From Paenibacillus riograndensis SBR5 (lineage in GTDB: Bacteria; Bacillota; Bacilli; Paenibacillales; Paenibacillaceae): a stretch of 64,000 nt of DNA. Positions 1-64,000 of this stretch are shown here, in pieces; the stretch's first letter is position 1; each line of letters begins with the position of its first letter. The position numbers were made by a program, and so were the translations under genes. The stretch covers positions 6,183,187 through 6,247,186 of the forward strand of contig NZ_LN831776.1 in NCBI RefSeq assembly GCF_000981585.1, given 5' to 3'. Below the pieces are notes generated by a model. That model was not told where the DNA came from. It was given only the letters and a program-made list of their open reading frames with translations, and ran no database searches.

Positions 1-758
1 GTACGGATCATCATCCCCGGTGTCGCAGCCGCTCCGGCGGATACGGCAAGCTGCGGAAGCGCAGCCGTAACTGCAGTCCGCAGCGCGGCAAGATCGCTGT
101 CGTTTGCCGCTTCGCCGACCCATACTTCCACTTGAGCGCTGCCGTCTGATCCGCTTACCAGCGTCTTCCAGGCATCAAAACCAGCCGCTGTAATCGTGCC
201 GGCCACAGCATCCGCTTCCTCCTGGGTAGCAAAGGAGCCTGCGGACAGATGTTTGCTTCCAACCAGGGCCGGAGCCTGTCCCTCGGCAAGGGTCAAGCCT
301 GCTTTGCTTACCCGGTTCAGCCCTTCCTTCGCCGCACTTTCGCTGGTGTAAGGACCCGTGTACAGCTGATAGACCGTCGCGCCATTCCGCGAAGCTACAA
401 ACAGCATCGGCTTATCGGAGGTCGATTGAAGCTTTTTGGCGGCTTCTGCGGCCGCCTGCCATGTAGGGCTGTCCATCACCTTAACCTTGTATCCGTCGAG
501 GCTGACGCGGATTTTGTTATTTGCCGGAATGGGCAGCAGCTGGGCACTGCCGGACATCAGGCTGAAGCCCGTCGTCGAACTCAGCGTCACGAAAGGGACG
601 GTAGATTTATATTTGCTGCCAATATCGGCAAACAGCGCAACCCGGATGGTTGCGTTCGGATCGGCATGGCTGTCGGCGGCAGGAAGCAGCAGGCCGCCTG
701 CCATCAGGGCGCCTGCAAGCAGGCTCATTCCTGTCTTTTTCCACCTGGCAAGATTCAT
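1..758 (-). CDS. SpoIID/LytB-type sporulation protein (3' end beyond window)
   Basis: The gene reads from an ATG at 758 (GGAGG seven bases upstream) to the window edge, so only about 250 N-terminal residues are visible. They begin with a signal peptide (basic start, then a run of L, A and G ending near SHA-DP). After it come SPOR-like segments, with phrases such as VYQLYTGPYTSESAAKEGL and aromatic/glycine spacing typical of peptidoglycan-binding SPOR repeats. The catalytic SpoIID/LytB domain would lie to the left of the window. Family knowledge: SpoIID-type proteins cleave denuded glycan strands during engulfment. Position directly after ruvB supports this, because spoIID-like genes follow ruvCAB in many Paenibacillus genomes. 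The catalytic residues cannot be seen, so the family call is an inference from the N-terminus and context. Confidence 0.6.
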   Translation of the reverse strand, partial: MNLARWKKTGMSLLAGALMAGGLLLPAADSHADPNATIRVALFADIGSKYKSTVPFVTLSSTTGFSLMSGSAQLLPIPANNKIRVSLDGYKVKVMDSPTWQAAAEAAKKLQSTSDKPMLFVASRNGATVYQLYTGPYTSESAAKEGLNRVSKAGLTLAEGQAPALVGSKHLSAGSFATQEEADAVAGTITAAGFDAWKTLVSGSDGSAQVEVWVGEAANDSDLAALRTAVTAALPQLAVSAGAAATPGMMIR

Positions 759-800
759 CTTGATGCCTCCTATTTAATAGAGATGATAGCAAAAAAAGAT

Positions 801-1808
801 TTATTGCGGCTGCGGAGGAAGCGGAAGGCCCAGATGCTGATAAGCGGCAGGAGTCACAACTCTCCCCCGGGGCGTCCGCTGCAGAAATCCAATCTGCAGC
901 AAATAAGGCTCATATACATCCTCAATGGTCTGGCTCTCTTCTCCGATTGTCGCAGCTATGGTATCCAGTCCGACAGGTCCGCCGCGGAAGGAACTGATCA
1001 TGGAATGAAGCATCTTGTGGTCGATGCTGTCCAGCCCGCGCGGGTCCACCTGCAGCATCTTCAGCGATTCTCCGGCAATCTCCGGCGTAATGATTCCGTC
1101 GCCGCGCACCTGTGCGAAATCGCGAACCCGCTTCAGCAGGCGGTTGGCAATCCGCGGAGTCCCCCGGGACCGCAGGGCGATCTCTTCGGCAGCATCGCCC
1201 AGAATCTCAATGCCGAGCAGTTCGGCATTGCGGGACACGATGAAGCTCAGCTCGTCGATCGTATAATACTCCAGCCGGCTGACCACTCCGAAGCGGTCGC
1301 GCAGCGGCGCAGACAACAGCCCGGCTCGGGTAGTGGCGCCGATTAGCGTAAAGGGCGGCAGGTCCAGGCGCACCGAGCGGGCGCTCGGCCCCTTGCCGAT
1401 CATAATATCCAGCGCGAAATCCTCCATCGCCGGATACATCACCTCTTCCACCGTCCGGTGCAGCCGGTGAATCTCGTCAATGAACAGCACATCGCCCTGC
1501 TGGAGATTGGTCAGCAGCGCGGCCAGATCGCCGGGCCGCTCAATGGCAGGCCCGGATGTTGTCCTGAGGTTCACACCAAGCTCATTGGCGATAATATTCG
1601 CGAGTGTCGTTTTGCCGAGACCGGGAGGCCCGTACAGCAGCACATGGTCCAGCGCTTCACTGCGCATTTTGGCAGCTTCTATATATATTTTCAGATTCTC
1701 TTTGACCTGGTTCTGTCCGATATACTCTCCCAGATAGCGGGGGCGCAGGCTTAATTCTACAGCCTGCTCGTCCATCATCAGGTTTGCCGATATAATCCGG
1801 TCATCCAT
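801..1808 (-). CDS. ruvB: Holliday junction branch migration helicase RuvB
   Basis: The product (335 residues) is the AAA+ motor that, with RuvA, drives branch migration of Holliday junctions in recombinational repair. Visible landmarks are Walker [10 protein letters not shown], Walker B DEIHRL, the sensor region [18 protein letters not shown] and the C-terminal winged helix ending in QRTPRGR. Length and order match canonical RuvB throughout. It follows ruvA by 28 bases and is the third gene of a ruvC-ruvA-ruvB run, with the SpoIID-like gene 42 bases downstream. Nothing is missing or unusual in the protein. Confidence 0.97.
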
Positions 1809-1836
1809 TATCCATCACTCCGTTCTGTCAAGCAGC

Positions 1837-2460
1837 CTATTTGGCTGTATACAGCAGCCCCAACGCCTTCTTCATCAGCACATCAACCGGCCCTGAATCG
1901 GCACCTTCCTTCTTCATGGTCAGCCATACCCGGTCCAGTTCGGCTTCGGTATAACCAAGCGCCCTCAGCCCGTCGCGGGCTTCCTCCCAAGGCAGGGCCT
2001 CCGCCGCAGCCTGGGCTTCAGCCGCTACAGCGAATAATCCGGTCTGCATGGATACCGCGCTCAGGCCGTCCAGCTTGTCCCGAAGATCCAGAATCATCCG
2101 CTGGGCCGTCTTCTTGCCGATCCCCGGCAGCTTGGTCAGGAAGGTGATATTCTCCTGGTAAATCGCCGAGATCAGCTGATCCGGTGTTCCGCCGGTCAGA
2201 ATCCCCAGAGCTACGCGCGGGCCGATCCCGGATACTTCAATCAGCTTGCGGAACAGCTTCTGCTCTTCTCTTGTCGGGAACCCGAAGAGCAGGGTAGCAT
2301 CCTCGCGTGTCTGGTAATGGATGTAGATCGTCACCGGCCCCTCCAGCTTGGCAAAAGCATACGGGTTCGGGCAGAATACCCGGTACCCTATGCCCTGGAC
2401 ATCCACCACCACATATTCCGGCTCCAAATGCACAACCGGACCTCTTAAGTAATCTATCAT
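1837..2460 (-). CDS. ruvA: Holliday junction DNA-binding protein RuvA
   Basis: The 207-residue protein is the tetrameric junction-binding subunit that loads RuvB. It starts MIDYLRGPV, as RuvA proteins do. It carries the N-terminal OB fold, the paired helix-hairpin-helix segments (VSGIGPRVALGIL and LPGIGKKTAQRMI) and, after an acidic/alanine linker, domain III, which contacts RuvB (ALGYTEAELDRV). The ATG overlaps the ruvC stop by four bases, so the two are probably translationally coupled. A GAGG motif sits about ten bases upstream inside ruvC. Confidence 0.97.
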   Translation of the reverse strand: MIDYLRGPVVHLEPEYVVVDVQGIGYRVFCPNPYAFAKLEGPVTIYIHYQTREDATLLFGFPTREEQKLFRKLIEVSGIGPRVALGILTGGTPDQLISAIYQENITFLTKLPGIGKKTAQRMILDLRDKLDGLSAVSMQTGLFAVAAEAQAAAEALPWEEARDGLRALGYTEAELDRVWLTMKKEGADSGPVDVLMKKALGLLYTAK

Positions 2461-2960
2461 TTTCGCAATACCTCATTTAATTTGGAATTAAGACTCACCG
2501 AATGGGCGTGGCATACCGCCACCGCCAGCGCATCCGCCACATCATCGGGCTTCGGCACAGCCGCCAGCTTCAGCAGCAGCTTGACCATCTCCTGCACCTG
2601 CTTCTTCTCGGCCTTGCCATAGCCCACCACAGCCTGCTTCACCATCATCGGAGTATACTCCGCGACGGGAAGCCCGCGCTGGACAGCAGCCAGGATCAGC
2701 ACACCTCTTGCTTGTGCCACCGGCAGTGCAGTGGTTACATTGCGGCTGAAAAACAGCTTCTCCACCGCGACCGCATCAGGCTGGTATTTATCAATGAGCT
2801 GCACCATACCCTCGTAGACATGCAGCAGACGTTCCTCCTCCGGCGTGTGCGCCTCCGTCTGGATGCACCCGTACTGAACCGGCGTTAATTTGTTTCCTAC
2901 CTTATCCACGAAGCCGAAGCCGACAATCGCCAGCCCCGGGTCAATTCCCAGGATGCGCAA
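2457..2960 (-). CDS. ruvC: Holliday junction resolvase RuvC
   Basis: RuvC cuts Holliday junctions as a homodimeric, Mg-dependent nuclease of the RNase H fold. The acidic catalytic residues are visible: D in ILGIDPGLA, E in VAVEKLFF, and the D pair near the C-terminus in KPDDVADALAVA. An open frame allows a start at 2966, but the second TTG at 2960 gives the classical RuvC beginning (M)RILGIDPG. It also lies about eight bases from GAGGAG, so I chose it (167 residues). It is the first gene of the ruvCAB run. An extended -10 promoter and a terminator for the gene upstream lie just before it. Confidence 0.95.
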   Translation of the reverse strand: MRILGIDPGLAIVGFGFVDKVGNKLTPVQYGCIQTEAHTPEEERLLHVYEGMVQLIDKYQPDAVAVEKLFFSRNVTTALPVAQARGVLILAAVQRGLPVAEYTPMMVKQAVVGYGKAEKKQVQEMVKLLLKLAAVPKPDDVADALAVAVCHAHSVSLNSKLNEVLRK

Positions 2961-3049
2961 ATCCAATCTCTCCTCTTAAGCAGGCAGCATATTCCTACTG
3001 TTTCATCCATTTCGTTGCCGTGAAGCGAACATATGTATTCCTTCTAACC

Positions 3050-3058
3050 ATTATAGCA
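3050..3058 (-). promoter_or_regulatory. Extended -10 promoter for ruvCAB
   Basis: On the minus strand the sequence TTGCTATAAT gives a perfect TGnTATAAT extended -10 element, with TATAAT at 3050-3055. No good -35 is present; its place is taken by the T-run of the terminator hairpin immediately upstream. The distance to the ruvC start is about 90 bases. It is the best promoter visible before ruvC. Confidence 0.5.
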
Positions 3059-3110
3059 AAAAACCTTCTTCCGGGAGAATAAAAGTTTGCTGCCGCCCGG
3101 GAAAAGAAGG
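3058..3110 (-). terminator. Rho-independent terminator upstream of ruvC
   Basis: On the minus strand the arms CCTTCTT(ttc)CCGGG and CCCGGAAGAAGG pair over 12 bases with a three-base bulge and are followed by TTTTTT. It separates transcription from the bofC side from ruvCAB and is a second barrier after the hairpin at 3275-3319. The stretch between the two hairpins holds no convincing gene. Confidence 0.7.
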
Positions 3111-3274
3111 TGAATCTCCGGGTTCAACACCGGCTTGCGGACAGAGGTTGGAGTCCGGAACAGCACAACAGCTGGCCTGCTCGTTCATTACTGCTGTCTC
3201 AGAACACGGCTCCCCCTCCCGGCCGGCCTCTGCAAGCGCAATAAAAGTGAGTGTCCGACACACGCCCTACAGCA

Positions 3275-3319
3275 CAAAAAAGGCCGCCCCGGCTATAACA
3301 GCAGCTCAAGGGGCAGCCT
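3275..3319 (-). terminator. Rho-independent terminator after bofC
   Basis: The minus-strand arms AGGCTGCCCC and GGGGCGGCCT (one mismatch in ten) are followed by TTTTTTG. The hairpin begins 14 bases after the bofC stop codon, so it most likely ends the bofC transcript. Confidence 0.8.
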
Positions 3320-3332
3320 CTATTCCAAATTG

Positions 3333-4103
3333 CTATTCTTCGCTTTGCATCACCTGTTCCGACGAGTCCCGCGCATAATCGCTGAAGGTGGACAGCACGC
3401 TGTTGTACTCTTCTACATCTTGCACGCGGATGCCTTCATGGAGCTGCTCTAAGATTTCATCCGGCAGCGAAGACTTCATCGAGCCCATGTCCATTTGAAA
3501 AAAGGTTTTCAGCACCTTCTCCTGCGCCGGCGGACCTTTGAACAAGGTCAGATTGCCCTGCTCGTCCACACCGAAAAAGGCGTCCTTCTTAATCAGCGGC
3601 GATAAGTCGTTAACCATACGCTCCAGCCAGAGATCCCCGTCTGCGCTGATCCAGCCGTTCCAGCCCGGATGTGCAGCGATGACCTGTTTGAGCTGGACGA
3701 GGGGCTTGTCCCCGGGAAGGGTTACGATCTCCTCCCCGGAAATATAGGTTGTCTTCAAGTGAACCGTCCGGCTGACCGGTTCCTGACTAAGGGTCTCCAG
3801 CAGCTGCTTACGATCCAGAGCTGAAGCCCCTTCAGTCCCTTCTTCTTCAGCCTGGCTGTACGCAGCCGCTGCAGCCGGCACGCTTCGACCCGGATCACCG
3901 GATGAGGCCTGTTCCTGCAGCCCGCTCAGTTGGTCAGGCACATTCCATGCCGTATCACTCAGTAAGCCGCTGAGCTCCTCCGGGACCTGCATACCGCGCC
4001 AGGCAAGCAGCGTCAAGGCTATACAGGCCGCTCCCACCCAGGGGGCTCTTTTCCAACGTCTCCAACGCCGCCACAATTGTTTCTTCAAGCGAAAAGCATT
4101 CAC
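3333..4103 (-). CDS. bofC: BofC, forespore signalling regulator of sigma-K checkpoint
   Basis: The 256-residue protein has a basic N-terminus and one membrane-spanning or signal segment (WVGAACIALTLLAW, about residues 25-38). A variable spacer follows, then the BofC core. The core is recognised by VNDLSPLIKKDAFFGVD, LTLFKGPP, a KTFFQMDM segment and the LHEGIRVQD ending, which parallel B. subtilis BofC. Family knowledge: BofC acts in the forespore or intermembrane space to restrain the SpoIVB signal that controls pro-sigma-K processing. A GTG at 4103 has AAGGG six bases upstream; the longer frame to 4154 begins with a TTG lacking a ribosome site. The position before ruv genes matches B. subtilis order. 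It is monocistronic by its own terminator. Confidence 0.88.
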   Translation of the reverse strand: MNAFRLKKQLWRRWRRWKRAPWVGAACIALTLLAWRGMQVPEELSGLLSDTAWNVPDQLSGLQEQASSGDPGRSVPAAAAAYSQAEEEGTEGASALDRKQLLETLSQEPVSRTVHLKTTYISGEEIVTLPGDKPLVQLKQVIAAHPGWNGWISADGDLWLERMVNDLSPLIKKDAFFGVDEQGNLTLFKGPPAQEKVLKTFFQMDMGSMKSSLPDEILEQLHEGIRVQDVEEYNSVLSTFSDYARDSSEQVMQSEE

Positions 4104-4196
4104 GTTGATCCCTTCATTCTGCTTTTTTCCTATTGTGACCTGCAAAGGGATCAATTATGCGCTTAGCCCCGAAAATTTGACGAATTGACCCGGTTT

Positions 4197-5438
4197 TTAA
4201 TGAGTCAACAACGGATTTTCAATCGCACCGAGGAACAACCAGACTCCTGTCTGCCGGTCTTCGATCACAAAAAGAAAAGGCCGGTCCACTGTCATTTGAA
4301 AGGGGAGTTTCACAGAAGGAGCAGCACCTGCAAGCATTTCTACAAGCGTGGAGGCTGACGCTTCGGTCCCTTTTTCGTTCACATCGACATAGGTTTTATG
4401 AATGATCCTGCTGATATAGATGGGATCGGGAGTATCGGCCAGCTTGGAGAAATCGCCTTTCGCCGGATCAAAAGCCTGTTTCACGCCCAGCGCTTGTACT
4501 GCGTCCTTCAAATCCGTTCCATAGTTGGCGGTAAACCGCGGCAATCCTACCGTCCCCTGCCGGTTCTCAAAATCCTCTTCAGCAGGAAAACTCCCTCCCG
4601 CAAGCCTGGCTTCCAGATCCTCCAATGAAGAGCGCTCACTTGGCAGAATAACCAGCATATCCATCTGCTCATCTCCATAGGGGATACGTATGGCTTGCCA
4701 GTCTTCATGCGCCGCGTACGGAAAATACCCGGTTCGACTCATCATCGGCACTTGTACCGTCTCATCCGCCGGGAGATGAAATTCTGCCTGCCGGGTATTT
4801 TCTTCAGGAAAAGCATCCTTCCAGCCGCCCTTGAAATACAGCGCGTTCACAAGTACAGCCACAGCATCGGGACCTGGAGGCTGATCCAGCATCTCCTTAA
4901 TCGTATGCTCCGTATGCTTGGATACCCATCCGTTAATTTCGGTGACTGAACGCGGTGCGGCAAGATCTATCGTGCGGATCTCCGCCTTATAATAAGCTTT
5001 GCCGGTCTTAAGGTAATCTTCGCGCAGCGGTAATCGGGAGGTGCCCCAGACGGAATTGGCCAGCTTCAGCTCAATCCCCGGCCCGGCATCCTGCATCACC
5101 GGCAGCAGTGCCTGATGGCTTGCGTTCAGTTTCTGGAGCTCTCCCGGTGCATAGCCGAGCAGCTGTCCCAATTCTTCCGCCGTCTCCCCGGCGCTGCCAT
5201 TATAAGCAAGTGCCAGGGCGGTGGCGATGCTGTAGGGCGAAATCGTCAGGTTACCTCCGCTCTTGTCTCTCAATTGGCTGAACAGCTTCAGCCCGAGCAG
5301 GTTGCTCTGCTGCGCCAGCCGGAAATCCAGCTTGGACGCAGCGGCTTGCCTTTCGGAATAGCTCATCACAGTCCCTCCTTGGCTGCAGCCTGACAGCAGA
5401 AGGATAGCTAGCAGGAGCACGGGTATTCTTTTCACCAT
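4197..5438 (-). CDS. Serpin-family protease inhibitor, lipoprotein
   Basis: The product (413 residues) starts with a lipoprotein signal (LLLAILLLSGC), so it should be anchored to the outer face of the membrane. The rest is a full serpin fold: NLTISPYSIATALALAYNGSAG near the N-terminus, LVNALYFKGGW, and the C-terminal signature DRPFLFVIEDRQTG. The reactive-centre hinge is EKGTEASASTLVEML. It has the small residues needed for loop insertion (G-T-x-A-S-A-S), so the protein is predicted to be an inhibitory serpin. Counting from the hinge Glu places the scissile bond near the AGAA stretch, which suggests an elastase- or subtilisin-like target protease. That last point is inference. It stands alone between bofC and the divergent fabV. 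Confidence 0.9.
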   Translation of the reverse strand: MVKRIPVLLLAILLLSGCSQGGTVMSYSERQAAASKLDFRLAQQSNLLGLKLFSQLRDKSGGNLTISPYSIATALALAYNGSAGETAEELGQLLGYAPGELQKLNASHQALLPVMQDAGPGIELKLANSVWGTSRLPLREDYLKTGKAYYKAEIRTIDLAAPRSVTEINGWVSKHTEHTIKEMLDQPPGPDAVAVLVNALYFKGGWKDAFPEENTRQAEFHLPADETVQVPMMSRTGYFPYAAHEDWQAIRIPYGDEQMDMLVILPSERSSLEDLEARLAGGSFPAEEDFENRQGTVGLPRFTANYGTDLKDAVQALGVKQAFDPAKGDFSKLADTPDPIYISRIIHKTYVDVNEKGTEASASTLVEMLAGAAPSVKLPFQMTVDRPFLFVIEDRQTGVWLFLGAIENPLLTH

Positions 5439-5673
5439 ATCGTTACACTTCTCCCTTCATCATCCGCTCAGAATGATATGCACAGCACAGCAAGTACTGT
5501 AACTGACGCAGAGGTCTGGAAAAAGTTTCAATTAACTGCATATGCTCTAGCCCGTGCCGGTGCTTGGCCCTCAAAATATAAAAAATACATTCATACTTAT
5601 CTTTCTAAGCCATCATTTGCTATACTCTATATTAGCGAAAATGTTAAAAACTAAAATAAAGGGGTAATCCTTG

Positions 5674-6864
5674 ATGATCATTCAGCCAAAAACACGCGGC
5701 TTCATCTGCACAACCGCCCATCCGGAAGGGTGCGCCAAACAAATACAGGAACAAATTGATTTTGTAAAAGCTCAAAAGAAGCTCAGCGGCCCAGTGAACG
5801 TGCTTGTTATCGGCGCTTCCACCGGATACGGGCTGGCTTCACGGATTGCTGCCGCTTTCGGCGCAGGAGCCAATACCATCGGTGTCTTCTTCGACAAAGC
5901 CGCTGAAGGTACGCGGACGGCTTCGGCAGGCTGGTACAACTCGGCCGCATTCGAGAAGGCTGCTGCACAGCAGGGCCTCAAATCTCACAGCATTGTTGGA
6001 GATGCTTTCTCCGATGCCATCAAGACCAAAACGATTGACCTGATCAAAGCCGAATACGGCACCGTTGACCTTGTGGTCTACAGCGTCGCATCCCCGCGCC
6101 GCACACATCCCGTAACAGGAGAAACCTTCTCCTCCGTGATTAAGCCGGTTGGCGCCGCCTACACGAATAAGACAATGAACTTCCATACCGGAGAGGTATC
6201 CACGGTCACTATTGAGCCGGCAACAGAGGATGAAGTCCGCCAGACGATCGCCGTTATGGGCGGGGAAGACTGGGCAATGTGGATTGACCAGCTGCAGGAG
6301 GCCGGTGTGCTGGCCGACGGGGCAACCACCGTAGCCTACTCCTATGTTGGACCGAAAATCACCCATCCGATCTACCGGGATGGAACGATTGGCCTGGCCA
6401 AAAATGATCTGGAGCAGACCGCCATCGCGCTCCATGAGAAGCTGAGTGCAAAGGGCGGACGCGCTTTTGTCTCAGTCAACAAAGCCCTTGTTACACAGTC
6501 GAGCTCCGCGATTCCGGTAGTTCCACTGTACATTTCCACTCTGTATAAAGTGATGAAGGAAAAGGAACTGCACGAAAACTGCATCCAGCAAATGTACCGT
6601 TTGTTCACGGATCATCTGTATAACGGCGGTGAAGCGTCTGCGGACGGCAGCCACCTGATCCGTATCGACGACTGGGAAATGCGCGAGGATGTGCAGATCG
6701 AAGTTATACGGCGCTGGAACGAGCTCGAAACCGGCAATGTTCCTGAGCTTACCGATCTGGAAGGCTACCGTGAAGACTTCTTCCACCTGTTCGGCTTCCA
6801 AACCGAAGGTGTGGATTACGAAGCCGATACCGATCCTGCGGTAGAGATTCCGAATCAGGTGTAA
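5674..6864 (+). CDS. fabV: Enoyl-[ACP] reductase FabV (trans-2-enoyl reductase)
   Basis: FabV reduces the enoyl double bond in fatty acid elongation using NADH and belongs to the short-chain dehydrogenase group with an enlarged active site. Visible features are the start MIIQPKTRGFICTTAHP, the nucleotide-binding loop VIGASTGYGLASRIAAAF, SPRRTHPVTG, and the FabV-type catalytic pair Y234 and K243 separated by eight residues (YRDGTIGLAK). The length of 396 residues is usual. A TTG three bases upstream is also open, but the ATG at 5674 gives the family start, with AGGGG nine bases before it. FabV enzymes are known for low triclosan sensitivity. The gene is alone on the plus strand with its own terminator, and no FapR-type operator was seen. 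Confidence 0.95.
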   Translation: MIIQPKTRGFICTTAHPEGCAKQIQEQIDFVKAQKKLSGPVNVLVIGASTGYGLASRIAAAFGAGANTIGVFFDKAAEGTRTASAGWYNSAAFEKAAAQQGLKSHSIVGDAFSDAIKTKTIDLIKAEYGTVDLVVYSVASPRRTHPVTGETFSSVIKPVGAAYTNKTMNFHTGEVSTVTIEPATEDEVRQTIAVMGGEDWAMWIDQLQEAGVLADGATTVAYSYVGPKITHPIYRDGTIGLAKNDLEQTAIALHEKLSAKGGRAFVSVNKALVTQSSSAIPVVPLYISTLYKVMKEKELHENCIQQMYRLFTDHLYNGGEASADGSHLIRIDDWEMREDVQIEVIRRWNELETGNVPELTDLEGYREDFFHLFGFQTEGVDYEADTDPAVEIPNQV

Positions 6865-6900
6865 TGCTTTTGTAGTAATTCTGCCCTGAATATAATATAG

Positions 6901-6937
6901 AAGCCGCCCCTTGAAGTAACTAGGGGCGGTTTCTTTG
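6901..6937 (+). terminator. Terminator after fabV
   Basis: AAGCCGCCCCT and AGGGGCGGTTT form an 11-base stem with a ten-base loop followed by TTTCTTT, starting 36 bases after the fabV stop. The complementary strand also has an A/T-rich flank, so it may serve the convergent response regulator gene too. Confidence 0.85.
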
Positions 6938-6957
6938 CGTGCGCTCTTTTTGCGTAA

Positions 6958-7764
6958 TCAAAGGAACAGATTTCGGTATTTGGTCGGCGTCAGCCCGAAC
7001 TGCTTCTTGAAGCTCTCGCGGAAATGATCCTGGTCCGCGTAACCGATCTGATCGCAGATTTCATAAATTTTGATCAACGGGTCCTTAAGCAGCCGGGCTG
7101 CCTCCTCCATCCGCAAGGAAATGATCATTTGGTTGATGGTATTCCCGGTCACCTCTTTAACCAGCAGATTCAGATATTTGTCGCTGAGTCCGACAGACCC
7201 GGCCACCTCCGCCAGGGACAGATCCCGGCGTGTGAATTGTTCCTTTATATAACCGATCGCCTGTTCAACCAGCTTTCGCTTCTTGATGTTTTCCGGCCAC
7301 CCTGCGTCCGGAAACACATCTGCCAGATGCGGAAGCTTTTCTTTTACGGCCTGCTCCGCCATGGAGATTCCACGCTGTTTCTCCCTCTGCAGCTTAAGCT
7401 CACCCACGGCATGGGCCAGCACACGCTCAATCTCTTCAGGATCGATAGGCTTGAGTATATAGTCAAGCACATGCAGCTTGATCGCCTGGCGGGCATGCTC
7501 GAATTCACTCAGCCCGGACAGGATGATGCAGCGAATGTCGGGATGGCTCGCCATTACAGCTTCAATCAGCTGCAAGCCGTTCATTACGGGCATGCCAATA
7601 TCCGTTAAAATCAGATCCGGTACCTCCCGCTCCAGCCACGCCAGCACCTCCTCCCCGTTCTCAACGGCCCCCAGAACAGTGATGTCCAAGGAGTCCCAGT
7701 CAATGGCGTACTTCAGCGTATCGCGGACCATTTTGACATCCTCAGCTATCAGCAGCTTATACAT
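6958..7764 (-). CDS. YesN/AraC-type response regulator
   Basis: This is a 268-residue response regulator. It has an N-terminal receiver (LLIAEDVKMV, phospho-acceptor D in DLILTDIGMPVMNG, K in YILKPIDPEE) and a C-terminal AraC-type DNA-binding domain with two helix-turn-helix units (LSLAEVAGSVGLSDKYL and IYEICDQIGYADQDHF). The open frame extends upstream, but the ATG at 7764 has GGAGG nine bases before it and gives the usual receiver start. It overlaps the end of the partner kinase by eight bases, so the two are coupled. YesN-type regulators usually control the carbohydrate ABC importer encoded nearby, here the Lpl-type transporter and the glycosidases upstream; that target is inferred. Confidence 0.92.
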   Translation of the reverse strand: MYKLLIAEDVKMVRDTLKYAIDWDSLDITVLGAVENGEEVLAWLEREVPDLILTDIGMPVMNGLQLIEAVMASHPDIRCIILSGLSEFEHARQAIKLHVLDYILKPIDPEEIERVLAHAVGELKLQREKQRGISMAEQAVKEKLPHLADVFPDAGWPENIKKRKLVEQAIGYIKEQFTRRDLSLAEVAGSVGLSDKYLNLLVKEVTGNTINQMIISLRMEEAARLLKDPLIKIYEICDQIGYADQDHFRESFKKQFGLTPTKYRNLFL

Positions 7765-9613
7765 AGGGCACAGCCTCCATTTCTGGCAGAATCGAATCTG
7801 AGTAGAAAGGCAGTACAGCCTCAACGCATGTACCCTTCGCAGCCGGCAAATAGCGTAAGCCGTAGGCTTTGCCGCAATGCAGCTGGATTCTGCGGTGAAC
7901 ATTCATCATACCGTATCCGTTCCCCGGCTCGAGGAGCTTGATCCCCGGTTCACTGGCCGGTTTCTCCTGAAGCGCCTCGTTCATCCGTTCCACATCACAG
8001 CCAGTCCCGTTGTCCTCAACGCGCAGCAGAAGCAGCCTGCCCTCAAGCCGGGCCGTAATCGTGATCCTGCAGTCGCTCTGCCGGTCGGTAAACCCATGAA
8101 CGATGGCATTCTCCGCAAGCGGTTGCAAGGTAAGGTGGACCATTCTCGCCTGCAGCAGCCCAACCGGCACTTGAATGATCACCTGCAAATGATCCATCAT
8201 CATTTTTTGAATGTGCAGATAGGCTTCAACCTGTTTGATCTCTTCTTCCAGGGAGATCAGGGTCTGCCCACGGTTAAGGCTGAAGCGAAAGACATTAGCA
8301 AGCGAACGGACAATTTTGCTGGATTCCATATCACCCGCCATAATAGCCCGGCAATTGATTAAATCCAATGTGTTGTAGATAAAATGAGGATTGATCTGGG
8401 CATGCAGCAGCTCAAGCTGCAGCTCACGCCGTTCCAGCTCCTCCTCAAAGGATTTCTCAATCAGGCCATGCAGCGTCACCAGCATGGAGCCGAACGTCTG
8501 GCTGAGCTCATCAACCTCATAGATGCCGGATTTCTGCTGTGGAAGCGTATCTTTAAACCCGCTAACCTCCAGGCGTTGGATGGTAGTTACCAGCCTGGTG
8601 ATCGGAACGGTCACCCGCACCACAATTCTCCGCAGCCAAAAGCCGGCGATTAACAAGGCTGCAGCGACGCTCGCTGCACCGATTGCCGATATGACCAGGG
8701 TGTACCGGCTGATATGGCTCTCCGGAACGATGGTTAAAAGCCGCCAGCCATTTTCGAACGTTTCGGACATCACCCGCTGCTTTTCTCCGTCAATGTTGGC
8801 GATCATCGACTCCTTAGAGGCATCCAATGCGCGCACAACCGGCAATTCGTCTGCAGATTCCAGAAAGCTGTACCGCTCACTGAAAATGACCCGGTTGCCC
8901 TCATCAAGCAACAAATGGTAACCCTGCTCCAGCTCCGCATTGCGGAATACACTCTGAATGCTCCTGATACTGGCCCCAACGATGACCGTGCCGATACTCC
9001 GGCCATCCTTAAGGCTGGTTTTCCGCCGCGCCGAATAGATCATGGCACCTTCCGGCCGGTCTGTCCTCTCGCCCCACCACTCCGTCTGCCGCTCCTTGCT
9101 GCTCAGGCTGCGAAACCAGGGCTGGTTCTTCAGATCATCCGACTTGAAGATGCCCGTCACCGGATAAAAATGGTTTGTTGCCATTTCATATAACCCGCTG
9201 CCTGGCTCCAGCGCCACAGATACGATATAGGATTGCTGTACAGCCTCTTGCGACCGGAAATCGTTCAGCAGGGAAAGCAGAGACAGATTTTGCAGATTCG
9301 CCTGGAGGATGTAAAAGTCATCGACAGCATCAAAGGGCTCCTGATAGGTGCTCTCCAGCAAATTCTCAATGGATTGATTGGTGGCAATAAAAGCGGCGAC
9401 ATTGTTCATCGTGTCAAACTGGTATCCCGCGTTCATGTAGACAAATTTCATTGATTGCTCCGCCAGTTTGAGCGTGTGATCGTTCTGCACCCGGATGAGA
9501 ATGTAGCTGGCAGCCGTAGCAAAAAGGGCGATGAACGTAACGATCAAGACAAAAATCGGGAGGCTGAGTCTGGATAATAGCCGGGAACTGCCCTTCCATT
9601 TGCGTATACGCAT
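7757..9613 (-). CDS. YesM-type membrane sensor histidine kinase
   Basis: The 618-residue kinase has a basic start and a first membrane helix (LPIFVLIVTFIALFATAASYIL, about residues 18-39). A large extracellular Cache-type sensor follows to about residue 290, then a second helix (AIGAASVAAALLIAGFWL), a HAMP linker and a short kinase core. The phospho-acceptor is the H of HAQINPHFIYNTLDLI, typical of the YesM/LytS His_kinase family, and the ATP site has ENAIVHGF and DNGTGCD. The ATG at 9613 follows GGAGGGG. Family members sense oligosaccharides outside the cell, often with the binding protein of the adjacent importer. It forms an overlapping pair with the response regulator downstream. Confidence 0.93.
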   Translation of the reverse strand: MRIRKWKGSSRLLSRLSLPIFVLIVTFIALFATAASYILIRVQNDHTLKLAEQSMKFVYMNAGYQFDTMNNVAAFIATNQSIENLLESTYQEPFDAVDDFYILQANLQNLSLLSLLNDFRSQEAVQQSYIVSVALEPGSGLYEMATNHFYPVTGIFKSDDLKNQPWFRSLSSKERQTEWWGERTDRPEGAMIYSARRKTSLKDGRSIGTVIVGASIRSIQSVFRNAELEQGYHLLLDEGNRVIFSERYSFLESADELPVVRALDASKESMIANIDGEKQRVMSETFENGWRLLTIVPESHISRYTLVISAIGAASVAAALLIAGFWLRRIVVRVTVPITRLVTTIQRLEVSGFKDTLPQQKSGIYEVDELSQTFGSMLVTLHGLIEKSFEEELERRELQLELLHAQINPHFIYNTLDLINCRAIMAGDMESSKIVRSLANVFRFSLNRGQTLISLEEEIKQVEAYLHIQKMMMDHLQVIIQVPVGLLQARMVHLTLQPLAENAIVHGFTDRQSDCRITITARLEGRLLLLRVEDNGTGCDVERMNEALQEKPASEPGIKLLEPGNGYGMMNVHRRIQLHCGKAYGLRYLPAAKGTCVEAVLPFYSDSILPEMEAVPYV

Positions 9614-9715
9614 CGTTGTCTCCCCTCCGTTGATCCTTAAGTGTTTAGGCTCTATTATTATGCTCTACCGCCGGCGCTTTGTCAGCATGGTTTGGGGCAG
9701 CTCCCTGTCAGCTCA

Positions 9716-9755
9716 AAAATCCCCCGCCGGGGAATTGTACCCTGGCGGGAGATTT
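9716..9755 (-). terminator. Terminator after the solute-binding protein gene
   Basis: Minus-strand arms ATCTCCCGCCAGGG and CCCCGGCGGGGGAT pair over 14 positions with two weak pairs and run into TTTTTG. It begins about 20 bases after the stop of the binding-protein gene and separates the importer operon from the sensor-regulator pair. Confidence 0.85.
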
Positions 9756-9775
9756 CGGAGCAGAACGCACAACTT

Positions 9776-11425
9776 TTACTTGCCCGCTTTCTTCTGGAAG
9801 GACTCTTCCAGCTCCTGCAGTATTTTCGCTCCGCCCTGAGCCTTCCATTTCTCGACGAATTCATCGAATTTCTTAATGTCTCCACCCATAATTATTTGCG
9901 TGAATACGGAGTCGCGCATGGTGTTGAGCTCTACCAGCTTGGCGATCTTCGTGGGCGAGTCAAGATAGTTGGAGGCATCGGTAATCTGGAACTTATTGTT
10001 GATCGCAATGCCCAGCGACTCGGACAAGCGCAGCGGCAGCGACTCCAGGTAGCGGGGCCAGCCTGTAAGTCCAGGAGCGAACAGATAACTTTGCGTGCCG
10101 CGGTAGTTGCCATCCTTGTCCTTCATCGTCTGCGGATCAACCAGATCGGTCACGGTCTTCAGCACGCCGTTCTCGATTTTGTAATCCTCACCTTCGATCC
10201 CCCATACCGTCAACATCTGGTTTTCCAGGGACAGGGAGTCCTCGATAATCTTCAAAACTCTTTTCGGATCCTTTGTTTTGACACTGATCGCATTCATCTG
10301 GGAGAAGGGGGCTCCCATTGGCGCAACCGCCGTTCCATCCGGACCGACAAGCGAATCGGTCAAGGCCAAATATTTGTACGGCTCATTGGCCTGATCCGGC
10401 AAGGTCCCATCCTTGGCCAGACTGCCGCTCTTGATCAACTCTCCTGTTTCGATCTGTGTATCATAGCCATTGGGGGTTGACCACCAGCCCATCCATGAGA
10501 ACAGCTTGCCACTGTATAGCTTCGTCCGCTCCTGCTCCTCCTTGATCGTGGGGAATTCCTTGTCAATTAGGCCCTCCGCGTACATTTTTTGCAGGAACAG
10601 CAGCGCTTCCCGCATTTGCGGCTCAATATCATAGTTGCTGAACTTGCCGTCTTTCTCGGTGAAAAAGCCCGGCGTTACGCCAAAAGCACCAAAGATATGG
10701 TCGAAGGAATTGTTAGCGTATTTCTGCTCGCCAATCTGGGCAGTATAACCGCCGAGCGGAATAACATCCGGCATCTCCGTCTTAATCTTCTTGAGCAGGT
10801 TGTAATACTCATCGAGCGTCTTGGGTATGTCCGCCCCTACTTTTTCCAGATAATCCTTGCGCATATCCAAGTTCCAGCGATACCCGGCACCCGGTCCCCC
10901 CTGATAGGGAATACCGTAAATTTTGCCGTTTACCTTGGCCTTCTCGAATACATCCTGTGGAACCTCCCGCATGATATTCGGCGTATCCTGCTCATTGATC
11001 AGATCAGTCAGATCCACGAAGGCTCCTTGCTGCGCATATTTCTGAAAATCGTCAGCAAAGTCGATTCTGACCACATCGGGAATGGCGCCGCTGGCTATTT
11101 TCAGATTAAGCTTTGTTTTATATTGCTGGACGTCCACCATCTCAGGAACAATCTTGATATTGAGCTTCTGCTCAATGGCATGCATGACCACGTCTTTGGC
11201 TGGATCATAGGGCTTGGAAATGTCCTGCGCCTTCATCCAATTGAGCACATAAGGCTCCCCGGCAGCCAGCGGTTCAGTTCCCGGTGCAGATGACGCAGGG
11301 GATGGTGACGTAAGGGATGACGCACTGCCTTCTTCATTGCTTTTGCCGCAGCCCGAAAGCGCTACGCTTCCGGCCAGAAGGACGGCAAGTACGCCAAACG
11401 ACCAAATTCTTTTTTGTTTAGGCAT
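9776..11425 (-). CDS. Carbohydrate ABC importer, solute-binding lipoprotein (family 1, LplA-like)
   Basis: The protein (about 549 residues) has a lipoprotein signal ending at LSGC (cysteine near residue 26). It then has a Ser/Pro/Thr/Gly linker and a large type-1 periplasmic-binding fold, with YVLNWMKAQDISKPYDPAKD and repeated aromatic motifs. Its size is that of LplA/YtcQ-type oligosaccharide receptors. The ATG at 11425 sits 11 bases after AGGAGG; a TTG at 11431 is a possible alternative with five-base spacing. It lies last in the importer operon after two permease genes and ahead of a strong terminator. No ATPase gene is present; importers of this class commonly share an MsmX-type ATPase encoded elsewhere. 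The substrate is not identifiable, but the linked GH105 and GH36 enzymes suggest a uronate- and galactose-containing oligosaccharide. Confidence 0.92.
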   Translation of the reverse strand: MPKQKRIWSFGVLAVLLAGSVALSGCGKSNEEGSASSLTSPSPASSAPGTEPLAAGEPYVLNWMKAQDISKPYDPAKDVVMHAIEQKLNIKIVPEMVDVQQYKTKLNLKIASGAIPDVVRIDFADDFQKYAQQGAFVDLTDLINEQDTPNIMREVPQDVFEKAKVNGKIYGIPYQGGPGAGYRWNLDMRKDYLEKVGADIPKTLDEYYNLLKKIKTEMPDVIPLGGYTAQIGEQKYANNSFDHIFGAFGVTPGFFTEKDGKFSNYDIEPQMREALLFLQKMYAEGLIDKEFPTIKEEQERTKLYSGKLFSWMGWWSTPNGYDTQIETGELIKSGSLAKDGTLPDQANEPYKYLALTDSLVGPDGTAVAPMGAPFSQMNAISVKTKDPKRVLKIIEDSLSLENQMLTVWGIEGEDYKIENGVLKTVTDLVDPQTMKDKDGNYRGTQSYLFAPGLTGWPRYLESLPLRLSESLGIAINNKFQITDASNYLDSPTKIAKLVELNTMRDSVFTQIIMGGDIKKFDEFVEKWKAQGGAKILQELEESFQKKAGK

Positions 11426-11462
11426 GAACAATAAGACCTCCTCGAATCAATCTGTGTGTATA

Positions 11463-11482
11463 TTTACTCTTGAGAGAGTAAA
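11463..11482 (-). other. Small stem-loop between permease and binding-protein genes
   Basis: TTTACTC and GAGTAAA form a perfect seven-base stem with a six-base loop in the 92-base gap. It has no T-run, so it looks like an intercistronic mRNA processing or stability structure, such as those that raise binding-protein levels over permeases. That role is inferred. Confidence 0.35.
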
Positions 11483-11517
11483 CCAAAGTTGAAGGACATC
11501 CTGGAGTTGCCAGGCCT

Positions 11518-12393
11518 CTAGCCTTTAACCGATCCAATCAGCATGCCCTGCTCAAAGAACCGCTGGACGAACGGATAGATGATCATCATCGGCAGAGCTA
11601 CGATTACAATCGCCGCCATCTGAATGCCGATTGTCGGCGGCGGCGCGGAGCCGGCCGTCTCAAGCAACTCCGGCGGCAGGCTGGAACTGGCAATGATCGT
11701 CCGCAGTACTAGCTGCACCGGCGCTTTGGACCATTCGCTGGTATACAGCAGAGCGTTGAAGAAATCATTCCAGTAAACAACCAGGTAGAGCAAGCTCACT
11801 GTGGCAATCACCGGCATGGACAGGGGAAGTACAATTCTCCACAGAATCCTGAACTCTGAGGCGCCGTCGATAGAGGCGGACTCCTTGAGGCTTTCCGGTA
11901 TGCCCTCAAAAAAAGATTTCATCAGGATCATATTAAAGGCACTGTATGCCATGACCAGAATGAGTACATAATTGGTATTCAGCAGGCCCAACTGCTTGAT
12001 TGTGATATAGGTCGGGATCATGCCGCCTTTGAACAGCATAGTAAAGACAAAGTACAGCATGATTACCCTTCTGCCAGGCAGCTTCTTCTCAGCCAGCGAA
12101 TAAGCTGCCGTAACCGTGAGCACCAGGGCAAGCGCAACACCGCACACCGTATTGCGGATGGTATTGCCGTAAGCATTATAAATCATAGAGCCTTCCTTCA
12201 GCAGATAATCAAAGTACTGGAGGCTGAAGGAGGTAGGAAACAGCACCAGGCCGTTCTTCTCGCTGTAAATCTGATATGGTGTAACGGACACGGACAGCAC
12301 ATACCAGAAGGGCAGAACGATAATCAGGGTGAGGATGGTGAGGATGATATAATTGGAAACGGCAAAACCAGTCTCCCTTTTTGACGTTTTCAT
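11518..12393 (-). CDS. Carbohydrate ABC importer permease (LplC/YtcP type)
   Basis: The 291-residue inner-membrane permease has about six helices, from YIILTILTLIIVLPFWYVL to the last helix AAIVIVALPMMIIYPFV. It has the cytoplasmic EAA-loop pattern ESASIDGASEFRILWRIVLPLS that docks to the ATPase, and its end, FVQRFFEQGMLIGSVKG, is highly typical of the LplC family. A longer frame to 12432 exists, but the ATG at 12393 is preceded by GGGGGG with ten-base spacing. The longer version would overlap the upstream permease. It follows the other permease by 19 bases. Confidence 0.94.
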   Translation of the reverse strand: MKTSKRETGFAVSNYIILTILTLIIVLPFWYVLSVSVTPYQIYSEKNGLVLFPTSFSLQYFDYLLKEGSMIYNAYGNTIRNTVCGVALALVLTVTAAYSLAEKKLPGRRVIMLYFVFTMLFKGGMIPTYITIKQLGLLNTNYVLILVMAYSAFNMILMKSFFEGIPESLKESASIDGASEFRILWRIVLPLSMPVIATVSLLYLVVYWNDFFNALLYTSEWSKAPVQLVLRTIIASSSLPPELLETAGSAPPPTIGIQMAAIVIVALPMMIIYPFVQRFFEQGMLIGSVKG

Positions 12394-12412
12394 CGGTTTT
12401 ATTCCCCCCTTG

Positions 12413-13363
12413 TCAGAAAATTCCTGAATCATTGACTTTGGCAGCGATGTGATTGGTAAGGAGCACCAGCACGAAGCCGATCAAGCCCTTGATGACGTCA
12501 GCAGCCGCGGCCAGGCTGAGGTTGAACTGCTCAATACCTATGCGGTAAATGTAGGTGTCGAGAATGTCCCCTACCTCAAACACCATGGGATTGTACAAAT
12601 TAATCACTTGGTCCAGCCCGGCGCTCATGACCGTCCCCACCCTGAGGATGAAGATAACGATGATTGTACTCGTAATGCCCGGAAGGGTCACATGCAGCAT
12701 CTTCTTGAAGCGCGTTGCTCCATCCATAGTAGCTGCCTCGTAAACCTCCGGATTGAGCCCGGCAATAGCAGCTATATAGATAATGGCTGCCCAGCCCATC
12801 TCCTTGAGCGCATCCGTGATCACAAGAATGGTCCGGAAGTATGCAGGCTCAGCAAGCAGGTAAGCAGGCTTTCCGCCAAAGAATTCAATAATTGAGCTGA
12901 TCACGCCGGTCTCGGGAGAGAGCAGCAGGGAGATAATCCCGCCATAGACCACCCAGGAGACGAATCTCGGCAAGTAAACCGCGGTCTGCAGGGTCTTCTT
13001 GAACCAGACTGTGCGGATTTCATTCAATGCCAGCGCCAGCACGATCGGGCTGAGAAAGCCGCTGAGCATTTTGTACAAGCTGATGAGCAGCGTATTCAAG
13101 AAGGCATTACGGAACATTTCAGATTCAAACAGCATGCGGAAATACTTAAACCCCACCCAATCACTTGCGGAAAAGCCCTGAATGACGTTATAGTCCATAA
13201 AGGCTATGCTGATCCCTTTCAGGGGCAGATAATCAAAAACAAAAACCCAGGCAAATGCGGGAAGCAGCAGGATATATAGCAGCTTGTACTTCCACACCCT
13301 TCTAAACTCCCACCTGGACTGCGGTTCCACTCTCTCAGCTATCCTAGTAGTTTCCATCCCCAT
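12413..13363 (-). CDS. Carbohydrate ABC importer permease (LplB type)
   Basis: This 316-residue permease starts the importer operon. It has the long basic N-terminus and first helix LLYILLLPAFAWVFVFDYLPL with the LplB-type phrase KGISIAFMDYN. About six helices follow, and the EAA loop is YEAATMDGATRFKKMLHVTLPG. The ATG at 13363 has AGGAGG nine bases upstream. The promoter and cre-like operator at about 13407-13435 drive it together with the second permease and the binding protein. Confidence 0.94.
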   Translation of the reverse strand: MGMETTRIAERVEPQSRWEFRRVWKYKLLYILLLPAFAWVFVFDYLPLKGISIAFMDYNVIQGFSASDWVGFKYFRMLFESEMFRNAFLNTLLISLYKMLSGFLSPIVLALALNEIRTVWFKKTLQTAVYLPRFVSWVVYGGIISLLLSPETGVISSIIEFFGGKPAYLLAEPAYFRTILVITDALKEMGWAAIIYIAAIAGLNPEVYEAATMDGATRFKKMLHVTLPGITSTIIVIFILRVGTVMSAGLDQVINLYNPMVFEVGDILDTYIYRIGIEQFNLSLAAAADVIKGLIGFVLVLLTNHIAAKVNDSGIF

Positions 13364-13406
13364 CCAACTCTCCTCCTGTCATCTTCTCTCTCTGTCTATT
13401 CAAAAC

Positions 13407-13435
13407 ATGTAAGTGCTTACATCTACTATATTAGC
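13407..13435 (-). promoter_or_regulatory. Promoter with cre-like operator for the lpl-type operon
   Basis: On the minus strand a -10-like TATAGT (13426-13431) lies 16 bases after CTGACC. Just downstream is the inverted repeat ATGTAAG-CA-CTTACAT (13407-13422). It matches the CcpA cre pattern TGTAANCGNTTACA at 13 of 14 positions, the only change being at the central CG. Its place at the probable transcription start would give repression by steric block. CcpA control is established for such loci generally; binding here is inferred, and another regulator could use this palindrome. Confidence 0.45.
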
Positions 13436-13620
13436 TGAAATGACCGGGTCAGGTAACCGGAGCGAAGGACAATAATACCCGGGAAAAGTCGCGTTTCTCA
13501 TCCCGGACAAGCTAATCCCGGGGCAGCAGCCCCAAAATAACCCCACAAAGTGGGGCCTTTGCATGGAAGCTGATTCAGGTACTTTGCGGGGACCCCAATA
13601 TATACTTTCTGGCGCAAGTA

Positions 13621-13656
13621 GAAACGGTACCATCCTTTTAAGGACGGTACCGTTTC
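13621..13656. terminator. Near-perfect 16-bp inverted repeat
   Basis: GAAACGGTACCATCCT and AGGACGGTACCGTTTC pair over 16 bases (one G-T) around a four-base loop. It lies about 110 bases after the GH105-type gene and upstream of the importer operon. There is no clear T-run on either strand. It could be a processing stem, a weak terminator or an operator. The rest of 13364-13763 shows no gene that I trust. Confidence 0.45.
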
Positions 13657-13763
13657 AGCGAGAAATAGAAGGATAATTTATAGCGGGAAACATATAAATT
13701 CGCTTATATTTTAAAAAAAGAGGATGCCTTACACACGGGAAATCAAGCCTCGATTTCCAAGCA

Positions 13764-14813
13764 TTATTCCTGGCTCTCCTTTCGGCCCGGCGCCTTGGCA
13801 AGCAGCATAAGCACCAGCCCTTGACCATACAGCGCCGGGTACACCGGAATACGGTTGTAGGCCTCCACGCTATCCATTACCGGCGTTCCGCCGGATACGC
13901 CGTCCACTACTCCAGCCTCGGAAATATAAGGGAGGATAGCCTGCAGTGCTCTCTCTGCAGCGCTTTCGTAGACTGGGGAGGCATCCACCAGCCCTTGCTC
14001 CATCGCTATCTGCAACCCATAGGCGATTCCTGCGCTTCCGGAGATTTCCCGGTAGAAACCCGGCTGATCCATTACCGTGCTCCACAGGCCATCCTTCTGC
14101 TGGAAGGAGACCAGACCGGCCAACAGGCAGCCATACCGCTGGCCCAGCTCGTCTGGGATCGCTATCAGGGGGGCAATTTCTTTCACAATCAGCGGCACGC
14201 CTGCTGCAATCCAAGCGTTGGCCCGGGTCCAGCGTGCTCCCGACATATGGTCGCCGGAATTGCAGTTCCAGCCATGGAACAGCACATGATGTTCTTTGTC
14301 ATTTAGCAGACGGAGATGAATCAGTACCTGCTTCAGCGCTTCTTCCGCATAGCTTTTGTTCTCTACGAGCTTCGCGGTGCGGGCCAGAAACAGTACAGCC
14401 ATGAAGATAGTGTCTGCCCAGACCTGTTCCGAGAAATCCGCCTTCTCCGTCACCGTATGCTCCAAGGCCTGCTCCCGGGTCTTCGGCGCTTCCTTGAGAA
14501 GCCAATCCGCAATCCGAACCGCCTCTTCCTTCAGCCACTCGTCCCCCGTCAGGCGATACAACGCCGGAAAAACTGCATAGGGAGCGATGGAGTTGATGAC
14601 CCGGGTTTCCTCCGCCTTGTGCTTGTTGCGGGCGACCCACTCCGTCAGGAAGACCAGCACCTCCGGGTCCCCGCTGGATTCATAGTACTCCAACAGAGCG
14701 ATAACGCCGACCCCCGGCACCCAATCCCAATTCTCAATGTTCATTCCCCAGTTGTTATCGTGTTTCCCGGTCATTTCTTTCCACACCCTGTTTGCAACCG
14801 TTTGCAGCTTCAT
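13764..14813 (-). CDS. GH88/GH105-family unsaturated glucuronyl/rhamnogalacturonyl hydrolase
   Basis: The 349-residue cytoplasmic enzyme (no signal peptide) belongs to the (alpha/alpha)6-barrel family that removes unsaturated uronic acid from the ends of oligosaccharides released by polysaccharide lyases. Key motifs are QVWADTIFM, with the expected catalytic Asp at residue 134, and HMSGARWTRANAWIAAG. The helix-rich repeat layout and length fit YteR/YesR relatives. An ATG at 14918 is open, but it lacks a ribosome site. The ATG at 14813 follows AAAGGAG by eight bases and gives the normal N-terminus MKLQTVANRVW. A candidate cre site overlaps the first codons. It lies downstream of the secreted glycosidase gene and upstream of the importer, consistent with processing of imported oligosaccharides. 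Confidence 0.88.
   Translation of the reverse strand: MKLQTVANRVWKEMTGKHDNNWGMNIENWDWVPGVGVIALLEYYESSGDPEVLVFLTEWVARNKHKAEETRVINSIAPYAVFPALYRLTGDEWLKEEAVRIADWLLKEAPKTREQALEHTVTEKADFSEQVWADTIFMAVLFLARTAKLVENKSYAEEALKQVLIHLRLLNDKEHHVLFHGWNCNSGDHMSGARWTRANAWIAAGVPLIVKEIAPLIAIPDELGQRYGCLLAGLVSFQQKDGLWSTVMDQPGFYREISGSAGIAYGLQIAMEQGLVDASPVYESAAERALQAILPYISEAGVVDGVSGGTPVMDSVEAYNRIPVYPALYGQGLVLMLLAKAPGRKESQE
14792..14806 (-). promoter_or_regulatory. Candidate cre (CcpA) site in the start of the GH105 gene
   Basis: The plus-strand sequence TTGCAACCGTTTGCA fits the cre consensus WTGNAANCGNWNNCA at every defined position. It starts seven bases inside the coding region, where CcpA roadblock sites are often found. 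Chance matches to this degenerate pattern occur, so the call is an inference supported by location in a sugar locus. Confidence 0.5.
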
Positions 14814-14977
14814 GGTTTCTACTCCTTTGGCTATTGTTATTCCGGTCAACTCCATAAGCCACAGCGTAAAATCAGCAGGAACATATCTATTGGCTCTCCT
14901 TAGGATCCAGTTGACCATGTACGTCTATTGCACCATCCGGCAGCCGGGAAAGGCTTTGGCTCCCGTTCGAACATATC

Positions 14978-17900
14978 CTATGTTTGATGATGTCCGTATT
15001 CCTCCGGTCGGAATTTTGCCACCTGCCGAGATGCAACAGCATCCGCTTGAAATGGAGTCCATATCACACCCGCTGCAGAAGGCATAGACGCTGTTCTCAT
15101 CCTCACCTCCAGACCGTTCACACTCCAGTTGCCTGCAGCATCACGGGCGTAAACGATGAATGTATATGGCGTATCCGCATTCAGGCCTGTAATGACGGCG
15201 GATGTTGCTGTGGCATAAACGCTGTCTGTGACTGTACCGTAGACCGCATCCGTAACACTGCCGTGCACGCTCATAGATACACTGTCCCCCCAGATGATCC
15301 GGTATCCCGTCACAGCTGTGTTATCCTGAGCTTCCGTCCAGTTGAGTGTCACACTGTTCGTTGTCACATCCGATGCTGTCACTGCAGCATACCCCGGCCA
15401 AGTGGGAGACTCCGAATCAGCAGACGGCTCCGGAGGCGTGTAGTCTATGAAAATAAAGGAATCATACAGCGATGTGTTCTTAGAATCAGCCGTCCCCTGG
15501 GTCCATTGAACAAAATCATCCCGCCCGTTCTGAAGATCCGCATCGTTAACAGCGATGTTTAATCCGATTCTGCCTTCAAGCTCCGGCTTCAGATCTTTGA
15601 TATAGGAGGCAGGGAGCTGGAACTCATAAATCGTCCGGTGCGCCGCCTCGTCCCGGACCGCCTCAAACGGTGTTAGACCGCTCACATCCCCATTCGGATT
15701 GGGCTGCGTCGAATTGAATATATTGATGAGCCGCCTTCCATCGTTAGCCAGTGCAAAGCCCCATTCCGTGTCATCCGGCCCATAAGGGGACTCCCTGTTG
15801 TTCAGCGGATCCAGACTGACCTGCACAGAGTCGTTCTTCCACATGTTCGCCGGATTCTCCGACTGCTTGTGAATGTCATCCTGAACCGAAACGGCGACAT
15901 ACATTCCTTCAGCATTCCATTTGGCGTATGCTGCCGCCTCCAAATTGCCGGGATCCCGGTAACCGCTTGCATGCTGGGACTTGCTGCGGAGATGGAATGG
16001 AAAAGCATCCTCCCAATCACTCAGGTCTCCGTCAATTGTCAGACCATGCGCCTGCTGGATCAGGTTGAACTCAAGGGGCAGGGAAGGATCATGGTAAATA
16101 AGCTTGTTCTTGTCCGTCTCTACAATCTGCATATCAAGGGTATACTCATTAAATGGCAGTCGGTCATGGTAAGTCCAAAGGAAGTCCAGACGGACGCTGC
16201 CGCCTTTTTGCAATCCGCTGAAGGTGTCTGTGGTTAACGGCTCAAGAAGGACTCCATCGGGGCCTTTCACGATGACCTTGCCCGTCTTGGAAAAAGATGA
16301 GGTTCCCGTCAATTGCACGGACAGCACATCCAGTTCCTCAATGGTCTTCTTGACGGGAATCAGCTTCACATCCAAACCGTCCTCCACCGTCAGCTGCACC
16401 GTCTTCGTATCGAATACCGCGCCATTGTACAAAATCTCAAACGAGATATCGTAGCGGCCTTTCAGTGTGTTTTCCGGTACGAGAATCGAATAGGGCAGAT
16501 CAATCGAGCTCCCGGCGGGGATAGTCACTGCCTCAAGCAGTTGCACATTTTGTGATGACTCCCACCCATCCGGCAGATGAAGCTTCACCGTCACCTGCTG
16601 AGGAATATTGGTATTATTCACGAGGGAGAGCGTAATTGAATTAGCGTAACCCGCTTCTGCGTTTGCCTGAGTCGGCACCGCATTGGCCATCACTCCGATG
16701 AATTTCGCAGGCTCGGAATCCGAGATTGCGGCAGCCGCAGAAGCAAACTCCCGTGCCAGCAGATTATAGGCATAGCTGTCCGCATATCTTCCCCGTGTGT
16801 AGGCGGCATCCGCCAGCCTGCCGTACCTGTTCAAGCGCAGCACCGCCGATGTGGCGACTGGCATCACGCTGTAATCACCTTTCTTGGCGTTGAACGCTGC
16901 TGTTACGTCTTGTACGGAGACGGCATAATCCAGACTGTTCGCATCTGTGCCGTCAAGTGCGAAGCTCAACGCCACAGATGCGCTCTCCGCCATATTGTAC
17001 AGCGTCTCCAGCGCCACATAAGCGGGAGCCTGCTCCAGAGACCCGCTCTTGATTTGACCAGCAATCTTTGCCATCAGCGTGTAAATATCCTTGATTCCCT
17101 GCTCTACGCCTGCTGCCTGGCTCCCCCCCGTCAACGCTGTCTCCATCAGTGATTCTATGCGTGAAAGCTCCGTCAGATCAGCCTGGATAAGAGCAGCATT
17201 GCCTGCCGTTTGCACCTTGCCCAACTTAGTGGATGCTTCCTGCAGCTTGCCCTGTAAAAGCTTGACCGCCGACTGATACACAAAATCGGTTGATGCACCC
17301 GTGATGTAAACTGGCGATCCGGATACAGCCAGCTGCAGGTCTCCGCCGCCTGCCGGTGTTACAGGCACTGCAGTACCGTTGATATCCTTGATGCTTACAC
17401 CCTCTGATCTAAAGGGTAGCGTGATTGTGCTGACAGGAAGCTTGACAGCCGGATCATCCTTGTGGTCTACTTTTTTCCAGGCTGTGATAACGGGTACGCC
17501 ATCGTTCAGGAACACGTGAATGGCAATGTCCGGATTCCCGGTATCCCAGGTTCCGATATACCGGGATTTATCCAGAGTGGTCATCAGTTGATTGACAGCG
17601 GTGTAAGCCAGCTTCGGCCGGCCGTCATTATCCGTTAGCCCCCAGAATATGTCGTAATACCGGTCATCCGTACCATCGTTTTTGTAATTGTAATATTCAT
17701 ACGCCTTTATCTGATCGGTAACCATGTAATTCAGAAATGCGCGGACGATGTAGTCCCGCTGCGTTTCCTCCGACACGGAAGGATAACCCGCCGTGGCGGT
17801 AGGCCAGCCTCCCTCCGTCAAATAATAGTCCTTCCAGCCGCCGTATGCGTTTACAAGATCCTTCACACCATTTATAATGTTCTGCAAATTGTCGTCCGGC

Positions 17901-20350
17901 ATAGCATTGTACACATATGGATGGTAGGAATAAGCGTCGGCATAGTCAAAGGAACCAAGCTCCAGCTCCTTCGGAAGAACACTGAGCACACTGGAGGTAT
18001 GATCACCAGCCAGCAGCATGGCGTTTTGGTCCGCTTGCTTCATGTTCAGATAAGCTACCTTCTGCAGCTGCACGAACTCGCTGGGCACATAGGGCTTGGA
18101 GAAAATCTCAGGCTCATTCGGCATTTCCCACTGCCGGATCTGGTCCTTGTACCTGCTGACGGTATTGGCTACGAAGTCGCCCATAGCCTTCAGACCTGAG
18201 GTCGTATTGATGGTGCCTTGCTGGTAAAATGCATTCTTGTCAATGCCTAATACTGTAACCTGGTTGAAGCCGTAAGAGAACAGCTTGGTCAGCAGAGGAT
18301 CTGTTCCGCTGTAATCGTAGACCGTATTGCCCGAAGCATCCTTCACATTCTTGTCCACGCTGTCCCAGGTGATGCCGGAGCGGTGATGGCGCGCCCCCAT
18401 CTTGCGGGCTCCGTCGATAATATCATCGTTCCAGTTGAGGGCATAATGCGTATTCAGGCCGAATTTACTCTCATTATCCAGGTCGGGCTGACTGACCGGG
18501 GCTGCCGCATTGATAACAGTCAGACGCATCTTCTTGGACTTGGCAGGCTGAGCGACACCATCAATCCTAAAATCAGCCGCTACCTCATAGGTTCCAATCG
18601 TATTCAGCCTTGGGTCAAACAATACGGTATCGGTATTCTTCGCATATTTCTCCATTTGGTACGTCTTTGTGCCGGAGGCAACGACCGCCTGGTCCCCATC
18701 TGCTCGGCGCACGGTATAATCGATCTGAAAATTGTGGGCTTCTGCTCCAGCTTCCAGTGCAAGCTTGAATCCAGGTGATTCCTCCAGTGAATAGATACCG
18801 GCATAATTGCCAGACGGCTGCAGATCAATGACAGGCGGTACCGGAATCGGCTCGATGGCAAAATCGTCAATCATCAGGTTAATGCCGCCGACTACGTTCC
18901 ACTGAAAGTACCCTTTCTTCAGAGCCAGTGGATCGGAATCGTCTCCGCTGGCAACTTCCACTCCGTCAATAAACAGCTTGTGCGTAATTCCGCTTACCCG
19001 AAGCTCGTAATCATGCCACTCATCAAGCAGCGACTTGACATAGTTGGCTAAATAATAATTGCCGCCAAGTGTTGTTTTTCGCATCAGAAAATATTTGGAG
19101 TTGTGTGTCGCCCATTCCAAGGCATTGTTGTTGCCATCGTCTACCGACCGGTAACGAAAGCGCCAGGTATTCTGAACCGCTTCGCTCGTTCGTTCATATC
19201 TCACCTTGAATTTGACGGTGAAATTGTCCGCATTCAGGTACATCGGAAGATTCAGCCTGGCGCTCCCCGACCCATTCAGATTGAACACCTTGTTGCCGTC
19301 CGGCAGCTGAATAACCTTCGTATTTCCGCCTACGTTCCAGCCAACGGGGGCAACATTCAGCGTTTCTCCTTCAAAATCATTGATATAGGGTACGATTCCC
19401 CCGATAGGAACCGTAATTTCCCCCGACTCCGGGTAGCGCACTGTCCTTCCCTCATCATTCTGAGCGGTCAAATAATAGCGGATCTTGCTGAACTGGTTCG
19501 TCCCGGCAATGGTACCTGAATAGGGGCCTGTCCCGCTTCCTGCCGCCTGAATGATCTGATCAGGAGCCGCTTCCCCGTATGCATAGTGAATCGAGGCGTC
19601 AAGCACAGAATCCCCACCCTTAACGGAAAAGGAAAGCGGAAGATCCGAATTGTAAGGAATCTCTCCCGCCGGTGTGTGAACGATGGAGAATTCAGCCTGG
19701 TCCTCAATAGGCGAAACCCGGACTTGCTTCACCTTAAGATTTGCGTTTGAGCTGGCGCTTAGGCTTTTCAACGAGAAACCGGCTCCCCCAGCAGAAAGTG
19801 TGGCGTCCGTGAAAGTCGTAACCAGTGTTCCGTCCACATATAGACTGAATGCGCTTCCTTTAACCTCCAGCCGGTATTGATGCCAACTCGACAGGCTGAA
19901 GCCGGGAATGGCCGCTCCGATATCGGCCGGTGTCCCCACTTGGACGGTTGTGGAGGAATTGGGGTATTTCCACATTTCAACCGACTTGGTGCTTTTGAAT
20001 TCCAGAAAATAATAGGCAGTTCCGGAGAAATATCGGAAGATAACCCGGAACCGGTCTCCCTGCGCGGTGAACTCCATGTTGTAATCGGTGGAGCTGTAGG
20101 GCAGTTTGGAAGCCTTGACCACTGCACGCTGTGGAGAGGTCAAGGATGTAGTGCCCTCCAGCTGCGCTTCTGTTCCGGCCCCGCCTATGGACCATGCGTT
20201 GCTTCCGAATAAATCCCAGTTGTCCAATCCTCCTGTGAAGCTGTCCTCAAACATCGGGGAAGGCTCAGCAGCTCCGGCATAAACGGGAAACCATGGAAGC
20301 AAAAGAATGGCAAGCAGGACTGTGGACAAGCGTTTGAACGAGTGACTCAT
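14978..20350 (-). CDS. Large secreted multidomain glycoside-hydrolase-like protein (clan A/GH39-like barrel, LamG, CBM9-like, Fn3)
   Basis: The 1790-residue protein has a signal peptide (cleavage near YAGAAEPS). In rough order it carries a LamG-like domain (30-215), a beta-sandwich spacer (220-315) and a second LamG-like domain (318-500). A second spacer is followed by a TIM-barrel glycosidase-like region (about 620-960). Next come an alpha-helical region (1000-1240), NEW3-like beta domains (1250-1470), a CBM9-like DUF1083 domain beginning LTIDGDLSDWEDAF (1480-1665) and one fibronectin type III domain (1690-1775). Barrel motifs WEMPNEPE (E746) and LTEGGWP (E846) are the expected acid/base and nucleophile at strands 4 and 7 of clan A enzymes. 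There is no LPxTG or S-layer anchor, so it should be secreted freely or bound through sugar. The substrate is unknown. It sits between GH36 and GH105 genes. Confidence 0.8.
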   Translation of the reverse strand: MSHSFKRLSTVLLAILLLPWFPVYAGAAEPSPMFEDSFTGGLDNWDLFGSNAWSIGGAGTEAQLEGTTSLTSPQRAVVKASKLPYSSTDYNMEFTAQGDRFRVIFRYFSGTAYYFLEFKSTKSVEMWKYPNSSTTVQVGTPADIGAAIPGFSLSSWHQYRLEVKGSAFSLYVDGTLVTTFTDATLSAGGAGFSLKSLSASSNANLKVKQVRVSPIEDQAEFSIVHTPAGEIPYNSDLPLSFSVKGGDSVLDASIHYAYGEAAPDQIIQAAGSGTGPYSGTIAGTNQFSKIRYYLTAQNDEGRTVRYPESGEITVPIGGIVPYINDFEGETLNVAPVGWNVGGNTKVIQLPDGNKVFNLNGSGSARLNLPMYLNADNFTVKFKVRYERTSEAVQNTWRFRYRSVDDGNNNALEWATHNSKYFLMRKTTLGGNYYLANYVKSLLDEWHDYELRVSGITHKLFIDGVEVASGDDSDPLALKKGYFQWNVVGGINLMIDDFAIEPIPVPPVIDLQPSGNYAGIYSLEESPGFKLALEAGAEAHNFQIDYTVRRADGDQAVVASGTKTYQMEKYAKNTDTVLFDPRLNTIGTYEVAADFRIDGVAQPAKSKKMRLTVINAAAPVSQPDLDNESKFGLNTHYALNWNDDIIDGARKMGARHHRSGITWDSVDKNVKDASGNTVYDYSGTDPLLTKLFSYGFNQVTVLGIDKNAFYQQGTINTTSGLKAMGDFVANTVSRYKDQIRQWEMPNEPEIFSKPYVPSEFVQLQKVAYLNMKQADQNAMLLAGDHTSSVLSVLPKELELGSFDYADAYSYHPYVYNAMPDDNLQNIINGVKDLVNAYGGWKDYYLTEGGWPTATAGYPSVSEETQRDYIVRAFLNYMVTDQIKAYEYYNYKNDGTDDRYYDIFWGLTDNDGRPKLAYTAVNQLMTTLDKSRYIGTWDTGNPDIAIHVFLNDGVPVITAWKKVDHKDDPAVKLPVSTITLPFRSEGVSIKDINGTAVPVTPAGGGDLQLAVSGSPVYITGASTDFVYQSAVKLLQGKLQEASTKLGKVQTAGNAALIQADLTELSRIESLMETALTGGSQAAGVEQGIKDIYTLMAKIAGQIKSGSLEQAPAYVALETLYNMAESASVALSFALDGTDANSLDYAVSVQDVTAAFNAKKGDYSVMPVATSAVLRLNRYGRLADAAYTRGRYADSYAYNLLAREFASAAAAISDSEPAKFIGVMANAVPTQANAEAGYANSITLSLVNNTNIPQQVTVKLHLPDGWESSQNVQLLEAVTIPAGSSIDLPYSILVPENTLKGRYDISFEILYNGAVFDTKTVQLTVEDGLDVKLIPVKKTIEELDVLSVQLTGTSSFSKTGKVIVKGPDGVLLEPLTTDTFSGLQKGGSVRLDFLWTYHDRLPFNEYTLDMQIVETDKNKLIYHDPSLPLEFNLIQQAHGLTIDGDLSDWEDAFPFHLRSKSQHASGYRDPGNLEAAAYAKWNAEGMYVAVSVQDDIHKQSENPANMWKNDSVQVSLDPLNNRESPYGPDDTEWGFALANDGRRLINIFNSTQPNPNGDVSGLTPFEAVRDEAAHRTIYEFQLPASYIKDLKPELEGRIGLNIAVNDADLQNGRDDFVQWTQGTADSKNTSLYDSFIFIDYTPPEPSADSESPTWPGYAAVTASDVTTNSVTLNWTEAQDNTAVTGYRIIWGDSVSMSVHGSVTDAVYGTVTDSVYATATSAVITGLNADTPYTFIVYARDAAGNWSVNGLEVRMRTASMPSAAGVIWTPFQADAVASRQVAKFRPEEYGHHQT

Positions 20351-20426
20351 GAATGGATTCTCCCCTCGTACTTGCCTGAATTCGTCTTGTACCTCTCATA
20401 CCGTAAGTCAACTTTTTTACTTGTTT

Positions 20427-22214
20427 TCACATGAACAATGCCCTCCTTGCCCTCAGGCTGACAACACCCCCCGGTGGAACAGATATAAGATGAATCCCCG
20501 CTTCCATATGCTGCGTGAACTGTTCCACAACCTGACCTGTGCAGTTCAACACCTCAACGGTCCTTTGCCCGGAGCTTCTATCCAGTTCTACAACCATTCC
20601 GGCGGTTCGCGTGCCGTTGACAAGGATGACCGTTTCCGGCAGCTCCCGGTTTAACGTAACGACTGTTCGCTCATAGGCGGCGGTGATCAGCGTATCCTCA
20701 TTGCTTGCCTCAACAAGCGGGTACAAAAGCTCCGGATGATGAGGCTCCAGATGTCCATCCAGCAGAACAGCCCGGTGCTCCTTCCAGAAGTCCAGCCAAA
20801 AGGCGGTCATTTCTCGGTGTTTGACCGGAAGGAGGTCAAGCCGCACAGAAATTTGCGGAACCGCAAACAGCACGCTGATCAATTGAAGCGCCGCAGACTC
20901 CACCGGATCCCCGGGATTCCACATAATAGGGTCCGCATGGGCTGCCGTATTGCCGCACAGGAGACGGATATCGATAGTCCGCACCCGGTTCTCGACAGAA
21001 TCATTCGGACAATCCGCCGCCCGGAACATATTGCCGTATTTGCGCATATACGGGCCTACATAGGCCTGACGGAATTCAATCATCACATCCGGCTTGATCC
21101 TGCGAAGCCGCATTAGAATATCGGTCATCAGCCGGTCAACCGCATCCGGCACCGAGATATAGTCCCGCCCATTCCCATATTCATGCTTAGCTTCCTTGGG
21201 GAGATTGAAGCTGTCCACAAAGTCCAGCTTGAAGCCATCCAGGTCCCAGTTGCGCATAGCTGTTTCATAAATACCGATCAAATATTCCCTAATCTCGGGA
21301 AAGCGGGGGTCAACAATTCCCCAACCGCGCGATTCAATCGTATACAGCATCTTGTCCTCAAACTCCCCCCAGGCCTTGCTTTTCATGCCTATGAAAGGAA
21401 CGGAGTACCATAACAGATATTTCATTCCAAGTCCGTGAACCCGCTGGACATGAGCCTTCATATCCGGTATTTTGTCTACGCATACTTCCCAGTCGCCACA
21501 GTACGCATAGCCGCGCGAATTGTCCGAGGTTTGCCAGCCGTCATCCATGATGACCGACTCGCAGCCAATTCCCTTCGCCAGGCGGCACATCTCCTCTACC
21601 TCTGCCGGAGCCAGCTTTTGATGAAAACTGTACCAGGTTGAATACATCGGTTCACGGGCAGGCGCCGGAACGGATGAAGGTGACAAACCCGGCAATCCGC
21701 TCCACCACATTTGTACATGGTTCAAGCTATCATAATAAGCCAAATCGCGGCAGTCGACCCGAAGTGTCGCTTCATAACTGCTGAACGGGGCCATCGGTTC
21801 CTCAAATAAGGTAACCGAGCAGTGAAACACCGCCGTTTCCTCGTGAACACCCGCTTTGCATTCAACCGGGTTCAGCGTATCCGAGAACGCGAAGGTCATC
21901 CGGTTCCGGCCAGCGCCGCTAAACAGACAGACTACCGGTGAAGAGACGGTCAGCTTACTGACATAGCCGGCCCCCCAGTCCGGAATGATCCCCCGGTTCC
22001 TGCCGCCGTTCGGATGCCATACCCCATGGATATCGGTTATCGGCTGCTCCCAAGCCAACCGGATAACCGGCGGAACAGCCGGCCGTTCCGTGGTCAGCCG
22101 AATATGAACAAGCTCAATGCCAGCTTCGGGAGTTTCCAAGGTGACTGTCGCGTGATAGTCATCTCCTGCTCCGCTCAATTGATAATGACGATCGGATTGC
22201 TGTAGTTGGTGCAT
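20427..22214 (-). CDS. Alpha-galactosidase-like enzyme of GH36 (clan GH-D)
   Basis: The 595-residue protein has no signal peptide, so it is probably cytoplasmic. An N-terminal beta-sandwich is followed by a TIM barrel with MDDGWQTSD, a feature of GH36 and related melibiases. The nucleophile region DGFKLDFVD puts the catalytic Asp at residue 331. The acid/base Asp is likely D401 or D405 in FRAADCPND. A C-terminal beta domain ends with the usual VSVPPGGVVSL. The start at 22214 has GGAGGG eight bases upstream and is preferred to the frame start at 22244. It heads the carbohydrate gene run, 76 bases before the large secreted protein. Activity on alpha-galactosides or related alpha-linked sugars is inferred from family only. 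Confidence 0.85.
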   Translation of the reverse strand: MHQLQQSDRHYQLSGAGDDYHATVTLETPEAGIELVHIRLTTERPAVPPVIRLAWEQPITDIHGVWHPNGGRNRGIIPDWGAGYVSKLTVSSPVVCLFSGAGRNRMTFAFSDTLNPVECKAGVHEETAVFHCSVTLFEEPMAPFSSYEATLRVDCRDLAYYDSLNHVQMWWSGLPGLSPSSVPAPAREPMYSTWYSFHQKLAPAEVEEMCRLAKGIGCESVIMDDGWQTSDNSRGYAYCGDWEVCVDKIPDMKAHVQRVHGLGMKYLLWYSVPFIGMKSKAWGEFEDKMLYTIESRGWGIVDPRFPEIREYLIGIYETAMRNWDLDGFKLDFVDSFNLPKEAKHEYGNGRDYISVPDAVDRLMTDILMRLRRIKPDVMIEFRQAYVGPYMRKYGNMFRAADCPNDSVENRVRTIDIRLLCGNTAAHADPIMWNPGDPVESAALQLISVLFAVPQISVRLDLLPVKHREMTAFWLDFWKEHRAVLLDGHLEPHHPELLYPLVEASNEDTLITAAYERTVVTLNRELPETVILVNGTRTAGMVVELDRSSGQRTVEVLNCTGQVVEQFTQHMEAGIHLISVPPGGVVSLRARRALFM

Positions 22215-22324
22215 CCGTGTATCCCTCCATGTATCCGCTCGCATCGTTTCGATGAAAGGGCTTTCTCTAGTAAGGTTACCTTATGGAGGTACAGGTGAAA
22301 ACCGGAAATAAGGAATATTTTACA

Positions 22325-22364
22325 GGGGGGAATACTTGAGTAACAGGTTTTATTAATATCCCCC
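22325..22364 (-). terminator. Weak hairpin after the bceB-like gene
   Basis: GGGGGATA and TATTCCCCC on the minus strand can pair around a 22-base loop next to the stop codon, followed by an A/T-rich stretch. The long loop makes this a weak terminator candidate. Confidence 0.35.
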
Positions 22365-24251
22365 TTATGATCCGGCCAGCGCCGATCGGATCTGTCTGGT
22401 ATAGAACAGGCGGACAATGAAGAAGTAGATGACCTGAATGAAGAAGAACAAGCCCAATACAATCAGGGATTCCCGGAACATAGAATACTGGAACATGTGT
22501 GACAACGCTGTAAGGGCCACGGCTCCATGCACAAGCGCGACCACAATAGGTGCGAAGAAAAGCAGGCCGATCTGGCGGTTCAATATTTTGCCAAGCTCTT
22601 TGTCACTCAGCCCCAGCTTGGAAATAGCCTTGAACTTTTGTCTATCCTCATCCAGATCGCTGTACAGCCGGAAATAGAGAAAGCTGCCGGCCGAGACAAA
22701 AAATACGATCCCGATAAAAAACCCCATGAACATCAGCGGCCCAAAGTTTTCATTAATCTTGGAGGTCTGATACTCCAGCGCATAGAAATTATAGTGCTCA
22801 TCATAGGGAAGCTCGTTCGTCAGTTTGCCGCCCACGTTCTGTACTCCCTGCTGTCCGATCGCCCCGTGCCAAGCGTAATAGCGGCTCACTTTCAGCGGCT
22901 GTGCAAGCCGGTCAATCAGTTCATCGGCGACGACGTAATAACCGCTGAAAGCCCGTACCGCCGGAGACACGACGGCCTGATCCGCCTCGATGACTATCCC
23001 TTGCTGCAGCTTCACCGGCTGGTGGAGCATCTCCTCCCCCTTGCGCGACAGCCCGAAATCTACAATTGCGGCTTTCCCTGCGGTAAGCCGGATGGACTTA
23101 AGCCCCATCAGCTTAGCGACGTGGTTATATTCGGATTGTTTCACCAGAATTAGTGTCTGGCTGCTATCCGCAGCTTGGTAATAGTTAAGCTGCAAACCCG
23201 TTTTTTCGGCAGCAATCCCGGCTTTGCTGAGGCTCTGGTCAATAAGCTGTATATGGGCTTGGGCCTGGCTGTCTCCGTCCGCAGACATATACGTAAAAAG
23301 ATAGGGATTTTTCTGCGTAAGCGCTCCGTTCAGCATGGACTGAAACCCGTACAAAGCCCCTATCGCGCTGAAGGAAACGGTTGAGATGATGGCAACCAGA
23401 AAAAAGGAACGTGCATTGTCCTTCATCCGGTAGGAAAGGTCAGAGAGCAACAGCATATTGGTTCTGCGCCAGAAAAAACGCTCCCGGCCCTTCAGCTTGC
23501 GGATCAGATACACGCTGAGCTGGGTGAACAGCAGATAGGTGCCGATTATGACCATAACGGCAACCGGAGCGAGCAGCATGACCACATTCAAACCGCTCGC
23601 CCGAAGAGACAGGAAGTAGCTGGTCCCCAGCAGCAATACCACCAGCAAAGACAGCAGAACCGAGGCCTTCGGCTCCTGTTTGGGCTGACTATTTGCCTTG
23701 ATGAGTGTGATCAGCTTGCCGCTGCGGAGCACCGCCGAAATAAACAGGGAGATCAGAATGAAGAGCAGCATGAACGAAATCAGTGTCAGCAGGATCGCCT
23801 TGATTGGAAAATAGAATTGCAGCGGCTCCTTAAGCGCAAGCGCATTTGTCCCCGCAAGCAGAATCCCCTTCGCGAATACCATCCCGAGACCGATGCCGCC
23901 GGCAGTTGCGCCTAACCCGATCAGCATATTCTCCCAAAAAATCATCCCCCGCAGCTGCCGGGTGGTCATTCCCTGCATCATCATCAGCCCGAACTCCCTT
24001 TTCCGCGATTGCAGAAATGCACTCATGGAGTAGAGCACGAAGAAGAAGGAGAACACATAGATTATCCACTTGGAGACCGAAAGCCCTAAAACCGCACTCG
24101 ATTGCAGGTTTTCCGCGCTAAGCACCGGACGATAGGCAAAAATGGCAAAGGTAAAGAAGACCATCACCGTAAACATGCTGCTGAGGAAATAAGCGGTATA
24201 CAGCCTTTTGTTCCGGGTGACGTTACGGAATGCGAACTGGCGGAACGTCAT
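22365..24251 (-). CDS. BceB-like ABC transporter permease (peptide antibiotic resistance)
   Basis: The 628-residue permease has the BceB/VraG architecture: an N-terminal helix (FRNVTRNKRLYTAYFLSSMF start), FtsX-type helix groups, and a large extracellular domain (about residues 310-510) between two late helices. It ends with a helix trio and a basic tail. Such proteins detect and remove cell-wall-active peptides such as bacitracin from their lipid targets, and they pass flux information to the partner kinase. The ATG at 24251 follows AGGAGG by eight bases and overlaps the ATPase gene by 29 bases. The peptide recognised cannot be told from sequence. Confidence 0.92.
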   Translation of the reverse strand: MTFRQFAFRNVTRNKRLYTAYFLSSMFTVMVFFTFAIFAYRPVLSAENLQSSAVLGLSVSKWIIYVFSFFFVLYSMSAFLQSRKREFGLMMMQGMTTRQLRGMIFWENMLIGLGATAGGIGLGMVFAKGILLAGTNALALKEPLQFYFPIKAILLTLISFMLLFILISLFISAVLRSGKLITLIKANSQPKQEPKASVLLSLLVVLLLGTSYFLSLRASGLNVVMLLAPVAVMVIIGTYLLFTQLSVYLIRKLKGRERFFWRRTNMLLLSDLSYRMKDNARSFFLVAIISTVSFSAIGALYGFQSMLNGALTQKNPYLFTYMSADGDSQAQAHIQLIDQSLSKAGIAAEKTGLQLNYYQAADSSQTLILVKQSEYNHVAKLMGLKSIRLTAGKAAIVDFGLSRKGEEMLHQPVKLQQGIVIEADQAVVSPAVRAFSGYYVVADELIDRLAQPLKVSRYYAWHGAIGQQGVQNVGGKLTNELPYDEHYNFYALEYQTSKINENFGPLMFMGFFIGIVFFVSAGSFLYFRLYSDLDEDRQKFKAISKLGLSDKELGKILNRQIGLLFFAPIVVALVHGAVALTALSHMFQYSMFRESLIVLGLFFFIQVIYFFIVRLFYTRQIRSALAGS

Positions 24252-24990
24252 TGCTGTATCCTCCTAGCAGCGAAAGTGTATCGATAATCTTCTGAAAAAA
24301 ACTCTGGCGGTTGTTCCCGCTGTGGATCTCTGTATAGAATCTTCCATCCTTAATGAACACCACACGGTGACAATAGCTGGCCGCTACAGCATCATGTGTC
24401 ACGAGCAACATCGTCGTTGACTGCTCCCGGTTGATCGCTTCCAGCAGATCCATCACATCCTTGGCTGCTTTGGAATCCAGATTGCCTGTAGGTTCATCCG
24501 CAAGCAGCAGCTTAGGGGAATGGATCATCGCTCTGGCGATCGCTGTCCGCTGGGCTTGTCCCCCGGAGATCTCATAGGTGCGTTTTTTCATAATGGCGCT
24601 GATCCCCAGCTTCCCGGCAATCTCCTGGGCCTTCTGCTTCATCTCACTCACCCGGGTTCCATCCAGCGTCAGCGGCAGGACCATATTTTCCTCCACAGTC
24701 AAGGTATTCAGCAGATTGAAATCCTGAAAGACAAATCCCAGCTCCCGCCGGCGGAATACCGCCAATTCGTTTTTATCAAGCTTGCCGGTGTCCTTGCCAT
24801 CGATCATAATACTTCCGGTAGTCGGGCTGTCAACCGTGGCAATCATATTCAGGAGGGTTGTTTTACCGCTGCCGGACGGTCCCATAATGCCCACGAATTC
24901 TCCGGCTTCTATGGTTAGATCAATATCGGTCAAAGCCCGGTAAGCCACGTTTCCCTCATATATTTTACTGACCTGCCTTACCTCAAGCAT
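24223..24990 (-). CDS. BceA-like ABC transporter ATP-binding protein
   Basis: The 255-residue ATPase partners the permease downstream. Walker A is GPSGSGKTT, Q-loop region FVFQDFNLLNT, signature ISGGQAQRTAIARA (one residue off the usual LSGGQ), Walker B LLLADEPTGNLD, and H-loop VTHD. The 3' end overlaps the permease start by 29 bases, giving a tail of about 20 residues beyond the usual BceA end. It begins the second half of the rs-ab module, with its own candidate promoter. Confidence 0.95.
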   Translation of the reverse strand: MLEVRQVSKIYEGNVAYRALTDIDLTIEAGEFVGIMGPSGSGKTTLLNMIATVDSPTTGSIMIDGKDTGKLDKNELAVFRRRELGFVFQDFNLLNTLTVEENMVLPLTLDGTRVSEMKQKAQEIAGKLGISAIMKKRTYEISGGQAQRTAIARAMIHSPKLLLADEPTGNLDSKAAKDVMDLLEAINREQSTTMLLVTHDAVAASYCHRVVFIKDGRFYTEIHSGNNRQSFFQKIIDTLSLLGGYSNDVPPVRIP

Positions 24991-25023
24991 ATGGCTTTAC
25001 GCCCCTTTCTTGGTATGCACAGC

Positions 25024-25047
25024 ATTGGTTCTGTAACCAATATACCG
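25024..25047 (-). promoter_or_regulatory. Inverted repeat and -10 element before the bceAB-like genes
   Basis: ATTGGTT-ctgt-AACCAAT is a perfect 7-4-7 inverted repeat 34 bases upstream of the ATPase start. On the minus strand a TATATT -10-like hexamer (25040-25045) overlaps its edge, preceded by a TTGATG 15 bases away. A BceR-type response regulator or a repressor could bind here. It does not match the published TNACA-N4-TGTAA BceR pattern, so this is inference only. Confidence 0.35.
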
Positions 25048-25089
25048 GAGACGGCAGCACATCAACTATCGATTTAGGTTTCACTTTTA

Positions 25090-26103
25090 TTACACGCTTG
25101 TAAGCAAAGGATTCGCCGCCAAAATAATCCGCAGCACCGTTCCCTCGCCAACCTCCGATTCCAGCTCAAGCCGGTGCCCGAGACGGTCGGCGGACTCCTT
25201 CGTCAAATACAGCCCCATTCCCGTAGACTCCCGCAGTCCGCGCCCGTTGTCGCCCGTGAAAAAGGGGTCGAACACCCGCTTGAGATCAGACTTCTGGATG
25301 CCGATCCCCTGGTCCTTAACCTCAATGACTGCATCCGGTCCCCGGAGATAGCAGGATACAGTAATCTTCTGTCCGCCCCCCGTATTTTTCGCTGCCGAAT
25401 ATTTGATGGCATTGTTAATAATTTGCGACAGCATAAAGAACAGCCATTTCTCATCGGTCTGGGCGGTAATTCCGGGAGAGGCGGCCTTTACCTCGGGAAA
25501 GATACGATTGCGGATGAAGAGCCGTTTGTGATCATGGACGACCTCGCCTATAAGCTTCGGCAGGACGACAGGTTTGATGTGAAAATCCTTTTCAAAAGCC
25601 CGCAGCCTGGCCATATACAGAACGGTATGCAGACCGCCGCGCATACGCTCCAGCTCCTCGCGGATACTGGCAAACTCAGGCTCGTCCATATTCTGTACAG
25701 TCAGCTCAATCACCGACAGCGGAGTTTTCATCTGATGCACCCATTGGTCAATAAAGGTTAAGTGCTGCTCCTGCTGCAGCTTCACCGCAGTCAGCTGCTG
25801 CTGATAGTGGCGGTATTGTGTGTGCAGCAACTGCTCCAGCGCTTTGGAAACGGGGTTATTCTCAATCTTCTGAAAGGATTCGTCCAGCGTCTCAAGAGGT
25901 CTGCTGAGACGAAGATAATAGCGGCGCCTGCTAATATATTGATAGATCATGTAGCAGCTGAGAAAGAAGAAACCAATAAAGACTGAATAGAGCGCGGTCG
26001 GAAGATTGCGATAGCCGTCAAACCAGTAAATCGACAACATTGCGCCGAATTGCACCATCTGAACAGCCAACAGCAGCGCATGCTCACGGATAAACAGCTT
26101 CAT
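25090..26103 (-). CDS. BceS-like intramembrane-sensing histidine kinase
   Basis: The 337-residue kinase has two N-terminal helices with almost no extracellular loop (residues about 10-28 and 35-58), the mark of intramembrane-sensing kinases. The H-box is HQMKTPLSVIELT, and the ATP-binding boxes are NNAIKYS, DQGIGI and GLGLYL-like TGMGLYLTKE. The Bce family relies on its transporter to detect the drug. It begins three bases after the response regulator stop, with GAGGG seven bases before the ATG. Confidence 0.94.
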   Translation of the reverse strand: MKLFIREHALLLAVQMVQFGAMLSIYWFDGYRNLPTALYSVFIGFFFLSCYMIYQYISRRRYYLRLSRPLETLDESFQKIENNPVSKALEQLLHTQYRHYQQQLTAVKLQQEQHLTFIDQWVHQMKTPLSVIELTVQNMDEPEFASIREELERMRGGLHTVLYMARLRAFEKDFHIKPVVLPKLIGEVVHDHKRLFIRNRIFPEVKAASPGITAQTDEKWLFFMLSQIINNAIKYSAAKNTGGGQKITVSCYLRGPDAVIEVKDQGIGIQKSDLKRVFDPFFTGDNGRGLRESTGMGLYLTKESADRLGHRLELESEVGEGTVLRIILAANPLLTSV

Positions 26104-26106
26104 GGC

Positions 26107-26805
26107 TTAACCCTCTGCCCAGCTGATGTTCAGCCGGTATCCCGAACCTCTGACAGTAAGCACGGCATCTTCAATCCCAAGCTCCTGAAATTTCTTCCGG
26201 ACCCGTGCAATATTCACATTAAGCGTGTTCTCATCCACAAAAGCCTGCGGGTCCCACAGCTTCTCCAGCAGGGCCTCCCGGCTGGCCACCCTCGGATAAC
26301 GCTCCATAAGACTCTCTATAAGATCTGATTCCTTTCTGGTGAGGGCCACGACCGCCTGCCCATACAGCAATTCGAGCCTTTCAGGATACAGGACCAGCCC
26401 TTCCTTCTCCAGCATCAGCTCCTCACGCTTGGCCGCATACTCCCCGTAAGCCCGGCGGAGATGGCTGTGGATTTTGGCGAGCACAATCCCTGAATGGAAC
26501 GGCTTGGTGATATAATCATCCCCCCCGTTTTCCAGCGCCATGATCTGGTCCATCTCACCGTCACGCGCGGAAATGAACAGCACAGGGCAAGTAGAGATAT
26601 TGCGGATTTGCCGGCACCAGTAATAGCCGTCATAGCTGGGCAGATTCACATCAAGCAGAACCAGCTCCGGTCTTATCTGTTCAAATTCCTGGAGCACCTG
26701 AGTGAAATCCTCGACCTTTACCACATCATATCCGTACTTTTTAACCGCTGACAGCAGGAGATCCGCAATCTTCGGATCATCTTCCACAATCATGATTCTG
26801 AACAT
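26107..26805 (-). CDS. BceR-like OmpR-family response regulator
   Basis: The 232-residue regulator has a receiver domain (MFRIMIVEDDPKIAD, phospho-Asp in LVLLDVNLPSYDG, K in DYITKPF) and a winged-helix output domain (KLWDPQAFVDENTLNVNIARVRKK). The DENTLNVNIARVRKK phrase is typical of BceR relatives. ATG 26805 is preceded by AAGGAG with nine-base spacing; the in-frame ATG at 26850 has no such site. It leads the four-gene R-S-A-B module and should activate the ABC transporter genes downstream. Confidence 0.94.
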   Translation of the reverse strand: MFRIMIVEDDPKIADLLLSAVKKYGYDVVKVEDFTQVLQEFEQIRPELVLLDVNLPSYDGYYWCRQIRNISTCPVLFISARDGEMDQIMALENGGDDYITKPFHSGIVLAKIHSHLRRAYGEYAAKREELMLEKEGLVLYPERLELLYGQAVVALTRKESDLIESLMERYPRVASREALLEKLWDPQAFVDENTLNVNIARVRKKFQELGIEDAVLTVRGSGYRLNISWAEG

Positions 26806-26851
26806 ATTCACGCTCTCCTTGTCTCGTTCATCTGTGTAAATATATAACAAA

Positions 26852-27748
26852 CTATAGCATATGTAAGCTTACTGGCGGCAGGCCCATAGAAAGATGCTTA
26901 CGGCACACAACCATAAGCGCGTGATAGCTGTCCATGAAATCAAGCTGCTGCAGAATGGACAAGTAGCTGCATAGTTTGGACGTGTCCTGACTTTGCTTCA
27001 GACAGATTACAGTGATTTCATATAACACTAAGGTCACAATCTTGTCGTAGAGCAGATTGGTTTTATCCGCCAAAGGCAGAGCCTTAGTAAGAAAAAACAG
27101 GCTTTTCTCATAATTCCGCTCCGCCAGGCAAATATTGGAGATGTTCTGGAGCAAATGCTGCTGGATGGTTCTGCTCTCGGCAAAGCAATGATATTTATTA
27201 AATTCCTGCACAGCTCTCAGGCCAAAAAAGATGGCATCGTCACTGTTCAGCGTGAACAAAAAGTTGTTAAGCAGCTTGAATTCATACAGATACCAGGTAT
27301 CTACCCCAAGCAGATAGGGCTTGATGTAATCGGCAATCTCACTCAGTTGTCTGATTTGATCCCCGTGGCCATACTGAATCAGCAGTCCCTGTCCAAGCAA
27401 ATACAGATGGTAAAAAGCTTCCGTCCGCGTAGTCTTATACAACATATGGCATTCATAGCTGACGTCCCTGACCTTCTCAAATTCGTAGCGGTTCCCCGCT
27501 TCAACGAGGGTCAGGTGGAGTGTCCGTTTGACCGGCTGGGCATAGTCATGATGTAAGAATAACAGCTCCTCCAGCGACATTTCCAGCTTGTCCAGAATCA
27601 GAATCAGCTTGTCGTAGCCGGGGAAATACTTTCCTCCTTCAAAACGTGACAGATTGGAGCGGCTCATAATTCCCCCTGCCAGATCCGACTGATTCATCCC
27701 TTTAGACTTTCGAATCCGCTTAACCGTCTCCCCCAGAACCCTTCCCAT
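26852..27748 (-). CDS. Rgg/GadR/MutR-like transcriptional regulator
   Basis: The 298-residue protein has an XRE-type helix-turn-helix (residues 5-60, NQSDLAGGIMSRSNLSRFE with the Rgg-like SNLSRFEGGKYFP) and a long all-helical C-terminal domain with TPR-like repeats, as in Rgg family regulators. Family members are often controlled by short secreted peptides and tend to sit beside their targets. The gene is divergent from an MFS transporter, with 109 bases between. No short peptide gene is evident beside it. ATG 27748 has GGGAG nine bases upstream. Confidence 0.8.
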   Translation of the reverse strand: MGRVLGETVKRIRKSKGMNQSDLAGGIMSRSNLSRFEGGKYFPGYDKLILILDKLEMSLEELLFLHHDYAQPVKRTLHLTLVEAGNRYEFEKVRDVSYECHMLYKTTRTEAFYHLYLLGQGLLIQYGHGDQIRQLSEIADYIKPYLLGVDTWYLYEFKLLNNFLFTLNSDDAIFFGLRAVQEFNKYHCFAESRTIQQHLLQNISNICLAERNYEKSLFFLTKALPLADKTNLLYDKIVTLVLYEITVICLKQSQDTSKLCSYLSILQQLDFMDSYHALMVVCRKHLSMGLPPVSLHML

Positions 27749-27802
27749 TTCACTTCACTCCCGCAAATGTGAGTATACAGCACAATTTCTCTATCTATTT
27801 TC

Positions 27803-27840
27803 CATTGTATGCTACATTCGAGCCAATGAAAAATACAATG
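27803..27840. promoter_or_regulatory. Inverted repeat in the Rgg/MFS divergent spacer
   Basis: CATTGTAT and ATACAATG form a perfect 8-bp inverted repeat spaced by 22 bases, ending 17 bases before the transporter start. Both halves lie in the shared promoter region, so they are a natural operator candidate for the Rgg-like regulator. The binding role is inferred. Confidence 0.35.
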
Positions 27841-27857
27841 CAGGAAGAAGGATCGGT

Positions 27858-29096
27858 ATGAACAATCCGGCAAACCGGAAGCTGAACAGCAAAGTATGGA
27901 ATATCTTGCTTGGAACGCTTTTTACCAGAACGGCACTCTTTATGAGCACACCTTTTCTGGCCATATTTCTGACGACTCAAAAGGATATTTCCCTCCTCCA
28001 CACCGGCTATATTCTCAGCATTAACCCGCTCATCAATGTGTTGTTCGGCAGTTTTGGCGGGAGGCTTGCTGATAAGCTCTCCTTGAAAAAAATAATAGGC
28101 GGAATCCCGCTTGTCTGGGGTTCCGCCTTCATCCTGTTCTATTTTGCCGGCAGCTTCTGGCATTTTCTTCTGCTTAGCGGCCTTAACGGCTTGTGCTATT
28201 CTATCTTTGAGCCTGCCAGCAAAAAAGTGCTGTCTGCCCAAACCGCCCCGGACAACCGGCTGCTGGTATTTAACCTGAGGTATTCCGCGATTAATCTGGG
28301 AGCTTTTATCGGCCCCCTCCTAAGTTTGCTGTTTAATATGAAGCTGACACTGTTTCCTTACGTGATCCTAGGCATCCTGTATATTCTATATGGGATATCG
28401 ACCCGGTTTTTCTTCCGGGATATGCCGGCCGGAGCGCCAGCTTCGCCGCCCCTACCGCTCCGCCGCCCGCGAGCCTTCACCGTAATCCGCAAAGATCATG
28501 TTTTCCTTCTGCTGTTGGCCGGCATGAGCTTCTCTTTCTTCGGTTATTCCCAGCTGAATGCAACCGTCTCGCAGTATCTGGCTACCACCAGTGCTTTAAC
28601 GAATGGTGTTCAACTGTACTCCACCCTTCTATCTGCCAATGCCCTGATCATTCTCGCTGCCCAATTTGTGCTGCTGCGCTGGATCTCCGGCTGGAATCCC
28701 TTTACCGTCGTGCTTGTCAGCAATTTGCTGATCGGCCTAAGCTTTTTGCCGTTTATCTTACCGCCTGCTTTGCTGCCGCTCCTTGCATTTATTGTCCTCT
28801 TCAGTGTAGGAGAACTGCTGATCGGCGCCCGCTTCGATGCCTTGGTGGATGAGCTGGCCGCAACAGAAGTCAAAGGCCTGTATTTCGGCTGCTCGGAATT
28901 GATCAAGGCGGGGACCATCGCCGGGCCATTAGCTGGAACCCGCCTGCTGGGCCATTTCGGAGTACAGGCCGGATTCCCCGTCTTTGCCCTGTTATGCGCC
29001 ATCACGATCACCGGTGCAGGGCTGATTGCCCTAGCCAAGTCCAGGCATAGGAAAGTTATTCATGCGCAGAAGCCTCTGGAAGAATATCACGCTTGA
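27858..29096 (+). CDS. MFS transporter, probable drug or metabolite exporter
   Basis: The 412-residue protein has about twelve membrane helices in two bundles. The loop between helices 2 and 3 carries an MFS motif A variant (GGRLADKLSLKK). The second half has GELLIGARFDALVDELA and GLYFGCSELIKAGTIAGP, patterns seen in 12-helix exporters of the MdtH/YttB sort. The substrate is not recognisable. It is divergent from the Rgg-like regulator, which probably controls it. Its 3' end overlaps the convergent kdpD-related gene by 41 bases, and no hairpin terminator separates them. Confidence 0.88.
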   Translation: MNNPANRKLNSKVWNILLGTLFTRTALFMSTPFLAIFLTTQKDISLLHTGYILSINPLINVLFGSFGGRLADKLSLKKIIGGIPLVWGSAFILFYFAGSFWHFLLLSGLNGLCYSIFEPASKKVLSAQTAPDNRLLVFNLRYSAINLGAFIGPLLSLLFNMKLTLFPYVILGILYILYGISTRFFFRDMPAGAPASPPLPLRRPRAFTVIRKDHVFLLLLAGMSFSFFGYSQLNATVSQYLATTSALTNGVQLYSTLLSANALIILAAQFVLLRWISGWNPFTVVLVSNLLIGLSFLPFILPPALLPLLAFIVLFSVGELLIGARFDALVDELAATEVKGLYFGCSELIKAGTIAGPLAGTRLLGHFGVQAGFPVFALLCAITITGAGLIALAKSRHRKVIHAQKPLEEYHA

Positions 29097-31422
29097 TGTG
29101 AGGATCGTAGTTGGCGACAATCAGAATATCCATATGCCTTGCGGTGCGCAGCAGTTTTTTGATGATCGTGCCTTCCCATAACCGTTTCCATGCCGGGCGG
29201 TCACATTGGCCGATAATAAGCTGGGTGGCATGGTGTTCGTCAGCTTTTGCCTGAATGACCTCTGCAAGCCTTGATGAAGGCCCTGATGAGGAGATCATTT
29301 CAAATTTTCCGCCCAGCCGAAGGGTCAGGTTCTCAATGCTTGCTTTCATTTTCAGCTCGTCCTCGGTCAGTTCTTTCGCTGAATGTACATAAGCAACAAT
29401 CCAATCCGCCTTCAACCGGAAAGCTGTCCTGAATCCCCTGCGGATTAGTTTCCCGGCACTCTGGCTAAGCTTCACACAGACAAAAATAACCTCCTGCTTA
29501 TTCCAGGGCCCGCGAAGAGAGCTGACACGCTCCCATGCCTCCAGCCGTTCATCTACGTCATCGGCAATTTCCCGGAGCGACAGCTCTCTCAAGGCAATCA
29601 AATTCCCGATTTTAAAAAAATTGTCCAGCGCTTGATCGATTTTTTCCCGGGCATAAATCTTCCCGTCCTTCATGCGGGCTTGCAGCGCCTGTGGCGCCAC
29701 ATCGATAAGTTCCACCTCATCCGCCAGGCGGAGAATGGAATCCGGGACGGTTTCCCTCACCCGAACCCCGGTGATTTGGGCCACCGCATCATTCAAGCTT
29801 TCCAGATGCTGCACGTTGACGGTTGAAATCACCGAGATGCCGGCATTCAGAATTTCCATTACATCTTCATAACGCTTTTTGTACTTGCTCCCGGGAACGT
29901 TAGTGTGAGCCAGTTCGTCAACCAGCACCACTTCCGGGTTGCGCCTCAGGATGGCCCCGGTATCCATTTCCTCCAGCACAGTTTCTGAATATTTGATTTT
30001 TGCCCGTTCGATAAACGGCAGTTCAGCCACCTGCTGGCCCGTTTCCTGCCGGCCGTGCGTTTCCAGCAGACCGATAACAACATCTACTCCCTTCTTGAGC
30101 AGATGATTGCCTTCCCGCAGCATGGTATAGGTTTTGCCTACTCCGGGTGCCGCACCAATAAAGACCTTGAACCGCCCCCGCCGGATCCGCCCGATTTTTT
30201 CGTCTACTTCCCGTGAGCTTAACCGGTGATACAGCGGGTTATCTGCGGGAACGGCCAGTTTTGCGGGCAGAATCCGCTCCCCTTGGTGCTCCGCCCGGTC
30301 GGCAACCATGAAGATATCCATATTCCTGGACTTCCGGATGATGTCATTGACAACAGAGCCTTGCCAGAACTCCTGCCACCTCGACTGCCGGGAATGGCCC
30401 AGCATAATCCGGGTAACATTATGTTCAAGCGCATACTGGATCAGCCGCTCCGGCAATCTTCTCCGGGAATGGAAAGGCAGTTCTTCGAACGCTGCCCCGA
30501 CCTTCCGGACAAGCTTAACGAGCGACTCCTTAAAAGCTGCCTGCTCTTTCGTCAGCGGACGTTTTGGGTTCGTAAAAGTAATGATAATGAGTTCGCCGTT
30601 CAGCCGTTTCGCCACCTGCTGGCCGCGCCGGACATAAATCGAGCCGTTCCAGTGATATTGGGTGGAGACCAGGATGCGTTCCGCCGCGCCGGACGGACCG
30701 AGCATTCCCATCTGCTCACGGTGCTTCTCCAGGGAGTCATTCACCCCTTCCGCCACAAGCCGCAGAGCCAGCTCGCGCAGCACCCCCAGCGTTCCCCGCT
30801 GAAACAGTGCGGCGGTTTTGCTGTTGCGCACATGCCCTTCCGAGACACGCTGGAGCAGCGTTTCAGGCGTTACATCAATCAGACGGATTTCATCTGCAAG
30901 CTCCAGTGTATGGGCAGAGACCGTCTCCTCCACCTCAATCCCCATATATTTCTGGGCCAGTTCCCTTACGCCTTCCAGCTCATATACGTTTACCGTAGTT
31001 ATTACACTGATTCCGTGACCCAGCAGGAAGTGGATATCTTCCAATCTGGTCTTATGCACTGCATCAGGACGGTTCCGGTGCGCCAGGCCATCCACCAGAA
31101 CCACCTCCGGGTTCCGCTGGATTAAGGCTTCCACATTCAGATCCTTTTTTTCCGTGCCGTCGTGGACCCAATGAATGCTCGGGATCCGTTCGAGCTGCCC
31201 GATTTGTTCAATCGTTTCAGGACGCTGGAGCGTGGATACCGCACAGATGACGACATCTATTCCCTGCTGCTGGAGCGCTGTTCCTTCCCGCAGCATATGA
31301 TAGGTTTTGCCCGACCCGCTTACTGCACCAATAAAAATTTTCAACCGTCCGCGATGCAGCTTGGAGATGGATAACAAGATTTCCTCCGGACTTTTCCGCT
31401 TGAAGTTTTCCACCTTGTCCAT
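29056..31422 (-). CDS. Tandem KdpD sensor-domain protein without kinase
   Basis: The 788-residue protein consists of two successive copies of the cytoplasmic N-terminal half of KdpD: KdpD P-loop domain plus USP-like domain, about residues 20-385, then again 410-775. Each copy has a P-loop (GAVSGSGKT at 32-40 and GAAPGVGKT at about 423-431) and the VDGLAH or VDELAHTN motif. Each also has the STVNV-x-LE segment and a USP domain ending in a GHSR- or GQCDR-like nucleotide loop and DI-x-IVA. There are no membrane helices, no DHp histidine and no ATPase domain. The second copy is closer to KdpD consensus; the first is diverged (DGLAH for DELAH). It is the last gene of the kdpFABC operon, 15 bases after kdpC, while a full KdpD is encoded separately. 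A regulator of Kdp signalling or transport is plausible but inferred. Confidence 0.85.
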   Translation of the reverse strand: MDKVENFKRKSPEEILLSISKLHRGRLKIFIGAVSGSGKTYHMLREGTALQQQGIDVVICAVSTLQRPETIEQIGQLERIPSIHWVHDGTEKKDLNVEALIQRNPEVVLVDGLAHRNRPDAVHKTRLEDIHFLLGHGISVITTVNVYELEGVRELAQKYMGIEVEETVSAHTLELADEIRLIDVTPETLLQRVSEGHVRNSKTAALFQRGTLGVLRELALRLVAEGVNDSLEKHREQMGMLGPSGAAERILVSTQYHWNGSIYVRRGQQVAKRLNGELIIITFTNPKRPLTKEQAAFKESLVKLVRKVGAAFEELPFHSRRRLPERLIQYALEHNVTRIMLGHSRQSRWQEFWQGSVVNDIIRKSRNMDIFMVADRAEHQGERILPAKLAVPADNPLYHRLSSREVDEKIGRIRRGRFKVFIGAAPGVGKTYTMLREGNHLLKKGVDVVIGLLETHGRQETGQQVAELPFIERAKIKYSETVLEEMDTGAILRRNPEVVLVDELAHTNVPGSKYKKRYEDVMEILNAGISVISTVNVQHLESLNDAVAQITGVRVRETVPDSILRLADEVELIDVAPQALQARMKDGKIYAREKIDQALDNFFKIGNLIALRELSLREIADDVDERLEAWERVSSLRGPWNKQEVIFVCVKLSQSAGKLIRRGFRTAFRLKADWIVAYVHSAKELTEDELKMKASIENLTLRLGGKFEMISSSGPSSRLAEVIQAKADEHHATQLIIGQCDRPAWKRLWEGTIIKKLLRTARHMDILIVANYDPHIKRDILPEASAHE

Positions 31423-31437
31423 TCCTCACGTTCCGAT

Positions 31438-32010
31438 TTATTTTCCATTCACCGTCTTCTGCACATCGATGTTGAGCAGGAGCACATTGACAACCCGCTC
31501 TCCCAAGACTCCCAGTTCTCTTTCTTGGGTATGCTTAGCTACCAGTTCCTTCAATTGTTCTTCAGATATGCCAGTGCTCTTGCTGATGCGCGGGATTTGA
31601 ACCTGCGCCGCCTCCACACTGATGTGCGGATCCAAGCCGGAGCCGGAATTGGTGATCAGATCCACCGGCAATTCAGACACGGGAATCCCGGGGTTCTCCG
31701 ACTTCCAGGCCTCTACTGACGCCTTCGTGCGTTCAAGCATATCCGGATTGGAAGGCGCATAGTTCGGCGTACCTGAGGAAACCGCGTTATATTCAATACT
31801 AGAAATCCGGCCATGGAAGTAACCCGGGGACGTGAAATTCTGTCCAATCCATTTGGAGCCAATGACTTCATGTTTATCATTATAGATCAGGCTTCCATCC
31901 GCCTTATCCGGCATGACTGCCTGGGCAATTCCCGTCACAACCAGCTGATACGCCAGAATAATAATCATGAGTGCGACAGTTGTTCTTATTGAAACAGCGA
32001 TAGTCTTCAT
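31438..32010 (-). CDS. kdpC: Potassium-transporting ATPase subunit KdpC
   Basis: KdpC is the 190-residue single-span subunit of the KdpFABC K+ pump. It has one N-terminal helix ([21 protein letters not shown]) and an outside domain with the KdpC signatures [27 protein letters not shown] and VNVLLLNI. I chose the ATG at 32010, 16 bases after the kdpB stop, with AGAGG upstream; an in-frame ATG at 32046 would overlap kdpB by 20 bases. Fourth of the structural subunits in the operon. Confidence 0.95.
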
Positions 32011-32026
32011 ACCGCATTCATCCTCT

Positions 32027-34054
32027 CTATACCCAGAATTGGACAACCAAGTCTATCAGCTTAATGCCGGCAAACGGGACAATCACACCGCCCAAGCCAT
32101 AAATAATCAGGTTGCGGCTCAGAAGCTGTGACGAGCTCATCGGCTTATATGCTACCCCTTTCATCGCCAGCGGAATCAGCAGCGGAATAATCACCGCGTT
32201 AAAGATCAAGGCCGAAAGGATGGCTGACAGAGGGGAATGCAGTCTCATCACATTCAAGACTTCCATTTCAGGAATCGCCACCATGAACATCGCTGGAATA
32301 ATCGCAAAATATTTGGCGATATCATTCGCAATACTGAATGTAGTTAATGCTCCGCGGGTCATCAGCAGCTGCTTGCCGATAGAGACCACTTCAATAATTT
32401 TGGAAGGATCGGAGTCAAGGTCCACCATGTTGGCGGCTTCCTTGGCAGCAACTGTTCCGCTGTTCATGGCAATCCCCACATCGGCCTGGGCCAAGGCAGG
32501 GGCATCATTGGTGCCGTCACCGGTCATGGCTACCAGCTTGCCTTCCGCTTGTTCACGGCGGATTACAGCAATTTTATCCTCCGGTTTACTTTCAGCAATG
32601 AAATCATCCACTCCGGCTTCAGCGGCGATGGTGGCAGCTGTCAGCGGATTGTCCCCCGTACACATAATGGTCTTAATTCCCATCTTCCGCATCTGCTCGA
32701 ACCGTTCCCGCATCCCTGGTTTTACAGTATCCTTCAGGTAAATGAGGCCGTATATCGTCTGATCGACCGCGACAGCGAGCGGTGTTCCCCCCGCCGACGC
32801 AATCGCGTTGCTGTTAGCCTGCAAATCGTCCGGGATGATCCCGCCCTGGCCGGCAACCCATTGCTTTACCGCATCTACAGCCCCCTTGCGGATATGCCGC
32901 CCGTCCGGCAGGTCAATGCCGCTCATGCGGGTCTCTGCCTTGAACTCCACGAATTCCGCACCATCAGCAACGGACTCCTGAAAAGACAGATTCTGACTCT
33001 TCAGCAGCTCCAGCACAGACCGCCCCTCAGGCGTCTCATCGCGAACCGAACTTAAGGCTGCCCAAGCCGCCACATCCTGCCGGGAGTGCTTGCCTACCGG
33101 GATAAATTCACTGGCCATGCGGTTTCCGTAAGTGATGGTTCCTGTTTTATCGAGAATGATCGTGTTGATATCCCCCGATGCTTCCACCGCTTTACCGGAC
33201 ATAGCCAATACATTGAACTGTGTGACCCGGTCCATTCCGGCAATACCGATGGCTGACAGCAGCCCTCCGATGGTGGTGGGGATCAGGCAGACCAGCAGGG
33301 CAATCAGCACAGGAACTTCCAGGCGGATATCCAGATAATCGGCAAAGAAAGGCAGCGTAATGACTACAATCAGGAAAATAATCGTCAGACTGACCAGCAC
33401 GGTATTTAGCGCAATCTCGTTTGGCGTTTTTTGACGTTTGGCCCCTTCCACCAGAGAAATCATCCGGTCCAGAAATGACTCTCCGGGATCACTGGTAATG
33501 CGGACCTTAATCCGGTCGCTGATTACCTTGGTTCCTCCGGTTACAGAGCTGAAGTCACCGCCAGCCTCTTTGATCACCGGAGCAGATTCGCCCGTAATGG
33601 CCGATTCATCGACCGAGGCCAGGCCTTCAATGACTTCCCCGTCACCCGGAATCATTTCTCCCTGGGCCACAATAACCACATCGCCTTTGCGCAGTTCCGT
33701 GGAAGGCACTTCTTTGACCGAGCTTCCGCTCACCTTGTTTGCGGTGATCTCTTTTTTTGATTTTTTGAGGGAATCAGCTTGCGCCTTGCCCCGGCCTTCC
33801 GCCAGTGCTTCCGCAAAATTGGCAAAGAGTACCGTGAACAGCAAAATGAACGCTACCGCAAGATTAAAGCCCGTGGAGACATCCCCGCCAAATGCATCAG
33901 GCACAAATACAAGAAATAAGGTAATGATGAAGCCGATCTCCACCACAAACATGATCGGATTGCGCAGCATAACGCGCGGGTCCAGCTTAATAAACGCCTG
34001 CTTGGCAGCCTGAATGACGATATCTTTATTGATTGCACTTTTCTTTGTACTCAT
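32027..34054 (-). CDS. kdpB: Potassium-transporting P-type ATPase subunit KdpB
   Basis: The 675-residue catalytic subunit hydrolyses ATP to energise K+ uptake through KdpA. It shows the actuator motif ITGES, the phosphorylation motif [11 protein letters not shown], the nucleotide-domain phrase [11 protein letters not shown] and the hinge [14 protein letters not shown], with about seven membrane helices. The ATG at 34054 follows GGAGG by seven bases and gives MSTKKSA. It lies 23 bases after kdpA. Full length, with no missing key residue. Confidence 0.97.
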
Positions 34055-34077
34055 TTTTCTTCCTCCATCCATAACCT

Positions 34078-35754
34078 CTAAGGTTTCAGCGTCAAGAATT
34101 CAGCAATCGGTCCCAGGGCAAGCGCCGGGAAGAATGTCAATGCTCCGACAATCAGTACCGTACCCAGAAAAACAGCACCAAACAGAGCCTTGTCCGTACG
34201 GAAGGTCCCTGAGGTTTCCGGTACAGTTTTCTTGGCTGCCAGTGAACCGGCTACAGCCAGCATCGCAATGATGGAGAAATACCGGCCAAGGAACATCACA
34301 ATTCCGGTGGAGATATTCCAGAACGGCGTCGCATCGCCAAGCCCCTCAAAGCCGGAGCCATTGTTGGCAGCAGAGGAAGTAAATTCATACAGCGCCTGTG
34401 TCAGCCCGTGAAAGCCGGGATTCGAAAGGGTATCGGACTGGGTGAGCAGCGCCAGGGCCGTAGGCAGCAGAATAAGCATCGGATTGATAATCAGCGTGAC
34501 TGCAATCAGCTTCATTTCCTTACCTTCTATTTTTTTACCAAGAAACTCCGGTGTTCGTCCTACCATCAGACCCGATAGAAATACCGCAATCATCGTATAC
34601 ATCAGCACGTTAACAAATCCTACCCCGACACCGCCAAATACTGTGTTCAGCATCATATTGCCGATCGTAATCAATCCGCCTATAGGCGTCAGCGTATCAT
34701 GCATCGTATTGACCGCTCCTGTCTCCGATGCTGTCGTAACGACCGAGTACAGGGCAGACTGGGCAACGCCGAACCTGGCCTCCTTCCCTTCCATGGAGCC
34801 TTGCTGATGCTGAATACCCAGAGCGTTGACGGCCGGATTTCCTGCATTTTCACTGGCCAGTGAAATCCCCAGGAAGACTATGAACATCATGGCCATCGAT
34901 ACGAACAGCACCCGGCCCTGTTTTTTATTGCCGACCATTTTCCCGTAGGTAAAAGGAAGCCCCGTACCCAGCAGCAGCATGAGCAGAATTTGCAGCAGGT
35001 TGCTGATCGCATCCGGATTCTCGAAAGGATGGGCCGAATTGACACCAAAAAATCCGCCGCCGTTGTTGCCCAGCTCTTTTATGGACAGAAAAGAGGCTAC
35101 AGGACCGCGCGCGATCTCTTGTGTCACACCTTCCAGCGTATGGCCCAGAGCAGTAGGCTCCAGCGTTTGGGGCACACCAAGGGCCACGAAAACAAATGCC
35201 AGGACAAAGCAGACCGGCAGCAGAATCCGGGTGATTGCCCGGACCATATCCACGAAGAAGTTCCCCAGGGGTTTCCCGGTCAAACCGCGGATAATGGCGA
35301 TTCCCACAGCAAGCCCGGTAGCGGGGGAGGTAAACATCATAAATACGATCGCCAGCATTTGCGACAGATAGGATAGCCCGCTTTCGCCGCTGTAATGCTG
35401 AAGATTAGTATTTGCCATAAAGCTGATTACCGTATTAAAAGCAAGTGTCGGCTCCATCGAAGCAATCCCGCTTGGATTTAACGGCAGCGCACCCTGAAAC
35501 CTGAAAATCAGATAGACCAGCAGCATCATCATTGCATTGCTGAGGACCGCAGCCAGAGCGTATTGCTTCCAGTTATAGTTCTCCTTACGTATTCCGCCAA
35601 TCGCATAAACCGGTTTCTCCAGCCAGCCGAACCAGCGGTCCAGCCCTGTTCGCTCATAATTGAAGACTTGAGCCATATACAGTCCCGCAGGACGGGCAAG
35701 CAGCAAGGAGAGCAATAAGGTTATAGCAATTGCGATATAAGAAATCATGGTCAC
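34078..35754 (-). CDS. kdpA: Potassium-transporting ATPase subunit KdpA
   Basis: KdpA (558 residues) is the K+-binding channel-like subunit, related to Trk/Ktr permeases. It has about ten helices and selectivity-loop-like segments such as [57 protein letters not shown] and [10 protein letters not shown]. The likely start is GTG at 35754, six bases after GGAGGG; an ATG two codons later is an alternative with looser spacing. It follows kdpF by 23 bases. Confidence 0.97.
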
Positions 35755-35777
35755 TTAAATCCCTCCTGAAATCGTTA

Positions 35778-35858
35778 CTAGAATTTTTCCGGATTAATCA
35801 GCGCGTAAGTTAAGTACACAAAGAGAGCTGCTACGATTATTCCCAGTACCCACATCAT
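35778..35858 (-). CDS. kdpF: KdpF small membrane subunit
   Basis: A 26-residue hydrophobic peptide reads from the ATG at 35858 to TAG at 35778. It begins MMWVLGIIVAALFVYLTYAL and ends NPEKF; the single helix followed by N-P-E-K-F matches KdpF. KdpF stabilises the KdpFABC complex in the membrane. AGGGAG lies nine bases upstream, and the start overlaps the end of the preceding 35-codon ORF (ATGA-type overlap). It is too short for routine gene callers. Confidence 0.9.
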   Translation of the reverse strand: MMWVLGIIVAALFVYLTYALINPEKF

Positions 35859-35962
35859 CCTTGGTCACTCCCTTTATCGATGGTTCCGGAAGCCCATTGC
35901 GCCAGCCCGGTCATGAGCAGGGTGAGAATAATTAGTGCGGCAATCATATAAATGTCCAACAT
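35855..35962 (-). CDS. 35-residue membrane microprotein upstream of kdpF
   Basis: An ORF of 36 codons starts at ATG 35962 with a very strong site (AGAAGGAGG, about eight bases upstream) and ends with TGA overlapping the kdpF ATG by four bases. The peptide begins MLDIYMIAALIILTLLMTG, a single membrane helix, and continues with a polar tail ending in DKGSDQG. The ribosome site and the coupled stop/start argue that it is translated. I do not recognise the family; it could be an additional Kdp accessory peptide or a second KdpF-like subunit. It lies just after the 109-residue membrane protein gene. Confidence 0.7.
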   Translation of the reverse strand: MLDIYMIAALIILTLLMTGLAQWASGTIDKGSDQG

Positions 35963-35988
35963 GTGTATAGACCTCCTTCTATTTAACT

Positions 35989-36318
35989 CTAATATCTGTC
36001 TTCGCCCAGCACCTGGTTCACAGCCTTGAGGAAGGCTGCATAACCTCCATCCCTATCCTGCCGGGAAGCCAGCGCCAAGAGCATCGTCTGCTCGATTTGC
36101 CTGCCGTCCAGCTCATAGCTGCCTGACAGGATTTCTCTAACCTCGTCCTCGGGCGCTCCCTGGGCGAACTTTCGGGCCGCTTTATAAATGTCTTTATTTT
36201 CATAGCAGCCTTGAACTCCCGCCTTCCGCATGTCGGCAACATCGTATAGTTTTTTTATCGAATACAGCACCACCAGCAGAATTGAGATCAGCCCCGTGTT
36301 TCTTAACAATCCTTCCAT
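35989..36318 (-). CDS. Uncharacterised membrane-anchored protein heading the kdp structural operon
   Basis: The 109-residue product has one N-terminal helix (LISILLVVLYSIKKLYDV, residues 10-27) and a mainly helical soluble tail with EDEVREILSGSYELDGRQIEQTM and several charged turns. The ATG at 36318 has AGGTGG upstream. It is the first gene after the candidate KdpE operator at 36425-36441 and is followed within 26 bases by the microprotein gene and kdpF. That places it in the Kdp operon. I do not recognise a family or function. A role in assembly or control of the pump is suggested only by position. Confidence 0.75.
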   Translation of the reverse strand: MEGLLRNTGLISILLVVLYSIKKLYDVADMRKAGVQGCYENKDIYKAARKFAQGAPEDEVREILSGSYELDGRQIEQTMLLALASRQDRDGGYAAFLKAVNQVLGEDRY

Positions 36319-36424
36319 CCCCCACCACCTCTTTCCTGATCCGCCAGCCCGACTTATGCTTTTGCTTCCGAGATTCAGAGTAACATTTCCGCCATAAGTT
36401 TAGGGTTAGGGTTTTCTTGGAGGT

Positions 36425-36441
36425 ATTAAGATCATCTAAAG
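36425..36441 (-). promoter_or_regulatory. Candidate KdpE operator upstream of the kdp structural operon
   Basis: On the minus strand two half-sites, CTTTAG and CTTAAT, begin exactly 11 bases apart. This head-to-tail 11-bp spacing is used by OmpR/PhoB-family regulators, and the E. coli KdpE site has similar 6-N5-6 half-sites. The pair resembles the CTTAAT-N5-CTTAAT pair before kdpD. It lies about 110 bases upstream of the first operon gene. Confidence 0.5.
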
Positions 36442-36463
36442 ATTCAAATGGGTAGTGGAACGC

Positions 36464-36493
36464 CAAAAAACCATGCCCTCAAAAGAGCATGGT
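36464..36493 (-). terminator. Terminator after kdpE
   Basis: ACCATGC and GCATGGT form a stem with a ten-base loop followed by TTTTTTGG on the minus strand, starting about 28 bases after the kdpE stop. It separates kdpDE from the structural operon, which has its own operator just downstream. Confidence 0.75.
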
Positions 36494-36520
36494 TGATCAC
36501 GCAGGTTAAATTAAAACCGG

Positions 36521-37228
36521 TCAGCTATCGTCACCGACTTGAAGCATCCGGTAGCCAATTCCGATATGTGTTTGAATATACTTGAACTGCACGGGGGTTT
36601 TTTCGATTTTTTTCCTTAAGGTTGCCATAAATACCCGCAAGGAAGGGATATCCACGGTAGGACTGCCCCAAATTTCATGCAGGATATAATTATGGGTCAG
36701 CACCTTGCCGACATTTTTGGCCAGCAGACACAGAAGCTTGTATTCACTTGGGGTCAGATGGATTTCTTCTTCACCGATCCATACGCATCCGGCGGCATAA
36801 TCAATCTTCAGGTTTCCATTGACGAAGCTGGATGCATCCTTGAGAAGCTTGTCACTGTCATACCGGATTCTCCGCAGACTGACCCGCAGTCTGGCCAGCA
36901 GTTCCTCCACACTGAAGGGCTTGGTCAGATAATCATCCGCCCCCGCATCCAGCGCCTCTATTTTGTCCCGGTCTTCGCTGCGTGCACTGACCACGATAAT
37001 CGGCAGATTCGACCATGTGCGGATCTTTTTGATGATGTCCACACCATCCATATCCGGCAGCCCCAAGTCGAGGATCATCAGCTCCGGCTGGCTGGATACC
37101 GCTTCTAATATGGAGGCTTCGCCCGTCTCAGCCGTATGGTATTTATACCCTTGGGTCTCCAGCGTGGTTGTAATCAGCTTGCGGATCGGCTTGTCGTCCT
37201 CCACGACAAGAATTAAAGGCTTATTCAT
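36521..37228 (-). CDS. kdpE: Response regulator KdpE
   Basis: The 235-residue OmpR-family regulator activates the kdp pump genes when K+ is limiting or turgor falls. Its receiver has LVVEDDKPIRK, phospho-Asp in LMILDLGLPDMDG and K in DYLTKPFS. The winged-helix domain has LTPSEYKLLCLLAKNVGKVLTH and EIWGSPTVDIPSLRVFMATLRKKIE. ATG 37228 has AGGAGG nine bases upstream and overlaps the kdpD stop by eight bases, so the two are translationally coupled. The longer frame to 37285 has no ribosome site. Targets are probably its own operon and the structural operon through the 11-bp direct repeats described here. Confidence 0.96.
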   Translation of the reverse strand: MNKPLILVVEDDKPIRKLITTTLETQGYKYHTAETGEASILEAVSSQPELMILDLGLPDMDGVDIIKKIRTWSNLPIIVVSARSEDRDKIEALDAGADDYLTKPFSVEELLARLRVSLRRIRYDSDKLLKDASSFVNGNLKIDYAAGCVWIGEEEIHLTPSEYKLLCLLAKNVGKVLTHNYILHEIWGSPTVDIPSLRVFMATLRKKIEKTPVQFKYIQTHIGIGYRMLQVGDDS

Positions 37229-39920
37229 GAACATTGACCTCCTCAGCGTGCAGGGTGAAATAAAATACCGTACCTTTGGGGACATTATCCCTCACGCCTA
37301 TCGTCCCTCCATGGGCATTCACAATGGACTTGCACAGAGACAGCCCCAGGCCCAGGCCACGGCGGCCATCCCCGCGAATGTTATCCGCCGTAAAAAACAT
37401 CTCAAACAGCCTGGCCTTGGCTTCCTCAGAAATACCCGGACCATCATCGGAGATTTCCACAATGACCCGATGCCCGTCCTGTCTGGCCGAAACCGTAATG
37501 TGGGAACCCTGCTGGGTATACTTTATGGCATTATCCACAATATTGATCAGAACCTGCACAATCAGCCGGGAATCCATCCGGGCCATAAGCAGCTCATCAT
37601 CGAGTTTCGTGTGAATCACATGCTTCTCACTGTTGCGGTTCACATGAAGGAGTGCTTCGGAGATCACCTCCTCCATTAATTCTGCCTGAAAATTAAGATT
37701 TAGTGTGCCATTTTCAATCCGGCTGATCGACAGCAAATTTTCCACCAAATGAATCAGCCAGATAGAGTCATCATAAATATCCGTGTACAGTCCTTTTTTC
37801 TGTTCCTCGCTAAGGACCCCGGAATTTCCCACCAGAATTCCTGCGTTCCCCGAGATGCTGGTAAGGGGGGTCCGCAGATCATGAGAGATCGAGCGGAGCA
37901 GATTGGCACGCAGATGCTCCTGCTGAATTTGCATGGAAATTTCTTTTTGTTTTTCGTTCAGTTTTTCTTTTTCCAGCGCAAGTGCACATTCTCCCAGCAT
38001 GGCAATCATCAGGCCCTTCTCAAAAACCTCTAATGGCTCTTCCTGCTCCATCACAATAGCGGCCACTGCAAAAACCGTGTCGCCTCCGCGCACAGCATGG
38101 TACAGGCAATTTGCGCCAAAAAATGTATCCGTGGTCGCTCCCGCACGCTTGTTGTTTTTCAATACCCAATCTGCAACGGCACGTTCATTGCTGCCCGTGT
38201 ACGTATGCGGATCAACTTCAGAGCCTTCCTTTGGAAAAATCAGCGGTGCGCTTAATGCCCCTTCCTGAACCGAATAAAAAATAACCGTCCTGTCCAGCAG
38301 CTTAACCATCTGACGGGCCATTTCATCAATGATCGCCGGGGAATCCTTCGCCTGCTGCAGCTTCCGGCTGGTTTCCAGAAGAACCTCCGTCCGGTAGGCT
38401 TTTTGTGCGGATTGACGGGCCTGCTCGCTTACCCGCATGGTCAGTGTACTGGTTATGAACGAGGCCGCCAGCATCACCAGAAACGTAACCGGATACCCTG
38501 CTTCATACGCATTCAGAGAATAGTAAGGCTCGGTAAAAAAGTAATTGAACACAAGCACACTCATCACCGACGAAACGGCGCTGTACACCCTTCCCTTGGT
38601 TACAATTGCGCTTAACAGAACCCCCAGAATATATACAGTAATAATATTGGATTCCAGAAACCCGAGATAGCGGAACCAGATGCCGATCAGGGTGCAGACC
38701 ACTAGAATGGCAATCGTCTTGTTGGTATCTGCCAGCGACAGCTTGGGATATCTCGCGTATAAAGGTAATCTTTTGTAAAAAGAGGGTTGAGTATAGGGAA
38801 TAATATAGATTTCAATATTGGGAAGCAGAGTGGTGAGCTTATCCACGAGATTAGATTTAGCATACCCTCTCTTTTTAAAGGGAGAGCGGCCGAGGACAAT
38901 TTTTGAAACCCGGCTTGTTTTGGCATATTCCGCGATCTGTCCCGGGACATCCTCTCCATACACCGTCGCGATATTCGCCCCCATTTGCTCAGCCAGCCTT
39001 AAATTATCCCTCAGCTCGGTTTTGTTTTTTTGGGTTAATTTTTGGGTTTGCGGTGTTTCTACAAAAAGTGCCGTAAACTGTCCATGGAAGGCTTCAGCCA
39101 TTCTCGCAGCCGCCCTGATCACTTTCTTATTGGAAGCGGCCGAGGATAGGCAGACCAAAATATGATCTTTGGTATCATAATCATTTTTTTTCGCCTGTTC
39201 ACTAATTTGTATGGCGATCCGGTTTAGCTGGCTTGCCGTATTGCGCAGAGCAATTTCACGCAGCGCCGTCAGCTTCTCCTTGGTGAACAACTGCCCCATT
39301 GCCTGTTCATCAGCATTGTCACGATATATTTTCCCTTTATGCAAACGGTCTATTAAGTCATTAGGTTCAATATCAACCAATTCCACCTGATCCGCACTAT
39401 CGAATACGCTATCCGGAATGCGTTCCTGAACAGTCATACCGGTAATAGAGTAGACAATGTCCGTCAGGCTCTCAATCTGCTGGACATTAATCGTCGTATA
39501 GACATGAATTCCCGCGCGGAGAAGCTCCTCCACATCCTGATATCTTTTTTTGTGGCGGCATCCGGCCGTATTCGCATGAGCTAAATCGTCCAGCAAAATA
39601 AGCTCAGGGCTGCGCTGGAGTGCTCGGTCCAGGTCAAACTCCGGAATGACAGAAGCTTCATAGGACATTTTTATTGGAGGTACAAGCTCCAGGCCTTCCA
39701 GCATAGCCAAGGTATCCGGCCGGGCATGGGTTTCTATAAACCCGCCTACCACATCCGTCCCCTCTTTTTGCTCCTCATGGGCCGCTTTCAGCATCGCACA
39801 GGTTTTTCCTGCGCCCGGCGCATATCCAATAAAAATTTTCAGCCTTCCTCTTCGTTGTCCTGTCTTCATGCCTGTTAACTGTTCAAGTATGGAACCGTCA
39901 CCGGTCTGATTGATCTCCAT
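37221..39920 (-). CDS. kdpD: Full-length sensor kinase KdpD
   Basis: The 899-residue kinase has the KdpD P-loop domain (GYAPGAGKT, residues 32-40; LLDDLAHAN) and a USP-like domain (about 245-370, ILVCLSSAASNKKV and FTALFVET). Four close membrane helices (about 395-500) and a GAF-like domain follow. Its kinase core has H680 in SISHDLRTPL and ATP boxes DNAIKYTQ, DDGPGI and GLGLGLSLCK. Family knowledge: KdpD senses low K+ or osmotic stress, and in Staphylococcus aureus the USP domain binds cyclic di-AMP. The key motif of that site (SxS then FTAxY) is only partly kept here (SSAAS, FTALF). It heads the kdpDE operon. Confidence 0.96.
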   Translation of the reverse strand: MEINQTGDGSILEQLTGMKTGQRRGRLKIFIGYAPGAGKTCAMLKAAHEEQKEGTDVVGGFIETHARPDTLAMLEGLELVPPIKMSYEASVIPEFDLDRALQRSPELILLDDLAHANTAGCRHKKRYQDVEELLRAGIHVYTTINVQQIESLTDIVYSITGMTVQERIPDSVFDSADQVELVDIEPNDLIDRLHKGKIYRDNADEQAMGQLFTKEKLTALREIALRNTASQLNRIAIQISEQAKKNDYDTKDHILVCLSSAASNKKVIRAAARMAEAFHGQFTALFVETPQTQKLTQKNKTELRDNLRLAEQMGANIATVYGEDVPGQIAEYAKTSRVSKIVLGRSPFKKRGYAKSNLVDKLTTLLPNIEIYIIPYTQPSFYKRLPLYARYPKLSLADTNKTIAILVVCTLIGIWFRYLGFLESNIITVYILGVLLSAIVTKGRVYSAVSSVMSVLVFNYFFTEPYYSLNAYEAGYPVTFLVMLAASFITSTLTMRVSEQARQSAQKAYRTEVLLETSRKLQQAKDSPAIIDEMARQMVKLLDRTVIFYSVQEGALSAPLIFPKEGSEVDPHTYTGSNERAVADWVLKNNKRAGATTDTFFGANCLYHAVRGGDTVFAVAAIVMEQEEPLEVFEKGLMIAMLGECALALEKEKLNEKQKEISMQIQQEHLRANLLRSISHDLRTPLTSISGNAGILVGNSGVLSEEQKKGLYTDIYDDSIWLIHLVENLLSISRIENGTLNLNFQAELMEEVISEALLHVNRNSEKHVIHTKLDDELLMARMDSRLIVQVLINIVDNAIKYTQQGSHITVSARQDGHRVIVEISDDGPGISEEAKARLFEMFFTADNIRGDGRRGLGLGLSLCKSIVNAHGGTIGVRDNVPKGTVFYFTLHAEEVNVHE

Positions 39921-40020
39921 TCCATGCCCGCTTTCTGCTTATCACTTTGGTTGTACACGCCTTCATCTACTTAGTATAACATGTGCAAAATCAGCATCGT
40001 ATTATGACTTTGGCTGCCGC

Positions 40021-40037
40021 ATTAAGATTGCATTAAG
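40021..40037 (-). promoter_or_regulatory. Candidate KdpE operator and promoter upstream of kdpD
   Basis: Minus-strand half-sites CTTAAT-N5-CTTAAT are perfect direct repeats 11 bases apart. A CATAAT -10-like hexamer lies 14 bases after the second half-site, so the operator would overlap the -35 position as expected for activation by an OmpR-family protein. It is about 100 bases before the kdpD start, implying autoregulation of kdpDE. Confidence 0.55.
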
Positions 40038-40100
40038 ATCCGCTCAGCCCCGGACACCAACACTGACAGCTTGAATCTCCGATAATGCGGGACATGCTAT

Positions 40101-40129
40101 GAAAAAAGAAAACCGCTCCAAAGGAACGG
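40101..40129 (-). terminator. Terminator after the HipA-like gene
   Basis: CCGTTCC-ttt-GGAGCGG pairs over seven positions (one G-T) and is followed by TTTTCTTTTTT on the minus strand, 60 bases after the stop of the HipA-like gene. Confidence 0.75.
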
Positions 40130-40188
40130 AATTCAGTACGCTTGCTTCCCCCTATCTTCAGGGTTTGGAGCGAAAATCCACCATATAT

Positions 40189-41448
40189 CTATCTTTCCCA
40201 CTCATCTTCTTCCTCCTGCAGACCACTGTATGCAATGTTCTCTTTCACATCGGTACTATGGTCATCCACCCAGGATTGCGAATGCCAGGAATGCACGATT
40301 TCCTGCAATCGCTCAATTCGCCCGCGCAGAGCCTGGCAAATCGCATGACAGCGAGCTTCATCCACAAAAAGCGAATCACGGAAAATATCTTGCACCTCTT
40401 CTTCAATGCCGTCCAGTGCAGACAAGTCCAGCCAATCGAAAGAGGTCACCAGCTTGATCTGCTCATTATGATCCGGCTTGAACGGCTTGCAGGTCAGCTT
40501 ACCATCTGCACGAATCAAGCCGAGCGGCTTGGAAAACCAAAGCGACGAACCGCTATCAAAAATCGGCGCTGGCCCGATCCACTCCAGCGTCTCTGCATGG
40601 CGAATCACACCAAAATTGTTCTGATGACGATCCTCATTGGCAACCAGGTAGTCCACTACCATCATCTGGTCAAGCGCCTTAACAATGCCGGGAATGCCCA
40701 GCTCCTCACAGCAGCTCACGTAATGCTGATACACCGAAACATGATTTGGCTTTTGCTGGGTGTGCATCACATACCAGGCGGTAATAAGTTCTGTCTGAGG
40801 GGTAATGAAGTTTTCACACACACTATATGGGTAATCTTCTTGCTCGATCAGGGTATAGGGGACATGGGGAATTCCGAGCCGTTCCATGATCTTGCTGGCA
40901 ATTACCTCATTGTATGGTTCTTGCTGGGTGGCCCCGCTTCCCCCTTTGATCAAACAACGTTTGCCATTAATAATGGCCCATTTCTTTTTCAGCCAACCAT
41001 CTGAGGTATTGTCCGGTGACACCAGGCTCACAGCATCTGACGAGACTTTCCCGAACAACACATTCCCCACATCCTCCGAAAAGGGATTGCCGAAAAAGTT
41101 AATGTTGTTCCACTTTAACTCCGGGGCAGACGGGCGAATCCAATATTGATCGGACAAGCTGAGTCCATAGCTTTTATCCAGCAGTTTTTGTGTCGCAGAC
41201 AAGTTCAGTTCAAGCAGCGCTTCTTTAATCCCGTCCCGGCTAGCCGGAATTGCACGGCCTCTCCACCATTCATTCAATCCCGCACGATCTATTTTACCTT
41301 TCTTAACAGGTATCCCAACGGGTACATGCTGCTTCGCATACACTTGTCCAATTGCTGAAATGGAGACTGTTGCTTCATCCAGTTCAATCTCAGCCACGGG
41401 TTCATTCTTGTGCATGAGAGTGTAGGATTTATTCCAAGAATCCGCCAT
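40189..41448 (-). CDS. HipA/CtkA-like protein kinase, no antitoxin partner
   Basis: The 419-residue protein has the HipA-family kinase core: phosphate loop region GGSGATQQEPYNEVIASKIM, catalytic segment VANEDRHQNNFGV (D273 expected catalytic) and metal-binding FDSGSSLW (D298, the DFG equivalent). The N-terminal 150 residues are unlike classical HipA N-subdomains and resemble those in CtkA-type stand-alone kinases. The start at 41448 has GGAG eight bases upstream. There is no HipB-like helix-turn-helix gene on either side, and the gene is flanked by its own terminator. It could phosphorylate a translation factor or another protein; the target is unknown. Its base composition is a little richer in A+T than the kdp genes beside it. 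Confidence 0.8.
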   Translation of the reverse strand: MADSWNKSYTLMHKNEPVAEIELDEATVSISAIGQVYAKQHVPVGIPVKKGKIDRAGLNEWWRGRAIPASRDGIKEALLELNLSATQKLLDKSYGLSLSDQYWIRPSAPELKWNNINFFGNPFSEDVGNVLFGKVSSDAVSLVSPDNTSDGWLKKKWAIINGKRCLIKGGSGATQQEPYNEVIASKIMERLGIPHVPYTLIEQEDYPYSVCENFITPQTELITAWYVMHTQQKPNHVSVYQHYVSCCEELGIPGIVKALDQMMVVDYLVANEDRHQNNFGVIRHAETLEWIGPAPIFDSGSSLWFSKPLGLIRADGKLTCKPFKPDHNEQIKLVTSFDWLDLSALDGIEEEVQDIFRDSLFVDEARCHAICQALRGRIERLQEIVHSWHSQSWVDDHSTDVKENIAYSGLQEEEDEWER

Positions 41449-41620
41449 ACCGTTCACTCCATTTCTCAGTTCCTTACTTCCATTACTTTTATTATAACAA
41501 GCCTGCAAAGATTTCGTCATGAAGACTTCAGAATTTCCCACTTCCTGGCAAGGGAAATCATTTTTAAGTTTCAGTTTGCAGGCCCATAATCAAATGCAAC
41601 TAATATCTCGACAGGTCAGA

Positions 41621-42505
41621 TCATTGTATTCCAAATATATCTTGCAGATAGTTATCAAGAATACGAAGGGGCTCGTGTAAAGCCTGGTTTGGAAACTTAT
41701 GAGTTACCTTATAGCATGTTCTAGGAGGCACCGATACGGATAGTTTCTGAAGAACAAAATCTCCCATCCGTATCATATGTGCGCCAATCGAAGCGGGAAC
41801 GATCGTCCATTGTCTGGCGTCCTTCAAAAAAGTAGTGATGAGTCCCGCTGTGTCCAGATGAACACGGGACGGGCAAAGAGGGTCCCACCACTGGTCATGT
41901 CTGAATTGAAACTCTCTATTCCAATTTATGAAGACTTCGTGCTCTGCCGCCAATTCTTCCATTTCCACAGTATCTCCAGCCTGCCGCCCCGGCACAGCCA
42001 GGCGCAACAACACCATTTCTTCAGTAAAAAACGGTTTAACAGTGACACTAGGCGACACGATTTCCCGCACCACAAACGCCACATCCATCTCGCGCCGCTC
42101 AATACTATCAAAAGCTTCCTGAGTATGTTGCGTACGAATTTGCAGCCGGATTGACGGGGTATACTGATTAAGCATTCTATATACAGGAGGCAAAACAAAG
42201 TGGCTTATACTTTCGGCAGCACTTATTGCCAGACTTAACTGCGAACCGCTAGCCTGTAAGATTTGTGTTTCCCTCCAGAGAGCCTCCCATCTTTCCGCAA
42301 TGCTAAAAAAGTTTTCCCCTTTTGGGGTCAGACTGATTTTGGGTGCCCCTTTTCTTCGCTCAACCAAAAGGCCGCCCATTTCCTGCTCCAATGTCTTTAA
42401 CCGATAGCTTACCGTAGCTTGTGACAGGTGCAGCAATTCGGCCGCTTTGCTTATACTCTCGGTCCGTACGATAGCTAAAAACGCTTCAATCCCAGGAAAA
42501 TACAT
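41621..42505 (-). CDS. LysR-family transcriptional regulator
   Basis: The 294-residue regulator has an N-terminal winged helix (FLAIVRTESISKAAELLHLSQATVSYRLKTLEQEMGG in two segments, residues 7-45) and a C-terminal effector-binding domain (QLSLAISAAESISHFVLPPV and following). The ATG at 42505 has GAGGAG seven bases upstream; the longer frame lacks one. It is divergent from the D-2-hydroxyacid dehydrogenase gene, with about 180 A/T-rich bases between. LysR regulators normally control the divergent gene, with the substrate or product as effector. Confidence 0.92.
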   Translation of the reverse strand: MYFPGIEAFLAIVRTESISKAAELLHLSQATVSYRLKTLEQEMGGLLVERRKGAPKISLTPKGENFFSIAERWEALWRETQILQASGSQLSLAISAAESISHFVLPPVYRMLNQYTPSIRLQIRTQHTQEAFDSIERREMDVAFVVREIVSPSVTVKPFFTEEMVLLRLAVPGRQAGDTVEMEELAAEHEVFINWNREFQFRHDQWWDPLCPSRVHLDTAGLITTFLKDARQWTIVPASIGAHMIRMGDFVLQKLSVSVPPRTCYKVTHKFPNQALHEPLRILDNYLQDIFGIQ

Positions 42506-42685
42506 AGAATATCTCCTCAATATATAGAAATAATTAATATAGTTCACAAAATATTTGAGTTTTACAACATTATTCTTTATGTTTAAAATTATCATTAATA
42601 AAGATGAGGGGTCAAATGTTTTTCACTGGAGCGTCCTCGTCCTGATTGCCGCTAGAATGGAAAGGTTATGAAAGGTGGTTTAGCA

Positions 42686-43633
42686 ATGAAGATTCTCATC
42701 GTTGGCTATTTTAACGAAACCTCAAAATCAAATATTGCAAGGTATTTTCCGCAAGACTGGAACGTTGTAGTTGTCCCGCCCGGACAAGAAATGCTGCATC
42801 ATATTGAAGATTGCCAGGTAATCATCCCTGAACATATTAAAGTGGATCACAGCCTGCTTTCTATCGCAAAAAAATTAAAATTGGTACAGACGGGTGCAGG
42901 ATTTGATAATGTAGATGTCCCTGCCTGTACACAGCTCGGCATTTGGGTGGCCAATGCAGCAGGAGTGAATGCACAGGCAGTGGCCGAGCACGTAATGGCA
43001 CTGATATTGTCTTATTATAAAAACATACCGTTTCTTGATACATTCATGAAAAACAAGATGGATGAAAGCCAATTGGACTATACAGGGAGTGAATTAAAGG
43101 GCAAAACGATTGGGATTATCGGTTTGGGCGCTATCGGAAAAAAGGTAGCTGCGTTTTGCAGGGTTTTTGATATGAATGTGCTGGCTTATGCGAGAAATGC
43201 CGTTGTACAATCTGACGGTTTTGTGAAAATGACGGATTTCGATACGCTTTTAAGCACATCGGATATAATCAGTGTACATATACCCTTGAATCAGCAAACC
43301 AAACAGTTGATCAACAAAGCAGTATTCAAGAAAATGAAAAATTCCACTCTTTTTATCAATACAGCCCGCGGCGGGATTGTCAACGAAAGAGACTTGATTG
43401 ATGCATTAAAAAACGGGGATATTTCAGGCGCATGCCTGGACGTGTTTGAATCTGAACCGCTTCCTATTGACAGTGAGCTCCGGAATCTGGGTAATGTGAT
43501 ACTTACTCCCCATACAGCAGGAATGCCTGATGGCCGAAAATTTCATAAAAAAAGATATGATTTCTTTATAAATAATATAAAACGTATAGAAAATGGTGAA
43601 GAGCCTGAAAGCAAGCTCAATCAGCTATTATAG
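42686..43633 (+). CDS. D-isomer-specific 2-hydroxyacid dehydrogenase
   Basis: The 315-residue NAD-dependent enzyme reduces a 2-oxo acid to the D-hydroxy acid or the reverse. The Rossmann motif is GIIGLGAIGKKVA, and the catalytic triad lies in NTARGGIV (Arg), DVFESEPLP (Glu) and TPHTAG (His). The start at ATG 42686 has AGGTGG seven bases upstream; an in-frame ATG at 42668 would add six residues. The gene and its regulator are visibly richer in A+T and in AAA/ATT codons than the surrounding genes, which suggests later acquisition. The substrate (glyoxylate, hydroxypyruvate, phosphoglycerate-like or other) cannot be told. Confidence 0.9.
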   Translation: MKILIVGYFNETSKSNIARYFPQDWNVVVVPPGQEMLHHIEDCQVIIPEHIKVDHSLLSIAKKLKLVQTGAGFDNVDVPACTQLGIWVANAAGVNAQAVAEHVMALILSYYKNIPFLDTFMKNKMDESQLDYTGSELKGKTIGIIGLGAIGKKVAAFCRVFDMNVLAYARNAVVQSDGFVKMTDFDTLLSTSDIISVHIPLNQQTKQLINKAVFKKMKNSTLFINTARGGIVNERDLIDALKNGDISGACLDVFESEPLPIDSELRNLGNVILTPHTAGMPDGRKFHKKRYDFFINNIKRIENGEEPESKLNQLL

Positions 43634-43694
43634 TTTTGGTGCAATAAAAATGGCAGTCGACGCGCAGAAACGCTCCATACGATGAAGTCAAACA

Positions 43695-43748
43695 AGAACC
43701 AGAACGGCTGTGCCGTCCTCCACGGGACAGCGCAGCCGTCTTGGTTCT
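43695..43748. other. Long imperfect hairpin after the dehydrogenase gene
   Basis: AGAACCAGAACGGCTGTGCC and its near-complement GGACAGCGCAGCCGTCTTGG can fold into a stem of about 24 pairs with a five-base loop. No T-run follows on either strand. It may be a bidirectional terminator-like or REP-like structure. The stretch 43634-44363 otherwise holds no gene, only this hairpin and two repeat blocks. Confidence 0.5.
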
Positions 43749-43763
43749 AGCGTTACCTGGAGA

Positions 43764-43981
43764 ACGACTCCCCATGAATCCTACGGCAACTTTTTAAGTG
43801 GAAAAAGGTACACTAATTTGCCGAAGTACCCTACCCTCGGGCAGATAAAGTGGAAAAAGGGACACTAATTCAGCTCATTTACCCATTTTTCAAGAAAAGC
43901 AGCCCAATTAAGTTTACTTTTTCCACTTCAATCTCAAGATTACTTAATTTTCGGAAAAATAAGTTCCCTTTTTCCAACTAG
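43764..43981 (+). repeat. Dispersed repeat, copy 1 (with a partial extra unit)
   Basis: The core 43848-43981 begins AAGTGGAAAAAGGGACACT and ends CCCTTTTTCCAACTAG, so its ends are inverted copies of one another, with a third inverted copy (TACTTTTTCCACTT) in the middle. A second, shorter start unit is at 43796-43820. The same sequence occurs in the same orientation at 46204-46366. There is no coding frame. It looks like a small palindromic interspersed element. Confidence 0.75.
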
Positions 43982-44036
43982 TACCTGCGAAGAAGCCGGT
44001 AAAGACGGATCGCCCTATTCCTTTGCGATCGATCCG

Positions 44037-44230
44037 CAGCCGTTACGGACAGGAGAGCCGTTATGGATAGAAGATTCGGCTATTCCGCAGGACTACGGAC
44101 TGAGATGCCTTTATTTCTCCCTTTCCCCTTTATTCCAGGCTCCATCGAACGTGATAACGGCTCCTGAGTCCGTAACTGTAGATAAAGTAAAATTTTTGGC
44201 AAAATAAGGGCTCCTCGGTCCGCATCAGTC
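44037..44230. repeat. Four-unit palindromic repeat cluster
   Basis: Units near 44037 (GCCGTTACGGACAGGAGAGC) and 44090 (CTACGGACTGAGATGCC) face units near 44152 (AACGGCTCCTGAGTCCGTAA) and 44204 (AAGGGCTCCTCGGTCCGCAT) in the opposite direction. The whole block can fold into nested hairpins. No protein is encoded. Confidence 0.55.
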
Positions 44231-44365
44231 CGCGGATGGAACCCTATCCTCCTGCATCGCGTATATTCCTGTGTGACTTCCAAGATATCCACATTTTTTC
44301 ACACTGGATTACAGTTAAATAAGGGGGAAGTCAGTTCCCCCAAAACATATAAATTCTTATCTTTT

Positions 44366-44407
44366 AAAAAAAGCTCATGACATTGTATCTTGTACAATGT
44401 CATGAGC
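44366..44407 (-). terminator. Terminator of the tRNA operon
   Basis: GCTCATGACATTGTA and TACAATGTCATGAGC form a perfect 15-base stem with a five-base loop, followed by TTTTTTT on the minus strand, 12 bases after the tRNA-Leu gene. Confidence 0.9.
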
Positions 44408-44418
44408 CTTTTGTTTGA

Positions 44419-44497
44419 TACCGGCGAGAGGACTCGAACCTCCACGGTTTCCCACTCGATTTTGAGTCGAGCGCGTCTGCCATTCCGCCACGCCGGC
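44419..44497 (-). tRNA. tRNA-Leu (anticodon CAA)
   Basis: Acceptor GCCGGCG/CGCCGGT, anticodon stem CTCGA-CTCAAAA-TCGAG with anticodon CAA, an 11-base variable arm (class II) and T-loop TTCGAGT. No CCA is encoded. It is last in the cluster. Confidence 0.93.
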
Positions 44498-44520
44498 AAA
44501 ATTTGATAATTGAATAAAAA

Positions 44521-44597
44521 TGGCGCGCCCTGAGAGATTCGAACTCCCGACCTTTTGATTCGTAGTCAAACGCTCTATCCAGCTGAGCTAAGGGCGC
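44521..44597 (-). tRNA. tRNA-Arg (anticodon ACG)
   Basis: Acceptor GCGCCCT/AGGGCGC, anticodon loop CTACGAA with ACG (inosine-type wobble expected), T-loop TTCGAAT and an encoded CCA. Confidence 0.95.
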
Positions 44598-44603
44598 AAA
44601 TTA

Positions 44604-44678
44604 TGGAGCGGACGACGGGAATCGAACCCGCGACCCTCGCCTTGGCAAGGCGATGCTCTACCGCTGAGCCACGTCCGC
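44604..44678 (-). tRNA. tRNA-Gly (anticodon GCC)
   Basis: Acceptor GCGGACG with CGTCCGC, anticodon loop TGCCAAG (GCC), T-loop TTCGATT and encoded CCA. Confidence 0.95.
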
Positions 44679-44714
44679 ACACGGTATGTATAGCAGCTGA
44701 TGCTTATGCTGTAA

Positions 44715-44832
44715 CCCTGAAGCAAATTATTGATGGCGGAACCGACGGGATACTCTTCACTTCGTTACGAGATTGCGATGTAATCCTTACGAAGTCTATG
44801 CTCCAACGAACCCTATGATGGATTCTCATCCC
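44715..44832. repeat. Partial tRNA-Asp 3' end copy plus ~80-nt insert (copy A)
   Basis: The 37 bases 44715-44751 (CCCTGAAGCAAATT...GACGGGAT) repeat the intergenic sequence and 3' end of the tRNA-Asp gene at 44830-44865, with one extra base, and stop inside the T-arm. The insert that follows, 44752-44832, starts ACTCTTCACTTCG and has CGAGATTGCGA and CCTTACGAAG. It is closely similar to the insert next to the tRNA-Glu gene at 45228-45305. Confidence 0.8.
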
Positions 44833-44847
44833 TGAAGCAAATTTTGA

Positions 44848-44925
44848 TGGCGGAACCGACGGGATTCGAACCCGCGATCTCCTGCGTGACAGGCAGGCAT
44901 GTTAGGCCAACTACACCACGGTTCC
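44848..44925 (-). tRNA. tRNA-Asp (anticodon GTC)
   Basis: Acceptor GGAACCG/CGGTTCC, anticodon stem CCTGC with loop CTGTCAC (GTC), T-loop TTCGAAT and encoded CCA. A truncated copy of its 3' end lies about 115 bases away. Confidence 0.95.
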
Positions 44926-44955
44926 AAATTAAGCACTACTCTTTTTGGGGTTAAA

Positions 44956-45029
<74 letters not shown>

Positions 45030-45058
45030 TCAGTAAAAAATATTCAATTGGAGCCTCA

Positions 45059-45134
45059 TGGTGGAGGCTGAGGGGTTCGAACCCCCGACCCTCTGCTTGT
45101 AAGGCAGATGCTCTCCCAGCTGAGCTAAGCCTCC
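45059..45134 (-). tRNA. tRNA-Val (anticodon TAC)
   Basis: Acceptor GGAGGCT/AGCCTCC, anticodon loop CTTACAA (TAC), T-arm GGGGG-TTCGAAC-CCCCT and encoded CCA. Confidence 0.95.
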
Positions 45135-45212
45135 ATGAAAGAAGCAACTTAATGATCATAGCACAGTTAGTTGACAAAAGCAAGTCGTGAAAATGTGTGT
45201 TGAATAAAATGA

Positions 45213-45305
45213 TGACCCGTATGGGATACTCTCCACTCCGTTTCGAGATTGCGAAGTATTCCTTACGAAGCGTAAGCTTCAACGAACCCTATGGATTCTC
45301 AACCC
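45213..45305. repeat. Partial tRNA-Glu 3' end copy plus ~80-nt insert (copy B)
   Basis: TGACCCGTATGGGAT at 45213-45227 repeats the 3' end of the tRNA-Glu gene (45326-45341 on the plus strand) and breaks at the same T-arm position as copy A. The insert 45228-45305 (ACTCTCCACTCCG, CGAGATTGCGA, CCTTACGAAGCGTAAGCTTC, GATTCTCAACCC) is the counterpart of 44752-44832. Confidence 0.8.
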
Positions 45306-45323
45306 AAAATTCGAAGATGTAAT

Positions 45324-45398
45324 TGGTGACCCGTATGGGATTCGAACCCATGTTACCTCCGTGAAAGGGAGGTGTCTTAACCCCTTGACCAACGGGCC
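45324..45398 (-). tRNA. tRNA-Glu (anticodon TTC)
   Basis: Acceptor GGCCCGT/ACGGGTC, anticodon stem CCTCC with loop CTTTCAC (TTC), T-loop TTCGAAT and encoded CCA. It is first in the seven-gene tRNA cluster. Confidence 0.95.
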
Positions 45399-45491
45399 AT
45401 AATGTAGAACTAACATTTGACAACAAAAAATATTATATCAAACAAAGAGGTATATAGCAATAGTTTCTTAAGAAAAGTTGGGAGATCTGCT

Positions 45492-46091
45492 TCATCTGTC
45501 AAGCAAACGAATGTGCTGATATTTCACTTTTAAGCGTTGAATAAATCTTCTCATCCTCCCTGGTGCAGCGGGCAGCAGCGAAATCTGAAGTTTGGCGGCT
45601 ATGGCTTCTGCCACCTGCTCAATACTCATATTATCTGTAACCAGTTGCTCGGCAAATATAGGGTGCTGATGCCCTTTTAGGCATCTGTCGATCTGATTGG
45701 CAGCCCATGAGTGTTTTCCTTCTCCACGGCTTCTCAGCCGGGCCAGGAGCCGATCCCGCGATACATACAAGGTGTAGTGATACACCTTGATCCCGTCCTC
45801 TCTCAGTCGTCCAACGATCTCCCTAAAGTAATCAGGCTCGACAATCGTCATTGGAACAATAATGATCCCCTCAAATTCGGAGGCAATATATCGTAACATG
45901 GAATAATTAAATTCACGCCACTGAGAGTAATTTTGAAAATCATTTTTCTTCAGTGTTGAAGGTATGTTCTTCTGTATGTAGTAGCCGGCATTTTCCGGGT
46001 CGAACACAAAGGAATGTGGGATTCTGCGATTTAGCTCAAAGGCCGTTTGAGTTTTTCCCGAACCAAAAGCTCCATTTATCCAAAGAATCAT
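45492..46091 (-). CDS. tmrB: TmrB-like ATP-binding tunicamycin resistance protein
   Basis: The 199-residue protein has an N-terminal P-loop (MILWINGAFGSGKTQTAFEL, Walker A at residues 7-14). It then has the TmrB phrases DPENAGYYIQ, WREFNYSMLRYI, GIIIVPMTIV and KHSWAANQIDRC, and a basic, amphipathic C-terminus (MRRFIQRLKVKYQHIRL). It lines up along its full length with B. subtilis TmrB, which confers tunicamycin resistance and associates with the membrane through its C-terminal helix. It stands alone between the tRNA and rRNA clusters with a repeat copy upstream. The resistance function here is inferred from homology; the fold is that of small nucleotide kinases. Confidence 0.82.
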   Translation of the reverse strand: MILWINGAFGSGKTQTAFELNRRIPHSFVFDPENAGYYIQKNIPSTLKKNDFQNYSQWREFNYSMLRYIASEFEGIIIVPMTIVEPDYFREIVGRLREDGIKVYHYTLYVSRDRLLARLRSRGEGKHSWAANQIDRCLKGHQHPIFAEQLVTDNMSIEQVAEAIAAKLQISLLPAAPGRMRRFIQRLKVKYQHIRLLDR

Positions 46092-46203
46092 GGCATCGCC
46101 TCCGAAGATTAGCCTTCTACTTACTCTCTATTCTAAAAAAACAAAATAGCTCCCTCGCCCTTCTGGTCAACATAGCTGCTTGGGGTTTCAGTTGAGTTGC
46201 TGA

Positions 46204-46366
46204 AGGTCCCTCCATGAACCCCTAGGCGGCTCCAAGTGGAAAAAGGTTAACTAATTCAGCTCATTTCGCCTCTCGAATAGTAATATTGCCAATTAAGATT
46301 CCTTTTTCCTCTTATTTCTCACGATTATTGATTTTTCAGAGAAATAGGTTCCCTTTTTCCAACTAG
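46204..46366 (+). repeat. Dispersed repeat, copy 2
   Basis: The core 46234-46366 starts AAGTGGAAAAAGGTTAACT and ends CCCTTTTTCCAACTAG, parallel to 43848-43981. Similarity continues about 30 bases upstream (CTCCATGAACCCCTAGG against CCCATGAATCCTACGG). It fills most of the gene-free stretch between tmrB and the 5S terminator. Confidence 0.75.
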
Positions 46367-46477
46367 CGCTTACAAGAAAGCAGTTGAGCAAGCACCAGTT
46401 AGGAAAAGATATCTCAGCTGACGATTTCCTTCAATTCAGGCAAATTCCACTTTTTTAGAATATCATGATTTCCCACA

Positions 46478-46515
46478 AAACAAAAAAGCCACTGTTGATT
46501 ATTCAACAATGGCTT
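46478..46515 (-). terminator. rRNA operon terminator
   Basis: AAGCCATTGTTGA and TCAACAGTGGCTT pair over 13 bases with one weak pair and run into TTTTTTG, directly after the 5S gene on the minus strand. Confidence 0.9.
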
Positions 46516-46520
46516 CATGT

Positions 46521-46637
46521 GCTTGGCGGCGTCCTACTCTCCCAGGACCCTTCGGTCCAAGTACCATCGGCGCTGGAGGGCTTAACGGTCGTGTTCGGGA
46601 TGGGTACGTGTGGAACCCCTCCGCTATCGCCACCAAA
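46521..46637 (-). rRNA. 5S rRNA
   Basis: On the minus strand the sequence reads TTTGGTGGCGATAGCGG to CGCCAAGC, with the conserved internal TACCCATCCCGAACACG segment. About 117 nt, the usual length, placed after the 23S gene. Ends are set by pairing of the termini and are accurate to a few bases. Confidence 0.95.
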
Positions 46638-46788
46638 CGGGCACTTGCGGTGCAAATGCATAATTCAGGTCTCAGCATCGCCAAATGCTGAAAGCAAATG
46701 TCACATCATGCGGCCACTTGGACCTCATGACTTCCAATTTGATTCCTGAAAACTGAATCCGAAACGAAATCTACATTTTAGTTTTTTT

Positions 46789-51605
<4,817 letters not shown>

Positions 51606-51803
51606 ATTGAAAAAAGCGATAGCTCATTTTGAAACATCTGACGAGAATTTGCATTCTCTGATGAAATTTCTAAAGCGTGAAACACGCTGTGAAACTCATC
51701 TGTTTTGGATCTCACTTGCATGAAATCCCACTCACTCGTTGTTCAGTTTTCAAAGATCAAACTCGTTGTCGGCGATGATTATCTCGTCACCAGCAACTTT
51801 TAT

Positions 51804-51832
51804 AATATACCATGTTTATCGATCAATCGCAA
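51804..51832 (-). promoter_or_regulatory. rRNA operon promoter P2
   Basis: TTGCGA (51827-51832) and TATATT (51804-51809) are separated by exactly 17 bases, with an A/T-rich upstream tract (CAAAACAAGTT... reversed) as for rrn UP elements. It lies about 200 bases before the 16S gene. Confidence 0.75.
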
Positions 51833-51920
51833 CTTTTTTTTCAAAACAAGTTAGCTCATTAACCAAATATCCATGATTCCCATCCACAAACTTTCACATA
51901 ACGTTTGCGACCGGATTTAT

Positions 51921-51950
51921 AATATAACACGTATCTTCCGATAAATACAA
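51921..51950 (-). promoter_or_regulatory. rRNA operon promoter P1
   Basis: TTGTAT (51945-51950) and TATATT (51921-51926) with 18-base spacing form a second promoter in tandem with P2, as is usual for rRNA operons. No protein gene lies between 51606 and 52097. Confidence 0.65.
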
Positions 51951-52030
51951 CCTCAAATATTACCAATTATGAACTGAGCCATATGCCCTCTTAAGTTTTG
52001 CATGACCATTTACCCACCAATAATTACAAG

Positions 52031-52074
52031 AAGCATGCAGCACTGCATTGTACTAATGCAGTCACTACATGCTT
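52031..52074 (-). terminator. Hairpin after the LysM gene
   Basis: AAGCATGtAGtgACTGCATT and AATGCAGTgcTgCATGCTT pair with small bulges over about 17 positions. The tail is only moderately T-rich. It lies just past the LysM gene stop and before the rRNA promoters, so a terminator function is likely. Confidence 0.55.
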
Positions 52075-52097
52075 GATGAGCCTAGCTTATAAATAAT

Positions 52098-53783
52098 TCA
52101 GTTCGAAATCCATGGATTTTTGCTTTTTTTCGTTTTGTTTTTACGGGTATTCTGGCTGGTGCGCTGTTTGGCAGAACTTTTGCTGCTGGTGTTGGCGGGC
52201 AGACCTGATGTCTTAACTTTTTCTGCAGGCGGTTTGGTGCTGTCTTTACTGCTCACCGCAGGTTCAGAACGTTCTGCCACTGCCACTGGAGTTGTCTCCT
52301 GCTGAAAAAATTCAGGCTCCTGAATTTCAGGCACCCTGTTATGCGCATGATTCTCCATTCCCGGGTACACCGGATACGCCGGAATACTGGAAACCATAGG
52401 TGCTGCGAATGTACTTGGCGCCACTGAATACGCCTGCGGACTCATATCTATTCCGTATGGAGAGCTCAATCCTGGCATGGGCTGCATATAACCGGGGTAA
52501 TTGTTAAACATGGGCTGCTCATAGGAATACGGTTGAACTGATTGTACCGGCATCTCTGCACCGCAACCGCATGATGGCCATGGCAGATTCATGGACGGTT
52601 CGCTGTACTGAGGCATAACATATGATGAATTTTCACTGACAGGACTGATGTTTTCATAAGCCGGCGCTGTGTTCGGGTACCAGGCTCCAGGGAACTCCGT
52701 TGCCGAATACAGGCCATATGGGGAAGGATAATCCTGCATATAGCTCGCCGGCTGGACAAAGCCCGGGGCCGGGTTCATTCCCATTACAGCCATGGGTTCA
52801 TAGTACGGATATGCCGTTGGAGAATCCATGAAATATGGATTTGTGCTTAAGCCCGGGTAGCCGAATGAATTGTCACAGGACGACTGCTTATTAGCTGGCT
52901 CGACCCCTGATTTGGATTTTCCCTGGGGAGGCATCTCATAGGTCATCGCTTCCTGAGCCGGAACTGAGATTTGTACAAACAAACTCTGGGATTCATGAAT
53001 CATTTCATGAACTGGCAACACTTCCGGTGCTTTGTTCGCGACAGGTGACACTTCCGGTACTTTGTTCACGACAGGTGACACTTCCGGTACTTTGTTCACG
53101 ACAGGTGACACTTCCGGTACTTTGTTCACGACAGGTGATACTTCCGGTACTTTGTTCACGATAGGCGACACTTCCGGTACTTTGTTCACGACAGGTGACA
53201 CTTCCGGTACTTTGTTCACGACAGGTGACACTTCCGGTACTTTGTTCACGACAGGTGATACTTCCGGTTCTTTGTTAATTATAGGAGCTACTTCAGGCTC
53301 TTTGTTTGGAGCAGGCGCCGGCAGATTGGTTGTAACGGGTGATACCTCAGCAGGCGGCTGCTCTTTGACTCCGGTATAATCTTTAGCACCCAGCTTTGTT
53401 TTGTCAATGATAGCATTGGCTGCGGATTGGGGCTCAACAGCAACAGGATCTCCCTTTTTGGGGATATTGACAGTTTCACCAACCAAGAGGGCATTTGGAT
53501 TCTTTAAATGTGTATTGGCATCAATCATATCCTTCAGTTTAATTCCCCATGCTTTGGACAGCTTCCACAAGGTATCGCCTTGCTTGACAGTATGTTTGTA
53601 ATAGACCTCATTATTCTCCGGAACGGGTACCGTAGCCGTAGGGATTTTCACCTTATCCCCAACGGCAAGCACATCAGGATTGCTGATCTGCGGGTTAGCC
53701 TCGATGATTTTTTGCAGCGGCACCCCGTACTTTTGCGATAAGGCATACAGCGTATCGCCTGATTTGACCATGTGTATTTTCAC
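52098..53783 (-). CDS. SafA-like LysM spore coat/morphogenetic protein
   Basis: The 561-residue protein has two N-terminal LysM domains (residues 3-48, HMVKSGDTLYALSQKYGV; and 63-108, HTVKQGDTLWKLSKAWGI) that bind peptidoglycan. A ten-fold 10-residue repeat (unit NKVPEVSPVV, about residues 159-258) follows. The rest is a Tyr/Pro/Met-rich region with PYYEPMAVMGMNP and similar phrases, and a Lys-rich end. B. subtilis SafA has an N-terminal LysM and a Tyr/Pro-rich tail. The location downstream of pheA matches the order pheA-...-safA. The start is GTG 53783, ten bases after GGAGG. Its role in coat assembly is inferred; there is no signal peptide, as expected for a mother-cell coat protein. Confidence 0.8.
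   Translation of the reverse strand: MKIHMVKSGDTLYALSQKYGVPLQKIIEANPQISNPDVLAVGDKVKIPTATVPVPENNEVYYKHTVKQGDTLWKLSKAWGIKLKDMIDANTHLKNPNALLVGETVNIPKKGDPVAVEPQSAANAIIDKTKLGAKDYTGVKEQPPAEVSPVTTNLPAPAPNKEPEVAPIINKEPEVSPVVNKVPEVSPVVNKVPEVSPVVNKVPEVSPIVNKVPEVSPVVNKVPEVSPVVNKVPEVSPVVNKVPEVSPVANKAPEVLPVHEMIHESQSLFVQISVPAQEAMTYEMPPQGKSKSGVEPANKQSSCDNSFGYPGLSTNPYFMDSPTAYPYYEPMAVMGMNPAPGFVQPASYMQDYPSPYGLYSATEFPGAWYPNTAPAYENISPVSENSSYVMPQYSEPSMNLPWPSCGCGAEMPVQSVQPYSYEQPMFNNYPGYMQPMPGLSSPYGIDMSPQAYSVAPSTFAAPMVSSIPAYPVYPGMENHAHNRVPEIQEPEFFQQETTPVAVAERSEPAVSSKDSTKPPAEKVKTSGLPANTSSKSSAKQRTSQNTRKNKTKKSKNPWISN
53011..53310 (-). repeat. Ten tandem 30-bp coding repeats in the LysM gene
   Basis: Units of 30 bases, typified by ACAGGTGACACTTCCGGTAC plus TTTGTTCACG, run without gaps from 53011 to 53310. 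The central six or seven are nearly identical in DNA, and the outer ones diverge. Each encodes a 10-residue unit P-E-V-x-P-V-V-N-K-V, so the repeat keeps frame. The DNA identity suggests recent slippage or unequal exchange. Confidence 0.95.
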
Positions 53784-53890
53784 GCAGCAATAACCTCCTA
53801 AAAGTTTTGTTAGTGAGCCTCAAAGCTTGCTTCGAAAGCATACGCCAGTGGTGTAGGCTTATACTTTTGTAAACGGCGTTGTACTAAAAT
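53784..53890 (-). repeat. Upstream repeat carrying the LysM gene ribosome site
   Basis: The minus-strand sequence running into the GTG ends with ...CAAAACTTTTAGGAGG and contains GCATACGC/TTTCGAAGCAAGC. The same pattern precedes hom at 58240-58375: TTTTAGGAGG, TTCGAAGCAATT and two units with CGAAAGCATA or GAAAGTATA. The shared block includes the Shine-Dalgarno. It is a small upstream repeat family, not a coding region. Confidence 0.55.
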
Positions 53891-54067
53891 TGGGTAGAAG
53901 CATAGGCTTAAATCCCCTGAAGCCATGCATCCTGTACAGCTATGCTGCAAACTCCGGTGCCGAAAGCTTCCTCAGGTTATCCTGCTTCCAGCATCTTGAT
54001 ATGCGGTACAGCCGCCTCCTTCGTTACTACATCTTATGCAGGCTATGGGCGATTGACATCCCTCAAA

Positions 54068-54104
54068 CAAAAAAAATCCTCTCATGCATAGCATGAAAGG
54101 ATTT
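54068..54104 (-). terminator. Terminator after ilvE
   Basis: AAATCCTTTCATGC-tat-GCATGAGAGGATTT forms a 14-base stem (one mismatch) followed by TTTTTG on the minus strand, 37 bases after the ilvE stop. Confidence 0.9.
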
Positions 54105-54140
54105 GTGCTTGTAAACCTGAGCTTGTCTCATAGTCCAGGA

Positions 54141-55022
54141 TCATTCCCAAACTTTATAGCCGTCCTTATCTACAACATTGCGGAACTCTTCAAGCAGCTG
54201 CAGCGTAATAGGGCCTGCATGCCCTGCACCGATAACGCGGCCGTCGATTTCCCGTGCCGCAATCACTTCGGCAGCTGTGCCGGTGAAGAAAACCTCATCT
54301 GCAATATACACGTCATGCATAGTAAACGGCTCTTCTTTCAGAGTCAGTCCCAGCTTGCCGCATAGCTCGATGATTGCCAGACGAGTAATACCTTCCAGTG
54401 CGCCCAGGTAGCACGGCGGCGTGTAGACTATGCCTCTTTTGACAATAAAAATATTATCTCCTGAACCCTCGGTTACATACCCCTGGGCATTCATCATGAT
54501 CGCTTCGTCGGCTTCCGCCAGATTGGACTGGATTTTGACGAGGATGTTGTTGAGATAGTTCAGTGATTTGATCTTAGGGTTGAGCGCATCCGGAATATTG
54601 CGGCGCTGGGAGACGGAAACTGCACGAAGTCCGTTCAGATAGGCCTGCTCCGGATAAATGGCCAGCTGTTCAACAATAATGATGACACTGGCTTTGGGAC
54701 AGCGGCGTGGGTCCAGACCCAAATTGCCGGGGCCGCGGGAAACAATCAGGCGGATATATCCATTGCGCATGTCATTGAGACGTATCGTTTCAGCCATAGC
54801 TTCCAGCATTTCGTCATAAGTCAGCGGGATATCCAGCATAATGGACTTGGCTGAATCATAGAGTCTGTCCAGATGCTCCTTGCATTTAAAAATATTGCCG
54901 TTGTAGATACGGATGCCTTCGAATATACCGTCTCCGTATAGAAATCCGTGATCAAACACGGATACCTTTGCATTTTCCTTCGTTACGTGTTGTCCATCCA
55001 GATAGATCCATTGCTCAGCCAT
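54141..55022 (-). CDS. ilvE: Branched-chain amino acid aminotransferase
   Basis: The 293-residue fold-type IV PLP enzyme makes the last step of valine, leucine and isoleucine synthesis or the first of their breakdown. Landmarks are FDHGFLYGDGIFEGIRIYNG, the Schiff-base Lys152 in IKSLNYLNN and the phosphate-binding TEGSGDNIFIV region. The EEPFTMHDVYIADEVFFTGTA segment in two stretches matches IlvE-type enzymes. A longer frame reaches 55118 but overlaps pheA; ATG 55022 is four bases past the pheA stop. It ends the amino acid operon, before a strong terminator. Confidence 0.92.
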   Translation of the reverse strand: MAEQWIYLDGQHVTKENAKVSVFDHGFLYGDGIFEGIRIYNGNIFKCKEHLDRLYDSAKSIMLDIPLTYDEMLEAMAETIRLNDMRNGYIRLIVSRGPGNLGLDPRRCPKASVIIIVEQLAIYPEQAYLNGLRAVSVSQRRNIPDALNPKIKSLNYLNNILVKIQSNLAEADEAIMMNAQGYVTEGSGDNIFIVKRGIVYTPPCYLGALEGITRLAIIELCGKLGLTLKEEPFTMHDVYIADEVFFTGTAAEVIAAREIDGRVIGAGHAGPITLQLLEEFRNVVDKDGYKVWE

Positions 55023-55026
55023 GAAT

Positions 55027-55914
55027 TTACTGCACCTCCGCTTTCTCTTCCTCATAGGTGTATGTGGGATACGAGCCCAGAATCCGCACCTGGCAGCCCA
55101 AGGCATTGATCTCTTCAATCGCCGCAGGCAGCAGGACCGATTCGATCGGTTCCATCACATCAATATAAAAATAATAAGTACCTAATTTCTTCTTGGTCGG
55201 CCGTGACTCTATACGTGATAAATTCAGCCGCCGCCAAGCAAATGCAGCCAGCACCTGATGGAGTGCTCCGGGAAAATCCTCCGGCAGGGTCACCAGGATG
55301 CTAGTCTTGTCACCGCTGCTCTTCCGGGGAAGCTCCAGCTTCTGATGGCCAACAAGCACAAACCGCGTGTAATTGTTATTATGATCTGTTACCTGCCGTT
55401 CTACAACCTCAAGCCCATGCGTAGCCGCACCAAGAGCTGTGCCGATCGCAGCCCAGCCTTTGCCGGGATTGTTCGAAACAATCTCCACGGCTTCAGATGT
55501 GCTTCCGACGGACTCCAGTTCGGCCCAGGGAGCGTGATCGCGGATAAATTGCAGGCATTGCGCCATGGCAACGGGATGAGAAAGGATTTTGACCACTTTA
55601 CTGTAATCCTTATGGCCCTCAGCATCCACAAATTCCTGGGGATTACTGATAAGATTCTGTATAGAAGGGAAAATCCACTCCGCCTGCATAGGCAGGTTCA
55701 CTTCATTGATGAGCCAGTCTATATGCAGACTTACCGAACCTTCAATAGTATTCTCAATCGGAATCACGCTGTAGTCCGTCGCTCCATTGGCCGTAGCCAG
55801 AAAAACATTGGAGATTAGCTTATGATGCTCAATATTTACAGGCTCATCACCGAATAAATGCAGCAGCGCTTCATGCGACACCGAGCCCTGCGGCAACACT
55901 GCTATTGATTTCAT
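55027..55914 (-). CDS. pheA: Prephenate dehydratase
   Basis: The 295-residue enzyme turns prephenate to phenylpyruvate in phenylalanine synthesis. It has the PDT domain (IAVLPQGSVSHEALLHLFG, PIENTIEGSVSLHIDWL), the catalytic TRF motif in NNNYTRFVLVG, and a C-terminal ACT domain with the ESRP motif (IESRPTKKKLGTYYFYID), which gives phenylalanine feedback inhibition in the family. The ATG overlaps the thrB stop by four bases. Confidence 0.95.
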   Translation of the reverse strand: MKSIAVLPQGSVSHEALLHLFGDEPVNIEHHKLISNVFLATANGATDYSVIPIENTIEGSVSLHIDWLINEVNLPMQAEWIFPSIQNLISNPQEFVDAEGHKDYSKVVKILSHPVAMAQCLQFIRDHAPWAELESVGSTSEAVEIVSNNPGKGWAAIGTALGAATHGLEVVERQVTDHNNNYTRFVLVGHQKLELPRKSSGDKTSILVTLPEDFPGALHQVLAAFAWRRLNLSRIESRPTKKKLGTYYFYIDVMEPIESVLLPAAIEEINALGCQVRILGSYPTYTYEEEKAEVQ

Positions 55915-56891
55915 AACTGTTTTTCTCCTTTTATCATATCCAAAAATGATCTGTTTTGCATCTGGTTTGGTTCAATCTGTTCTACGGCCACACCGGATGA
56001 ACTAGGCGGCAGCCAGCAGGTCCGCGCAGGGATACCATGCTCCTCCATCGTTTGCTTCAGAAAAAGCTCCAGCTCCGGCTTGCGGCTCTCCTGCCGGTCA
56101 ACCATACATAGCAGCGTTGGCCCGGCACCGCTCAGCGCAATGCCCAGTGCTCCATGCCCTGTCGCCTCGGCCAGCAGCTTCTCCATCCCGGGCACTAATG
56201 GCGCCCGGTAAGGCTGATGCAAGCGGTCCTGCATGGCGCGGCCGATCAGATCAAGCCGGCCTGCCGCCAGGGCAGCCGTTAACAGCGAGGTCCGGCTGAT
56301 ATTATGAACAGCATCCCCCACCGTGATCTGAGATGGAAGCACCCCGCGGGCTTTGGTGGTCGAAAGCTCGAAGTCAGGTATAACTACAAGAATCTCAAGC
56401 GCCTCGGGAGGCTCAATCCGGATGTAATCCGCATGTTCACCGTCCCACACGGCTGTGATGATGCCGCCAAAGAGCGAGGCGCCCACATTATCCGGATGCT
56501 TTTCCAAGGCTGTGGCCATATCGAACAGTTTGGCGTTACTCAAGGGGGAACCAATCATGGCATTGGCCGCCGCCATTCCGCCGACAATCGCTGAAGCGCT
56601 GCTGCCCAGTCCGCGGGTAAGCGGGATATCCGAGTACATGGTGATGGAAAGCTCCGGAACGGCTACCCCGGCTTCCGAAAAAACCATTTGTGCCACCTGA
56701 TAAAGCAAATTGCTTTTATCCTTGGCCACACCTGCCATCTCGTCTCCGTAAAGATGAAATTCGGTCTCTGCAGATTCCTCCATTTCAATCCAGGCATATA
56801 ATGAAAGCGCCATGCCCAGCGTATCAAATCCCGGCCCCAGATTAGCAGTGCTGGCGGGTACTTTAACTCTAGACCTTCCGTACATACTCAT
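55911..56891 (-). CDS. thrB: Homoserine kinase
   Basis: The 326-residue GHMP kinase phosphorylates homoserine in threonine synthesis. Motifs include VKVPASTANLGPGFDTLG near the N-terminus, the ATP loop PLTRGLGSSASAIVGG and the C-terminal GALGIALSGAGPTLLCM. ATG 56891 has AAGGAG about eleven bases upstream; the longer frame to 56936 lacks a site. It follows hom by 56 bases and overlaps pheA. The terminal 20-25 residues are a basic, non-conserved tail. Confidence 0.95.
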   Translation of the reverse strand: MSMYGRSRVKVPASTANLGPGFDTLGMALSLYAWIEMEESAETEFHLYGDEMAGVAKDKSNLLYQVAQMVFSEAGVAVPELSITMYSDIPLTRGLGSSASAIVGGMAAANAMIGSPLSNAKLFDMATALEKHPDNVGASLFGGIITAVWDGEHADYIRIEPPEALEILVVIPDFELSTTKARGVLPSQITVGDAVHNISRTSLLTAALAAGRLDLIGRAMQDRLHQPYRAPLVPGMEKLLAEATGHGALGIALSGAGPTLLCMVDRQESRKPELELFLKQTMEEHGIPARTCWLPPSSSGVAVEQIEPNQMQNRSFLDMIKGEKQL

Positions 56892-56947
56892 AGCTGGTAA
56901 ATCTCCTTCATTATTTTTGCGTCTAGCTGTCAGCACGAATTCAAGGT

Positions 56948-58234
56948 TTAGCCTTCTACCCGATAGTGGCTCTTAATCCGGTGAATGACCTTAAGCTGCT
57001 CCAGATGCCGCATTACTTTATTCATACTCGCCTTGCTGGCATTGTGCGTCACAATAATAATCTCCGCATCCGGATTACTCGGATTGGCTTGCTGCACCAC
57101 CGAATCAAGACTGACATCATACTCCGCGAATACCTGTGTAATTTTAGCCAGTACACCGGCCTTGTCATCTACATGCAGCAGCAGAAAATTCTTATAGAAG
57201 ATGTCTTCGTCACTCTTGAGCTTCTTCTGTTTGTACGGCACAATCTGCTTCAGCCCGTTAACGCCCAGCTTCAGGTTCTTAATAACGGCGACCAGATCCG
57301 CTACGATGGATGTAGCTGTAGGCATAGCGCCTGCTCCTGCACCGTAAAACATCGTTTCTCCAACAGCCTGACCGTATACATATACCGCATTATATACGCC
57401 GTTGACGGAAGCGATCGGGTGACCGGTCCGGATCATTGTCGGCTGCACGCTGATGCTGAATTCATCCTCATGACTCTCGGCAATGCCCAGCAGCTTCATT
57501 TCGTACCCCAGCCTTTTGGCAAAAGCGATATCCTCCTTGCTCACTCCGGAAATGCCGCTGACACTGACATCACTCAGCTCCACATTGGTCCGGAAGCCAA
57601 GTGTGCCAAGAATAGCCATTTTGCGTGCAGCATCCAGGCCTTCGACGTCGGAGGTCGGGTCCGATTCAGCATATCCGAGTTCTTGTGCTTCCTTCAGCAC
57701 ATCATGGTAGGACGCGCCTTCCTGGCTCATTTTGCTCAGTATGTAATTGGTAGTCCCGTTTACGATGCCCATAATCTTCACGATTTTATCAGAGGAAAAG
57801 CCCTCGATAAGCGTGCGGATAATCGGAATGCCTCCGGCCACACTGGCCTCATAAAACACATCGCATTGCTTCTCCTGCGCCTTCGCAAGAATCTCCGAGC
57901 CATGCAGCGCCATCAGGTCCTTGTTGGCCGTCACGATATGCTTGCCGCGTTCCAGCGCCTCCAGAATGTATTCCTTCGTTCCCGCGATTCCCCCCATCAC
58001 TTCCACGATGACGTCAATCTCCGGGTCACGGATAACGTCCCAGGGATCATCGGTGATAGCAGCCGCATCCACTTCGATATCCCGGGGTTTGTCAGTATTC
58101 TTAACGGCAATGCGCTCAATGAGAATCGGAGAGCCCACCTGGCTGCTCAGATCCTCCTGATTCCCTTCCACGATACGGACTACACCCGTACCCACTGTTC
58201 CCAGACCCAGCAACCCCACTTTGACCGGCTTCAT
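56948..58234 (-). CDS. hom: Homoserine dehydrogenase
   Basis: The 428-residue enzyme reduces aspartate semialdehyde to homoserine for threonine and methionine. It has the Rossmann motif VGLLGLGTVGTGVV, substrate site NGTTNYILSKM and GYAESDPTSDVEGLDAA, and a C-terminal ACT domain (LLHVDDKAGVLAKITQVF) that allows feedback control. The start at 58234 has AGGAGG six bases upstream. That ribosome site belongs to a repeated upstream block also found before the LysM gene. It follows pheB by about 140 bases. Confidence 0.96.
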   Translation of the reverse strand: MKPVKVGLLGLGTVGTGVVRIVEGNQEDLSSQVGSPILIERIAVKNTDKPRDIEVDAAAITDDPWDVIRDPEIDVIVEVMGGIAGTKEYILEALERGKHIVTANKDLMALHGSEILAKAQEKQCDVFYEASVAGGIPIIRTLIEGFSSDKIVKIMGIVNGTTNYILSKMSQEGASYHDVLKEAQELGYAESDPTSDVEGLDAARKMAILGTLGFRTNVELSDVSVSGISGVSKEDIAFAKRLGYEMKLLGIAESHEDEFSISVQPTMIRTGHPIASVNGVYNAVYVYGQAVGETMFYGAGAGAMPTATSIVADLVAVIKNLKLGVNGLKQIVPYKQKKLKSDEDIFYKNFLLLHVDDKAGVLAKITQVFAEYDVSLDSVVQQANPSNPDAEIIIVTHNASKASMNKVMRHLEQLKVIHRIKSHYRVEG

Positions 58235-58376
58235 TTGAATCCTCCTAAAAGTTTTGTGAGCATGACTTCCCTGAATTGCTTCGAACAAAACTACATCGAA
58301 AGCATAAACTTAAGTTGTGTGAGCACACTACTTGAAATGACTTTGAAAGTATACACCTGAGTTTCATGAAACGGCA
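58235..58376 (-). repeat. Upstream repeat between pheB and hom
   Basis: The non-coding stretch on the minus strand contains two units (CGAAAGCATA... and GAAAGTATA...) and finishes AAAACTTTTAGGAGG before hom. The end matches the block before the LysM gene. No terminator or T-box-like structure is obvious, so pheB and hom may be co-transcribed. Confidence 0.5.
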
Positions 58377-58814
58377 TTACCCCTGCCCGATAATCAAAGC
58401 CCGCTTCACTCCGGGTATTGCCTTCAGGCTGTCCAGCATGTCGCCTAATTCTTCGTTCAAATGCGAAATTTCCACAGAGATAACCACATTGGCCCGCCCC
58501 TGCAAGGGAATACTCTGGTGAATCGTCAGCACATTGGCGCCATGAACAGCAACTGACCCCAACACCTTGGACAGCATACCCGATTCATGCTCCAGATCAA
58601 TGGAGATCGTAACAATACGCTCCCGTTCCAGCTGATGGATTAAATGAATGCCATCCTTATATTTATAAAATGCACTGCGGCTAAGCCCAACCTGTTCTAC
58701 ACCCTCATGTACCGTCTTGGCATCACCTGCCTCAAGCAGCTGTTTGACCTGCATGGTCTTTAGCACAGCGTCAGGCAATATGTCCTCACGGACCAAATAA
58801 TAGCGTTCTTTCAC
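58377..58814 (-). CDS. pheB: PheB, ACT domain protein
   Basis: The 145-residue protein consists of an N-terminal helix-turn-helix-like part (VHEGVEQVGLSRSAFYKYKDGI) and a C-terminal ACT domain (TISIDLEHESGMLSKVL), as in B. subtilis PheB. The likely start is GTG 58814, with GGTGAGG upstream. The in-frame extension to 58946 is too long for the family. PheB is associated with phenylalanine metabolism or its control, but its biochemical role is uncertain. It heads the pheB-hom-thrB-pheA-ilvE run. Confidence 0.88.
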   Translation of the reverse strand: MKERYYLVREDILPDAVLKTMQVKQLLEAGDAKTVHEGVEQVGLSRSAFYKYKDGIHLIHQLERERIVTISIDLEHESGMLSKVLGSVAVHGANVLTIHQSIPLQGRANVVISVEISHLNEELGDMLDSLKAIPGVKRALIIGQG

Positions 58815-58856
58815 GAACGTCCTCACCCCAAAGACTTTTGTGTTTAGATAGTGGAC

Positions 58857-58886
58857 ATTATACGGGATGACCGCTGTAGATTGCAA
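58857..58886 (-). promoter_or_regulatory. Promoter of the pheB-hom-thrB-pheA-ilvE run
   Basis: TTGCAA (58881-58886) and a consensus TATAAT (58857-58862) have 18-base spacing, 43 bases before the pheB start. This is the best sigma-A promoter visible for the amino acid genes. Confidence 0.7.
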
Positions 58887-58983
58887 TAACTTTTCATTTA
58901 AAAGCCGCCAAAGCCGTATCTCAACCCGTTTACATCCGTTCCTCATGCTGCAAGCTGAATAGATGACGTTGTGTATAGAAGCA

Positions 58984-59007
58984 GCAAAACCCCCGGATAT
59001 CCGGGGG
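58984..59007 (-). terminator. Terminator after the zinc-ribbon membrane protein gene
   Basis: CCCCCGG-atat-CCGGGGG followed by TTTTGC on the minus strand begins 28 bases after the stop. Confidence 0.85.
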
Positions 59008-59034
59008 CAATTCCTTTAATACACCATTATCTGC

Positions 59035-59784
59035 TCAGCTATAAGCTATTGTTGTTCCACAGTAATCGCAATTCTTCGACTGGCCGGGCGAAACGGTATT
59101 TTGCGCTCCACAGCCCGGGCAGCGGACAGATTTAGGCAATTGCGTTGGTGCCGGTGCTGCTGCCGGCTGTGGAACAGGCTGTGCCTGCCCGCCGCTTGAA
59201 CCCGGGAGCGAAGATAAGCCTTCCTGAAAAAGCTCCTGAGGTGCTGCAGCGGTACGCCCCTCATTTATAACCAGATCAGCAGATAACACCCCGTGACTTT
59301 GGAGATACAGGAGATCCCGCCGCACATCACTTTCACTTTGCCCGGTTTGTTCGGAAAGATTGCCGATGTAGCGTATGCCGCCAGTATTGATCAGCTGCAC
59401 ATAGGCTTGGGCCAGCTGTGAAAATTTGAATCTGGCCTTAGCCGCACTGGCAGCGAAGCCGGAAGCAGGCAGCAGCAGAAGCACCGTAAACAATATCAGC
59501 ATTGTAATCAAGGTAACTGTATCGATGGGCGCTGAAGTCACCATATAGATCACAAATACCATCATCTGCATAAAACCGCCCACGAAAACGTGGTACAGCA
59601 GGCTGATATTGGCCGGCTTACGGTAGTTTTTGAAATGGCTGCCCGCAAAGCGTACCAAGGCAAGAATCAGCCCCAGCGGCATAAAAAGATAACCTATAAT
59701 GATAATCACATAATCAAACACCGGCCGGTCATATTTAGGCAAGCGGAGCGTGTTCTGGCCCTCTTGCCCGGTCAACATATTCAT
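59035..59784 (-). CDS. YdjG-like membrane protein with C-terminal zinc ribbon
   Basis: The 249-residue protein has at least four membrane helices (about residues 22-45, 58-80 and 85-115). A cytoplasmic winged-helix-like segment (NTGGIRYIGNLSEQTGQSESDVRRDL in two parts) follows, then a Pro/Gln-rich linker and a C-terminal zinc ribbon (CPGCGAQNTVS...CDYCGT). The gene is third of a run with a membrane protein and an SPFH/zinc-ribbon protein. That grouping recalls B. subtilis ydjG-ydjH-ydjI, where the products help recruit the phage-shock protein PspA to the membrane. The match is by domain make-up and order, not by close sequence. The start at 59784 has AGGAGG ten bases before it. Confidence 0.65.
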   Translation of the reverse strand: MNMLTGQEGQNTLRLPKYDRPVFDYVIIIIGYLFMPLGLILALVRFAGSHFKNYRKPANISLLYHVFVGGFMQMMVFVIYMVTSAPIDTVTLITMLILFTVLLLLPASGFAASAAKARFKFSQLAQAYVQLINTGGIRYIGNLSEQTGQSESDVRRDLLYLQSHGVLSADLVINEGRTAAAPQELFQEGLSSLPGSSGGQAQPVPQPAAAPAPTQLPKSVRCPGCGAQNTVSPGQSKNCDYCGTTIAYS

Positions 59785-59798
59785 GAACTGCAATCCTC

Positions 59799-60545
59799 CT
59801 ATTTCAGTGCCGCAAGCTCCCGGTTTCGCCGCTGAAGCGTACTGGCAATACTCTCGGTCAATGTTTCCGTTTCTTTTTTCCAATCGGCCGGGGGGTCCTG
59901 CAATACAAGCAGCAGGGCTACATGATCATGCAGCAGGGAAATCTGCTGGCTGATGACAGCCTCCGTCTCATACATTGCCGGGTCTGATACGGGATCGCTG
60001 TATTTGAATTGTTCTTCCAGATCCTTGAGCAGCTGGTTCAATTCTTCCGCACCCGGGTTACTCCAGGTTCGGGCGGTAGCTGCAATCTCCGTTATCTCCA
60101 TCAGATGAAGGCGCAGACTTCGGCTGGCATCAGCCGTTCTCTGCTCCTGTACTCCGGCATTCCACCCGTACAGCCCAACCGCCCCCAGCGCTATGGCGCT
60201 CAGGATCAGCACGATTAGCTGCTCCCCGGCATACCAGTAAGGCTGCAGCGCCAGCATCCAGTCCAGCACAATTGTCGAAAAAAAGACTACTGCCGTATAC
60301 ACGGCCATAATTAAAGCCCCGCTCAAGAGGACTGGCGGGGTCCGCTTGGCGGTCCCGGCCGTCCGCAGCCAGAACAGGCTGTAGGCATACACTGCTGTTT
60401 CTGCAATAAGCAGAGCAATCATGGATACCACTGTACGGAATACAGAATCCGCAAAACCCAGCATAACCACAGACCCTAACGTGAAAATGACAACTGCGGC
60501 GTAAATCCCTGTAAACCAGCTAACATATTTTCTGTTTCTCTTCAT
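59799..60545 (-). CDS. YdjH-like multi-span membrane protein
   Basis: The 248-residue protein has four hydrophobic segments in its first 140 residues (starting FTGIYAAVVIFTLGSVVMLG) and then a long helical cytoplasmic region rich in E, Q and K with probable coiled coil (EELNQLLKDLEEQFKY). No catalytic motif is visible. It sits 12 bases after the SPFH gene and 14 bases before the zinc-ribbon gene, so the three are one operon. The equivalence to YdjH is inferred from its place and topology. Confidence 0.6.
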   Translation of the reverse strand: MKRNRKYVSWFTGIYAAVVIFTLGSVVMLGFADSVFRTVVSMIALLIAETAVYAYSLFWLRTAGTAKRTPPVLLSGALIMAVYTAVVFFSTIVLDWMLALQPYWYAGEQLIVLILSAIALGAVGLYGWNAGVQEQRTADASRSLRLHLMEITEIAATARTWSNPGAEELNQLLKDLEEQFKYSDPVSDPAMYETEAVISQQISLLHDHVALLLVLQDPPADWKKETETLTESIASTLQRRNRELAALK

Positions 60546-60557
60546 GAGACTCTCCTT

Positions 60558-61730
60558 TTATCCGGCCCTTGTTCCACACTCCGGACAAAACTTCTGGCCC
60601 GGCTGCAGCACATGCCCGCAACCTGCACATGGAATAATCACGCTGGTTCCGCAGTGCGGACAGAACTTGGCGCCGGGCACGACCTGCTCCCCGCAATTCC
60701 GGCAAGCCGTGCGGTCAGCGGGAGTGCCTTCCGGCTCCGGCTGCTGAAGGCTGCGGCCGCAGCCGCTGCAGAAACGGGCCTCAGCGGAATTGCCTGCGCC
60801 GCAGCTTGGACATGTCTTGATTGTGCTGCCCGCTGCAGAAGCCCCGCCTTCCATGATGCCTCTCGTCATCCGGTTCATCATCTCGGAGGCCGGACCGGCA
60901 AAACCTAGCCCCATCCCAAGACCCAGTCCTGTATTCACCATACCGGCACCGATACTCCCCGGATTCCCGGCGGCCTCCTCCATGGTATTGAAGCTGCGCT
61001 CCTGTTGGTAAGTGAAGCCGATAATGTCCATCTCCGCTTTTTTGGCCAAAGCTTCCTTCAGCCGGACCGTTGCCGGATCATCATCGGGAATGCTAATGGA
61101 ATCAATATAAAAGTTATTCAGCTCAATTCCGCTCTCCAGAAAGGTTGAAGCCAGCCGGCCTTGAATATGCTTGGATATTTCCGATACGTAGGCATTAATC
61201 TCCAGTATGCTGATTTTTTTGTGGACCAGGTAGGTAGAGATCAGCTCGTTGATATTGGACATCAGCAGCCCGCGGAAATAACTAAGCATTGTACTCTGAT
61301 CAAACTGCGGCAGCGTCCCGACCAGCTTCAACAAGAACTTGCGCGGTTCTTCGATTCTGACACCGAACTGCCCAAAGGCGCGGACAGCGATCATCATTTT
61401 ATATTTCGGGTCCTGAAGCTGCAGCGGTGCGCTGGTCCCCCATTTCACGTTCATGGAGTTCAGCTTGTTCACGTACCAAATTTCCGCAGTAAACGGCGAT
61501 TTGCCGCCGAAAGGAAGGTTCACCAGATTCGAGAGAAGCGGGATGTTCGCTGTGCTGAGCGTGTGTCTCCCTGCGGTAAATGAGTCCAGCGCCTGACCGC
61601 CCTTGAACAAAATCGCTTCTTGGGATTCATTGACGATCAGCTGCGTCCACGTTCCCAGTTCCTGGTTCGGATACTTCCAGGCAAATACGCCAGGAGGCCC
61701 GTCATATTTTACAACTTCAATGATTGCCAT
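60558..61730 (-). CDS. YdjI-like SPFH-domain protein with zinc ribbons
   Basis: The 390-residue soluble protein has an N-terminal SPFH-like (virion core/YdjI type) domain of about 260 residues (PPGVFAWKYPNQELGTWTQL, FAWKYP being typical). A Gly/Met-rich low-complexity link (about 265-300) follows, then three to four CxxC zinc ribbons at 305-390 (CPSCGAGN, CSGCGRSL, CRNCGEQV, CPHCGTSV, CAGCGHVL, CPECGT). Family relatives in B. subtilis act with YdjG, YdjH and PspA at the stressed membrane. It leads the three-gene operon, but no pspA/liaH gene is beside it. Start at 61730 is the first ATG, followed by IIEVVKYDGPP. Confidence 0.75.
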   Translation of the reverse strand: MAIIEVVKYDGPPGVFAWKYPNQELGTWTQLIVNESQEAILFKGGQALDSFTAGRHTLSTANIPLLSNLVNLPFGGKSPFTAEIWYVNKLNSMNVKWGTSAPLQLQDPKYKMMIAVRAFGQFGVRIEEPRKFLLKLVGTLPQFDQSTMLSYFRGLLMSNINELISTYLVHKKISILEINAYVSEISKHIQGRLASTFLESGIELNNFYIDSISIPDDDPATVRLKEALAKKAEMDIIGFTYQQERSFNTMEEAAGNPGSIGAGMVNTGLGLGMGLGFAGPASEMMNRMTRGIMEGGASAAGSTIKTCPSCGAGNSAEARFCSGCGRSLQQPEPEGTPADRTACRNCGEQVVPGAKFCPHCGTSVIIPCAGCGHVLQPGQKFCPECGTRAG

Positions 61731-61841
61731 CTGCCTATCCTTCTTTCCTGATCATAGGTATGTAGTATATATCGGTTGTTGACTTGGAAATTTCCCCTAC
61801 TTTATTGTATACGACAAAGGGATAATTTGGGTTCTTTTTGC

Positions 61842-61893
61842 AAAAAAAACGCCGGCCATGCCCTCCCTTATCCGGGAAAGCACAGTCGGCATT
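61842..61893 (-). terminator. Terminator after obg
   Basis: An imperfect hairpin built from ATGCCGACTGTGC and GGCATGGCCGGCGT with an inner TCCC/GGGA pair runs into TTTTTTTT on the minus strand, about 30 bases after the obg stop. Confidence 0.7.
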
Positions 61894-61919
61894 TGGTTTA
61901 GTCTCAAATCGGCAGCAGC

Positions 61920-63230
61920 TTAATAATAACTGCTGTTCTCTACGAACTCGAATTCGAAATCAGCGATCCGGACAATAGTCCCTTCCACCGCTCCACGTTT
62001 GCGCAGCTCAGCATCCACACCCATGTGGCGCAGTGTGCGCGCGAGCTTAAGTATGGCATCATGTGTGCTGAGCTGCATCCGCTTCAGCATCCGCTCAATC
62101 CGCGGGCTGCTGACCACAAAGGCATCGTTATCCCGCGTAATAGTGAAGGAGTTGTCCTCTTCCGCTTCGAGCTTGTAGACCTTGCGTTCTTTGGTCTCTG
62201 CTACTTCTTCCACAACCGGAGCCACCGGGATGCTGTCGAGAAGATCCGTCGCCCGGTAGAGCAGCTCCTGTACTCCCTGACGGGTAAGTGAAGAAATCGG
62301 TATAATTTCCAGATCCGGCCGAAGCTCTGATACCTGCTCGCGGAATGCAGCCAGATTCGCCTCCGATTCAGGCATATCCATCTTATTGGCTGCTACGATC
62401 TGCGGACGGTCCATGAGACCGGCGTTGTACTGCCTCAGTTCGTCATTAATCTTCACCCAATCCTCAAAGGGATCGCGCCCTTCGGAGCCGGACATATCCA
62501 CAACATGGATGATGATCCGGGTGCGTTCCACATGCCGCAGGAATTCATGTCCGAGACCTACACCCTCGCTTGCTCCTTCAATCAGTCCCGGCAGATCGGC
62601 CATGACAAAGCTGCGGCCATCCCCTACATCCACCACACCTAAATTCGGAGTAATGGTCGTGAAGTGATACGCACCGATCTTCGGCTGTGCAGCGGAAACG
62701 ACGGAGAGCAGGGTGGATTTGCCTACGCTTGGAAAGCCCACAAGCCCCACATCCGCCATCACCTTCAGTTCCATCACGATATAGCGTTCCTGGCCTTCTT
62801 CCCCATTCTCCGCCAATTCAGGAGCCGGATTGGCCGCTGTGGCGAACCGGATATTCCCCCGGCCGCCCCGGCCGCCGCGTGCAACCACTACCTGCTGGCC
62901 GTGGCGGGTCATGTCGGCAATAACTTCCTTGGTATCGTCGTCGATCAATACGGTTCCCGGAGGGATGCGTACGATCATATGCTCGGCGTTCGCCCCGTGC
63001 TGGCTTTTGTTGCGCCCTTTTACTCCGCGGTCCGCCTTGAAATGGCGTTGATAACGGAAATCCATCAATGTGCGCAAGCCTTCATCCACACGGAAGATCA
63101 CATCTCCTCCGCGTCCGCCGTCACCGCCGGCCGGCCCGCCTTCCGGCACATATTTCTCCCGGCGGAAAGCCACCAGGCCGTCGCCGCCGTCGCCGCCTTT
63201 TACATAAATCTTAGCTTTATCTACGAACAT
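61920..63230 (-). CDS. obg: Obg GTPase (ribosome assembly and stress/sporulation)
   Basis: The 436-residue GTPase has the glycine-rich Obg fold ([29 protein letters not shown]), the G domain (P-loop [23 protein letters not shown]) and the C-terminal OCT domain ending near EFEFVE. Obg binds the 50S subunit, and in B. subtilis it is needed for stress responses and Spo0A phosphorylation. It follows spo0B by 15 bases in the conserved spo0B-obg pair. Confidence 0.97.
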
Positions 63231-63245
63231 TCATGTTCACCTTCC

Positions 63246-63986
63246 TTACATTCCCAGAGGCAGCCGAAGCTCTACATTGGGTTTACCCCTTCCAGACTGC
63301 TCTGCTTTGATAATTTTTCCTTGTACTATATTATAAATTTGCCCCTGCAGCAGCTCGGGATCGCCATGATCCCCCTCGCTTTCGAAAGAGATCAGAATGT
63401 CTCCTCCATCCTGTGCAAAACCGAGCAGAAGCTTCCGTGTATCGCCCTCCGGGGCGAGTCCGCTGTACTGATAAGCCCTCACCGTCTGCATGATCACCTG
63501 TGTCAGCTCTTCCCCCGTGTCCGGGCTGAGCTTATTCTCCAGCTGCAGTCCTTCTTCTACCTGCACTTCCAGCTCCAGGCTGCTTCTGAAGGTGCGGAAG
63601 GACTGCAAATAGAACACAAGCGAAGGAATGCCGAGCTTAGCGATACGGCTGTCCAAGGCAATCCGCTCCTTTATTCTTCCCACACACTCCAAGGATTTAT
63701 CAGGCTTGCCGAGCTGGATATATCCGTAAAGCACCTGCAGATCATTCATCCAGTCATGCCGGTGATGATTAAGTGTCCGGTTCGCCGCCTGCTGTAAAGT
63801 CTTCTCCTGTAGGCGCAGCTCCTCTTCAAAATGACGCCGGTTGTAAAAAAAGCTGTAAGCAAGCACCGCAGCTACCCATACGGCAAGCAGCAGGCATGTC
63901 AAAAGGGAAGTATGCCAATACAAGAGGCCTAAAGGAAGCATTACGGATAACATGACTGCCCAGATCAACCATTTCCAGGATTTCAT
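63246..63986 (-). CDS. spo0B: Spo0B sporulation phosphotransferase, membrane-anchored form
   Basis: The 246-residue protein has the Spo0B four-helix phosphotransfer motif NHHRHDWMNDLQVLYGYIQLG, with the phospho-acceptor His at residue 77, followed by a degenerate ATPase-like C-terminal domain. This protein would move phosphate from Spo0F to Spo0A. Unlike the cytosolic B. subtilis Spo0B, it begins with two hydrophobic helices (WLIWAVMLSVMLPLGLLY and LLTCLLLAVWVAAVLAYSFF), which should fix it to the membrane. ATG 63986 has GGGGAGA upstream, at the window edge. The gene order with obg supports the call. Confidence 0.87.
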   Translation of the reverse strand: MKSWKWLIWAVMLSVMLPLGLLYWHTSLLTCLLLAVWVAAVLAYSFFYNRRHFEEELRLQEKTLQQAANRTLNHHRHDWMNDLQVLYGYIQLGKPDKSLECVGRIKERIALDSRIAKLGIPSLVFYLQSFRTFRSSLELEVQVEEGLQLENKLSPDTGEELTQVIMQTVRAYQYSGLAPEGDTRKLLLGFAQDGGDILISFESEGDHGDPELLQGQIYNIVQGKIIKAEQSGRGKPNVELRLPLGM

Positions 63987-64000
63987 TCTTTCTCCCCGTC

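What the first reader, a model, noticed from the sequence alone, without database searches (positions are those of the whole stretch)
29056..31422. Tandem, kinase-less KdpD sensor protein beside a complete KdpDE
The last gene of the kdpFABC operon encodes two fused copies of the KdpD P-loop plus USP half, with no membrane helices, DHp histidine or ATPase domain. A complete KdpD with its own KdpE lies in the same locus. Stand-alone KdpD N-terminal halves are known in some bacteria. A head-to-tail duplicated one, with a second copy near consensus and a diverged first copy (DGLAH for DELAH), is a form I do not recognise as described. It may act as a ligand-binding (K+, ATP or cyclic dinucleotide) decoy or a transport-coupled regulator of KdpD or KdpB.
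Basis: partly seen in the sequence, partly recalled or inferred. Interest (0 to 1): 0.8.

Follow-up and report, generated by a model that had tools for sequence, protein, structure and literature searches.

The report
Double, half-dead potassium-pump regulator
Many Paenibacillus-like bacteria end their potassium-pump operon with a two-copy version of the part of the KdpD sensor that in other bacteria switches the pump off by tagging it with phosphate; one copy has kept the catalytic residue and the other has lost it, which makes this a widespread and testable form of pump control.

Summary
Window 29056-31422 is one 788-aa minus-strand gene, 15 nt after kdpC, with two KdpD(P-loop)+USP modules and no histidine-kinase parts. 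It is no artefact: the 120 listed relatives are 763-791 aa, and 44 of 299 genomes of its class match nearly full length. The KdpD P-loop domain is an atypical serine kinase (ASK) that inactivates KdpB by phosphorylating Ser162 (PMC11018627). Read against that, the tandem is asymmetric. Module 2 keeps the tested ASK residues (125 of 125 held copies). Module 1 keeps the ATP-site residues (125 of 125) but has lost the catalytic Walker-B glutamate in 121 of 125. Module 1 has the best-conserved USP ligand loop; module 2's varies. Complete KdpDs sharing an operon with a tandem have altered ASK sites (39 of 41, against 2 of 27 without), mostly one lineage. Most likely: a dedicated KdpB serine kinase fused to a sensing pseudo-kinase. 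At least one other tandem kind arose independently. New variant of a known kind; the activity is inferred, not shown.

The parts
29056..31422 (-). tandem KdpD N-terminal-half gene, 788 aa, last gene of the kdp operon
   Evidence: relatives of the same length
30742..31356 (-). module 1 KdpD (P-loop) domain, residues 23-227
   Evidence: PF02702
31303..31329 (-). module 1 Walker A, GAVSGSGKT (residues 32-40)
   Evidence: Lys and Thr kept in 125 of 125 held type I copies
31087..31092 (-). module 1 Walker B Asp111-Gly112 (Gly in place of the catalytic Glu, E. coli E110)
30295..30687 (-). module 1 USP domain (approximate, residues 246-376)
   Evidence: USP fold in the model, (which module matched is not stated there)
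30640..30660 (-). module 1 USP loop QYHWNGS (residues 255-261), best-conserved 7-residue window of this domain at the 90% identity limit
29554..30183 (-). module 2 KdpD (P-loop) domain, residues 414-623
   Evidence: PF02702; 2r8r matched at residues 415-628
30130..30156 (-). module 2 Walker A, GAAPGVGKT (residues 423-431)
29914..29919 (-). module 2 Walker B Asp502-Glu503 (intact)
29134..29487 (-). module 2 USP domain (residues 646-763)
   Evidence: PF00582
31438..32046 (-). kdpC
32027..34072 (-). kdpB, the expected substrate
33584..33586 (-). KdpB Ser163 of the TGES motif (E. coli Ser162)
   Evidence: sequence; motif; position counted by hand
34078..35754 (-). kdpA
35778..35858 (-). kdpF (26 aa), named from its place and resemblance (recalled), no family call
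35855..35962 (-). 35-aa membrane-like ORF before kdpF
35989..36318 (-). 109-aa ORF of unknown family between kdpE and kdpF
36521..37285 (-). kdpE
   Evidence: best NCBIfam match PRK10529 KdpE, 230 bits, under its cut-off of 325
37221..39920 (-). complete kdpD histidine kinase with altered serine-kinase site (GKTC, DDLAH)

Best explanation
The gene encodes a dedicated, soluble regulator of the KdpFABC pump, made with the pump. Module 2 is an atypical serine kinase (ASK) that binds ATP at its Walker A motif and uses the Walker B Asp-Glu pair to move the phosphate to the TGES serine of KdpB, locking the pump when potassium is sufficient. Module 1 is a pseudo-ASK: it still has the ATP-site residues but lacks the catalytic glutamate, and its USP domain carries the conserved ligand loop, so it most likely senses a nucleotide (c-di-AMP is the leading candidate) and sets the activity or KdpB docking of module 2. 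In operons that also hold a complete KdpD, KdpD keeps histidine-kinase control of transcription through KdpE while the serine-kinase job has moved to the tandem. Shown here: architecture, residue patterns, gene order, distribution, altered KdpD sites. Shown by others for single KdpD domains: ASK chemistry and c-di-AMP stimulation. Inferred: that this protein does the same, and the sensor/catalyst split.
For: E. coli KdpD 1-230 alone phosphorylates KdpB; Walker A, D109, E110 and the W39/R190 pair are needed; a KdpD/USP-only protein of D. geothermalis is a c-di-AMP-stimulated ASK (PMC11018627; abstract, sections 8 and 18, part 1 of section 9 and passages seen). Module 2 of type I tandems has K37, T38, D109, E110, R190 in 125 of 125 and Tyr/Phe at 39 in 125 of 125; module 1 has K, T, Tyr39, D109, R190 in 125 of 125 but E110 in only 4 of 125 (copies include the same genome held twice and near-duplicates; in 81 proteins under 90% identity E110 is 4 of 81 against 81 of 81). 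Module 1's USP loop has mean conservation 0.97 and ranks 1 of 130 windows, module 2's 0.478 and 87 of 128; by comparing the sequences by eye I place it on the beta1-alpha1 loop that holds c-di-AMP in S. aureus KdpD (PMC8214093, abstract, section 14 and passages). The tandem is the next kdp-type gene after kdpC on the same strand in 100 of the 121 then held (for the 121), 88 of these within 101 nt. Complete KdpDs sharing an operon with a tandem have an altered ASK site in 39 of 41, against 2 of 27 without one in the held locus; the six of the window's own genus without one in the operon are intact. The DHp histidine motif is kept in 87 of 88 complete KdpDs. The genome has two diadenylate cyclase domains.
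Against: No activity has been measured on any tandem. The 39-of-41 contrast is mostly one lineage: only 3 independent pairs exist (the same way in 2.7 of 3 on average, sign test median p = 0.25; the tree is a quick one with warnings of long branches). For 18 of the 41 the shared operon is inferred from a spacing of about 5-10 kb, not seen. Glu-to-Asp at 110 or Cys at 39 may not abolish activity; in the passages seen only alanine changes were tested there, and W39 only together with R190. Two complete KdpDs without a tandem are also altered (L179, L180), and two with it are intact (L141, L234). Of 5 complete KdpDs set apart because no kdpABC lies by them, 4 are altered. Neither module carries the S. 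aureus c-di-AMP motif (0 of 132 each; older form 0 of 121 each), and D. radiodurans short KdpD has a different loop, so the ligand of module 1 is a guess. Four module 1 copies keep the glutamate. The model gives no trustworthy inter-module geometry (mean pLDDT 75.1, pTM 0.71).
Confidence: 0.62

Rival explanations
1. Catalytically silent decoy: the tandem binds ATP, c-di-AMP or KdpB and titrates them, without phosphorylating KdpB.
For: Module 1 lacks the catalytic glutamate; USP folds bind nucleotides (PMC8214093, passages); no histidine-kinase domain.
Against: Module 2 keeps the tested catalytic residues in 125 of 125 held copies, more strictly than the neighbouring complete KdpDs; a sink would not need the glutamate.
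Confidence: 0.12
2. Trans-acting regulator of the KdpD histidine kinase or KdpE: the tandem supplies NTD/USP input to KdpDE and acts on transcription, not on KdpB.
For: The complete KdpD lies in the same locus here; its own NTD site is altered, so input in trans is conceivable.
Against: The tandem occurs, directly behind kdpC, in many loci with no complete kdpD beside it, several with a c-di-AMP riboswitch before kdpF instead; deletion of the single-module kdpD in B. thuringiensis did not change kdp transcription (PMC6488665, passages).
Confidence: 0.1
3. Two ASK modules side by side with module 1 merely decaying: module 2 works alone and module 1 is a spacer or relic.
For: Single-module proteins suffice elsewhere (PMC11018627); module 1 stands on a longer stem branch (0.75 against 0.25 for module 2).
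Against: Module 1's ATP-site residues are kept in 125 of 125 and its USP loop is the best-conserved window of its USP domain; pairs arose more than once.
Confidence: 0.13
4. Artefact: two adjacent genes joined by a sequencing error.
For: Unfused neighbouring pairs do exist in other lineages (L117, L131, L134).
Against: Same fused length in the 120 listed relatives and near-full-length matches in 44 genomes of the class (4 of the 44 have one stop inside the matched stretch).
Confidence: 0.01

Closest known systems
Short KdpD/USP atypical serine kinase (D. geothermalis DgKdpD; PMC11018627)
   Same: KdpD P-loop domain plus USP, no histidine-kinase parts, Walker A/B pattern in module 2; the paper notes the short chain downstream of the pump genes in some species
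   Different: one module there, two here; one module has lost the catalytic glutamate; here a complete KdpD and KdpE are in the same operon
NCBIfam NF038185, KdpD-like non-kinase potassium sensor
   Same: both modules match nearly the whole model
   Different: the model is one 373-residue module; the modules alone score 445.6 and 332 bits, under the cut-off of 550; only the whole protein, 767.9, passes
Truncated KdpD (365 aa) behind the riboswitch-controlled kdp operon of B. thuringiensis (PMC6488665)
   Same: stand-alone KdpD half at the end of a kdp operon; c-di-AMP riboswitch also found before tandem-bearing operons
   Different: single copy; no kdpE there
Full-length KdpD tandem serine histidine kinase (E. 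coli)
   Same: same P-loop plus USP half
   Different: no membrane, DHp or ATPase domains here; the word 'tandem' in that paper means two activities, not two copies

Membership tests
KdpD atypical serine kinase (PMC11018627) | Walker A G-X5-GKT | tested here: met
   both modules; K37 and T38 in 125 of 125 held type I copies each
KdpD atypical serine kinase (PMC11018627), module 2 | Walker B Asp-Glu (D109, E110) | tested here: met
   125 of 125
KdpD atypical serine kinase (PMC11018627), module 1 | Walker B Asp-Glu (D109, E110) | tested here: not met
   Asp 125 of 125, but Glu in 4 of 125; Gly in the window
KdpD atypical serine kinase (PMC11018627) | adenine pair, aromatic residue at 39 and R190 | tested here: met
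   Tyr or Phe and Arg in both modules, 125 of 125; E. coli has Trp
KdpD atypical serine kinase (PMC11018627) | KdpB with TGES serine in the operon | tested here: met
   TGES in the window KdpB; not discriminating, since P-type pumps share the motif (recalled)
KdpD atypical serine kinase (PMC11018627) | ATP-dependent phosphorylation of KdpB | not testable with these tools
   needs protein
NCBIfam NF038185 KdpD non-kinase | score over the curated cut-off of 550 bits | tested here: inconclusive
   767.9 for the whole protein, but 445.6 and 332 for the modules apart
KdpD sensor histidine kinase | membrane region, DHp histidine, ATPase domain | tested here: not met
   no DUF4118, HisKA or HATPase_c in the 788 aa
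c-di-AMP-binding KdpD USP (PMC8214093) | motif (A/G/C)XSXSX2N(Y/F) | tested here: not met
   0 of 132 module 1 and 0 of 132 module 2; the strict pattern also hit 0 of 88 complete KdpDs, so it is a narrow test
c-di-AMP-binding KdpD USP (PMC8214093) | USP fold like 7ji4 | tested here: met
   model matches 7ji4 with TM 0.86 by target length, 23% identity
c-di-AMP-controlled Kdp system | diadenylate cyclase in the genome | tested here: met
   two PF02457 matches

The most novel reading that the evidence does not exclude
The tandem is a bacterial serine kinase regulated by a fused pseudo-kinase: the first module binds ATP and, through its conserved QYHWNGS USP loop, c-di-AMP or another nucleotide, and gates the second module's phosphorylation of KdpB. 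Where it sits in a kdpDE operon it has taken the serine-kinase job from KdpD, leaving KdpD a histidine kinase only. Paired modules have evolved at least twice in Bacillota, probably three times, once with this asymmetry.
Probability: 0.4. Interest if true: 0.8.

Novelty: new variant of a known kind. Interest (0 to 1): 0.62.

Why it matters
The serine-kinase role of KdpD was reported in 2024 from E. coli and one Deinococcus protein. A natural protein in which one module has lost only the proposed catalytic residue, and neighbouring complete KdpDs whose site varies with the presence of that protein, is an evolutionary test of that mechanism. It also points to a common regulator in Paenibacillus and relatives that databases often name 'histidine kinase' although it has no such domain, and it offers a simple system for asking how a pseudo-kinase module and a second messenger set a pump's activity.

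Tried and rejected
Artefact or split gene: rejected. A single origin of the two tandem kinds: uniting type I and type II first modules is rejected (AU p = 0.0206); that the two type I modules are each other's nearest kin is not rejected (p = 0.516). S. aureus-type c-di-AMP motifs in either module: not found. Loss of the whole NTD from complete KdpDs: two genomes looked like it (G829, G818), but PF02702 stretches lie just upstream, so these look like broken or split frames, not clean losses. c-di-AMP riboswitch in the window: none over the gathering score. Structure: one model, mean pLDDT 75.1; the best PDB matches are 2r8r and 7ji4, but the inter-module geometry was not used; a faint match to tandem-type USPs (3loq, TM 0.69 by target, rmsd 11.7) was not pursued.
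Full report
WHAT IS THERE. The reported gene is real and on the minus strand: 788 aa, 15 nt after kdpC. Pfam finds PF02702 twice and USP, and no membrane, DHp or ATPase domain. NCBIfam's single-module family NF038185 matches both halves. The own genome (7.9 Mb, one contig) has three PF02702 matches, all in this locus: two in the tandem, one in the complete KdpD. The two window modules share 37.3% identity over 351 columns.

NOT CHANCE, NOT ERROR. The protein search found 7665 relatives among the 8000 candidates scored and listed the best 120, all 763-791 aa; the names shown are mostly Paenibacillus, also Cohnella, Brevibacillus, Effusibacillus and Heyndrickxia, often with the product 'histidine kinase' or 'universal stress protein'. 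With the whole protein as query at E <= 1e-150, 44 of 299 genomes of the class (Bacilli, by inference) match over about 765 or more of the 788 residues, in 13 of 117 genera and six family codes (f1, f13, f31, f36, f42, f57); 4 of the 44 show one stop inside the matched stretch.

KNOWN CHEMISTRY. PMC11018627 (abstract, sections 8 and 18, part 1 of section 9, and search passages seen) shows that the KdpD N-terminal domain is an atypical serine kinase acting on KdpB Ser162, needing Walker A, D109 and E110 and an adenine-contacting W39/R190 pair, and that a short KdpD/USP protein of D. geothermalis is stimulated by c-di-AMP. Its survey kept only the full-length variant in species that have one, so a tandem beside a complete KdpD would not have been counted.

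THE ASYMMETRY. I aligned modules to E. coli KdpD (from L165). In 125 held type I tandems (including near-duplicates and genomes held twice), residues 37, 38, 39 (aromatic), 109 and 190 are of the expected kind in both modules in every copy; E110 is Glu in 125 of 125 second modules but in 4 of 125 first modules (Gly 103, Asp 6, His 5, Ser 3, Asn 2, Ala 1, Gln 1). In the 81 proteins under 90% identity the figures are 81 of 81 and 4 of 81. A pattern count on the 120 proteins of the database search, which is partly the same species, gives Glu in 4 of 116 first and 116 of 116 second modules of the proteins with exactly two parsed Walker B motifs; 4 proteins had three or one. Single-module proteins have Glu in 40 of 41; the exception, L043, is the cut-off front of a complete KdpD, and 28 of 28 non-redundant single modules have it. 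So module 1 looks like an ATP-site-retaining pseudo-kinase and module 2 like the catalyst.

THE USP LOOPS GO THE OTHER WAY. In the first module the stretch QYHWNGS has mean conservation 0.97 and ranks first of 130 seven-residue windows of the USP domain; the matching stretch of module 2 has 0.478, rank 87 of 128 (81 proteins). At a 70% identity limit (22 proteins) the ranks are 2 of 130 and 75 of 128. By comparing the sequences by eye I place this stretch on the beta1-alpha1 loop that contacts c-di-AMP in S. aureus KdpD (PMC8214093; abstract, section 14 and passages seen; and PMC4686210, passages). The S. aureus motif itself is absent from both modules (0 of 132 each), so the ligand is open.

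ORIGIN. In a tree of 55 modules type I first modules form one branch (100/100) and type I second modules another (100/99). A second kind, type II (7 held copies, both modules with Glu; one in the tree), is separate: its two modules and the unfused neighbouring gene pairs L131 and L134 form one group (100/98), in which one gene of each pair falls with each module. AU testing rejects first modules I and II as one clade (p = 0.0206) and does not reject type I modules as each other's kin (p = 0.516). A third, unfused neighbouring pair stands in Clostridium akagii (L117), elsewhere in the tree. So pairing arose at least twice, probably three times; of these only type I became asymmetric. Two genomes of family code f57 hold both kinds (G466: L135, L136; G498: L137, L138).

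GENE ORDER AND TRANSCRIPTION CONTROL. The tandem is the next kdp-type gene after kdpC on the same strand in 100 of 121 tandem loci then held (some from the same genome), 88 of them at -259 to 101 nt; in L085, L105, L106, L107, L136 and L138 it has no kdpC directly upstream. Among 17 genomes searched with RF00379 with a complete listing, the c-di-AMP riboswitch stands about 5.4 kb before the tandem, that is about where kdpF begins, in 2 of 2 without a complete KdpD (G090, G146; absence) and in 1 of 15 with one (G211, 38.3 bits against a gathering score of 38). In the order-level search of 60 genomes (match list cut, so a lower bound) I count at least 15 tandem-bearing genomes with one in that position. 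The window has none over the gathering score. KdpDE seems to have replaced the riboswitch in part of the window's genus while the tandem stayed; PMC6488665 reports the two controls as mutually exclusive (passages).

THE COMPLETE KDPD NEXT DOOR. In the window the complete KdpD has GKTC and DDLAH. I scored the ASK site as intact if G36, K37, T/S38, W/Y/F39, D109, E110 and R190 are all present. With a tandem in the same operon 39 of 41 distinct complete KdpDs are altered; without one in the held locus 2 of 27. For 18 of the 41 the shared operon is inferred from the spacing of the two genes (about 5-10 kb); the rest were seen. Of the 27, four show no kdpABC in the held stretch (L176, L177, L179, L180), and the two altered ones are among these; the other 23 are intact. 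The 27 include E. coli and 20 drawn from other groups, and six of the window's own genus, all intact: L221-L224, where kdpD follows kdpC, and L226 and L229, which belong to the same KdpD clade as the window's but whose operon lacks the tandem (their genomes have one elsewhere). Three of the altered ones have lost the Walker A lysine (L151, L227, L228). The DHp histidine pattern is found in 87 of 88 complete KdpDs, duplicates included; the one miss, L184, is not tandem-linked. Five complete KdpDs set apart because no kdpABC lies by them, in tandem-bearing genomes, are altered in 4 and intact in 1; three rows were set apart as 'frag', of which L203 was unreadable at Walker A. Caution: the altered group is mainly one lineage. 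On a quick tree of the C-terminal 480 residues only 3 independent pairs exist, agreeing in 2.7 of 3 on average and never disagreeing, median p = 0.25. The pattern is strong in counts and weak as independent events. G211 (L111/L155) is a separate acquisition with Asn at 110.

STRUCTURE. AlphaFold2 on a 69-row alignment gave mean pLDDT 75.1 and pTM 0.71. Foldseek's best PDB matches are the KdpD N-terminal domain 2r8r (TM by target 0.90-0.92, 53% identity) and the S. aureus KdpD USP with c-di-AMP, 7ji4 (0.86).

HOW IT LIKELY WORKS. At low K+ the operon is expressed, by KdpDE here or by riboswitch release in relatives, and the tandem is made with the pump. When K+ rises, a nucleotide signal read by the module 1 USP domain releases module 2, which phosphorylates the KdpB TGES serine. 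Steps shown for related proteins by others: phosphorylation, its effect on the pump, c-di-AMP stimulation. Steps inferred here: that module 2 is active, that module 1 senses, and that KdpD has ceded this role.

LITERATURE. Ten searches of the held PMC library were made and their listings read; none listed a paper about a duplicated KdpD half. Four papers were opened in part: PMC11018627, PMC6488665, PMC4686210, PMC8214093. Subscription papers, bioRxiv beyond copies in PMC, and all supplements were not searched, so this is no proof of absence.

Noticed in passing
window 35855-35962 (-): 35-aa membrane-like ORF just before kdpF; similar small ORFs (often M.DLYM...WCG.VVE..GGER) stand before kdpF in many other loci printed. 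No call names it.
   Followed up: partly
window 35989-36318 (-): 109-aa ORF with one membrane-like stretch between kdpE and kdpF, no Pfam or NCBIfam match; relatives showed up only in loci that have a complete kdpD-kdpE upstream.
   Followed up: partly
G013:C1:2979508, G027:C1:184359, G007:C5:50532 and others: Open frames of about 215-255 aa that match only the USP end (about model 238-371) of NF038185, away from kdp.
   Followed up: no
L085, L105, L106, L107: Tandem genes with no kdpABC found in the held flanks; L105's first module keeps the glutamate (DELAH).
   Followed up: no
L135/L136 and L137/L138 (genomes G466, G498, family code f57): Genomes that carry a type I and a type II tandem at separate places.
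   Followed up: no
L114 (P. terrae), L233 (G859), L219 (G829): Apparently broken copies: tandem reduced to 276 aa or in pieces, or kdpD in two frames; described only.
   Followed up: no
G016, G174, G148, G165, G184, G187, G182, G007, G146: Two c-di-AMP riboswitches in a row before the kdp operon.
   Followed up: no
window 44419-51603 (-): rRNA genes (16S, 23S, 5S) and seven tRNAs.
   Followed up: no
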